Below, one piece after another: positions 1 to 37,289 of a stretch of 37,289 nucleotides of DNA. Origin of the DNA: Magnetovibrio sp. (lineage in GTDB: Bacteria; Pseudomonadota; Alphaproteobacteria; Rhodospirillales; Magnetovibrionaceae); contig JANQJR010000003.1 of assembly GCA_028281525.1 (NCBI GenBank), positions 1 through 37,289 of the forward strand. Reading direction: 5' to 3'. Position 1 is the stretch's first letter, and every line of letters begins with the position of its first letter. The notes under the pieces are model-generated. The model was not told the origin of the DNA. It saw only the letters and a program-made list of their open reading frames with translations, and ran no database searches. Both the position numbers and the translations under genes were made by a program.

Positions 1-452
1 TTTTCCCGCGCCGCGAACCATGCCGTCTGGTTGCCGCCGCGCGAATGCCCCGCCAGAACCACGTCCGTAGCGCCTTCTTTTTTCAGATAATCCAACCACA
101 GGCCGATTTCGATCATAGCGTCGGAATGCTTATGGATCGCGGGCTTTTTACAGTCGTACATACCGATGCGGTCATCCACGCCCAGGCTCAACGTCGGTGC
201 GAGCGAACTGATCCCGCGTTCCGCCAAAAGGCGCTGCAGCGTGGCGATGATTTCCATTTTGTTGTGCGCAAGCGTGCCATGGGTCAAAAGCACGACGCCG
301 TCCGCCACGGTTTTGCCATCGCCGAGCACTAAGCTTGCGTTCAGCGTCAACCCTTCGGGGCTTTTGATGGCGATATCCCGGGCCAGGGCATGGGTGCTCA
401 ACAGGCACAGGGCCGACAGCGCAAACAAACCGGATTTCAAGACGTTAAGCAT
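1..452 (-). CDS. Secreted alpha/beta hydrolase, partial (3' end outside window)
   Basis: The first 150 codons of a minus-strand gene are present; the rest lies beyond the left edge. The ATG at 452-450 follows a good ribosome site (GGGAGGATC). Residues 1-25 form a Sec signal peptide: Lys near the start, a Leu/Ala core, and cleavage near THALA-RD. A strand-turn segment (VLLTHGTLAHNKME) resembles the oxyanion region of alpha/beta hydrolases. Near residue 140 the sequence LAGHSRGGNQ is a textbook nucleophile elbow (GxSxG) with Ser as the expected nucleophile. The Asp and His of the triad would be in the missing part. The substrate cannot be told; a periplasmic esterase, lipase or peptidase is possible. 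The gene is divergent from the long ankyrin protein, with about 170 bases between them. Confidence 0.8.
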   Translation of the reverse strand, partial: MLNVLKSGLFALSALCLLSTHALARDIAIKSPEGLTLNASLVLGDGKTVADGVVLLTHGTLAHNKMEIIATLQRLLAERGISSLAPTLSLGVDDRIGMYDCKKPAIHKHSDAMIEIGLWLDYLKKEGATDVVLAGHSRGGNQTAWFAARE

Positions 453-619
453 AGTGTATGATCCTCCCGCCAGGCTAAATGGACGTTTTTCTAGATTTCT
501 TGCCCATAGGCGAGATATAGCAGTTCGTGGGAATTCGGCAAAGTTTGATAAGATAAAGAAACGCTGGATTCGAGGGTCTGGAAATCTGGGATTTGAGGTT
601 GAGGACGAACCGGGGACGT

Positions 620-3556
620 ATGCCCTTTAGGAGCGCACCGCTGAAACCCTGGCGTCCCCGCACCGTGCATGGCGGGCGGGCGATGGTTTTGGCGTGCGCA
701 ATTTCTATCCTGCCTGTGGCGCAAGCGGTTTTACCGGACGCCTACCGCCCTTTGCCGGGCGCTTGGGCGCAGATACTGCCCGACGCCGCCACGCAAGAGT
801 TGTTCCTGGCCGTTGACCGTAACGACTTGGACGGGGTGCGCGCCGCCATCGACAAAGGCGCGGACCTCGAAGCGCGCGACTTCACGGGCACCCAACCCGT
901 GGATATGGCCATCGACCGGGGATATTTTGAGATCGCCCGCTATTTGATCTCTGTGCGCAACCTGCGCCAAGACACCCAACAGCCCATACCCGACTTCCCG
1001 AAATTGGCGGCGGAACCTCCCGCGCCGGACGCATCATCCACGCAACCCGCTGAACAATTAGCCGAAACCCCGCCCCCAGAACTAGGACCGCAAGCGACGG
1101 AGCCTCCTCCGCCCGCACCCGCCCCCATGGAACCCGTGGCGGAAGACGACACGATCCCCGACCCGTTTGAAACCGCTGAAGCCGCCGAAAGCCTGCCGGT
1201 GTTGGGCGAAATCCAGGAACCGGAAACGGCCGGGACCGAGTTGGATGAACTCGATGCCCTTTTGGACGCAGCTGAAACGCCCCCAACGGACAACTCCGCG
1301 CCGCCTGAGGGTGAAATAGACCCGTTGGATGCGCTGTTGGCTGAGGCGGAAAACGCTGCCCCCGCCGCGCCGGAAACAACCGAGAGCGTAGCGGATGAAC
1401 TCGACGCCCTTTTGGGCGCAGCTGAAACGCCCCCAACGGACACCTCCGCACCGCCTGAGGGTGAAATAGACCCGTTGGATGCGCTGTTGGGTGAGGCGGA
1501 AAACGCTGCCCCCGCCGCGCCGGAACCACCCGCACCGCCGATCGCGCTGGAACCCGATCCCCAGATCCAAAACCTGCTTGGCCCCGAAGCGGAACTGGAG
1601 ACCGCCGACACTCTCTCGCCCCCGGAACCGCCTACCGACATGGCCAACGCCATGAGCGACTTTAGCATCGGGGATGCCCAAGATGACGCGGAGAGCGACG
1701 CGCAGGAAACCGCGCCCACTGACATGGCCGACGCCATGAGCGACTTTATGATCGAGGATGAAGCCGACGACGAAGCCGAGTTTGAGCTGAACGTCGGGAA
1801 TACGGGCACATCCGAAGCCCCCGACACGGTCCCAGGCACGCTCCCCAACACAGCCCAAGCCGCTGCCGAAGCCGCCCCCCCGATGCCGGAAAAGCCGTCG
1901 GCGGCGCGCCGCTTCATGAGCACCTTCCTGGACTTTTTCAAACCGCCCAACGTCACCGGCGTGGTGCGCCGCGAGGAAGACCGCCAGGTGAGCACCGACG
2001 TGGTGTCGGAAGCGGAACTCGCCCGCGAATTGCAGGAACTGGAGGCCGAGCGCGGCACGGACGCGATCCGCGGCCCCGACGTCCCGATTTCACCGGACGA
2101 ACTGGCGCGCGAACTGCCGCCTGCGCCGGAACTGCCCGACCTACCGGCTGAAGAACTGGCGACCCTTTCGCCCGACTCCCCCGCATTGCCGGAATACAAT
2201 GTTGGCCAACCAGCAGGTGTTGGCCAAACGGCCGGGCAAGATGCGTTTGGCGATTTGGCCATTGAAGAGGTCACGGAAGAAGACGCGCTGCCCATCGTCA
2301 GCCGCGAACTGCTGACGAACAAACCGGCATTCAAGGAAGCGCCTGGCGTGCCCGGCAAACGTTACAACCCCAACAAGCCGTTCGGCGGCGGGGTCGATCC
2401 GGACATTTTGGCCTTCCTGGATTTGGACGCCCGCACCGGCATGACGGATACTGAACGCAACGAAGTTCTCCAAGGCCCCAAGGCCGTCGCCGATGGCGGT
2501 GGGTCCGGCGTAGAAAACGACCCATTTGCGGTGTTGGACGACATTGAAAATGACGACCCGTTCGCCGTCGCGGATGAACCCGCCGCCAATGTCTCGGACC
2601 TGTTGGAAGGCCTGGACGAACCCCAGGATGTCGCCGCGCTGGACGTCAAAACCGCACCATCGCGCGCCGCAGAAGACGACCCCTTCGCCGCCCCGCCCGC
2701 TTCCGACGATCCCTTCGCCGCGCCCGCCGAAGGCGAAGTGGACGAACTGGCCGGCCTATTGGAAGGCCTGGACGATCCGGACACACCGGGCGCGGAAGGC
2801 TGGGACGTCAAAAAGGTCGAGGGAGCCGACATCCCATCGGAAATGATTCTGCTCAGCGAAATCGAACCCACCGGCGAAATTCTCGACGGGGTGGAACTGT
2901 CTTTGGGCCTGGAAACCAAGGTCGGCCAGGAAATGAGCGCGCACCGCCTGGAACTGATGGAACTCGACACCATCCACCGGCCATGCCTGACCAAGGGTGC
3001 TAAGGACACGCTGTTCTGCGTCGACAAGCTGAGTTGGCCGTTCGAACTGGAAGATGATTTCCTGGTCGACACCATCATGTACCAGGGCACCCGCGCCATT
3101 GCACGTTACGACGCCGGGCGGGCCACCAATTTCCACACCCTGTTCCGTACCGAAGCATTCGACAAGGTGATCAACTATTACACCCAACGATACGGTCATC
3201 CCACGGAGATTGTGGAACGCGCCATCGCCCCCCTGGCCGCGCCGCGCCAGGAAAACCCCACATATCTGTGGCAAAGCCGCGAGCCCGGAACCGATACCAT
3301 CGTGACCTTGGAAATCCGCAAGTTCGACGACGCCCAGGGCGGCGGCTTTCCCGACACCAACCGCGGGGTGATCCTGCTCTACAAAGCACATGCCAAACCC
3401 ATCTTCCCGCAACTGTCGCAGTTGGAACTGATGGTGTTGAAGGCCGATGACGACATTTCCGCCAGCTCTGCCAGCGCCGATGGCTTGGGCGGCGAGATCC
3501 AAGGCGAAGGGGACGACCTGGGCCGCACCAGGGCCTCGCCCGAAAGCATTTGGTAG
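620..3556 (+). CDS. Large secreted acidic ankyrin-repeat protein with repetitive middle and unknown C-terminal domain
   Basis: A 978-residue protein from the ATG at 620; an in-frame TTG at 593 and an ATG at 683 are alternatives. I prefer 620 because it keeps basic residues before the hydrophobic stretch MVLACAISILPVAQA, which reads as a signal peptide. About residues 55-110 hold two ankyrin-like repeats (ELFLAVDRNDLDGVRAAID, then a PVDMAIDRGYFEIARYL helix pair). Residues of about 120-720 are low complexity and very acidic, rich in Pro, Ala and Glu. They contain several internal repeats: ELDALL blocks, TDMA-AMSDF blocks, DPFA blocks and LLEGLD blocks. The last 240 residues look folded (aromatics, Cys pair, alternating strands), ending FPQLSQLELMVLKADDD. 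I do not recognise that domain. The likely location is periplasm or surface, with a tether or scaffold role as pure inference. There is no clear terminator, but a palindromic repeat follows. Confidence 0.8.
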   Translation: MPFRSAPLKPWRPRTVHGGRAMVLACAISILPVAQAVLPDAYRPLPGAWAQILPDAATQELFLAVDRNDLDGVRAAIDKGADLEARDFTGTQPVDMAIDRGYFEIARYLISVRNLRQDTQQPIPDFPKLAAEPPAPDASSTQPAEQLAETPPPELGPQATEPPPPAPAPMEPVAEDDTIPDPFETAEAAESLPVLGEIQEPETAGTELDELDALLDAAETPPTDNSAPPEGEIDPLDALLAEAENAAPAAPETTESVADELDALLGAAETPPTDTSAPPEGEIDPLDALLGEAENAAPAAPEPPAPPIALEPDPQIQNLLGPEAELETADTLSPPEPPTDMANAMSDFSIGDAQDDAESDAQETAPTDMADAMSDFMIEDEADDEAEFELNVGNTGTSEAPDTVPGTLPNTAQAAAEAAPPMPEKPSAARRFMSTFLDFFKPPNVTGVVRREEDRQVSTDVVSEAELARELQELEAERGTDAIRGPDVPISPDELARELPPAPELPDLPAEELATLSPDSPALPEYNVGQPAGVGQTAGQDAFGDLAIEEVTEEDALPIVSRELLTNKPAFKEAPGVPGKRYNPNKPFGGGVDPDILAFLDLDARTGMTDTERNEVLQGPKAVADGGGSGVENDPFAVLDDIENDDPFAVADEPAANVSDLLEGLDEPQDVAALDVKTAPSRAAEDDPFAAPPASDDPFAAPAEGEVDELAGLLEGLDDPDTPGAEGWDVKKVEGADIPSEMILLSEIEPTGEILDGVELSLGLETKVGQEMSAHRLELMELDTIHRPCLTKGAKDTLFCVDKLSWPFELEDDFLVDTIMYQGTRAIARYDAGRATNFHTLFRTEAFDKVINYYTQRYGHPTEIVERAIAPLAAPRQENPTYLWQSREPGTDTIVTLEIRKFDDAQGGGFPDTNRGVILLYKAHAKPIFPQLSQLELMVLKADDDISASSASADGLGGEIQGEGDDLGRTRASPESIW
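1244..1525 (+). repeat. Intragenic tandem duplication, 132-bp units with 150-bp period
   Basis: Bases 1244-1375 recur at 1394-1525 with five differences in 132 positions by my count. The units are separated by an 18-bp spacer, so the period is 150 bp and the reading frame is kept. Each unit encodes 44 residues beginning DELDALL and ending ENAAPAAPE. The few differences suggest a recent duplication or ongoing slippage within the disordered region. Confidence 0.9.
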
Positions 3557-3580
3557 ACGGAAAATCCGAATCAAGCTCTA

Positions 3581-3657
3581 CGTCATTGCGAGACGTGAAG
3601 CGGCGTAGCAATCCAGAAACTGGATCGCCGCGCTCACGATGTTCGCTCGCGATGACG
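3581..3657. repeat. Palindromic intergenic repeat, copy A
   Basis: The ends CGTCATTGCGAG (3581-3592) and CTCGCGATGACG (3646-3657) are inverted repeats with one mismatch. The inside carries GCAATCCAG followed by CTGGAT, again self-complementary. Two related copies lie at 26470-26563 and 30373-30463. Here it sits between two convergent genes and could act as a transcript-end hairpin for either. This type of CATTGCGAG...CAATCCAG element is common in alphaproteobacterial genomes. Confidence 0.8.
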
Positions 3658-3675
3658 GCACTTAGAGGCCTGACC

Positions 3676-4443
3676 CTAGAAACGCCCCGTCAATTTACCG
3701 AGCCATACCGCCGCGACCGCCCCAACCCCGGCCGGCGGTTCTTGGCGCCGGGCCGGATCCCAACCTTGCGCGGCCAGGCGCTTGAGGTGCCGGTCCGCCA
3801 ACCGCCCGGCGACCAAGGCGGACAAAGCGGCCTTCGGCGTCGGACGCGCCCGCGCCGTTTGCAGCAATCCCCGGGCATGCTCCAGCACGTCGCGCACACT
3901 TGCGCCTTGCGGCAACATATCGCGCCGCTGGCCGCCACCGTACGGCAATGCCCGCATCAAACCGATCAGCGCCCAGGCGGTCCCGACCTCCCGCGCCGCT
4001 TGGCGCACACTGTCATCCGAAATGCCGAGCGCGTCCACCATCAACGCCTGCAACGTCCCTCCGCTGGCCTGGGCATAATCCACCAACGCCTCCAGAGATG
4101 CGGGCCTTCCCGGTTCCAGGTCGAAATTGCGCGCTTCGGCCAAGCGGCGCAAATCCGGGCCGCGTCCCGCCAATGCATCGCGCACGGCGCTCAGCGCCCC
4201 CGCCACCGGATGAGACGGTGAGCGGCCTTGCAGGATGCCCGGCACCACATCGATCCACCATTGCAGCTTGATTTTACCGAGCATCGGCTCCGACACCGTT
4301 TCGGGAATGCGCGCCAGTTCCTGGTTATACGCGATCAGGGCCATCAACCCCGGCCGCTTGACGCGCGGTGCGGCAAGCGCACAGAGATAGCGCTCACGGT
4401 CCTGGCGGCAAAGGTCCAATACGGAGGGGTCCAAATCGGTCAT
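3676..4443 (-). CDS. Squalene/phytoene synthase family protein, NDUFAF6-like
   Basis: A 255-residue protein. The start at the ATG 4443 (MTDLDPSVLDLCRQDRERYL) matches the usual N-terminus of the family; an upstream extension of the frame lacks family features. The motif KIKLQWWIDVV (about residues 60-70) corresponds to the RLQWWRD signature of the SQS_PSY fold. The DxxxD motifs that bind diphosphate in true synthases are not evident: the second region reads VGTAWALIGLMRALPY. This fits the non-enzymatic branch that includes the mitochondrial complex I assembly factor NDUFAF6. In many alphaproteobacteria this gene follows secF and an Mth938 gene; here it lies about 8 kb away from them. It is divergent from sodB. 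The role in complex I assembly is inferred from family membership. Confidence 0.8.
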   Translation of the reverse strand: MTDLDPSVLDLCRQDRERYLCALAAPRVKRPGLMALIAYNQELARIPETVSEPMLGKIKLQWWIDVVPGILQGRSPSHPVAGALSAVRDALAGRGPDLRRLAEARNFDLEPGRPASLEALVDYAQASGGTLQALMVDALGISDDSVRQAAREVGTAWALIGLMRALPYGGGQRRDMLPQGASVRDVLEHARGLLQTARARPTPKAALSALVAGRLADRHLKRLAAQGWDPARRQEPPAGVGAVAAVWLGKLTGRF

Positions 4444-4552
4444 CGGGTGTGTATTTCGAGCTTGCGGCGGTCTAACGGTGGCGGTTTTTCCCTGTTTAGC
4501 GCACTTTCTTCTCCACCAGGAAAAAATAGTCCTCTCCGCCCCCATTCTGCAT

Positions 4553-4580
4553 TTGAAATTTAGCAAGAAGGACCTATCTT
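4553..4580 (+). promoter_or_regulatory. Candidate sigma-70 promoter of sodB
   Basis: TTGAAA (4553-4558) and TATCTT (4575-4580) are separated by 16 bases. Both hexamers are close to consensus, and they lie 48 bases upstream of the sodB start codon on the correct strand. Transcription would start near 4587. Confidence 0.5.
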
Positions 4581-4613
4581 TTCAGCAGTCATTTAGAACA
4601 GTTTCAAAGATAG
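4574..4613 (+). promoter_or_regulatory. Candidate iron-control (Irr/ICE-like) operator and inverted repeat in the sodB leader
   Basis: At 4592-4608 the sequence TTTAGAACAGTTTCAAA matches the Irr box pattern TTTAGAANNNTTCTAAA at 12 of the 14 defined positions. It falls just after the predicted transcription start, a place where a bound protein would block transcription. It is flanked by a perfect 8-bp inverted repeat, CTATCTTT (4574-4581) and AAAGATAG (4606-4613). Iron control of an iron-dependent dismutase is biologically sensible. The assignment is a pattern match by eye only. Confidence 0.35.
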
Positions 4614-4627
4614 AAAAGAGGTCCATT

Positions 4628-5224
4628 ATGGCTTTTGAACTTCCTGATCTGCCTTACGCCAAAGACGCGCTGGAGCCGCACATTTCGGCCAACACCTTCG
4701 ACTTCCATCATGGCAAGCACCACAACACCTACGTGGTGAACCTGAACAACATGACCGCCGACACCGACATGGCGTCCATGAGTCTGGAAGACATCATGAA
4801 AGCGACAGCCGGCGACGCCTCCAAGGCCGGCATCTTCAACAACGCCGCCCAGGTGTGGAACCACACCTTCTTCTGGAACTCCATGAGTCCGAATGGTGGC
4901 GGCGAGCCCACCGGCGCCATTGCAGACGCAATCAACGCGTCTTTCGGCTCCTACGCGGATTTCAAGGAAGCCTTCAAGACCGCAGGCATGACCCAGTTCG
5001 GCAGCGGCTGGGCGTGGCTGGTCAAGAACGGCGACAAGCTGGAAGTGGTCAAGACCCCCAACGCCGAATGCCCGCTGACCGACGGCATGACCCCGATCAT
5101 CACCTGCGATGTGTGGGAACACGCCTATTATTTGGACTACCAGAACCGCCGCCCAGACTTCCTCGAAGCGTTCCTGGACAACCTGGTCAACTGGGACTTC
5201 GCCAACGCCAACTTTGCGGGCTAA
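4628..5224 (+). CDS. sodB: Iron superoxide dismutase
   Basis: A 198-residue protein of the usual Fe-SOD length. It converts superoxide to hydrogen peroxide and oxygen in the cytoplasm. The four metal ligands are visible as H27, H79 (QVWNHTFFW), D161 and H165 (DVWEHAYYLDY). Gln75 in the AAQVWNH context and the spacing to the ligand His indicate the iron rather than the manganese type. The start at 4628 (MAFELPDLPYAKDALEPHIS) matches the family N-terminus and follows a purine-rich AAGAGG site; upstream codons are spurious. It is a single-gene transcript: it has its own promoter, a candidate operator in the leader and a strong terminator 20 bases after the stop codon. Confidence 0.97.
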   Translation: MAFELPDLPYAKDALEPHISANTFDFHHGKHHNTYVVNLNNMTADTDMASMSLEDIMKATAGDASKAGIFNNAAQVWNHTFFWNSMSPNGGGEPTGAIADAINASFGSYADFKEAFKTAGMTQFGSGWAWLVKNGDKLEVVKTPNAECPLTDGMTPIITCDVWEHAYYLDYQNRRPDFLEAFLDNLVNWDFANANFAG

Positions 5225-5245
5225 GTTACCCGACGGATCAGTCGA

Positions 5246-5278
5246 AAAACCCGGCGGGAAACCGCCGGGTTTTTTTGT
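5246..5278 (+). terminator. Rho-independent terminator of sodB
   Basis: A stem of AACCCGGCGG and CCGCCGGGTT closes on a GAAA loop and is followed by a run of T residues ending near 5277. It is GC-rich and perfectly paired. Confidence 0.92.
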
Positions 5279-5678
5279 TGCGCGTTTAACACGATTGTTG
5301 AAAATTTTTTGTAACTGAATCATTTGTTTTCAGGGATTTGCCGCAAAAACTTAGGTGTTTCCTGGTTGCTGAATTCCGCTTCAAATACAATCATAAATAT
5401 TGGAGGAACACCTAAAACGTGTTGATTTCCAAGGTTCTAACTTTCTTCGTTGCAAGGTTATGAGAGACAACCTTGTTTATTGAAGTTATGATATGACCTC
5501 AGGCAATGTGGAATATATGCAGAATATATTAAGGGGCTCCGCAAACTGACGGTGGGCATGCCGTCATTGGGCAAACCACACATCGCAACACCGCGAGGAG
5601 GAGCGCGGCAAACTTTCTCAACTCCAAAAACGCTTATCTTATTGGTTCGCAACCGTTTTTCCGGTTGCCCCAACCATT
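5279..5678. other. 400-base intergenic region with two small hairpins, no convincing gene
   Basis: This AT-richer stretch separates sodB from the chemoreceptor. TTAGGTGTT (5351-5359) is perfectly complementary to AACACCTAA (5407-5415), next to a GGAGG sequence (5402-5406). CAAGGTT (5453-5459) pairs with AACCTTG (5469-5475), followed by TTTATT, a weak terminator shape. Between them is only a 14-codon GTG frame ending at about 5461. The rest shows nothing I recognise. It may hold a small RNA or the chemoreceptor promoter; neither is demonstrated. Confidence 0.4.
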
Positions 5679-5696
5679 ATGGGAACGGAGGGCATA

Positions 5697-7445
5697 ATGC
5701 GTTTTTCTAATCTTAAGATCGGCATCAGAATTTATCTTCTGGCTGGTATTCTTGTTGTTCTTGCGGCAGTCACGTCCGGCATCGGCATCGTTCAGATGAA
5801 CAAAATCGGCAACGAAATCATTGAGATTGCCGAAGAAGACCTGCCGATGACTGAAATGCTAACGACCATCACCTTGCACCAACTTGAACAAGCAATCCTT
5901 TTCGAGCGCGGTTTACGGCTTGGGCTCGAGGCGCGCTTCGACCCCAAGGCCAAGGCAGGGCTGGCAAGCACGCTCCAAGAATTCCTAGAACTCTCCCATA
6001 AGGTGGATAAGGAAATCATCGAAGCCGAAGGAACGTTGACGTCATTCATTGAAATCGCGCACTCAGAGTTGGCTCGGGAAGAATACCAATCCCTGCTGTC
6101 CCAAATGGGCGTCATCAGTGCGGAACATCAACAATTTGAAGAGATGGTCAAGGAAGTCCTTGCGCTGATGGATCAGGGAGAGTTGCTCAAAGCCAAGGAC
6201 ATGATCCCAAGCATCACCGCAATCGAAAAAGGCCTGGATCAAAAATTAACCGATGCACTGAAAGAGATCGAACACTTCACCCTGACCTCGGCGCAAACAG
6301 CCGAAAAAGACGAGCGTCTGGCCATCAATTTGATGATCGCCAGCTCGGTCGCGATGGTGGTGATCGGCACTATTCTTTCGTTGGTCATCACCCGCATGAT
6401 CGTATCCCCGATTCTGGCGATCACCGGCGTCATGGGGCGCATGAGCGAGGGCGAAAAAGACGCCGAGATTGAAGGCACGGAGCGGCTGGATGAAACCGGC
6501 GACATGGCGCGCGCCCTGGAAGTTTTCCAGCAAGGCCTGTTGGAAGCCGACCGTCTGGCGGAGGAACAGCGCAAGATCGATCTGGAAAAGCAACGCCGTG
6601 CGGAAGTCATCGACGGTCTGCTCAAGGAGTTCAACTCCGAAGTGACCGATGCGTTGAGTATCGTTTCATCCGCAACCACGGAGATGGAAGCCACATCCCA
6701 GTCCATGTCCGCAACGGCTGAGGAAACCTCCCGCCAAGCCGCCGCGGTTTCAGCCGCCTCAACCCAAGCCGCCACCAATGTGCAGACCGTTGCATCCGCG
6801 GCGGAAGAACTGGCGAGTTCGATTTCCGAGATCAACCGGCAAGTCGCGGAATCCAACACCATCGCGGATGCCGCACGCGAAGAGGCCGTCTCCACCAACA
6901 AAATGGTCGGTGGCCTATCGGACGCCGTGGGACGAATTGACGAAGTGGTCGGTCTGATCAACGACATCGCGGATCAGACCAACCTGCTTGCACTCAACGC
7001 CACCATTGAAGCGGCGCGCGCGGGCGAAGCCGGCAAGGGTTTTGCGGTGGTGGCATCCGAAGTGAAAAACCTCGCCAACCAAACTGGCAAAGCGACAGAG
7101 GAAATCGCCGCGCAGATCAGCTCGGTGCAAGAAGCCACCAGCCAATCCGTCGATGCGATTAAATCGATCACGGGCACCATCGAAAAGATGAGCGAAATTG
7201 CATCCACCATCGCCGCCGCCGTTGAAGAACAAGGTGCGGCAACCAATGAAATTTCGCGCAACGTTCAGGAAGCCGCCAAAGGCACCGACGAAGTCACACG
7301 CAACGTCAACGGCGTCAAGGTCGCGGCCGAAGACACCGGCGGCGCTGCGGTGGAGGTCCTGCACGCCGCCAAGGATGTCGCGGAACGCTCGATCATGTTG
7401 AGAGAGCAAGTCGACACCTTCCTCGGCAACATTCGCACGGCCTAA
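5697..7445 (+). CDS. Methyl-accepting chemotaxis protein
   Basis: A 582-residue chemoreceptor. The ATG at 5697 is preferred over that at 5679 because GGAGG lies just before it and the protein then begins [20 protein letters not shown], with a basic n-region before TM1 (about 9-33). A helical periplasmic domain (about 34-210) rich in Glu and Leu resembles four-helix-bundle sensors. TM2 is about 211-233 ([20 protein letters not shown]), then HAMP to about 285. The cytoplasmic coiled coil contains the invariant hairpin tip [20 protein letters not shown], which contacts CheA and CheW. No C-terminal CheR/CheB-binding pentapeptide is present (it ends GNIRTA). A STAS gene with its own ribosome site begins 35 bases later, suggesting co-transcription with a partner-switch module. 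The ligand is unknown. Confidence 0.95.
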
Positions 7446-7480
7446 CACGCCCCTGAGCGTCAAGATATTGGAGAAAAAAG

Positions 7481-7783
7481 ATGGAATTTTCGGTGAACAA
7501 CTCTCAGGGTGTCGTGAACATCACGCTTTCCGGTCAATTGACCTACGTCGACGCCCCGCAGTTCGGCAGCATCCTCTCGCACTTGGACAATTCCGGTGTC
7601 ACTGGCGCCCAGTTCGACGTCGGAGGACTGGACTTCATCGACAGCACCGGGATGAGCCTGTTCGTGCATGCCTACGACGCATCGAAAGCGCATGGCTTCG
7701 ACGTCACCATCAGCGGTGCAACAGACAAAGTCCGCGCCGCCCTGACCAAGGCCGGGTTCGACAATCTGGTCACGGTCAGCTAG
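7481..7783 (+). CDS. STAS-domain anti-anti-sigma-type protein
   Basis: A 100-residue single STAS domain. The strand MEFSVNNSQGVVNITLSGQLTY-like start, LDFIDSTGMSLFVHAY core and C-terminal GFDNLVTVS match SpoIIAA/RsbV antagonists. The conserved phosphoacceptor is Ser55 in IDSTG. Such proteins bind a partner ATPase when unphosphorylated and are released by phosphorylation. The start has a clear GGAGAA ribosome site. The next gene, 18 bases downstream, encodes an RsbW-type ATPase, its expected kinase. A REC-PP2C phosphatase follows on the opposite strand. No sigma factor is in the window, so the final target could be a sigma factor or another output such as a cyclase or a chemotaxis protein. Confidence 0.92.
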   Translation: MEFSVNNSQGVVNITLSGQLTYVDAPQFGSILSHLDNSGVTGAQFDVGGLDFIDSTGMSLFVHAYDASKAHGFDVTISGATDKVRAALTKAGFDNLVTVS

Positions 7784-7801
7784 CCGGACAGGCCCATCCT
7801 T

Positions 7802-8332
7802 ATGGTGGAGCCACACACACGCGCGCCTTTATCCATATACGATGATGGTGACAATGGGGTGCGAATGGACATGACAACGGCGGAGGCCCTCGACCATGGG
7901 GCCTCCGGCGCGTTCAGTTCCGCCCTGGCCACACGTCTGGGCGCATCGGGCATATGGCTCGAAACCATCCGGGACGCTCTCCAGGAAGCGCTCGGCAACG
8001 CGGTGATGCACGGAAACCTGGAGCTGGACAGCAAACTGCGCCAATCCCTGGAAACCATGAAAAAATACGGCGCCCTGATGGCGGCGCGCATGCACGATCC
8101 CCACTATGCGTCCCGCCCCATCACCATCGCCGCAACCTGGACGGAAGACAGCGTGACCCTATCTGTGCGTGACGACGGGAACGGCTTCGATATCGCGGGC
8201 TTGTCGTTTGGCGCGCGCGACGCGCAAGCGCACTCAGGCCGCGGCCTTTCCATGATTCACGAACTGGCGGATTCCGTGCGCTTCGAAGACCAAGGCCGCG
8301 CCATCCACATGACCTTCAACCGAGAACGCTGA
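7802..8332 (+). CDS. RsbW-like anti-sigma/serine kinase (HATPase_c)
   Basis: A 176-residue GHKL ATPase. The N box is EALGNAVMHGN (about 62-72), the G1 box VRDDGNGFD (about 122-130) and the G2 box GRGLSMI (about 147-153). There is no histidine-kinase dimerisation domain, so it belongs to the RsbW/SpoIIAB serine-kinase or related HATPase_c_2 group. It would phosphorylate the STAS protein encoded just upstream at Ser55. The start is uncertain: ATG 7802 has a poor ribosome site, and an internal ATG at 7865 is preceded by GGGGTG. The insertion between N and G1 boxes (about residues 75-108) is longer than usual. Its 3' end overlaps the convergent phosphatase gene by 17 bases. Confidence 0.88.
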   Translation: MVEPHTRAPLSIYDDGDNGVRMDMTTAEALDHGASGAFSSALATRLGASGIWLETIRDALQEALGNAVMHGNLELDSKLRQSLETMKKYGALMAARMHDPHYASRPITIAATWTEDSVTLSVRDDGNGFDIAGLSFGARDAQAHSGRGLSMIHELADSVRFEDQGRAIHMTFNRER

Positions 8333-9524
8333 GCCACAGCAGCGTCAGGTCGTCGTCCAAGTCCACGGGGGAATCACCGCGGAATTCCTGAACCAACGCG
8401 CTGAGCGGGCTTTCCCCGTCGGCAAAACGCATGCTGTGTTGCCGCACCAGCCTCAACACCCCCTCTTCTTCCAAAACGTCTCCATCGGCGCTGGGCATTT
8501 CACTCAACGCGTCGCTGTGAAAAAACAGGAAATGCCCCGCCGCGACATTCAAGCTGCGCGTTTCGTAACGCGCGCCTGGGTCGATTCCCAACGGCAGGCT
8601 GTTCCAGGCATGGCGCTCGATCGACGAAGCCTTTGCATCGCCCGTAATCAAATCGGGCGCGGCGGCGCTGGAATAGGTAAAGCTGCCCTCTGCTAAGTCC
8701 AACACACCATAAAGCATCGTGGCGTATTGCCCGCGTGGCAGCAGGCCGCCCAGAGCCGTATTGAGGTGCATTAAAACATGCGCCGGCTCAGTGGCGGTTT
8801 GGGCGTCCACCAAATCGACCAAGGTGTGAAGACGCACGGTGTTGAGCGCCGCCGCAACGCCATGGCCGGAAAAATCGACCATGTAAAACGCCGCGCGCTG
8901 ATCGCCCAGCGTCCTCACACCCCACAAATCCCCGCCCAGTTCGGTGGAAGGTTCGAAATGATACTCGATACCGATGCCGAGTTCGTTTTGCGCGCGCTCA
9001 AGGATTTCGGCGGACGGCAGCAACTCCTGCTGCATGCGGCTGGCCATCGCCAATTCCTCACTGACGCGCTGGCGAAACAGGGTTTGTTCACGCATCAGCA
9101 GCCGGTTGCGCAAGTGCACACCGGCGCGCGCCACGAATTCCACGCCGTTGATGGGCTTGCTGACGAAATCCGTAGCGCCTTCCAGGAAGACGGCACTACG
9201 GTGTTCCCGGTCATCATGCGCGGTTACGACCAGCACGGGCAGATCGGCGTTCTCTGGCAGCGCGCGCAGCCGACGTAAAAAGTCGTGCCCATTCATGCCC
9301 GGCATTTTGATGTCCAAGATCACCAGATCCGGCGAGAACGCCGCGACTTTTTCCAACCCTTCCACGCCATCGAACGCGGCTTCGATTTGGGTGATGCCCA
9401 TGCTCTCGACGAACGCCCTGATGATACGGTGATTGCGTTCGCTGTCGTCGACGACAAGCGCACGGCACGTGGTGAAATCCACCACTGCCTCAGAAGAATG
9501 AATGGGTGTGCCCGCGTCGTCCAT
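8316..9524 (-). CDS. Response regulator with PP2C-type (SpoIIE/RsbU) phosphatase output
   Basis: A 402-residue two-domain protein. The receiver domain spans about 20-140, with acidic pair D26/D27, phosphoacceptor D71 in VILDIKMPGMNG, Thr in VVTAHDD and Lys in FVSKP. A coiled linker (about 145-180) with SRMQQELLP leads to a SpoIIE-type phosphatase domain. Its metal-binding Asp residues appear in GGDLWGV, VDFSGHGVAAAL and the terminal DDDLTLLWL. The ATG at 9524 is preferred to an in-frame TTG at 9539. It would dephosphorylate the STAS protein encoded at 7481-7783 when its receiver is phosphorylated. It is convergent with the ATPase gene, with a 17-base overlap. The cognate histidine kinase is not in the window; CheA is one possibility given the chemoreceptor nearby. 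Confidence 0.93.
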   Translation of the reverse strand: MDDAGTPIHSSEAVVDFTTCRALVVDDSERNHRIIRAFVESMGITQIEAAFDGVEGLEKVAAFSPDLVILDIKMPGMNGHDFLRRLRALPENADLPVLVVTAHDDREHRSAVFLEGATDFVSKPINGVEFVARAGVHLRNRLLMREQTLFRQRVSEELAMASRMQQELLPSAEILERAQNELGIGIEYHFEPSTELGGDLWGVRTLGDQRAAFYMVDFSGHGVAAALNTVRLHTLVDLVDAQTATEPAHVLMHLNTALGGLLPRGQYATMLYGVLDLAEGSFTYSSAAAPDLITGDAKASSIERHAWNSLPLGIDPGARYETRSLNVAAGHFLFFHSDALSEMPSADGDVLEEEGVLRLVRQHSMRFADGESPLSALVQEFRGDSPVDLDDDLTLLWLSVLG

Positions 9525-9686
9525 ACGTCCCGTTCTCAAATGATCAGGCCCATTGTGTCGAACCCAAACGATCTGTCCAGGCGAATATACACCCTTTGCC
9601 TACGAAACGTCCGCAGTGTTTGGATGGCAATTCAGCGTTCACCTTGTGGCCATGTTCACGCTGTGGCCATCGCATCGTGAGAATCT

Positions 9687-11798
9687 TTAGGCCGATTTCA
9701 CAGCTTGATCGCGTCCACCTTCCTTGGCGGCGTAAAGGGCTTCATCGGCGCGGGAAATCACGTCCTTGACCGCTTCGCCGGGTTTGATCTCGGCGACGCC
9801 CAAACTCACCGTCAAGGCCCTGCCCATGGCGAAGTCCGTTTCCCGCATGGCGGCGCGGATATTTTCCGCTTGCACCACCGCCCCTTGAACGCCGGTTTCG
9901 GAACACACCACCAAAAACTCCTCTCCGCCCCAGCGCCCAACACTGTCGATGCTGCGCGCATGGGCTTTGATGGTCTCCCCGATCTTGACCAGAACCCTGT
10001 CCCCGACTTGATGGCCAAAGCGGTCGTTGATCATCTTGAAGTCATCCACATCGATCATGATCACGCTGAAAGCGTGACCGAAGCGTTCGAACTCGCCATG
10101 ACGCAGTTCCAGCATCTCATCCAGCTTCAGCCGATTGAACAGGCCGGTCAGCCGATCGGTGGTGGACAGACGCTCCAGTTCGGCGTTGTGCTTTCGCAGT
10201 TGCACCTGGCGATAGGCCAAGAACCCCGCGATCAGGACGAACACCACCGCAAGCTGGATCAGGAGTTCGTAATCGGGTACCTCCTCATAATGCATGGCGA
10301 CCCACTTGTTGTTAATGTCGCGGTGCTGGTCGGGATTCAAAGCGTCGATGGCCTTGTTGAAGATGCCCAGAAGTTCCGGGCTGTCCTTGCGCACGCCTAT
10401 GCTTAAATCCAAGGTGTCGTCGAAGCGCCCGGATATCTTCAACTCGCCCACGTAACCCGTCTGGATCGCATAGGCAATGGTGGTGAGCGTGCCGACCATG
10501 CCGAACAGTTTGCCGTCACGCACCTGTTCCAACCCGGTATTGATGGTATCCACCTCAACCACCGGCACCTCTGGATATTTCGAACGGAATACCGACACGT
10601 ACGCATAACCGCGCACGATTCCCACCGGCCGGTTGCCGATGCTGGAAATGTCGGGAATAAACGACGCGCCGGGCCGCGTGGCGACGACCATGGGCGATTT
10701 GACGTACGGTTTGGTGAAGTTCAGGTATTCCAACCGCTCCGGCGTTTCCATGGCCAACGACAGAACATCGCATGCGCGCGCCCGCGCTTTGTCCAGCGAC
10801 TGTGACCAAGTCTCAGTCGACACCGCGCGAATGGGCTTGCCGATGCGCAACGCAAAGGCTTCGAAATAGTCCGCCGACATACCTATATGCCGCCCCAGGG
10901 CGTCAAACTTTTCGTAAGGCAGCCAGTCGGGGTCAATGCACATGGTGATTTCGTCACGCGCGCTCAAGTACGCCTTTTCCGCTTCACTCAAAGGCAAGGG
11001 GGACTGCAGATGCGCGCCCACCATGGGATCAAGCCACTTTTTGCGCAACGCATTGACTTCCGCATCGGAAACGGCATCCATGCCCTTTTGCAGGATATCG
11101 TGCAGGATCGGGCGGTCCTTGCGCACGCCCAAGTTCATAACGTTGACGAACATGGGATCCGAAATCGCTGCGGAATTGTTCAAGCCCGAGAACCCATGTT
11201 TGTTGATGAGATAATGCGCAACGCCGGTGTCGGTGATGATGGCGTCCGCCTTACCGGTCAACACGGCTTCCATGGACTCAACGACATTGCGGGTCAGGTA
11301 CAGACGGATGCCAGGGTATTTACGCGACAGCAGATCTTGGGAGAAAAAACCCTTGGGTACAGCGATCGTGCGGCCCGCAAGGTCGCCGAGCGAACGGATA
11401 TCGGTGCGCGCGCCACGGGTAAAAATGCCCGGGGTCGAAATGATGTATGCGCTGGTAAAGTTGATATAGATGCGCCGCTGTTCGGAGTTGACGATGTTCA
11501 ACATCACATCCAAGTCGCGCCGGCGGATGCGATCCAGAAATTCGCTCCATGTCGGTCCGGTGACGAACTCGACCTCCAGACCGACCTTTTCGGCCACCAG
11601 TTGGATGTATTCGACGGAATAGCCCTGGGGTTTGCCGTCCGCGAAAAAATTAAATGGCGGCCAGGACTTTTCGTTGGAAACGCGGATCACGGGATGGGCG
11701 CGGACATAGGCCTGCTCCACGTAGCTCAGGTCCACCGTCACGGCTCCAACCGGCCAGGCAGCCAGAACCAGCGGCACTGCCCAGACAGTGATTCGCAT
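9687..11798 (-). CDS. Membrane diguanylate cyclase with two periplasmic solute-binding sensor domains
   Basis: A 703-residue protein from the ATG at 11798; a TTG at 11810 has a better-placed GGGAACGG site and adds four residues. A signal peptide or first anchor covers residues 1-20. Two tandem SBP_bac_3 (amino-acid-binding-like) domains span about 25-255 (start VIRVSNEKSWPPFNFF) and about 265-505 (start ITMCIDPDWLPYEKF). One transmembrane helix (LLIQLAVVFVLIAGFLAY) follows, then a GGDEF domain. The active site is RWGGEEF at about residue 624 (bases 9915-9929). The inhibitory site RSID lies five residues before it, so the enzyme is probably active and product-inhibited. It makes c-di-GMP in response to a small periplasmic ligand. 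It follows the REC-PP2C gene's start on the same strand after 160 bases, so it is upstream of it in transcription. Confidence 0.93.
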   Translation of the reverse strand: MRITVWAVPLVLAAWPVGAVTVDLSYVEQAYVRAHPVIRVSNEKSWPPFNFFADGKPQGYSVEYIQLVAEKVGLEVEFVTGPTWSEFLDRIRRRDLDVMLNIVNSEQRRIYINFTSAYIISTPGIFTRGARTDIRSLGDLAGRTIAVPKGFFSQDLLSRKYPGIRLYLTRNVVESMEAVLTGKADAIITDTGVAHYLINKHGFSGLNNSAAISDPMFVNVMNLGVRKDRPILHDILQKGMDAVSDAEVNALRKKWLDPMVGAHLQSPLPLSEAEKAYLSARDEITMCIDPDWLPYEKFDALGRHIGMSADYFEAFALRIGKPIRAVSTETWSQSLDKARARACDVLSLAMETPERLEYLNFTKPYVKSPMVVATRPGASFIPDISSIGNRPVGIVRGYAYVSVFRSKYPEVPVVEVDTINTGLEQVRDGKLFGMVGTLTTIAYAIQTGYVGELKISGRFDDTLDLSIGVRKDSPELLGIFNKAIDALNPDQHRDINNKWVAMHYEEVPDYELLIQLAVVFVLIAGFLAYRQVQLRKHNAELERLSTTDRLTGLFNRLKLDEMLELRHGEFERFGHAFSVIMIDVDDFKMINDRFGHQVGDRVLVKIGETIKAHARSIDSVGRWGGEEFLVVCSETGVQGAVVQAENIRAAMRETDFAMGRALTVSLGVAEIKPGEAVKDVISRADEALYAAKEGGRDQAVKSA

Positions 11799-11828
11799 CC
11801 ATGCCGTCAACCGTCCGTTCCCTTTCCC

Positions 11829-11892
11829 TAGAGCGCGATCGACTTAATCTTGGTCACGTTGTGAACAAGATTAAGTCGTGAATCGCCCTCTA
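11829..11892. repeat. 64-bp near-perfect palindromic element upstream of the diguanylate cyclase
   Basis: The core arms CGACTTAATCTTG (11840-11852) and CAAGATTAAGTCG (11866-11878) are perfectly complementary. They enclose TCAC-GTT-GTGA, and are enclosed by TAGAGCGCGAT (11829-11839) and ATCGCCCTCTA (11882-11892). The whole folds as one long hairpin with a few mismatches and a bulge. It ends 18 bases upstream of the TTG start of the cyclase gene. It looks like a REP- or MITE-type element; a terminator for the operon at 12053-15443 is also possible, but there is no clear T run. Confidence 0.75.
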
Positions 11893-12052
11893 AACATTTG
11901 ATGAGAGACGTGAATCCGTCTCTAGGCACGTACTTGTCTTCTTTTACGTCATCATATGGCGAACACCGTACAACCGCCATACGCCATGACGCCTAGAGGT
12001 TGAAAGGATATCCAAAACACATCGCCGCCCCAGGGCGTACATGCCGTTGCGC
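11893..12052. other. Palindrome-rich intergenic stretch downstream of the sec operon
   Basis: Two further inverted repeats are seen. AGAGACG (11904-11910) pairs with CGTCTCT (11916-11922). The segment from about 11947 to 11992 has CGTCAT-ATGGCG against CGCCATGACG, with a small bulge. No coding sequence is convincing. The region lies between the 5' end of the cyclase gene and the 3' end of the Mth938 gene, both on the minus strand. Confidence 0.4.
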
Positions 12053-12424
12053 TCATTCGACCGCGACGAGCGCAGCGGCGACGTCACGTTCCTCGATGGC
12101 GAGCACGTTGTAGGTGCGGCATGCAGCAGGCGTGTCCATCCATTCCAGCACAATGCCATGGTCCTGCAAACTCTGGCGAAGGTCTTCGGGCGGCAAGGTA
12201 AAATCCGGCCCGCACCCGACCACCAAGATGGTGGGTTTGCTGGCATGGCCGATGACGGGTTGAAGCGCTTCGAGCGTCAGATCGCCCGACCAAGACACGG
12301 TTTCTTCGAGAAACACCAGGACGGACCCTTCGAACGGCGCGCCGGAAATCTTGAAGCCACCATCGCCGTAAGCGTTGACGATCTGGCGGCCTTTGGGAAC
12401 TTGCGGTGTGATGTCGAGGGACAT
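12053..12424 (-). CDS. Mth938-domain protein (DUF498, NDUFAF3-like)
   Basis: A 123-residue single-domain protein, the usual length. The features PKGRQIVNAYGDGGFKISG near the start, SVLVFLEETVSWS, and PTILVVGCGPDFTLPPEDLR match the Mth938 fold. The family includes the mitochondrial complex I assembly factor NDUFAF3. The ATG at 12424 has GGGAGCAGGGC before it, and the gene begins 20 bases after secF ends, so it is the last gene of the yajC-secD-secF operon. This gene order is common in Alphaproteobacteria. The usual next gene, the NDUFAF6-like one, is not here but at 3676-4443. The biochemical role is unknown; complex I or inner-membrane assembly is an inference from the eukaryotic relatives. 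Confidence 0.88.
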   Translation of the reverse strand: MSLDITPQVPKGRQIVNAYGDGGFKISGAPFEGSVLVFLEETVSWSGDLTLEALQPVIGHASKPTILVVGCGPDFTLPPEDLRQSLQDHGIVLEWMDTPAACRTYNVLAIEERDVAAALVAVE

Positions 12425-12444
12425 GCCCTGCTCCCGCGCTCCGT

Positions 12445-13380
12445 TTACAAGCTGGTCTGTTCGATGGTCGATTTTTCTTCGTCGTCGCCGGTACGTCGTT
12501 CCACGCCCAAGTGCAGCAACAGCGGCACCGCCAGACCAATCGACGAGTAGGTCCCGATGATCACACCCCAGATCATGGCGAACGCGAAATCGCGGATAAT
12601 TTCACCGCCCAGGAAGTAAAGGGACAACAACGCCAGCATGGTGGTCAAGGACGTCATCACCGTGCGCGCCAACGTCTCGTTGGCGCTTTGGTTCAACAAT
12701 TCTTCCATGGGTTTGGTCTTGTACTTGCGCAAGTTCTCACGCACTCGGTCGAACACCACCACGGTGTCGTTGATGGAATAACCGGCAATGGTCAACACCG
12801 CGGCCACGGTCGCCAAGTTGAACTCGAGCCCCAACAGCGAAAAGATGCCGATGGTGGAAACCACGTCGTGGGTCAACGCCACCACCGCGCCCAAGCCGAA
12901 CTGCCATTCGAAGCGGAACCAGATGTAGACCAGGATCGCCAAGATGGCGGACACCACGGCGTAAACACCGTTCCAGAACAGCTCGTCCGAGACCTTCGGC
13001 CCCACAACCTCGGTGCGGCGGTATTCGATGCCTTCGCCTAGGGCGGTTTTGACCGCGTTGACGGCCGCGGCGTTGGCTTTTTCGCCGCCCTCCTGAACCT
13101 GCACGCGGATCAGAATGTCGTCCGGCGCACCGAACTCTTGCAGTTCAATGGAGCCGAGCCCCAAACCGCTCAACTTGGAACGCAGCTCGCCGATCTGGTT
13201 CGGTTCGGGCGTCTTCACCTCGATCATGATGCCGCCGGTGAAATCGATGCCGTAACTCAAGCCCTTGATGGTGAACAGCCCGACGGACGTCGCCACCAAT
13301 ATGGCGGAAAAGACGAAGAACAGCATCCGGCGTTTAAGAAACTGAACATTCGGATTGGCGGGGAGAAGTCTGAGGCGCAT
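12445..13380 (-). CDS. secF: Protein translocase subunit SecF
   Basis: A 311-residue inner-membrane protein with six expected transmembrane helices. The first helix (RRMLFFVFSAILVATSVGLF) is followed by YGIDFTGGIMIEV, the SecF signature. A periplasmic domain spans about 40-130, and later helices carry IAGYSINDTVVVFDRVRENL, the conserved SecF loop. With SecD and YajC it uses the proton gradient to pull exported proteins through SecYEG and release them to the periplasm. The start at 13380 has AAGGGGAACG before it and lies 13 bases after the secD stop. The charged C-terminal tail (RRTGDDEEKS) is cytoplasmic. Confidence 0.97.
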   Translation of the reverse strand: MRLRLLPANPNVQFLKRRMLFFVFSAILVATSVGLFTIKGLSYGIDFTGGIMIEVKTPEPNQIGELRSKLSGLGLGSIELQEFGAPDDILIRVQVQEGGEKANAAAVNAVKTALGEGIEYRRTEVVGPKVSDELFWNGVYAVVSAILAILVYIWFRFEWQFGLGAVVALTHDVVSTIGIFSLLGLEFNLATVAAVLTIAGYSINDTVVVFDRVRENLRKYKTKPMEELLNQSANETLARTVMTSLTTMLALLSLYFLGGEIIRDFAFAMIWGVIIGTYSSIGLAVPLLLHLGVERRTGDDEEKSTIEQTSL

Positions 13381-13393
13381 GGTTTCGTTCCCC

Positions 13394-14977
13394 TTAGATT
13401 TCCAACGTCTTCGGTTTGGTGCGGTGCAGCCATGTGGCCACCAGGATGCGCGTCACCCAGATGGCGGTGAACATGGACGAAACAATGCCGATCGCCAGCG
13501 TCACGGCGAAACCCTGCACCGGGCCGGAGCCAAACGCGAACAGCAGCGTCGCCGCGATCAGGGTCGTGATGTTGGCGTCGATGATGGTGCCGAGCGCGCG
13601 CTTATAGCCCGCGTCCACGGCGGAGAAGACGCCGCGGTCGGTTCTCAGCTCTTCGCGGATGCGTTCGAACACCAGCACATTGGCGTCCACCGCCATGCCG
13701 ATGGTCAGCACGATCCCGGCGATACCGGGCAACGTCAAGGTTGCGCCGAACGCCGAGAGCATGGCGACGATCAAAACCATGTTCATGATCAGCGCCACGT
13801 CGGCATAGACGCCGAAGCGTCCGTAGTAAACCACCATGAACCCGATCACGAGCGCGAGCCCCAACATCGAGGCAACCCGGCCTGCATCCACGCTGTCTTG
13901 GCCCAACCCCGGCCCGACGGAGCGTTCTTCCAACACCGTCAACGGCGCGGGCAGCGCGCCCGCACTCAGCAGTAGCGCAAGCTCCTTGGCGCTTTCGGTG
14001 GTGAACGTGCCGGACGTGATCTGCCCGGAACCGCCGGGAATGATGCCTTGGATGGTCGGCGCGCTGATGACCTTACCATCGAGCACGATGGCGAATGGCA
14101 ATCCTAAGTTTTCGCGTGTGATGTCGGCGAATTTCTTGCCGCCCACGGCGTCGAGGCGGAAGTTCACCGCCGGACGGTTGCGTTCGTCAAAGCCCAACGA
14201 CGCGCTGACCAGCGTGTCGCCACTGACGGACACGCGCTTTTTCAGCAGGTACATGCGCGGACGGCCGTTGGCTTCGAACTCGTCGATGGACGGCAGCAGC
14301 ATGGAACCCGGCGGCACTCGGCCCGCCATGGCGTCGGCCAGCGAGCCTTGGTGGTCGAGCAAATGGAAGGTCAGCTTCGCGGTCTGGCCGATGATGCTCT
14401 TGAGCTTTTCCGGATCGTCCTCGCCGGGCACCTGGAGCAGGATGCGCTCCTCGCCCTGGCGGGTGATGGTCGGCTCTTTCACGCCTTGCGGGTCGACGCG
14501 GCGACGCACGATTTCGACGGACTGTTCCACCGCCTGGATGCGCACTTCCTTCAAAGTCTGCTCGGTCATGGTCATGGTGACCTGACCGTCATCCAGCAGT
14601 TCGCTGTCAAAACCGCTTTCCATGGCGCGGATGAGGTCATAGGCCCGCTCAGCCAATGCGGGGTCCTTGATCGTCACGGCGACGCCCGTGGCGCTGGCCC
14701 CCAGTCCGGTGTAGCGGATGCGTTCCTTGCGCAGCTCCGTGCGGATGGTGTCGACCAGCGCTTCCAAGCGCTCCCTGACCACCACGCCGACTTCGACCTC
14801 CAACAACAGGTGCGAACCGCCCTGCAGGTCGAGACCGAGATTGATCTGGTTCTTGGGCAAGAAGTCCGGCAGATCGGCCGCCGTCTGCTCGTCCAAGAGG
14901 TTCGGCGCGGCAAAAGCCAGCCCCAAGGCGCAAATCAAGGCGACCAGGGCTTTCTTCCAGGTTTCGATCTTAAGCAT
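13394..14977 (-). CDS. secD: Protein translocase subunit SecD
   Basis: A 527-residue inner-membrane protein, typical of alphaproteobacterial SecD. TM1 is near residues 8-25, then INLGLDLQGGSHLLLEVEVG, the D1 signature. The large periplasmic P1 domain spans about 40-340. The C-terminal five helices include the conserved VLTIGMAVDANVLVFERIREEL loop with the Asp required for proton coupling, and FGSGPVQGFAVTLAIGIVSSMFTAI. It works with SecF and YajC as the accessory complex of the Sec translocon. It lies between yajC (46 bases upstream) and secF in one transcription unit. Confidence 0.97.
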   Translation of the reverse strand: MLKIETWKKALVALICALGLAFAAPNLLDEQTAADLPDFLPKNQINLGLDLQGGSHLLLEVEVGVVVRERLEALVDTIRTELRKERIRYTGLGASATGVAVTIKDPALAERAYDLIRAMESGFDSELLDDGQVTMTMTEQTLKEVRIQAVEQSVEIVRRRVDPQGVKEPTITRQGEERILLQVPGEDDPEKLKSIIGQTAKLTFHLLDHQGSLADAMAGRVPPGSMLLPSIDEFEANGRPRMYLLKKRVSVSGDTLVSASLGFDERNRPAVNFRLDAVGGKKFADITRENLGLPFAIVLDGKVISAPTIQGIIPGGSGQITSGTFTTESAKELALLLSAGALPAPLTVLEERSVGPGLGQDSVDAGRVASMLGLALVIGFMVVYYGRFGVYADVALIMNMVLIVAMLSAFGATLTLPGIAGIVLTIGMAVDANVLVFERIREELRTDRGVFSAVDAGYKRALGTIIDANITTLIAATLLFAFGSGPVQGFAVTLAIGIVSSMFTAIWVTRILVATWLHRTKPKTLEI

Positions 14978-15023
14978 GGCGGAGCGTTCCGGGGGACTAG
15001 AGAGAGGGGGCTGGCACCGGCGG

Positions 15024-15443
15024 TCAGTTGCCGAGCAGCTTCTTCAAGCCGCCTTTGCCTTTTTCTTTGCCATCACCATCGCCGTCCTTATCGTCGTCGT
15101 CATCATCGTTGGATGCGCTATCGACGGGCTCGGTCTTGGCTTGAACGGAAGCGATGGTGTCACGCGCCACCGTGATCTTGATCCCATCGGCGATTTCGAC
15201 CACGACTTCGGTGTCGTTCTTGACTTTGGTGATGGTGCCGAAAATACCGCCGCCGGTGATCACCTTGTCCCCCCGGCGCAAAGCCGCCAGCATGTTCTTG
15301 TGTTCCTTCACCTTCTTTTGCTGCGGACGGATCAGCAGGAAGTAGAACACCACAAAAATCAACAACAGCGGCATCAACTGGACGAAGATGTCGCCGCCAC
15401 CTGCCGGGGCTCCGGCTTGCGCGTATGCGGGTGAAATCAGCAT
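15024..15443 (-). CDS. yajC: Sec translocon accessory subunit YajC
   Basis: A 139-residue protein; the ATG at 15443 (MLISPAYAQAGA) follows GAGGAG and is the correct start, since upstream codons are spurious. One transmembrane helix, LMPLLLIFVVFYFLLIRPQQKK (about 20-41), ends in the RPQQKK signature. The small cytoplasmic domain contains LRRGDKVITGGGIFGTI, the most conserved part of the family. The C-terminal tail is longer than in E. coli and consists of Asp-rich then Gly/Lys-rich residues. It is the first gene of the yajC-secD-secF-Mth938 operon, divergent from the DUF815 ATPase gene with a 173-base shared promoter region. Confidence 0.96.
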   Translation of the reverse strand: MLISPAYAQAGAPAGGGDIFVQLMPLLLIFVVFYFLLIRPQQKKVKEHKNMLAALRRGDKVITGGGIFGTITKVKNDTEVVVEIADGIKITVARDTIASVQAKTEPVDSASNDDDDDDKDGDGDGKEKGKGGLKKLLGN

Positions 15444-15616
15444 ATGAAACTCCTCAAGGGCCCCCTCGCACAAAACGTGGCGGGCCGACGTAAACGGGTG
15501 CGGAATATATATCCTGATCGGCGCGCCATGCAAACGCCCAGATGGCGTTTTTTCGCCCTTTTGCGAATGTTTGAGCGCATTGACGCGCCGGATTTGCCCC
15601 TATACCGTCAAAAATC

Positions 15617-16477
15617 ATGACGGATCAGGACTTAAAGCCGGTTTTGGAACGGATTGCGGACGCCTTGGAACGCTTGGCCCCCGCACCGGACAACGCACCG
15701 GACTTCACCACCGCCGATGCTTACGTGTGGCAAGCGGATGGCGCGCGCTTCACCCCCGTGCCAGACGTCAACCGGGTGGATTTCGACCTGCTCAAGGGAA
15801 TTGAGCGCCAAGCCGAAACCCTGCTCGCCAACACCCGCCAGTTCGCCGATGGCCTGGCAGCCAACAACGCACTGCTATGGGGTGCGCGTGGCACGGGCAA
15901 AAGCTCGCTGGTCAAGGCCGTGCACGCTCAGGTCAACCAAGACCGGGGCGATCCCATCTTGTTGGTGGAAATCCACCGCGAAGACATCCCGTCCCTGCCC
16001 CAGCTCCTGGACATCCTGAAGCGGATGGGCCAGCGCACCGTGCTGTTTTGCGACGATCTGTCGTTCGACGCCGATGATACGTCCTATAAATCTCTCAAGG
16101 CCGTTTTGGAGGGCGGCATCGAAGGAAGGCCGGACAACGTGATTTTCTACGCCACTTCCAACCGCCGCCATCTGATGGCGCGCGATATGATCGAAAACGA
16201 ACGCAGCAACGCCATCAATCCGTCCGAAGCGGTTGAGGAAAAGGTTTCCTTGTCCGATCGTTTCGGGTTGTGGTTGGGTTTTCACAACCTCGATCAAGCG
16301 ACGTATTTCGAAATTTGCCAGAGCTATGCAGAGCATTACCGCCTCGACATCACCCCGCAGGACCTGCGGGCCCAGGCGTTGGAATGGTCGGTGACCCGTG
16401 GCGCGCGCTCGGGCCGGGTTGCGTGGCAGTTTATCCAGGACTTGGCTGGCAAACAGGGCAAAATGTTACGCTCGTAA
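15617..16477 (+). CDS. DUF815-family AAA+ ATPase
   Basis: A 286-residue P-loop ATPase. Walker A is GARGTGKSS (about 89-97), Walker B is VLFCDDLSF, and the sensor 1 Asn is in FYATSNRRHL. The segment VSLSDRFGLWLGF matches the family arginine-finger region. This matches the DUF815 family (ORC/Cdc6-like AAA proteins of bacteria), whose members have no settled function. The N-terminal 60 residues form a short helical region that lacks the fold. The gene is divergent from yajC, a neighbourhood often seen in Alphaproteobacteria. The start at 15617 gives a standard N-terminus; no strong ribosome site precedes it. Confidence 0.9.
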   Translation: MTDQDLKPVLERIADALERLAPAPDNAPDFTTADAYVWQADGARFTPVPDVNRVDFDLLKGIERQAETLLANTRQFADGLAANNALLWGARGTGKSSLVKAVHAQVNQDRGDPILLVEIHREDIPSLPQLLDILKRMGQRTVLFCDDLSFDADDTSYKSLKAVLEGGIEGRPDNVIFYATSNRRHLMARDMIENERSNAINPSEAVEEKVSLSDRFGLWLGFHNLDQATYFEICQSYAEHYRLDITPQDLRAQALEWSVTRGARSGRVAWQFIQDLAGKQGKMLRS

Positions 16478-16542
16478 AGTGATGTAAAAAAACTACATGA
16501 TAAAGGGGCGCAGGAACGGACCATAGAAGGGGCAAGACCAAG

Positions 16543-17103
16543 ATGCCAAAAAACACGGACGATCCAAACCTTCCCTCACCGACCGTTTACATGCTTGATC
16601 GCAAAGACGTCATCGTCGATGTCAATGATGCCTGGAACGCTTTCGCCACCCACAACGATGCGCCGGAGCTGATATCCGAGCGCGTCATCGGCAATTCCTT
16701 GGCGAGCTACGTGACCGGCGACATCACCAAGATGTATGTGCAAACCGTCTTGCAGAATGTCCGCATGATCGGCAAACCCATCCACCGCCACTACCGCTGC
16801 GATTCCCCCACCCTGAAACGCTACATGGAAATGTCCATCAAACCGGACGGTAAAAACCTTCAACTCGCACACAAGGTTATACGAACGGAAGACATGACCT
16901 GCACGGTGCATTTCAATGCGGCATTAACCCCGTCCGAGCCTCAAATCACCAAACGCTGCAGTTCGTGTGGGCGCGTCGAAGCCCAAAAAGCGGTGTGGGT
17001 GGAAGCGGACGATCTGTACGCGGCGAAGCACGGGGCAAAAGATGTCACGGTCATGGTGGAGTACACCATATGTCCCGTTTGTGAGGCCACCGCCAGCCAA
17101 TAA
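16543..17103 (+). CDS. PAS-like sensor protein with C-terminal zinc-ribbon cysteines
   Basis: A 186-residue soluble protein. Residues 15-125 have a PAS-like pattern: VYMLDRKDVIVDVNDAWNAF, then VIGNSLASYV and a helix followed by YRCDSPTLKRYMEMSI. Residues 135-180 hold two CxxC pairs (C139/C142 in RCSSCGR and C177/C180 in ICPVCE), which could bind one zinc. A PAS-like module fused to a zinc ribbon with no kinase or cyclase output suggests an adaptor or redox/metal sensor; this is inference. GAAGGGGC lies before the ATG. A terminator follows within 30 bases, so it probably ends the transcript begun at the DUF815 ATPase, 65 bases upstream. Confidence 0.75.
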   Translation: MPKNTDDPNLPSPTVYMLDRKDVIVDVNDAWNAFATHNDAPELISERVIGNSLASYVTGDITKMYVQTVLQNVRMIGKPIHRHYRCDSPTLKRYMEMSIKPDGKNLQLAHKVIRTEDMTCTVHFNAALTPSEPQITKRCSSCGRVEAQKAVWVEADDLYAAKHGAKDVTVMVEYTICPVCEATASQ

Positions 17104-17130
17104 CCCCTGTTTTATGCGCGCTAAGCCAAT

Positions 17131-17168
17131 GTGAACATTATAAGAAATGTTCGCAGGGGGATTTTTTT
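17131..17168 (+). terminator. Rho-independent terminator after the PAS/zinc-ribbon gene
   Basis: GTGAACATT (17131-17139) pairs with AATGTTCGC (17146-17154) through nine pairs including one G-T. An outer CCCCTG (17104-17109) can also pair with CAGGGG downstream. Seven T residues follow at 17162-17168. Confidence 0.8.
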
Positions 17169-17419
17169 CTTCACACTCTGGTTACATTTCCTCCCTAAAG
17201 TGCTTATATGACTATGAACCGAGTGATGGTGAAACACCGCCATCGTCAGACGACTAAGCTGACATCGACCCACAAATCACGGCGTGAAACGTCACATTGT
17301 GTATGGGGCCCGCGTCAGTTTCTCGGCACATCAACATAGGGCGACCGATGTATCCCCCCGGCTGCTGTAAAGCGCCGGATGTCGGAGTCCAACAGTACGT
17401 AGGAAGTAGGTAAGATAAG
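17169..17419 (+). other. Long untranslated leader or noncoding RNA region before the 59-aa gene
   Basis: A possible weak promoter, TTACAT (near 17182) and TATATG (near 17205) with 17 bases between, would produce a leader of about 200 bases. The leader has local self-complementarity: GATGGTG against CACCGCCATC near 17225-17245, GTCAG against CTGAC, and CCGGC against GCCGG near 17360-17382. A 37-codon basic frame starts at 17226 but has no good ribosome site. I recognise no known riboswitch. Confidence 0.35.
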
Positions 17420-17599
17420 ATGACGAACGAACAGAACTTTTTGATCAAGTACGGCATTCACAACTTCGTGGCATGCACCATCGCGCATGGAAAGCGCATC
17501 TTCACCATCAAGGCGCGCACCGATCAGACCCTGATCGACCACGCCAAGTATCTGATAAAAAACGCTTTTGGTGACAATACGCAAATTCGCGTGGTGTAA
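17420..17599 (+). CDS. Small orphan protein, 59 residues
   Basis: The frame runs from ATG 17420 to TAA 17597-17599 and encodes a basic 59-residue protein starting MTNEQNFLIKYGIHNFVACT and ending GDNTQIRVV. A purine-rich AGGAAGTAGGTAAG precedes the ATG and a strong terminator follows 27 bases after the stop codon, so it is framed like a real monocistronic gene. There is no signal peptide or membrane helix. The pattern suggests a small alpha/beta fold (strand-rich first half, one amphipathic helix DHAKYLIKNAF). I do not recognise the family and propose no function. Its placement between an upstream terminator and its own makes it an independent unit with a leader of up to 250 bases. Confidence 0.7.
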   Translation: MTNEQNFLIKYGIHNFVACTIAHGKRIFTIKARTDQTLIDHAKYLIKNAFGDNTQIRVV

Positions 17600-17626
17600 A
17601 CAAGCACCAAAAGCGATCAGGTGAGA

Positions 17627-17653
17627 GGCGGAGCCGAGGGCTTCGCCTTTTTT
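17627..17653 (+). terminator. Rho-independent terminator of the 59-aa gene
   Basis: GGCGGAGCC (17627-17635) pairs with GGCTTCGCC (17639-17647) with one G-T pair and a three-base GAG loop, followed by six T residues. The T run touches the stop codon of the convergent lrp-type gene. Confidence 0.93.
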
Positions 17654-18134
17654 ATGGGACTGTCCCTTCGCCCGGCAGCGCGAACCCGCGCTTCTTGCAC
17701 ACCGTGCGCATGGCGAACATAGAGCGGATGCGCGCCACGCCGGGTAGGCGCGACAGATGCTCCTTGTGGATGCGTTCATAGTCTTCCGCCGATGACGCCG
17801 CGACCCGTACCAGATAATCGAAATCCCCCGCCATCAGATAGCATTCCATCACATCCGGAATGCCCGCGATGGCGCGCTCAAACGCATCCAGCACGCCCTC
17901 GCTTTGGCTGGTCAGCGTGATTTCGATGAAAATGTTCGACGCCCGGCCCACCGCTGCGGGGCTTAGTTCCGCCCCGTAGCCCATGATCACGCCCGCTTGC
18001 TCCAACCCGCGCACCCGGCGTAGGCACGCCGACGGCGACAAATTGACCCGGTCCGATAAATTCTGGTTGGTGACACGTCCGTCATTCTGCAGGGCTTCGA
18101 GGATGCGGATGTCGGTGCGGTCCAGATCATGCAT
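17652..18134 (-). CDS. Lrp/AsnC-family transcriptional regulator
   Basis: A 160-residue regulator with a winged-helix N-terminus (LDRTDIRILEALQNDGRVTNQ, then LSDRVNLSPSACLRRVRGLE as the recognition helix) and a RAM/AsnC ligand-binding domain from about residue 65 (FIEITL, then VMECYLMAGDFDYLVRVA). The ATG at 18134 starts with the canonical MHDLDRTD; an ATG at 18152 adds six residues. The SPSACLRRVRGLE helix is characteristic of the AldR/BkdR/PutR branch. It is divergent from alanine dehydrogenase with 165 bases between, so it most likely controls that gene in response to alanine or another amino acid. Confidence 0.94.
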   Translation of the reverse strand: MHDLDRTDIRILEALQNDGRVTNQNLSDRVNLSPSACLRRVRGLEQAGVIMGYGAELSPAAVGRASNIFIEITLTSQSEGVLDAFERAIAGIPDVMECYLMAGDFDYLVRVAASSAEDYERIHKEHLSRLPGVARIRSMFAMRTVCKKRGFALPGEGTVP

Positions 18135-18150
18135 TGCACATAACTTTCTC

Positions 18151-18196
18151 ATATTCGCAGGTTATTGCGTGATATTAATTTATTTTCGCATATAAT
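18151..18196 (+). promoter_or_regulatory. Promoter and candidate Lrp-type operator for ald
   Basis: A perfect TATAAT lies at 18191-18196, with a TTGCGT 20 bases upstream (18165-18170), so the -35 spacing is long. The -35 region overlaps a near-palindrome at 18151-18175, where CGCA (18156-18159) mirrors TGCG (18166-18169) and both flanks are ATAT. A weak -35 overlapped by a regulator site fits activation by the divergent Lrp-like protein. The region also covers the lrp-type start, allowing autoregulation. Confidence 0.45.
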
Positions 18197-18299
18197 TCAA
18201 ATATTAGCGGCATATCAGGCAACTTCGCAAGCACCTTTCACGGTTATTCCCGTACGCTGGACCCATTCATCAAAGCCAGCAAGAACAAGGAGTTTCGCC

Positions 18300-19418
18300 A
18301 TGTTGATCGGTGTTCCCAAAGAGATCAAAAACCACGAATACCGCGTCGGCCTGACGCCCGACAGCGTGCGTGAATTCGTCGCCCACGGCCACGACGTCAT
18401 CGTCGAAACCAATGCAGGTGCCGGGATCGGTTGCCTGGACACGGCCTACCGGAACGCGGGCGCACAAATCGTCGACGAAGCGGCGGATGTTTTCGCCCGC
18501 GCCGACATGGTGGTCAAGGTCAAGGAACCCCAGGCGGTCGAGCGCAAGATGCTGCGCGAAGACCAGATTTTGTTCACATACCTGCACTTGGCACCCGACA
18601 CTGAGCAAACCCGCGACTTGGTCGACAGCGGTGCGGTGTGCGTGGCCTATGAAACCGTGACGGGCGCAAACGGCGGCCTGCCCCTGCTCGCCCCCATGAG
18701 CCAAGTCGCGGGCCGCATGTCCATCCAGGCCGGCGCGCACGCGCTGGAAAAGGCGCACGGCGGCGAAGGCATTCTTTTGGGCGGCGTGCCCGGCGTGGCC
18801 CCGGCCAAAGTCGCCGTCATCGGCGGCGGTGTGGTTGGCGAAAATGCCATTCAGATGGCGCTGGGCATGGGGGCGGATGTTACCGTTCTGGACCGCAACG
18901 TCGATGTGCTGGACAGGCTGTCGGCGCGCTTCGGCCCGCAATTGAAGACCGTGTTCTCTTCCGCCGCCGCATTGGAAGACACCGTGTGGAACGCGGACCT
19001 GGTGGTCGGCGCGGTGCTGATCAAGGGCGCCGCCGCGCCGAAGCTGGTGACCAAGGAGATGTTAGAGGGTATGCGTGCGGGCGCGGTCCTGGTGGACGTC
19101 GCCATCGACCAGGGCGGCTGTTTCGAAACCTCGCATGCCACCACCCACGCGGACCCAACCTATGTGGTGGACGACATCGTGCACTACTGCGTCGCCAACA
19201 TGCCGGGTGCAGTGCCGCGCACGTCCACTTACGCGCTCAACAACGCCACGCTTCCCTTCGGTCTCGCGCTGGCGGACAAGGGCTACAAGCACGCGCTGTT
19301 GGACAACCCGCATTTTCTGGAAGGCCTGAACGTCTATCACGGTCACATCACCTACAAGGCCGTGGCCGAAGATCAGGGCTACGCCTATTTCGATCCGAAA
19401 CAAGCGCTGGCGGCCTAA
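18300..19418 (+). CDS. ald: Alanine dehydrogenase
   Basis: A 372-residue protein, the full family length. It converts L-alanine to pyruvate, ammonia and NADH. The ATG at 18300 follows AAGGAG and gives the standard start [20 protein letters not shown] with substrate-binding Arg15. KVKEPQ supplies the substrate Lys and YLHLAPD the catalytic His. The Rossmann motif [13 protein letters not shown] lies near residues 175-190. The conserved SQVAGRMS segment precedes it. The gene has its own promoter, a long 5' leader of about 100 bases and a perfect terminator. It is divergent from an Lrp-type regulator, the usual arrangement for alanine catabolism. Confidence 0.97.
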
Positions 19419-19441
19419 ACGGGCCTTCCCCACACCGCATC

Positions 19442-19480
19442 AACAAGGCGAAGCTGTGATCAGCTTCGCCTTGTTATTTT
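19442..19480 (+). terminator. Rho-independent terminator of ald
   Basis: A perfect 15-bp stem (19442-19456 with 19461-19475) closes on a TGAT loop and is followed by ATTTTGTT. The flanking A and T residues would let it work in both directions, ending the convergent gene at 19508-19801 as well. Confidence 0.92.
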
Positions 19481-19507
19481 GTTGAACGTTGTGAAACAGA
19501 TACAAGC

Positions 19508-19801
19508 TTAGAAGTAGTCCGACATCTTGAGGTATCCGATGGCTACAGCAAGCAGTATCAAGACGATGGCGAACACCCACGACATCAGAGCCGCCCTTTT
19601 GGCTTTGCGCGCCCGTTCCGGACCGGACTCAACTGTATTCGGTTTGAGTTCACCTATGCGCCGCGCAACCTCAGCCTTTGCCAACTCCTGCTTCCAGGGG
19701 CGAAGAAACGCGTTCTCATCCAGTCGTTTGACGATGACCTCAACCGGCGTTTGCGCCAATTTGGCCTTGAAGGCGGCGTGTTCCGCTGGGTCCACGGACA
19801 T
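19508..19801 (-). CDS. Small C-tail-anchored membrane protein, unknown function
   Basis: A 97-residue protein from the ATG at 19801 (MSVDPAEHAAFKAKLAQTPV); a TTG two codons upstream is possible. The ribosome site is weak. Residues 1-65 are charged and helical, followed by a basic ERARKAKRAA stretch and one transmembrane helix ALMSWVFAIVLILLAVAIGYL ending KMSDYF. The topology suggests a cytoplasmic N-domain and a membrane anchor near the C-terminus. I do not recognise the family. It lies between the ald terminator and the left repeat of the nlpD-end duplication, in an area that seems accessory. Confidence 0.6.
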   Translation of the reverse strand: MSVDPAEHAAFKAKLAQTPVEVIVKRLDENAFLRPWKQELAKAEVARRIGELKPNTVESGPERARKAKRAALMSWVFAIVLILLAVAIGYLKMSDYF

Positions 19802-19955
19802 GTTCAAATCCAGTTATACGCGGTGTTGCATGCAGTCCTACTCATGGGGGAGACAGTGTCTGCCCACATCTTGTTTCCGCTGAATTCAGGAAAGTGTCAA
19901 CGCAATTGTCTTGTTCAAGCGTTATGCATCAGATTCTGAAGTTTCGAAATCGAGA

Positions 19956-19994
19956 TTACATGTACTTCTTGGGATCGACGGCGCGCGAGCCCCG
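19956..19994 (-). repeat. 39-bp direct repeat, distal copy of the nlpD 3' end
   Basis: Bases 19956-19994 are identical to 20798-20836, the last 39 bases of the nlpD-like gene including its stop codon; the offset is exactly 842. On the minus strand this copy would read GSRAVDPKKYM then stop, but no nlpD sequence precedes it. It begins two bases after the stop codon of the 238-residue gene. Identity ends abruptly at both borders, as for an attachment-site duplication. Confidence 0.95.
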
Positions 19995-19996
19995 TC

Positions 19997-20713
19997 TCAT
20001 GGAGTCGTCCAGCTTTTGCCAGGGGGCGGAACGTACAGGCAGATATCTTGTATTCTCACCCCCTTGAACTCATGCCAAATGGTGATGGCGGCGGCCCTGA
20101 TGACCAACCCACATACAGCCAAGTATGCAATATAGTCACCGAAGTGGTAATGCCCTTGATAGCCGAGAGCATATCTTACGAAACCTGTTACAGGTATAAG
20201 CAACACAACAATTCCAACTACAAATAGAAATGCCTGAGAAACGTATACAAAGAACGGCTTTCTATTTTTGTACTCACTTATTTTAAGAAGCTCCGGTTTT
20301 GGGTGTGGCGCATTCACAACCTGACATTTGCTCAACAGAGCATACAAACCCGGCACCATTAAGTGATGCTGAAATCTAAAAAATAATAAGAACAGCCCTG
20401 CTTCAACAATGAACAAACCAACCGTCCCCAACACAGAAAAATTTTCCTGCTTAAAGTGGTTGCTAACGTAAGGGTGGAGCGTATCTGCAATAAACGGAAA
20501 AATAAGAAGCAGTACCAGCCCCAGCAACACAGTATAGACGGCGACTTTTCCATATGCGAAAGAATCAGAAAGCACCTTATCCGCGGTCTCAAAATCGAGC
20601 ACATACCCCGGCCCCCACGTCGTTGGCCAGTACAAGATGCGATCATCTTCATCGACAAAGAAACCTGATCTCTGATGAGCGTCTTCATCTGCTCTGAGCC
20701 AGCGGTATGCCAT
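19997..20713 (-). CDS. Four-helix membrane protein of unknown function, cassette cargo
   Basis: A 238-residue protein with a strong ribosome site (AGGGGAAGG) before the ATG at 20713. The N-terminal 50 residues are soluble and rich in acidic and aromatic residues (FFVDEDDRILYWPTTWG). Four transmembrane segments follow: VYTVLLGLVLLLIFPFIA, VGLFIVEAGLFLLFF, VSQAFLFVVGIVVLLIPV and IAYLAVCGLVIRAAAITI. The C-terminus (GVRIQDICLYVPPPGKSW) is short. Codon use is less GC-biased than in the flanking genes. I do not recognise a family. It is transcribed in the same direction as nlpD, 84 bases after its stop codon, so read-through expression is possible. Its position as the sole gene of a repeat-bounded insert suggests an accessory role. 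Confidence 0.75.
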   Translation of the reverse strand: MAYRWLRADEDAHQRSGFFVDEDDRILYWPTTWGPGYVLDFETADKVLSDSFAYGKVAVYTVLLGLVLLLIFPFIADTLHPYVSNHFKQENFSVLGTVGLFIVEAGLFLLFFRFQHHLMVPGLYALLSKCQVVNAPHPKPELLKISEYKNRKPFFVYVSQAFLFVVGIVVLLIPVTGFVRYALGYQGHYHFGDYIAYLAVCGLVIRAAAITIWHEFKGVRIQDICLYVPPPGKSWTTP

Positions 20714-20797
20714 ACCTTCCCCTCTCTCGTGATACGCAACATCACGCGCAGCCTATAACAGACTGGCACAGCCAACAAACATCATAGGTGGAGGCGT

Positions 20798-20836
20798 TTA
20801 CATGTACTTCTTGGGATCGACGGCGCGCGAGCCCCG
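20798..20836 (-). repeat. 39-bp direct repeat, nlpD-proximal copy
   Basis: This is the partner of 19956-19994 and forms the true end of the nlpD-like gene, encoding its last 12 residues and stop. Together the copies are candidate attL and attR sites. Confidence 0.95.
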
Positions 20837-21739
20837 GCGCAGTTCGAAATGCAACTGTGGCGTGGTGACGGAGCCGGTGCTGCCGACCTTGGCGATTTTC
20901 TGGCCGCGCTTCACCCGCTCGCCGCGCTTGACCAACAGCTTGTCGTTGTGGGCGTAGGCCGTGACCCAGCCGCCATCGTGCTTGACCAGCAACAGGTTGC
21001 CGAAACCCCGGATTTCGTTGCCCGCATAGGCCACCACCCCGTTTTCCGACGCCATCACCGGCGTGCCGCGCGGGGCGGCGATGTTGATGCCGTCGTTTTG
21101 CAGGCCCTTGGCTTTGGACCCGAAGGTGGATACCACCTTGCCCTTGAGCGGCCAAGCGAACTTGCCACCGGCGCGCCGGGGCGGCTGCGGAACCTTGACC
21201 TTGGCGACTTGTTGGCTCCCGCCGGTCTGCGCAGACGTGACTTTGACGCGCGGCGCGGCCTTGGGCGCCGGAGCCTTAGGCCCATCCGCAATGGGAATGA
21301 ACACGCCGTCGCGCGGGATGCGCAACTGCTGACCCGGATAGATGGTGTAAGGTTTCTTGATGCCATTGACCCGCGCTAACGCAAACGTGTCGACGTTGTA
21401 GCGCTTGGCGATCATCGACAGATATTCCCCGCGCTTGACCCTGTGCGCGCGGCCCTGGGGCAGAATCAAGCGCTGGCCGATTTTGAGCCCATAGGGCGGG
21501 CGCAGATTGTTGGCATCGATGATCGCACGCGGCGACAGCTTATGGCGGCGCGCGATGGAATACACCGTATCGCCGCGTCCCACCTTTACCGCGGTGGCGT
21601 TGATGAACACGTCCGCGTCACCCGGGTTGGCCAACCGGGGGCCACCGGACGGGAACTCCAGCCCGCCGCACGCGCTCAGCACCAAGAGCGCGCCGAGCGT
21701 CAGAAGTTTTCGCATCAAACGATTGGAATCCATGCGCAT
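20798..21739 (-). CDS. nlpD: NlpD-like lipoprotein: LysM repeats plus degenerate LytM/M23 domain
   Basis: A 313-residue lipoprotein. The lipobox LSAC is preceded by RKLLTLGALLVL; starts at 21739, 21733 or 21715 all keep it and none has a strong ribosome site. Two LysM modules bind peptidoglycan (VGRGDTVYSIARRHKL and VKRGEYLSMIAKRYNV, each ending in a GQ-LxIP motif). The C-terminal M23 domain starts near FAWPLKGKVVSTFG. The zinc ligands of active enzymes are changed: the HxxxD site reads NDGIN, and YAHNDK/HFELRRG remain only in part. This matches NlpD/EnvC-type activators of cell-wall amidases rather than active endopeptidases. It follows pcm on the same strand, as in many proteobacteria. Its last 39 bases are duplicated 842 bases away. 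Confidence 0.9.
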   Translation of the reverse strand: MRMDSNRLMRKLLTLGALLVLSACGGLEFPSGGPRLANPGDADVFINATAVKVGRGDTVYSIARRHKLSPRAIIDANNLRPPYGLKIGQRLILPQGRAHRVKRGEYLSMIAKRYNVDTFALARVNGIKKPYTIYPGQQLRIPRDGVFIPIADGPKAPAPKAAPRVKVTSAQTGGSQQVAKVKVPQPPRRAGGKFAWPLKGKVVSTFGSKAKGLQNDGINIAAPRGTPVMASENGVVAYAGNEIRGFGNLLLVKHDGGWVTAYAHNDKLLVKRGERVKRGQKIAKVGSTGSVTTPQLHFELRRGSRAVDPKKYM

Positions 21740-21781
21740 ACGCGGATTATGCCTGAGCCGGAAGAGCTTGGAAAGCGCGCC

Positions 21782-22429
21782 TTATGCGTGCCCATCGTCC
21801 GGCACGAAGGGCACGAAACGCACCCACCCCAGGTCCGTGATTTCGGTATCGCCATCGGCAAGTTTCACCACCTTGACCAAGCGTTGGTCATGCTGTTCAT
21901 CGCCGATGGGCACCACCATGATGCCGCCCACGGCCAACTGATCCACCAGCACGGGCGGAATATCGACCGCCGCCGCGGTGACGATGATGCGGTCGAACGG
22001 CGCTTGCTCCGGCCAGCCTTTGGAGCCGTCCCCGCACCGCGTCGTCACATTGTGGATGCGCAAGGCCTGCAGGCGGGCGAGCGCTTCGTCTTGCAGCGCC
22101 TTGTGCCGCTCAATGGTGTAGAGCCGTCGGCACAGCGGCGCCAGGACGGCGGACTGGTAACCCGAGCCGGTACCGATCTCCAGCACCTTGCAGCGGTCAT
22201 TCAAGGCCAAAGCCTCCGTCATCTGTGCGACCACCAGCGGCTGGCTGATGGTCTGATGATGGCCGATGGGCAGCGCCGCGTTTTCGAACGCGCGCTCTTG
22301 AAACGCCTGAGCCACGAACATTTCGCGCGGGACGCGCTCCATCGCCGTGATGATCGGATCCGCCACGCCGTTTTGGCGCAGCTCCAAAACCAATTGCATC
22401 ATGCCGGGATGTGGGCCGGGATGCGCCAT
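21782..22429 (-). CDS. pcm: Protein-L-isoaspartate O-methyltransferase
   Basis: A 215-residue SAM-dependent methyltransferase that starts repair of isoaspartyl residues in aged proteins. The SAM-binding motif I is VLEIGTGSGYQSAVLA; the upstream segment ALPIGHHQTISQPLVVAQM is the family's substrate-loop signature (usually IGxGQTISQPY). The ATG at 22429 shares its A with the surE stop codon, so the two are translationally coupled. The surE-pcm-nlpD order is a conserved stationary-phase survival cluster. Confidence 0.96.
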   Translation of the reverse strand: MAHPGPHPGMMQLVLELRQNGVADPIITAMERVPREMFVAQAFQERAFENAALPIGHHQTISQPLVVAQMTEALALNDRCKVLEIGTGSGYQSAVLAPLCRRLYTIERHKALQDEALARLQALRIHNVTTRCGDGSKGWPEQAPFDRIIVTAAAVDIPPVLVDQLAVGGIMVVPIGDEQHDQRLVKVVKLADGDTEITDLGWVRFVPFVPDDGHA

Positions 22430-23208
22430 CAGAAAACCTCCTTCAAGGTTTTCAGCATACCCTTATGTGTCAAATCCAGGCTCAACGGTGTTACAGACAC
22501 GGCACCCCGGTTGACCGCCTCCAAATCGGTATGTTTGATCGAACGGTCTTCGTCCCGCTGCGCGCCGATCCAGAAATAGGGCTGGCCCTTGGGGTCCGCG
22601 CCCCGCTGAAGCTCGCAGCCGATCTTACGCCGCCCCTGGCGGGTGATTTCGATGCCGGTGACCTTATCCACCGGACAGTCGGGGATGTTGACGTTGATCA
22701 GCACACTGCGCGGGAAGTTCACGCCCACCAGATGCTTCATGACTTGCTCGACATATGCTTCCGCCGTTTTCCAATGCGCCTTGGCCCCATCGGGCGTGAC
22801 CAGGGAAAAGGCCACGGAGGGAATGTTCAAAAGCGTGCCTTCCATCGCCGCTGCAACGGTGCCGGAATAGGTCACGTCTTCGCCCAGGTTGCCACCCCGG
22901 TTGATGCCGGACAGCACGATGTCGGGTGGATTGTCCTTCATCACCTCGTGCACGGCGAGCATGACGGAATCTGTCGGCGTGCCGGTGACGCAGAATTTGC
23001 GCTTGGCGATTTTGTGGATGCGCAAGGGCGAACGTAGCGTGAGCGAATGGCTGGCGGCGGATTGTTCAAGTTCCGGCGCGACCACCCAGACGTCGCCCGC
23101 GATGCGTTTCATCACGCGTTCCAGCGCCTTGAGCCCCGGCGCATTCACGCCGTCATCGTTGGAGATCAGCACCCGTGCTTTGGACAGGTCTGGCACGCGC
23201 TCCTTCAT
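22429..23208 (-). CDS. surE: 5'/3'-nucleotidase SurE
   Basis: A 259-residue nucleoside monophosphate phosphatase. The N-terminal metal site is VLISNDDGVNAPGL with the Asp pair; later family motifs are VTGTPTDSVMLA, PDIVLSGINRGGNLG and DVTYSGTVAAAMEG. The ATG at 23208 overlaps the serS stop codon by one base (TGATG), and the stop overlaps the pcm start in the same way. Longer upstream frames cross serS and are spurious. It acts in nucleotide salvage and stress survival in the cytoplasm. Confidence 0.97.
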   Translation of the reverse strand: MKERVPDLSKARVLISNDDGVNAPGLKALERVMKRIAGDVWVVAPELEQSAASHSLTLRSPLRIHKIAKRKFCVTGTPTDSVMLAVHEVMKDNPPDIVLSGINRGGNLGEDVTYSGTVAAAMEGTLLNIPSVAFSLVTPDGAKAHWKTAEAYVEQVMKHLVGVNFPRSVLINVNIPDCPVDKVTGIEITRQGRRKIGCELQRGADPKGQPYFWIGAQRDEDRSIKHTDLEAVNRGAVSVTPLSLDLTHKGMLKTLKEVF

Positions 23209-24485
23209 CAGGCGTCCTTCGAAATGACCTCGAGCCCGCCCATGTACGGACGCAGCGCTTCGGGCACGGTGATCGAACCGTCTTCGTTCTGGTAGTTTTC
23301 CATCACCGCCACCATGCAGCGCCCGACCGCGAGGCCGGATCCGTTCAAGGTGTGCACGAATTCCGGTTTCTTCTGGCCGGCGCGCTTGAAGCGCGCGTTC
23401 ATGCGCCGCGCCTGGAAATCGCGGGTGTTGGAACAGCTGGAAATTTCGCGGTACGCGCTTTGGCCCGGCAGCCACACCTCGATGTCGTAAGTCTTGGCCG
23501 CGCCGAAGCCCATGTCGCCGGTGCACAGCGTCACGGTGCGGTACGGCAGGTCGAGCTTTTCCAGGATGCCTTCGGCGCATTGGGTCATGCGCTCCAATTC
23601 TTCGGAAGAATCTTCCGGCTTGGTGACGGACACCATTTCCACCTTGGTGAACTGGTGCTGGCGGATCATGCCACGGGTGTCCTTGCCCGCCGCCCCCGCT
23701 TCGGAACGAAAGCACCACGTCATCGCGGTGTAGCGGCGCGGCAGATAATCCTCGCTGATCATCGCGTCCGCGACGATGTTGGTCAGCGGCACTTCGGCGG
23801 TGGGGATCAGCCAGTAATCATCTTCGGTATGGAACAGGTCTTCGGAAAACTTCGGCAACTGCCCGGTGCCATACAGCGCATTGTCTTTCACCAGCGCGGG
23901 CGGGTTGACCTCGGCGTAACCGTTCACGTCCGTTTGTTGGTCCAACATGAAGTTCGCAAGCGCACGTTCCAGGCGCGCGAGCTTATCGGACAGCAACACG
24001 AAACGCGCGCCGGACATCTTCGCCGCCACCTCGAAATCCATTTGGCCTAAACCTTCGCCCAGATCGACGTGGTCCTTCACCTCAAAATCGAAGCTGCGCG
24101 GCGTCCCCCACGTTTTGACCTCGACGTTGTCGTCCTCACTCGCACCGTCGGGCACGTCCGCGTCGGGGATGTTGGGAATGCCCGCCAGCACCGCGTTCAG
24201 CTCTTCAGTCTTGGCCTTGGCCTCAGACTCGGCTTCGGCCTGGGCAACCTTCGATTGGGACACCTTGTCGATCAGATCCTGGGCGTCTTCGCCTTTGGCC
24301 TTGCGCTGGCCGATTTCCTTGGCCGCTGCGTTGCGTTCCGCCTGGATTTCCTGGGCCTTGGTTTCCAATGCGCGCCGCTCTTTGTCCAGCGTCAAGAGGC
24401 CTTCACTCATGCCCTTCACGCCACGGCGCGCCAGACCGGCGTCGAAGTCTTCAGGATTTTCGCGGATTTTGCGGATGTCGTGCAT
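23208..24485 (-). CDS. serS: Seryl-tRNA synthetase
   Basis: A 425-residue class II synthetase. The N-terminal start [15 protein letters not shown] and a long antiparallel coiled coil (about 30-100) bind the tRNA variable arm. Motif 2 is in [19 protein letters not shown], and motif 3 is [19 protein letters not shown]. It charges tRNA-Ser with serine, and also tRNA-Sec where present. It lies between tatC and surE on the same strand, with one-base coupling to surE. Confidence 0.98.
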
Positions 24486-24519
24486 TGGCTTTCCTTGGCG
24501 CTTTCTCCCCCAAGCTCAG

Positions 24520-25428
24520 TCAAGGCCCGGGTGCGTTTTTGACTTTCTCTTCAGCGGGACCGGTCTCGTCCTCATCGAAGACCAAACCCTTGTCCTTCTC
24601 ATCTTCGTCGTCGCTGTCGTCTTCCAATTCGCCGTCCTCTTGCGACCACCGTCTTTCGACCATGGCCACGGACCAGATGGACACTTCGTACAGCAGCATC
24701 GTCGGGAACGCCAAGCCGACCTGGGTGATCACGTCCGGCGGCGTCAGGATCGCCGCGGCGACGAACGCGATCACGATGGCATAGCGGCGCTTGGTGCGCA
24801 GGCCCTTGGCCGTGACCATGCCCGCGCGGCCCAACAGCGTCAGGATCACCGGCAGTTCGAACGCCAGGCCGAAGACGAAAATCAGGCGCATCACCAAGGA
24901 CAGATATTCGCTGACCTTGGTTTCCAATTCGATGTTGAGCGCTTGGCCTTCCGCGCCACAAACCTGGAAGCCGATGAAGAACTGCCACGCCACCGGGAAC
25001 ACGAAGTAGTACGCCAACGCCGCGCCGCAGAAGAACAAGATCGGCGACGCGATCAAAAACGGCAGCAGCGCCTTCTTTTCATTGCTGTAAAGGCCCGGTG
25101 CGACGAACCGCCAGAACTGCGCGGCAACGAACGGGAAGCTCACGAAGATGGCGAAGAAAAACGCTACCTTGATGTAGGTGAAGAACAGTTCGTGCGGCGC
25201 GGTGTAGATCATGCGCTGGTTGCCGCAATTCTGGTCGTGCAACACATCCGCCAACGGTTGGGTGAGGAACCCGTAGAGATATTCGGAAATGCCGTACGAC
25301 GCGAAAAACAACACGACGATCACGCCCAGCGAATACATCAAGCGCTGGCGCAGTTCGATCAAGTGCGACATCAGCGGCGCTTTGCCTTCGTCGTCCTGCT
25401 GTTCCGGGGTGGCAGCCTGATCGCTCAC
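24520..25428 (-). CDS. tatC: Twin-arginine translocase subunit TatC
   Basis: A 302-residue, six-helix inner-membrane protein that recognises twin-arginine signal peptides. The N-terminal [18 protein letters not shown] motif is the TatC signature. The periplasmic loops contain the conserved [14 protein letters not shown] and [11 protein letters not shown] segments. The C-terminal tail of about 45 residues is strongly acidic ([11 protein letters not shown]), longer than in E. coli. The start overlaps tatB by four bases (ATGA), indicating coupled translation in a tatA-tatB-tatC operon. Confidence 0.97.
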
Positions 25429-25952
25429 GACTTGGCCTCCCCTTCACCGCGCTTGACGTCCGTATCATCGGGTGTCTTTTGCGGTGCCGTTTCGGCCTTT
25501 TTATCCGGCGCTTCGGCGATGGGCATCACGTCGTCGTCATCATCCAAGTCCGGTTGGGCGGCGGTCTTTTTCGCCTCACCCGCATCACCCGGCCCATCAT
25601 CAGGCAGGCCGCCCGGCTCCATGACGTCGTCCAGGTCCAAATCTTCGTCGGAAGTGACCTTGCGCGTCTCGTCCTCGCTCAAATCCAGGTCCTTGGCGAT
25701 ATCGACGCCGACGGTCTTTTCCAGATCCTTTTTCAGATCGTCGCTGCCTTCGGTCAGCTTCTTCTTGACGTCGTCCAATTCGGCTTCGCGCACCATTTCG
25801 TCAACGCCGTCCTGGAAGTCGCGCGCCATCATCCGCGCCTTGCGGACCCACTGCGTCACGGTCTTGATGGTTTTGGGCAGCTCTTTGGGGCCCACGACGA
25901 TCAGCGCGAGCACCGCAATGATGAACAGTTCCTGCCAGCCGATATCGAACAT
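25425..25952 (-). CDS. tatB: Twin-arginine translocase subunit TatB
   Basis: A 175-residue protein. The N-terminal helix [20 protein letters not shown] has the TatB-specific Glu, followed by the GPKELP hinge and an amphipathic helix ([20 protein letters not shown]). The rest is an acidic, disordered tail with runs of Asp. It forms the signal-peptide receptor with TatC. It starts 78 bases after tatA and overlaps tatC. Confidence 0.97.
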
Positions 25953-26030
25953 GGCCGATTACCAAAGAAGTGAAAGAAGGAGAAAGCCGCCGCCCCGTGC
26001 ACGGAGCGGCGACGGCACAGAATCCAGGCC

Positions 26031-26282
26031 TTACGAAGCCTTGTCCTTTTCTTCGCTGGAAGCTTCGACCGTCGTGGACGGTTTTTCTTCAATGGCTTCG
26101 GTTTTCGCCGTTTCGCCGCCTTCGACTCCCTCGGCCCCCTCACCTTCCTTGAGACCCTTCTTGAAGGATTTCAAACCCTTACCAAAGTCGCCCATGAGGC
26201 TCGAAATTTTGCCGCGGCCACCGAACAGCAACAGCACAATCAGCAGGACCACAACCCACTGCCAAATACCCATAACACCCAT
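26031..26282 (-). CDS. tatA: Twin-arginine translocase subunit TatA
   Basis: An 83-residue protein. One short transmembrane helix ([17 protein letters not shown]) is followed by the FGxxK-type hinge ([21 protein letters not shown]) and an amphipathic helix. The tail is acidic and low in complexity. It oligomerises into the protein-conducting part of the Tat system. An M4 alternative start is possible; the ATG at 26282 is kept. It is the first tat gene, nearly 300 bases after scpB, with a palindromic repeat between. Confidence 0.95.
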
Positions 26283-26469
26283 GTCGTTTTCCTGTCGTTT
26301 GGTGTGTTAAAGGGCGGTTTTTGTTCCGGTTGGGGCCTCCTCGAATAAGGTGCAGCGAAGAACCGGACCGCCCATGAAATCTCATGAAGGTCTTTCATAC
26401 AGAGCCACGTAGCCCGGATCAAGGGAAACGGTGCCGCAATGCGGCAAGAATGAGGTTTTCTTCAATGTC

Positions 26470-26563
26470 GTCATTGCGAGGAGCAAAGCGACGAAGCAAT
26501 CCAGAATCAAGCGTTTGGCAACCTGTCTGGATTGCCACGCTCACTACGTTCGCTCGCAATGAC
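26470..26563. repeat. Palindromic intergenic repeat, copy B
   Basis: The ends GTCATTGCGAG and CTCGCAATGAC are exact inverted repeats. Inside, GAAGCAATCCAG is opposed by CTGGATTGCCAC. It lies 14 bases downstream of the scpB stop codon, in the gap before tatA. The rest of the gap, 26283-26469, holds the presumed tatA promoter and no gene that I can see. Confidence 0.85.
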
Positions 26564-26577
26564 AGGATGTCCGCCAG

Positions 26578-27690
26578 CTAAACGCCGCCCTTTTCTTCGC
26601 CCTCTTGGTCCTCGTCCTCGTCTTTTTCCAGGGCCTGGACCGCACTTTTCACCGCGCCCGCGACCGCCTCCATGGCGGCGTCGAGCTTGTCCGCGGTCGC
26701 CTTGGTCGCGCCGGAACGGTCTAATTCCTCCTCCGGTTCCGGTTCCGGTTCGGGCTCCGGTTCCGGTGTGGATGGGGGCGTCGCGGCATCGATGGCGTCT
26801 TCCAGCGGCGTCGGGTGCAACGGCGGCACGGTGACGTCATCGTCTTCGTTGTGGTGTTCGGCGGGCACGATTTCGGCTTCGTGATACTCCATGCTCTCGT
26901 GGACCTCTTCGGCGCTTTGCATGTTGGCGCGCACGGAGTACGCCTCGATCGCCGGGCGGGAATCCAGCAGACCCATGGCGCGCAGTTCCTTGAGCCCCGG
27001 CAGTTGGCTGACGCTTTCCAGGCCGAAATGATCGAGGAAGCTGTCGGTGGTGCCCCACTGCATGGGTCGGCCCGGGGTTTCACGCCGCCCGCGCGGCTTG
27101 ATCCAGCCTTCCTCGAACAGTAAATCCAACGTACCCTTGGACAGCGAGACGCCGCGAATTTCTTCGATTTCGGCGCGGGTCACCGGCTGGTGGTAGGCGA
27201 TGATCGCCAGTGTTTCGATGGCCGCGCGCGACAGTTTCTTGGACACTTCGACTTCCAAGTTCAGGCGCTGGCCCAAATCCGGCGCGGTGCGAAACGCCCA
27301 GGAACCGCCCCGGCGCACCAGATTGACCCCGCGCCCTTCGTAGAAACCGCGCAGTTCTTTCAGCAACGCCTTGACGTTTACGCCGTCGGGCAGGCGGTTG
27401 GACAGCGCGCGTTCCGACACCGGATCGGAAGAGGCGAACAGCACCGCCTCCAACAAGCGCACCTGTTCGGGATCGATATCCTCTTCTTGCGCTTCGTCGA
27501 TGTCGTCGAGATCGTCATCCTCCAACTCATCAAAAGCCGCGTTGGCGGCCTTGCTCGCAACTTCGCGCGCGTCAGCAGGCGCCGCCGGTTCTTGCGCGTC
27601 CACGCTTGCCCCGCTTTCGGCCCCGCTTTCGACCTGGGCCGTCTCATCGCCGTCGATAGGCTCTTCAATTTCGTTTTCGATTTCGGTCAT
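26578..27690 (-). CDS. scpB: Segregation and condensation protein B
   Basis: A 370-residue protein, unusually long for ScpB. The first 70 residues are an acidic disordered extension. The core (about 75-250) has two winged-helix domains: VRLLEAVLFASSDPVSERAL, then ETLAIIAYHQPVTRAEIEEIRG, the family hallmark, and GRRETPGRPMQWGTTDSFLDHFGL. The C-terminal 120 residues are again acidic, with an EP dipeptide repeat encoded by GGTTCC-like hexamers near 26733-26766. It binds ScpA and SMC in the condensin complex for chromosome segregation. It overlaps scpA by four bases (ATGA). Confidence 0.95.
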   Translation of the reverse strand: MTEIENEIEEPIDGDETAQVESGAESGASVDAQEPAAPADAREVASKAANAAFDELEDDDLDDIDEAQEEDIDPEQVRLLEAVLFASSDPVSERALSNRLPDGVNVKALLKELRGFYEGRGVNLVRRGGSWAFRTAPDLGQRLNLEVEVSKKLSRAAIETLAIIAYHQPVTRAEIEEIRGVSLSKGTLDLLFEEGWIKPRGRRETPGRPMQWGTTDSFLDHFGLESVSQLPGLKELRAMGLLDSRPAIEAYSVRANMQSAEEVHESMEYHEAEIVPAEHHNEDDDVTVPPLHPTPLEDAIDAATPPSTPEPEPEPEPEPEEELDRSGATKATADKLDAAMEAVAGAVKSAVQALEKDEDEDQEGEEKGGV

Positions 27691-28553
27691 GCGTCGTCGC
27701 CGGGCTCGCCGGTTTCTTCGTCCTCTTGGTCGTGGACGAAGGGCTTATCCCAATCCTCGGTGGTTTGGAAGTAGATTTCGCCGTAGGTACCGTCTTGGCG
27801 GATGTTGAGTCGCCCTTCCTTGGCCAGTTGCAGCACCGCGCCAAACGTACTGGCGAGCGCGGAACGGCGTGTCAGCGGGCTTTGCAGGTCTTCGGGCAGG
27901 AAGCTGGTGAGCGTGCGCCAATCGGGCGTATGGCCGATGAAGGAGCGCAGGCGCACCATCGCGTCTTCGATGGAATCCAGCTCCCACGCACTTTCGATGT
28001 GTAGCGGTTTGCCCTTCACACCCTTGCTCTTCTGGCGGGCGTAGGCCTGGATCAGATCGGTCAGGTTGGCGTCGAACACCGTGCGTTGGGTGGTGCGGAA
28101 CCGTTCGCGCGCGCCGCGCGAAAAGAAGTCCTGGCCCAGCCGCGCGCGGGCCACCAGTTTCGCGCCTGCGTTCTGCATGGCTTCCAGACGTTGCAGTTGG
28201 AATTGCAGGGCGGCGGCCAGTTCTTCGCCGCTGGGCTCGTCCTCCTTGGACATGTCGGGGATCAACAGGCGTGATTTCAGGTACGCCAACCACGCCGCCA
28301 TCACCAGATAATCGGCGGCCAGTTCCAGGTTCTTGCGCCGCGCCTCGGCGACGAATTCCAGGTATTGATCGGCCAATTGCACGATGGAGATGTGAATCAG
28401 GTCGACCTTCTGGTCGCGCGCGAGACCGAGCAGCACGTCGATGGGACCGGCGTAGCCGTCCACCTCAACCTCGAACGGCGAGACCGAGGGCATTTCCGGC
28501 AGGTCTTCGGCCTCATCGTCAAAATCCGACAGATATGTCACATCGTCCGACAT
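27687..28553 (-). CDS. scpA: Segregation and condensation protein A (kleisin)
   Basis: A 288-residue kleisin. The N-terminal SMC-neck-binding part is FEVEVDGYAGPIDVLLGLARDQ followed by KVDLIHISIVQLADQYLEF. The next conserved segment is DYLVMAAWLAYLKSRLLIP. The C-terminal winged helix (TFGAVLQLAKEGRLNIRQDG) binds the SMC head. The ATG at 28553 follows AAGGAAA; a TTG one codon upstream is the alternative. It is coupled to scpB through a four-base overlap. Confidence 0.96.
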   Translation of the reverse strand: MSDDVTYLSDFDDEAEDLPEMPSVSPFEVEVDGYAGPIDVLLGLARDQKVDLIHISIVQLADQYLEFVAEARRKNLELAADYLVMAAWLAYLKSRLLIPDMSKEDEPSGEELAAALQFQLQRLEAMQNAGAKLVARARLGQDFFSRGARERFRTTQRTVFDANLTDLIQAYARQKSKGVKGKPLHIESAWELDSIEDAMVRLRSFIGHTPDWRTLTSFLPEDLQSPLTRRSALASTFGAVLQLAKEGRLNIRQDGTYGEIYFQTTEDWDKPFVHDQEDEETGEPGDDA

Positions 28554-28583
28554 CAAATTTCCTTAGATCACCGCCAAGCGGTG

Positions 28584-29282
28584 CTAGCGTAGCCCCGTGA
28601 GTGTCACGATCACGTCGATCACGAATTGGGCGGGAATCACCACCAGCCACGTGAGCACGTTCAAATCGAGCCCGATCTTGCCACCGATCCAAGGCAGGAT
28701 AAACAGCAGGAACAGCAAGATCGCGAAGCCCGCATGCTCCAAGCGCGCCAGCATGGACGAAAACGGGTGTGGCAGCAAGCCCACGGCGATGCGCCCGCCA
28801 TCCAGCGGCGGCAGGGGCAGCAGGTTGAAGATCGCCAAAATAACATTTACTTTCAATGCATTCAGCAAGTTGAGCGCGATCCATTGATCGACCCCGTCAG
28901 GCGCCATATGGGCCATATGCAACAAAATTGCGGCGCTCACTGCGATCAAAATGTTGGCCCCCGGTCCGGCGGCGGCGACCAGGACCATATCGCGGCGCGG
29001 ATGGTGCAGATTCATGAAATTCACCGGCACCGGCTTGGCGAATCCGAACATGAACTGCCCGCCCGACAGCAGCAAAAGCCCCGCCGGCATCAAGATGGTG
29101 CCGAACAAATCAATGTGTTTGAGGGGGTTAAAGGTCACGCGCCCCATCATCAAAGCGGTGTTGTCGCCCAGCTTCGACGCCACCCAGCCGTGCGCGGCTT
29201 CGTGCAGCGTTACGGCGAGAACGATCGGCAGCGCCCAAATCGAGACGATGAACGCGATTTCGTACGGATTCATATCCATCAT
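28584..29282 (-). CDS. M50-family (site-2 protease-like) membrane metallopeptidase
   Basis: A 232-residue polytopic membrane protein. The zinc motif HEAAH (in VTLHEAAHGWVASKLGD) and the third-ligand motif NLLPLPPLDGGRI are both intact, so it should be active. About five transmembrane segments are seen. It has no PDZ domain or CBS domain, so it belongs to the small M50B/YwhC-like subgroup, not RseP. Substrates are unknown. It lies between nagZ and scpA on the same strand, a common alphaproteobacterial order. Start candidates at 29282, 29279 and 29273 cannot be separated, as no clear ribosome site is present. Confidence 0.93.
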   Translation of the reverse strand: MMDMNPYEIAFIVSIWALPIVLAVTLHEAAHGWVASKLGDNTALMMGRVTFNPLKHIDLFGTILMPAGLLLLSGGQFMFGFAKPVPVNFMNLHHPRRDMVLVAAAGPGANILIAVSAAILLHMAHMAPDGVDQWIALNLLNALKVNVILAIFNLLPLPPLDGGRIAVGLLPHPFSSMLARLEHAGFAILLFLLFILPWIGGKIGLDLNVLTWLVVIPAQFVIDVIVTLTGLR

Positions 29283-29321
29283 GAGGCGGAGATAATCCCA
29301 AAAGTGTCTGGGGGAAAGGGG

Positions 29322-30359
29322 CTACCCCAGTAGGGTGTCGAAACGGTGGCGGGCGGCTTGGCGTGCGTCTTCCGTTTCGAACGGTCGGGCAGCGCCGTTG
29401 CGGTGCAGTTCACCCATCTTATAGCGCGCCCAGGCCTTGCTCGTCATCTCAGAAGCGCCCTCTGCGACTTCGGTCATTTCCGTCATATCGCCGTTGCAAT
29501 GCAGGGCCACATCGCAGCCCGCGTCCAGGCAACCCCGCGCCCGTTCGGCAAATGAGCCCTTGAGCGCTTTCATGGACAGATCGTCCGAGATCAAAAGCCC
29601 CCGAAAACCGATTTGCTTGCGGATTACGTCCTGAATCACCGCTGGTGACAACGTCGCGGGACGGTCCTCGTCCAGACTTTCGTAGACCACATGCGCGGTC
29701 ATCGCCCACGGCGCGAAGTGCAGCGCGCGAAACGGCGCAAAATCACTGACTTCCAACACATCGTGCACGCTATCCACATGAGGCAAGGCTTCATGGCTAT
29801 CCACCAGGGCGCGACCATGACCGGGGATATGCTTGATCACCGGGGCCACCCCACCCTGCATCAGGCCGTCCATAAACCGCTTGGCGAGGTGGACGATGGT
29901 CTGAACGTCCGTCCCGAAGGCACGGTCGCCGATGATGGGATCGGCGTCCGGCTGGGGGATATCCAGAACCGGCGCGCAATCCACCGTGACGCCCAAATCC
30001 GCCAGTTCTTGAGCGATCAAACGTCCCCCTAAAAAAGATGCTTCCGCGCCTGCGTCCGGATCTCGGGCATACAGATCGGCATAGGTCTTGGCGGCGGGAA
30101 ATTCCGGCCAATGAGGCGGCTTGAGACGCGCCACGCGTCCCCCTTCCTGATCGACCAGAACCGGAGCTTCGCCATGATCGACGCAGGCGCGCATCTCCGT
30201 TACCAAATCACGAACCTGTTGGGGATTGTCGCAGTTGCGCTGAAACAGAATAAAACCCAGCGGTTGGGTTTGCGTGAAGAACGCGCGCTCTTCGGGCGTC
30301 AACGCCAAACCGGAGCAGCCGAAGATCGCAGCCAAAGGCTTTTGGGATATCGCCCCCAT
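29322..30359 (-). CDS. nagZ: Beta-N-acetylhexosaminidase NagZ
   Basis: A 345-residue glycoside hydrolase family 3 enzyme of cell-wall recycling; it removes GlcNAc from anhydro-muropeptides in the cytoplasm. The signature KHIPGHGRALVDSHEALPHV holds the family His/Asp dyad, and ISDDLSMKAL carries the nucleophile Asp. The ATG at 30359 (MGAISQKPLAAIFG) is chosen because GAGGGG lies six bases before it. A longer frame starting near 30422 reads through a palindromic repeat (giving RYARNDE) and should be rejected. It follows the SPOR gene in a run with the M50 peptidase and scpAB. Confidence 0.95.
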   Translation of the reverse strand: MGAISQKPLAAIFGCSGLALTPEERAFFTQTQPLGFILFQRNCDNPQQVRDLVTEMRACVDHGEAPVLVDQEGGRVARLKPPHWPEFPAAKTYADLYARDPDAGAEASFLGGRLIAQELADLGVTVDCAPVLDIPQPDADPIIGDRAFGTDVQTIVHLAKRFMDGLMQGGVAPVIKHIPGHGRALVDSHEALPHVDSVHDVLEVSDFAPFRALHFAPWAMTAHVVYESLDEDRPATLSPAVIQDVIRKQIGFRGLLISDDLSMKALKGSFAERARGCLDAGCDVALHCNGDMTEMTEVAEGASEMTSKAWARYKMGELHRNGAARPFETEDARQAARHRFDTLLG

Positions 30360-30372
30360 CTTCATCCCCTCA

Positions 30373-30463
30373 TCATTGCGAGCGTAGCGAAGCAATCCAG
30401 AAAGCCTGCCATTGGAAAGCACCCTGGATTGCTTCGTCGCGGCTTTGCCGCTTCTCGCAATGA
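30373..30463. repeat. Palindromic intergenic repeat, copy C
   Basis: TCATTGCGAG (30373-30382) mirrors CTCGCAATGA (30454-30463), with GAAGCAATCCAG and CTGGATTGCTTC as perfect inner arms. It fills most of the gap between the SPOR gene and nagZ, ending two bases from the nagZ ribosome site. As a hairpin in mRNA it could separate expression of the two genes. Confidence 0.85.
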
Positions 30464-30493
30464 CATGACATCAGCACCTGCTCAGGGCTTGGC

Positions 30494-31426
30494 TTAGGGC
30501 CTGGCAATCAAGCACCCCACGTTGCGTTTCTTAAGCTCATCGCAGATGGCCTTGGCCTCGGCGCGGTTGGCGAACCAGCCCGCACGCACACGGTAGAACA
30601 CACCCTTCGCTCCCAAATCGGCGCGCTGAACGACCAATTCCAGGCCGCCCAGAACATCGGGATGCTTTTTCGCCAAACGCGCCCATTCGCCACGAGCATT
30701 GGCTTCGTTACGCACGGCGGAAAGCTGCACCATATAGCCTTGCCCGGCGGTTCCGGTGGCCTTGGCCGTCGCGGCTGGAGCGGGCGCAGGTGTGGGGGCC
30801 GGTTTCGGTTCCGGCTTGGGCGCCGGTTGCGCGGCGGGCTCGGCGGCGGTCGCTTGCACCGGTTCGGGCTTGGGTTCCGGTTTCGGTGCGGGCTGGACGG
30901 CCTCGACCGGTTTCGGTTCTGATTTCGGTTCCGGCTTCGCACCCGGCGCTTGCGGCGGCGCAGGTGCGGGATCAGGCGTCGTTTCCGCAATCGCGGGCGC
31001 AGACGTTTGCGGCGGCTCCACCGGTTTCGTTTGCGGCGGTTGGATCGGAGTTTCCGGCGGCGGCAGCAGACGTTCCACCTGCCCGGCCCCGCCTGCGGCC
31101 TGATCGCCCGCCATGCGCTCATAGACCAGTTTGTCGCGGTCCGGTACATCCATGCCGCCGGGGCTCACAGGTTTTTGCTTCAAAGGGAACTTCGGCGCCA
31201 ATATCATCGGCGCGGTGCCGGTTGACGCGACCTCTTTTTCTTGTTGGTCTTCCATGTACATCCAACCAGCCCAGCCGCCCCCGGCCAGCACCAGCACAAG
31301 CACCACCCACAGCCACAAGCCGCTGCTTTTTTCCGGCTGGCTCTTGGCGATGAGTTCGAAGTCCAACAGCTCGGACGCGTCCGGCACGTTTTCTTCGTTT
31401 TCGCGCGAATCGGTATTTGCATTCAT
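30494..31426 (-). CDS. SPOR-domain cell-envelope protein
   Basis: A 310-residue bitopic membrane protein. A cytoplasmic segment (1-35) leads to one transmembrane helix (GLWLWVVLVLVLAGGGWAGW, about 37-56). A long periplasmic linker rich in Pro, Ala, Lys and Glu (KPEPKPEP-type repeats, about 115-225) is followed by a SPOR domain (GYMVQLSAVRNEANARGEW to the end, with VFYRVRAGWFANRAEAKAIC). SPOR domains bind denuded glycan at the division septum. The context with dgt-argS upstream and nagZ downstream is standard for Alphaproteobacteria. It is likely a division protein analogous to DedD or FtsN in layout. Confidence 0.93.
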   Translation of the reverse strand: MNANTDSRENEENVPDASELLDFELIAKSQPEKSSGLWLWVVLVLVLAGGGWAGWMYMEDQQEKEVASTGTAPMILAPKFPLKQKPVSPGGMDVPDRDKLVYERMAGDQAAGGAGQVERLLPPPETPIQPPQTKPVEPPQTSAPAIAETTPDPAPAPPQAPGAKPEPKSEPKPVEAVQPAPKPEPKPEPVQATAAEPAAQPAPKPEPKPAPTPAPAPAATAKATGTAGQGYMVQLSAVRNEANARGEWARLAKKHPDVLGGLELVVQRADLGAKGVFYRVRAGWFANRAEAKAICDELKKRNVGCLIARP

Positions 31427-31449
31427 GGGCGCATATTAGCGTGAAATGG

Positions 31450-33216
31450 TTAACGCATTTCTTCCACCGGGGTGACCCCGAAGACCTTCAGGCCCGACGC
31501 GACCACATTCGCCACGCCCCGGCACATGGCGAGCCGCGCGAACGTCAGTTCCGGGTCGTCGGCCCTGATGAACCGCAACGACTTGTCGTCCTTGCCTTTG
31601 TTCCAAAGCCCGTGGAATTCGGCAGCAACGTCGCCTAAGAAGAACGCAATGCGGTGTGGCTCGTGCTGAATGGCGGCGCTTTCGACGATACGCGGCCATT
31701 GGCACAACAACTTCACCAAGCTCAGTTCATTTCCGTCCGTCAAACGGCCCAGGTTCGCGCCGTGGACCGCGTCGTCGCCCACCTGCCCCGCGCCCAATTC
31801 ATCGCCAAATTCCTCTTGGGCCATGCGCATCACCGAATTGACCCGTGCGTGCGCGTATTGCACGTAGAAGACCGGATTGTCCTTGGATTGCTCGGTGACC
31901 TTGGTGAAATCGAAATCGAGCCCCGCGTCGTTCTTGCGCGTCAGCATGATGAAGCGCACCACGTCCTTGCCGACCTTGTCGACCACGTCACGCAGCGTCA
32001 CAAAGGTGCCCGCGCGCTTGGACATTTTCACCGGCTCGCCGTTTTCCAAGAGCGAAACCATCTGGCAGAGCTTCACGTCAAGCGCCCCTTCGCCGCCGGT
32101 CAGCGCCTTGATGGCCGCCTGCATGCGCTTGACGTAACCGCCGTGATCCGCGCCCCAGACATCGATCATCTCAGAGAAGCCCCGGCGGTATTTGTCCAGG
32201 TGATAGGCCATGTCGGTGGCGAAATACGTCCACGAGCCGTCCGACTTCATCACCGGGCGGTCCACGTCGTCGCCGAAGCCAGTGGCCTTAAACAGCGTCT
32301 GTTCGCGCTCCTCCCAATCGTCGGGCAGCTTGCCTTTGGGCGGCTCCAGCACACCTTCGTAGATCAGGTCTTCGCCTTTGAGGAAATCCAAGGCCTCATC
32401 CACCTTGCCACTTTGCACCAGTTCACGTTCCGACGTGAACACCGCGTGATCCACGCCCAGGGCGTGTAGGTCATCCTTGATCATCGCCATCATGGCGTCG
32501 ATGGCGAAGTCGCGGACCTCAGACAACCACTCCGCCTCGTCCATATCTTTCCACTTACCGCCGTCGCGTTCCGCCAGCGCCTTACCCGCGCCGATCAAGT
32601 ATTCACCGGGATAGAGCCCCTCGGGAATTTCGCCGATGTCGTCGCCCAAGGCTTCCCGGTACCGCAAATGCAGAGAGCGCGCGAGGACATCCACCTGCGC
32701 GCCCGCGTCGTTGATGTAGTATTCGCGGGTCACATCGAACCCGGCCTTTTCCAGCAACCCCGCCAAGGCGTCGCCGAACACCGCGCCGCGCGCATGGCCC
32801 ACGTGCATCGGCCCCGTGGGATTGGCGGAGACGTACTCGACATTGACCTTTTGGCCTTGGCCCACGGCGCTGTCGCCATATGCGACGCCAACATCCAGGA
32901 TGTCGCGCAAGCGCGCGTGCCAGAAGCCGTCCGCCAAACGCATGTTGAGGAAACCGGGTCCGGCGATTTCCACGCCCGTCACACCGTCCAGGCTTTCGGC
33001 CTTGGCCGCCAGAAGCGCCGCGATGTCGCGCGGGTTTTTCTGCGCGGGCTTGGCCAGCACCATGGCGGCGTTGGTGGTGATGTCGCCGTGGCTGGCGTCC
33101 CGGGGCGGCTCCACCGTGATGCGGCTGACGTCCAAGCCTTGGGGTAGCTCGCCGGCGGCGATCAACTCTTCGATCAGGTCCGCGATCCGGCCCTGGAAAT
33201 GGGTAAACAAATTCAT
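31450..33216 (-). CDS. argS: Arginyl-tRNA synthetase
   Basis: A 588-residue class I synthetase. The ATG at 33216 ([18 protein letters not shown]) is the standard family start; an in-frame TTG lies three codons upstream. The HIGH motif is [14 protein letters not shown] after the SANPTGPM segment, and the KMSKS-like motif is KMSKRAG. The C-terminal DALR anticodon-binding domain ends PVEEMR. It begins nine bases after the dgt stop codon, so the two form one transcript. Confidence 0.98.
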
Positions 33217-33225
33217 CGGGTTCAA

Positions 33226-34425
33226 TTATCCCAAAGTGAAATCGCTGGTGCGCGCCTGCAAGTCGAACAGGCGTTTGTGTTCGTCCAATGCATGCCGGTC
33301 GGTCATGCCTGCGATGTAGTCCGCGACGACGCGTGCCGTGACTTGATCGCCCGGTTCGCCCGCGCCGGTTTGCCATTCGCTGGGCAACGTGCCCGGTTCG
33401 GCCAGGAACAGATTGAACAAGTCCTGGACCACGCGCCGGGCCTTCGACGTCATGCGGTTGAGCTTGTAATGCTTGTACATATGCGGAAACAAGAACTCTT
33501 TCAGTTCCTGGTCGTTTTTCGCCATGGCGTCACTGAAGGCGATCAGCGGTTCGCCGAAACCACGCACATCATCCACGGTTTGTGGCTTGGCGTCAGAAAG
33601 ACGCGTGCGGGACTCGGCCAGAATGTCTTCGACCATCATGCCGATGGTGCGCCGGACCACTTCGTGAACGGTGCGCGAAAAGTCGAGATTCGGGTATTTC
33701 GCCTCGACCTCCGCAAAGGTGCGTCCGACGAAATCCACCTCGCGGATATCGCCGACGGTGAACAGCCCCGCGCGCAATCCGTCGTCGATGTCATGGTTGT
33801 TGTAGGCCACGTCGTCGGATACGGCAGCGATCTGCGCTTCCGCCGAAGCATAAGTATCTAACTCCAGGTCGTGTTCCTTGGCGTATTCGCTGATGGCCCA
33901 GGGCAACGGTTCGGCCCCGTCGAACCCGGTCAAGGGTCCGTTGTGCTTGACCACGCCTTCCAGCGTTTCCCAAGTCAGGTTGAGGCCGTCGAACTCGGCG
34001 TAGCGCTGTTCCAGTTTGGTCACCACACGCAGAGATTGAGCGTTGTGATCGAACCCCCCGTAGGGCTTCATCAAATCTTCCAGGGCGAATTCACCCGCAT
34101 GGCCAAAAGGTGTGTGACCCAAGTCGTGCGCCAACGCCAGGGTTTCAGCCAGATACTGGTTCAGATTCAAACACTGCGCGAGGGAACGCGCGATCTGCGA
34201 GACCTCCAACGAATGGGTCAAGCGGGTGCGGAAGAAGTCGCCTTCGTGATTGACGAAAACCTGGGTCTTGTACTGCAGGCGGCGGAACGCGGCGGCATGG
34301 ATGATGCGGTCGCGGTCGCGCTGAAAACAGCTGCGTGTCGCGCTTTCCGGTTCGTCATGCAAACGCCCGCGGCTCTCGGACGGAATGCAGGCGAATGGGG
34401 CGAAGGTGTCGGCCAAGGTTTCCAT
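33226..34425 (-). CDS. dgt: Deoxyguanosinetriphosphate triphosphohydrolase-like protein
   Basis: A 399-residue HD-domain enzyme that hydrolyses dNTPs to the nucleoside and triphosphate. Metal-binding residues are seen in FFRTRLTHSLEVSQIARSLA (His), LAHDLGHTPFGHAGE (HD pair) and VAYNNHDIDDGLRAG. The N-terminal ESRGRLHDEPESATRSCFQRDRDRI-like region is typical of the group 2 subfamily. The start at 34425 gives the usual length. It is divergent from the diguanylate cyclase gene with 171 bases between, and first in the long minus-strand run. Confidence 0.95.
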   Translation of the reverse strand: METLADTFAPFACIPSESRGRLHDEPESATRSCFQRDRDRIIHAAAFRRLQYKTQVFVNHEGDFFRTRLTHSLEVSQIARSLAQCLNLNQYLAETLALAHDLGHTPFGHAGEFALEDLMKPYGGFDHNAQSLRVVTKLEQRYAEFDGLNLTWETLEGVVKHNGPLTGFDGAEPLPWAISEYAKEHDLELDTYASAEAQIAAVSDDVAYNNHDIDDGLRAGLFTVGDIREVDFVGRTFAEVEAKYPNLDFSRTVHEVVRRTIGMMVEDILAESRTRLSDAKPQTVDDVRGFGEPLIAFSDAMAKNDQELKEFLFPHMYKHYKLNRMTSKARRVVQDLFNLFLAEPGTLPSEWQTGAGEPGDQVTARVVADYIAGMTDRHALDEHKRLFDLQARTSDFTLG

Positions 34426-34596
34426 GGAGGGAACCTACCCTTCCCACCGAGCGGCTGCAAGCGCTTGAGGCCTTAGGCGACGGTCAATTTTCCCCGTCAA
34501 ACGTGTCTTGACCCATAGGTGTTACATTGAGATGATTAAGACCACAAAAAAATTAGGGTTGAGCGGCCCACAACCCGAGAGTGGAGAACACACACC

Positions 34597-35766
34597 GTGC
34601 GACATCTCCTCAAGGAACTCAACGTTTCTTGGGACCAAGCGTACCATTTGCTGGTCGCGACGCCCCATTCGCCGTATCTGCGCAGACACCGCATGAGCTT
34701 CCTCATCGGGCGCGTACAGTTGGTATCCTTTATTTTCGCCGTCCTGATCCCGCTGTGGTCGGCGATTGACTATGTCACCTTGCCCTGGCCGGAATGGGCG
34801 GTGCTGACCGCCATGCGCGCGGTTTCCGGGGCCATTTTCCTAGCGTTGGCCTGGCCTTGGAACATCGAACCCACTACGCGCACGGCCTTTTTCATGCTGT
34901 TCGTGATGATGCTTGGCCCGCCGGTGTTTTATCTTGCGTCCCAACCGCTACTCTCCGGAGTCGAATTGGGCACCTGGGGCTCCGTCGCGGTGGAGTTTTA
35001 CGCGCTGTTGCCGTTCATTGCGCTTGCCGGGCTCTGCGTCTTCCCCCTGACGGTGGTGGAAATGCTGCTGTTCGGCGTACCGTTTTTGGTTTTGACCGCT
35101 TACGGCGCATCGCTCAGCGACAATTTCACGCTCGAAACCTATATCGGCAACCTGTGGCTGGCGCTGCTGATTTTGGCCGTTTCGCTGTTCGCCAGCGTTT
35201 CGCAACTGCGCTACATGATCGCATTGGTGAGCCGTTCCAGCATCGATCCGCTGACCGGCGCATACACCCGGCGTAGCGGTGCGGAAATCATCGACATGCA
35301 GTACCGCGTCGCTATCCGCCAGGATGCGGCGTTCACCATCATTTTCTTCGACTTGGATAAGTTCAAGTCCATCAACGACACCTATGGGCACGACGTCGGC
35401 GATCAGACCCTCACCATGTTTACCGAGAACCTGCAATCCAACCTGCGCGGTAGCGACGTGATCGTACGTTGGGGCGGCGAGGAATTCCTGGCCGTTCTGC
35501 CCAATACGAACCTGAGCGGCGCGCGCCTGGTGGTCGGGCGGATCCTCGACAACTGGCTGGGCGAACGCCCGGACGGGGCACCCCTGACCGCCTCCATCGG
35601 CATCGCGGAGCGCAAGACCGACCAATTGGAAGACTGGATCGATTTGGTCGAACTGGCCGACCAACGCATGTACACGGCCAAAAAATCCGGCCGCGCGCGG
35701 GCGGTGTTGCGCGACGACGAGATCATGACCGGTGATCTGGAGGTGGCGGCGGCCTTGGCTGAATAA
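34597..35766 (+). CDS. Membrane diguanylate cyclase
   Basis: A 389-residue protein from a GTG at 34597 with GTGGAG ten bases upstream; the next ATG (34693) would delete a plausible cytoplasmic N-terminus. About six transmembrane helices lie between residues 35 and 205, with no recognisable ligand domain. The GGDEF domain begins SSIDPLTGAYTRRSG; the active site RWGGEEF is at about residues 291-297, and the RGSD inhibitory site lies five residues before GGEEF. It should make c-di-GMP and be subject to product inhibition. It is placed between dgt and erpA. No terminator follows clearly before erpA. Confidence 0.93.
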   Translation: MRHLLKELNVSWDQAYHLLVATPHSPYLRRHRMSFLIGRVQLVSFIFAVLIPLWSAIDYVTLPWPEWAVLTAMRAVSGAIFLALAWPWNIEPTTRTAFFMLFVMMLGPPVFYLASQPLLSGVELGTWGSVAVEFYALLPFIALAGLCVFPLTVVEMLLFGVPFLVLTAYGASLSDNFTLETYIGNLWLALLILAVSLFASVSQLRYMIALVSRSSIDPLTGAYTRRSGAEIIDMQYRVAIRQDAAFTIIFFDLDKFKSINDTYGHDVGDQTLTMFTENLQSNLRGSDVIVRWGGEEFLAVLPNTNLSGARLVVGRILDNWLGERPDGAPLTASIGIAERKTDQLEDWIDLVELADQRMYTAKKSGRARAVLRDDEIMTGDLEVAAALAE

Positions 35767-35789
35767 CCTCACCACAAGGCTTGGGCGGA

Positions 35790-35841
35790 TTGACATTTGG
35801 GCTTTCGCCCCCACATCCTGGGGGGTAATATAAGGTACCCC
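35790..35841 (+). promoter_or_regulatory. Possible regulatory region of erpA
   Basis: A perfect TTGACA lies at 35790-35795 but is 30 bases from the best AT-rich -10-like sequence (TAATAT at 35826-35831), too far for an ordinary promoter. A palindrome GGGGTA (35822-35827) and TACCCC (35836-35841) lies 27 bases before the erpA start codon. Either a regulator-bent promoter or chance would explain this; the evidence is weak. Confidence 0.25.
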
Positions 35842-35867
35842 GAATATATAGCCCCAATGAGGTCAAG

Positions 35868-36218
35868 ATGCCTGACACCACAGATATACAAGAAGCTCTG
35901 CAGATCGGCGACGGCGCGGTTGTGCGCATCAAGAAACTGATCGAAACCGAAGGCAACCCCGACATGAAGCTGCGCATCAGCATCACCGGTGGCGGCTGCT
36001 CCGGCTTTCAGTACAATTTCAGCCTGGACGACCAAGTCAACGACGACGACGTGGTTTATGAAAAGGACGGCGTCAACGTCGTGGTGGACGAAACCTCGAT
36101 CCCGTTCCTGGGCGGCGCCACGTTGGACTTCAAGACCGACCTGATCGGTGCGTACTTCACCATGGAAAACCCCAACGCGTCGAGCACCTGCGGCTGCGGC
36201 ACCTCGTTCTCCGTCTAG
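35868..36218 (+). CDS. erpA: Iron-sulfur cluster insertion protein ErpA
   Basis: A 116-residue A-type iron-sulfur carrier. The three conserved Cys ligands are C44 in TGGGCSGFQYNF and C108/C110 in STCGCGTSFSV. The acidic insertion and the C-terminal sequence are closer to ErpA than IscA. It takes Fe-S clusters from the scaffold and delivers them to apo-proteins. GAGGTCAAG precedes the ATG. A 42-residue frame begins 24 bases downstream and xthA follows, so the three are probably one transcript. Confidence 0.95.
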   Translation: MPDTTDIQEALQIGDGAVVRIKKLIETEGNPDMKLRISITGGGCSGFQYNFSLDDQVNDDDVVYEKDGVNVVVDETSIPFLGGATLDFKTDLIGAYFTMENPNASSTCGCGTSFSV

Positions 36219-36242
36219 GGGGCTGAAGTTGGGGGGTGCGGC

Positions 36243-36371
36243 ATGAACGATCACTTAGGTTCGTCTTCGCCTCCTCGCGAGCGGCGGATTTCCAAATTCA
36301 TCGCCTACCTCGCCCTTTATATTTTTCTGGGCTATATCTTCTTCACGCTGTACGGCTTGATCACCAACTAA
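36243..36371 (+). CDS. 42-residue single-pass membrane microprotein
   Basis: The frame from ATG 36243 to TAA 36369-36371 encodes a short basic N-terminus (MNDHLGSSSPPRERRISKF) and one hydrophobic helix IAYLALYIFLGYIFFTLYGL ending ITN. A G-rich ribosome site (GGGGGGTG) precedes the start. The positive-inside rule puts the N-terminus in the cytoplasm. It fits tightly between erpA and xthA (24 and 13 bases), which supports translation. I do not recognise a family. It is below the usual length cut-off and will be missing from many annotations. Confidence 0.65.
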   Translation: MNDHLGSSSPPRERRISKFIAYLALYIFLGYIFFTLYGLITN

Positions 36372-36384
36372 GGTCCCCGCGCCC

Positions 36385-37167
36385 GTGAAAATCGCCACTT
36401 GGAACGTCAACTCTCTGAAAGCCCGCCAAGACCACTTGATCCGTTGGCTGGGCGCATTCGACCCGGACGTGGTGCTCTTGCAAGAGCTTAAGGGCACCGA
36501 GGACAAGTTCCCGATGATGGAGGTGAACGCCGCGGGATACCAAGCCCAGGTGGTCGGACAGAAGACCTACAACGGCGTCGCGATCCTATCCAAAACACCC
36601 ATCGAGGTCACCGCCACCCGGCTGCCGGGCGAAGAGGAGGACGAACAGGCCCGCTATGTCGAGGGCATCGTCGCCGGTGTATCTGGACGCGTGCGCGTCG
36701 GCGCCATTTACCTGCCCAACGGCAACCCCGCACCCGGAGAAAAATACGACTACAAGATCCGCTGGATGCGCCGTCTTTACGCCCATGCGCGCAACCTTCT
36801 GAAAACGGAAGAAGCGTTCGTTCTGGGGGGCGACTACAACGTCATCCCCGAACCCCAGGATGTCTATGCGCCCGATCAGTGGACCCGCGACGCCCTGTTC
36901 CTGCCCGAAAGCCGCAATGCGCTGCGCCACATCGTGAACTTAGGTTTGACGGATGCGTTCCGCGCCATGAACCCGGAAGGCGGACGCTATTCGTGGTGGG
37001 ACTACCGCTCCGGCTCCTGGGACCGGGACGAAGGGTGCCGCATCGACCATTTACTGTTGAGCCCCCAGGCCGCCGATACACTCACGGCCAGCGGCATCGA
37101 CAAAACGCCGCGCGGCTGGGACAAGCCGTCGGACCACACGCCGGTGTGGTGTGAATTGAATATCTAG
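36385..37167 (+). CDS. xthA: Exodeoxyribonuclease III
   Basis: A 260-residue EEP-family nuclease, an AP endonuclease and 3'-repair exonuclease for base-excision repair. The start is a GTG at 36385 (MKIATWNVNSLKAR), the standard N-terminus. Active-site residues appear in LLQELKGTE (Glu), GAIYLPNGNP (Tyr/Asn), VLGGDYNVIPEPQDVY (Asp/Asn) and the terminal RIDHLLLS and PSDHTPVWCEL (Asp-His). It follows erpA and the 42-residue gene. Confidence 0.97.
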   Translation: MKIATWNVNSLKARQDHLIRWLGAFDPDVVLLQELKGTEDKFPMMEVNAAGYQAQVVGQKTYNGVAILSKTPIEVTATRLPGEEEDEQARYVEGIVAGVSGRVRVGAIYLPNGNPAPGEKYDYKIRWMRRLYAHARNLLKTEEAFVLGGDYNVIPEPQDVYAPDQWTRDALFLPESRNALRHIVNLGLTDAFRAMNPEGGRYSWWDYRSGSWDRDEGCRIDHLLLSPQAADTLTASGIDKTPRGWDKPSDHTPVWCELNI

Positions 37168-37289
37168 ATCCAGACTCTAGGATCAGGACCCATTAATGTA
37201 TTGCGTTTGGTTTGCGAAAACCTTTTCCTGGCAAGGAAAAGGCGTGCAGGAAGTGCGACACCACTTTCAAATGACTTTGACGCTGTCCA
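37168..37289. other. Right-edge intergenic sequence with a perfect hairpin
   Basis: CCTTTTCCT (37221-37229) and AGGAAAAGG (37234-37242) form a perfect 9-bp stem with a four-base loop, but no T run follows, so it is not a standard terminator. The sequence GGATCAGGACCCATTAATG begins at about 37181 and may be the end of an insertion sequence continuing outside the window. No coding frame is visible. Confidence 0.3.

What the first reader, a model, noticed from the sequence alone, without database searches (positions are those of the whole stretch)
19956..20836. An 842-bp one-gene segment bounded by an exact 39-bp copy of the nlpD 3' end
The last 39 bases of the nlpD-like gene (20798-20836, ending in its stop codon) recur exactly at 19956-19994. 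Between them lies a single AT-richer gene for a four-helix membrane protein, whose stop codon is two bases from the distal copy. This is the geometry of site-specific integration at a gene's 3' end that restores the host gene, yet there is no integrase and the element is far smaller than a genomic island. It could be a minimal non-autonomous integrating cassette, a remnant of a larger element, or the product of duplication. The cargo gains a place just downstream of a division-related lipoprotein gene.
Basis: partly seen in the sequence, partly recalled or inferred. Interest (0 to 1): 0.75.

Follow-up and report, generated by a model that had tools for sequence, protein, structure and literature searches.

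The report
Foreign gene behind a displaced gene tail
A bacterium seems to have picked up one foreign membrane-protein gene directly behind a cell-wall gene, and a 39-letter copy of that gene's end marks the join; this looks like a rarely caught trace of ordinary gene transfer rather than a new kind of mobile element.

Summary
The last 39 bases of the nlpD-like gene recur exactly, 842 bp away, with one foreign-looking four-helix membrane gene (238 aa) between. No third copy exists in the genome within 3 mismatches. Chance is not credible.

The site-specific-integration reading is weak. No integrase-like gene was found nearby, and the repeat is neither dif-like nor structured. Behind nlpD in 80 places from 79 related genomes, no exact repeat exceeded 16 bp.

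The cargo belongs to a rare, patchy, uncharacterised family: 9 genes in 6 genomes. A distant member in genome G691 lies between a complete sodB gene and a 396-bp, 98%-identical copy of its 3' end. Both repeats end exactly at the stop codon. In G691 all 7 differences are synonymous and the joint shows short homology.

This favours acquisition by recombination anchored on one side only, which displaces the old 3' end behind the newcomer, as seen in lacZ experiments and proposed for T6SS arrays. No same-species genome was available, so the empty site was not seen. New member of a known kind; modest interest.

The parts
20798..21739 (-). nlpD-like gene (LysM and M23 peptidase domains), complete
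   Evidence: Pfam LysM and Peptidase_M23; 69-72% identity to congeners
20798..20836 (-). proximal 39-bp copy: coding 3' end of nlpD with its stop codon
19995..20797 (-). 803-bp inserted segment, GC 0.467 against 0.594 for the window
19997..20713 (-). cargo gene, 238-aa membrane protein with N-terminal GFFVDEDDRILYWP block and four hydrophobic stretches
19956..19994 (-). distal 39-bp copy: displaced end of nlpD, in no listed ORF of 90 aa or more
19508..19807 (-). 99-aa gene for a small protein with one C-terminal hydrophobic stretch; probably the older neighbour pushed back (inference)
   Evidence: relatives elsewhere in G002, G004, G005
18165..19418 (+). alanine-dehydrogenase-like gene (name recalled), convergent with nlpD, the next conserved gene in the genus

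Best explanation
The cargo gene came in behind nlpD by recombination anchored on one side only. DNA from a close relative that carried nlpD followed directly by the membrane gene paired with the resident nlpD by homology. Its other end was joined, without long homology, 39 bases before the end of the resident nlpD: either directly (homology-facilitated illegitimate recombination) or because the fragment had first closed into a small circle that integrated by a single crossover. nlpD stays complete, the newcomer follows it, and the last 39 bases of the resident copy remain as a scar in front of the old downstream DNA. Shown: the repeat, intact nlpD, foreign composition, no match in congeners, a second case of the geometry at another gene. 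Inferred: donor arrangement, order of events, route.
For: Exact 39-bp repeat ending at the stop codon. Cargo GC3 0.485 against 0.756-0.843 and no match in 5 of 5 congeners. No integrase-like gene in the window and no recurrent site in 80 places. Second case: in G691 a family member lies between sodB and a 396-bp, 98.2% copy of the sodB 3' end, again cut at the stop codon; 7 of 7 differences are at third codon positions and 131 of 131 residues are identical, as for two working alleles; the joint shares GGTTnnACAG with the gene piece beyond it. Precedent: in E. coli 56 of 60 selected clones gave a product diagnostic of a partial lacZ-end duplication, 109-950 bp in 14 sequenced (PMC3240628, passages).
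Against: No donor or empty site was seen. Directly joined events usually leave a deletion of the resident DNA rather than a duplication (PMC3240628), so only the circle route predicts a duplication readily, and 39 bp is close to the 30-bp limit quoted for RecA-dependent recombination (PMC2884548). The donor must have had the cargo directly behind the nlpD stop, which moves part of the question to the donor. Microhomology cannot be tested in the window. G691 shows a complex local rearrangement and may have another history; G703's intact gene shares the joint homology only in part. Seven of nine family genes show no such scar (G217 and G260 lie near contig ends). Competence or transfer genes were not looked for.
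Confidence: 0.5

Rival explanations
1. Copying error: the cargo was already behind nlpD, or arrived in the same event, and replication or repair switched template and copied the last 39 bases of nlpD a second time behind it.
For: Needs no second donor copy of nlpD; short repeats at variable segments are common, 10-18% of segments, mostly under 30 bp (PMC2884548, passages).
Against: The copy begins 2 bp behind the cargo stop and ends at the nlpD stop, two coincidences on this reading. It does not explain the allele-like differences in the G691 case.
Confidence: 0.2
2. Site-specific integration: a minimal element without its own integrase, or the remnant of a larger one, inserted at an attachment core in the nlpD 3' end by an enzyme acting in trans.
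For: Geometry, exactness of the repeat and restored nlpD are as expected; the cargo stop lies beside the repeat; the genome has one further integrase-family gene on contig C33.
Against: No repeat above 16 bp in 80 places; no integrase-like hit in the window or eight other stretches (three query integrases); no third 39-bp copy; not dif-like, 13 of 28 against a random mean of 13.1; no fold. The two scars have unrelated sequence and differ tenfold in length.
Confidence: 0.17
3. Other: insertion with a long target-site duplication by an unrecognised transposase-like enzyme, or an assembly join at a 39-base overlap.
For: 39 bases equals the overlap expected for k = 40 assemblers (recalled); the genome is a draft of 72 contigs.
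Against: No inverted repeat links the two ends of the insert in the list. The cargo has relatives. A wrong join would still need the 39 bp on both pieces. The G691 case lies in a one-contig genome.
Confidence: 0.13

Closest known systems
Homology-facilitated illegitimate recombination and single crossover of trimmed circles (PMC3240628, passages seen)
   Same: Foreign DNA behind a resident gene, anchored by that gene's end; partial duplication of the gene end (109-950 bp) in sequenced lacZ clones
   Different: Here only 39 bp; natural event, donor unknown; direct joining usually leaves deletions
Displaced effector 3' ends and orphan genes in Vibrio T6SS clusters (PMC5361080, passages seen)
   Same: Newcomer inserted behind a shared upstream region, old 3' end and old neighbour pushed downstream
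   Different: nlpD is a housekeeping gene, not an effector; the resident protein's end is not changed; one newcomer only
Small variable segments flanked by repeats (PMC2884548, passages seen)
   Same: Short, foreign-looking segment between direct repeats, no known mobile element
   Different: Most repeats there are under 30 bp and are taken as deletion substrates
Cis-mobilisable elements and islands at gene 3' ends (recalled)
   Same: Direct repeat of the gene end on both sides, gene restored
   Different: No integrase relation, no recurrent site, far smaller
Integron gene cassette (recalled)
   Same: One gene whose stop lies next to a repeat
   Different: The 39 bp has no GTT on either strand and no attC-like fold

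Membership tests
One-sided homologous recombination scar (HFIR or single crossover) | Anchor gene complete, followed by incoming DNA | tested here: met
   nlpD full length and conserved to its end
One-sided homologous recombination scar (HFIR or single crossover) | Partial copy of the anchor gene's end at the far side of the newcomer | tested here: met
   39 bp, exact
One-sided homologous recombination scar (HFIR or single crossover) | Incoming DNA foreign | tested here: met
   GC3 0.485; no match in 5 congeners
One-sided homologous recombination scar (HFIR or single crossover) | Short homology at the non-anchored joint | not testable with these tools
   donor sequence unknown for the window; GGTTnnACAG seen at the G691 joint
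One-sided homologous recombination scar (HFIR or single crossover) | Empty site and donor form in the same species | not testable with these tools
   no same-species genome held; congeners not comparable behind nlpD
Integrase-dependent element at a gene 3' end | Direct repeat containing the gene end | tested here: met
Integrase-dependent element at a gene 3' end | Integrase within the element | tested here: not met
   one gene only between the copies; no integrase-like hit
Integrase-dependent element at a gene 3' end | Same site used by other cargo in relatives | tested here: not met
   0 of 80 places with an exact repeat above 16 bp; some contigs end early
Xer/dif element | dif-like core | tested here: not met
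   13 of 28 positions, random segments mean 13.1, maximum 17; consensus recalled
Integron cassette | GTTRRRY core and foldable attC | tested here: not met
   no GTT on either strand of the 39 bp (reading); folding z-score -0.01

The most novel reading that the evidence does not exclude
The GFFVDxDDRILYWP membrane proteins are the cargo of an unrecognised, integrase-free transfer habit: they repeatedly settle beside the stop codons of core genes (nlpD, proS, sodB, acnB, livF) by borrowing homology to the neighbouring gene. Two of nine genes still show the displaced gene end, which would make the family a natural record of how single genes spread without mobile elements.
Probability: 0.15. Interest if true: 0.7.

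Novelty: new member of a known kind. Interest (0 to 1): 0.35.

Why it matters
How single foreign genes enter chromosomes without mobile elements is mostly inferred from gene content alone. A 39-bp (and elsewhere a 396-bp) leftover of a resident gene end, cut exactly at the stop codon, would be a readable scar of such an entry and could be searched for genome-wide. The cargo itself is a rare, unnamed membrane-protein family with patchy, foreign-looking occurrence.

Tried and rejected
Recurrent nlpD attachment site: in 80 places from 79 genomes no exact repeat above 16 bp of the stretch from 90 bases before to 15 after the nlpD stop; downstream lengths were 168 bp to 17 kb because some contigs end early; one XerC-like gene 11.7 kb away in one locus. 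In 29 relatives at 1.5 kb or less the longest exact repeat was 12 bp.

Further 39-bp copies: none in the genome within 3 mismatches. Viral contigs: none for an exact 27-base piece or a degenerate 26-base pattern.

Cargo elsewhere: mem238 gave no match on plasmids or phages; three longer family members gave none on plasmids and were not tried on phages; profile A2 gave none in viral contigs. In genome contigs mem238 alone found nothing and A2 found two loci, whose contig lengths equal those of G217 and G260.

A second scar behind proS, where the paralogue sits: a 15-bp match 1.9 kb downstream does not reach the proS stop nor lie at the edge of the paralogue. Taken as chance.

Tandem duplication alone: the DNA after the two 39-bp copies differs from the first base, so further steps would be needed.

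Dropped rows: G489 and G584 (E 1.5e-4 and 7.6e-4) and G094, G205, G314 (E 0.003-0.008) match only parts outside the N-terminal block and were left out of the family.

Structure of the cargo: mean pLDDT 53 with 3 sequences, too poor for a fold search, which I did not run. A profile search of PDB sequences gave one match, at E 0.71.

Paper searches (no paper; no paper for DUF2927) brought nothing that I used. One search failed on its wording. No search was made that could support a claim that this is not in print, and I make none.

Full report
Observation. The two 39-bp copies are exact and are the only ones in the held genome within 3 mismatches. The proximal copy is the coding 3' end of a complete nlpD-like gene (LysM and M23 domains). 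The distal copy lies 803 bp further on and in no listed ORF of 90 aa or more. Both end at the third base of the stop codon; what follows differs from the first base. Between them lies one gene, 19997-20713 minus, whose stop is 2 bp from the distal copy. It has four hydrophobic stretches. Its GC3 is 0.485 against 0.756-0.843 for seven window genes.

How unusual. In 86 sources (1.01 Mb, one small overlap) ten exact direct repeats of at least 30 bp at 150-5000 bp spacing were listed, the window's among them; seven of the other nine come in close pairs or series at 150, 273, 366 or 432 bp spacing, and two are single 30- and 31-bp pairs. In 91 loci (1.08 Mb) I asked for direct repeats of at least 30 bp and 80% identity that end within 6 nt of the stop of an ORF of at least 100 aa. 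Of 14 repeats listed, two did: the window's and that of L061 in G691. The window was chosen because of its repeat and L061 because it holds a relative of the cargo. The fair statement is that one of six family stretches found by homology shows it, against none of 84 stretches fetched for other reasons.

Surroundings in relatives. In congeners G002, G003, G004 and G005 the first gene behind nlpD encodes a small membrane protein (DUF4389 by Pfam in the one tested, G002; the other three look alike), and the alanine-dehydrogenase-like gene follows 426-2309 bp from nlpD. In 61 of 80 places from the order an ATPase gene like window 15617-16477 lies 7-5042 bp behind nlpD. The interval is thus a place of frequent gene change rather than an attachment site. 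None of the 80 shows an exact repeat above 16 bp; the one integrase-like hit is 11.7 kb away. Whether G000 has the DUF4389 gene elsewhere was not tested.

The cargo family. mem238 has a paralogue (218 aa) in the same genome that starts 12 bp behind the proS stop; in the four congeners where the proS end could be read other DNA follows it. Other members are in G260 and G217 (505 and 506 aa, with a DUF2927 match just under and just over Pfam's cut-off), G691 (two), G706 (two) and G704 (one). Counts: 3 of 317 order genomes with profile A2; 4 of 385 class genomes, two of them weak and dropped; 3 of 14 in the family of G691 and the same 3 of 43 in its order. That makes nine genes in six genomes. 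Eight share most of an N-terminal block GFFVDxDDRILYWP...GYV; G704's copy is more divergent. Four members tested match no NCBIfam, PADLOC or PHROGs model convincingly, and three others match no Pfam model at E 0.01. The window gene and its paralogue have GC3 0.485 and 0.539 against 0.756-0.843 for window genes; the other seven each have a lower GC3 than a neighbouring gene of their genome. They are probably passed between lineages (inference).

Second case. In G691 a member (L061:14661-16193) lies between the complete sodB (16250-16846, Pfam) and a 396-bp copy of its 3' end (13813-14208), 98.2% identical. Again the repeat stops at the last base of the stop codon. All 7 differences are at third codon positions, and the 131 copied residues are identical, so both copies seem to descend from working alleles. 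The partial copy runs into a piece of another gene (phytanoyl-CoA-dioxygenase-like, name recalled) that G703 and G705 keep longer between sodB and gatB (G420 has gatB nearby without that match). The joint shares GGTTnnACAG with G705's gene and less with G703's. G706 has gatB, two family members and sodB in a row without a scar. This is what one-sided recombination anchored in sodB would leave. The region also holds several further genes absent from G706's, so a more complex history is possible.

Mechanism. In homology-facilitated illegitimate recombination one end of incoming DNA pairs with the chromosome and the other is joined without long homology, in most cases at 3-10 bp of shared sequence, and usually with a deletion. 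In an E. [quoted passage not shown] 4 of 60 appeared to be the direct kind (PMC3240628, passages). For T6SS clusters of Vibrio a like process is proposed to push an old effector's 3' end and old neighbours behind new modules (PMC5361080, passages). Repeats flank 10-18% of small variable segments in the species of PMC2884548 (passages). The window fits the pattern: nlpD, newcomer, old nlpD end, old neighbour (the 99-aa gene). Shown here: anatomy, composition, no match in congeners, the second case. Inferred: donor, direction, route.

Against site-specific integration. tblastn with the XerC- and XerD-like proteins and the C33 integrase of this genome (my labels) found nothing in the window or in eight other family stretches; an unlike integrase could be missed. 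In the own genome three Phage_integrase matches pass the cut-off, one more is below it, and none lies on the window's contig. The 39 bp resembles dif no more than random DNA and does not fold. The two scars differ tenfold in length. I still give this reading 0.17, because only a same-species comparison can exclude it.

Verdict. A real feature, well read by the first stage, best taken as the scar of an ordinary but seldom caught kind of gene acquisition. What deserves a further look is the cargo family and a genome-wide search for repeats that end at stop codons.

Noticed in passing
window 1301-1525: Exact 40- and 34-bp repeats 150 bp apart inside the large proline-rich ORF at 593-3556.
   Followed up: no
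window 19442-19475: A strong terminator-like hairpin (15 pairs) between the convergent alanine-dehydrogenase-like and 99-aa genes.
   Followed up: no
L037:1501-2157 (same genome): A 218-aa paralogue of the cargo starts 12 bp behind the proS stop, also low in GC3, without a scar.
   Followed up: yes
L061:13813-16645 (G691): sodB 3' end displaced behind a member of the cargo family, next to a piece of another gene.
   Followed up: partly
L039:414-1931, L040:281-1801: Longer family members carry a weak or marginal DUF2927 match; a two-part protein family with no paper found under that name.
   Followed up: partly
L065:7757-9079 (same genome, contig C33): A 440-aa integrase-family gene beside unrelated-looking genes, possibly an island; its attachment site was not found.
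   Followed up: no
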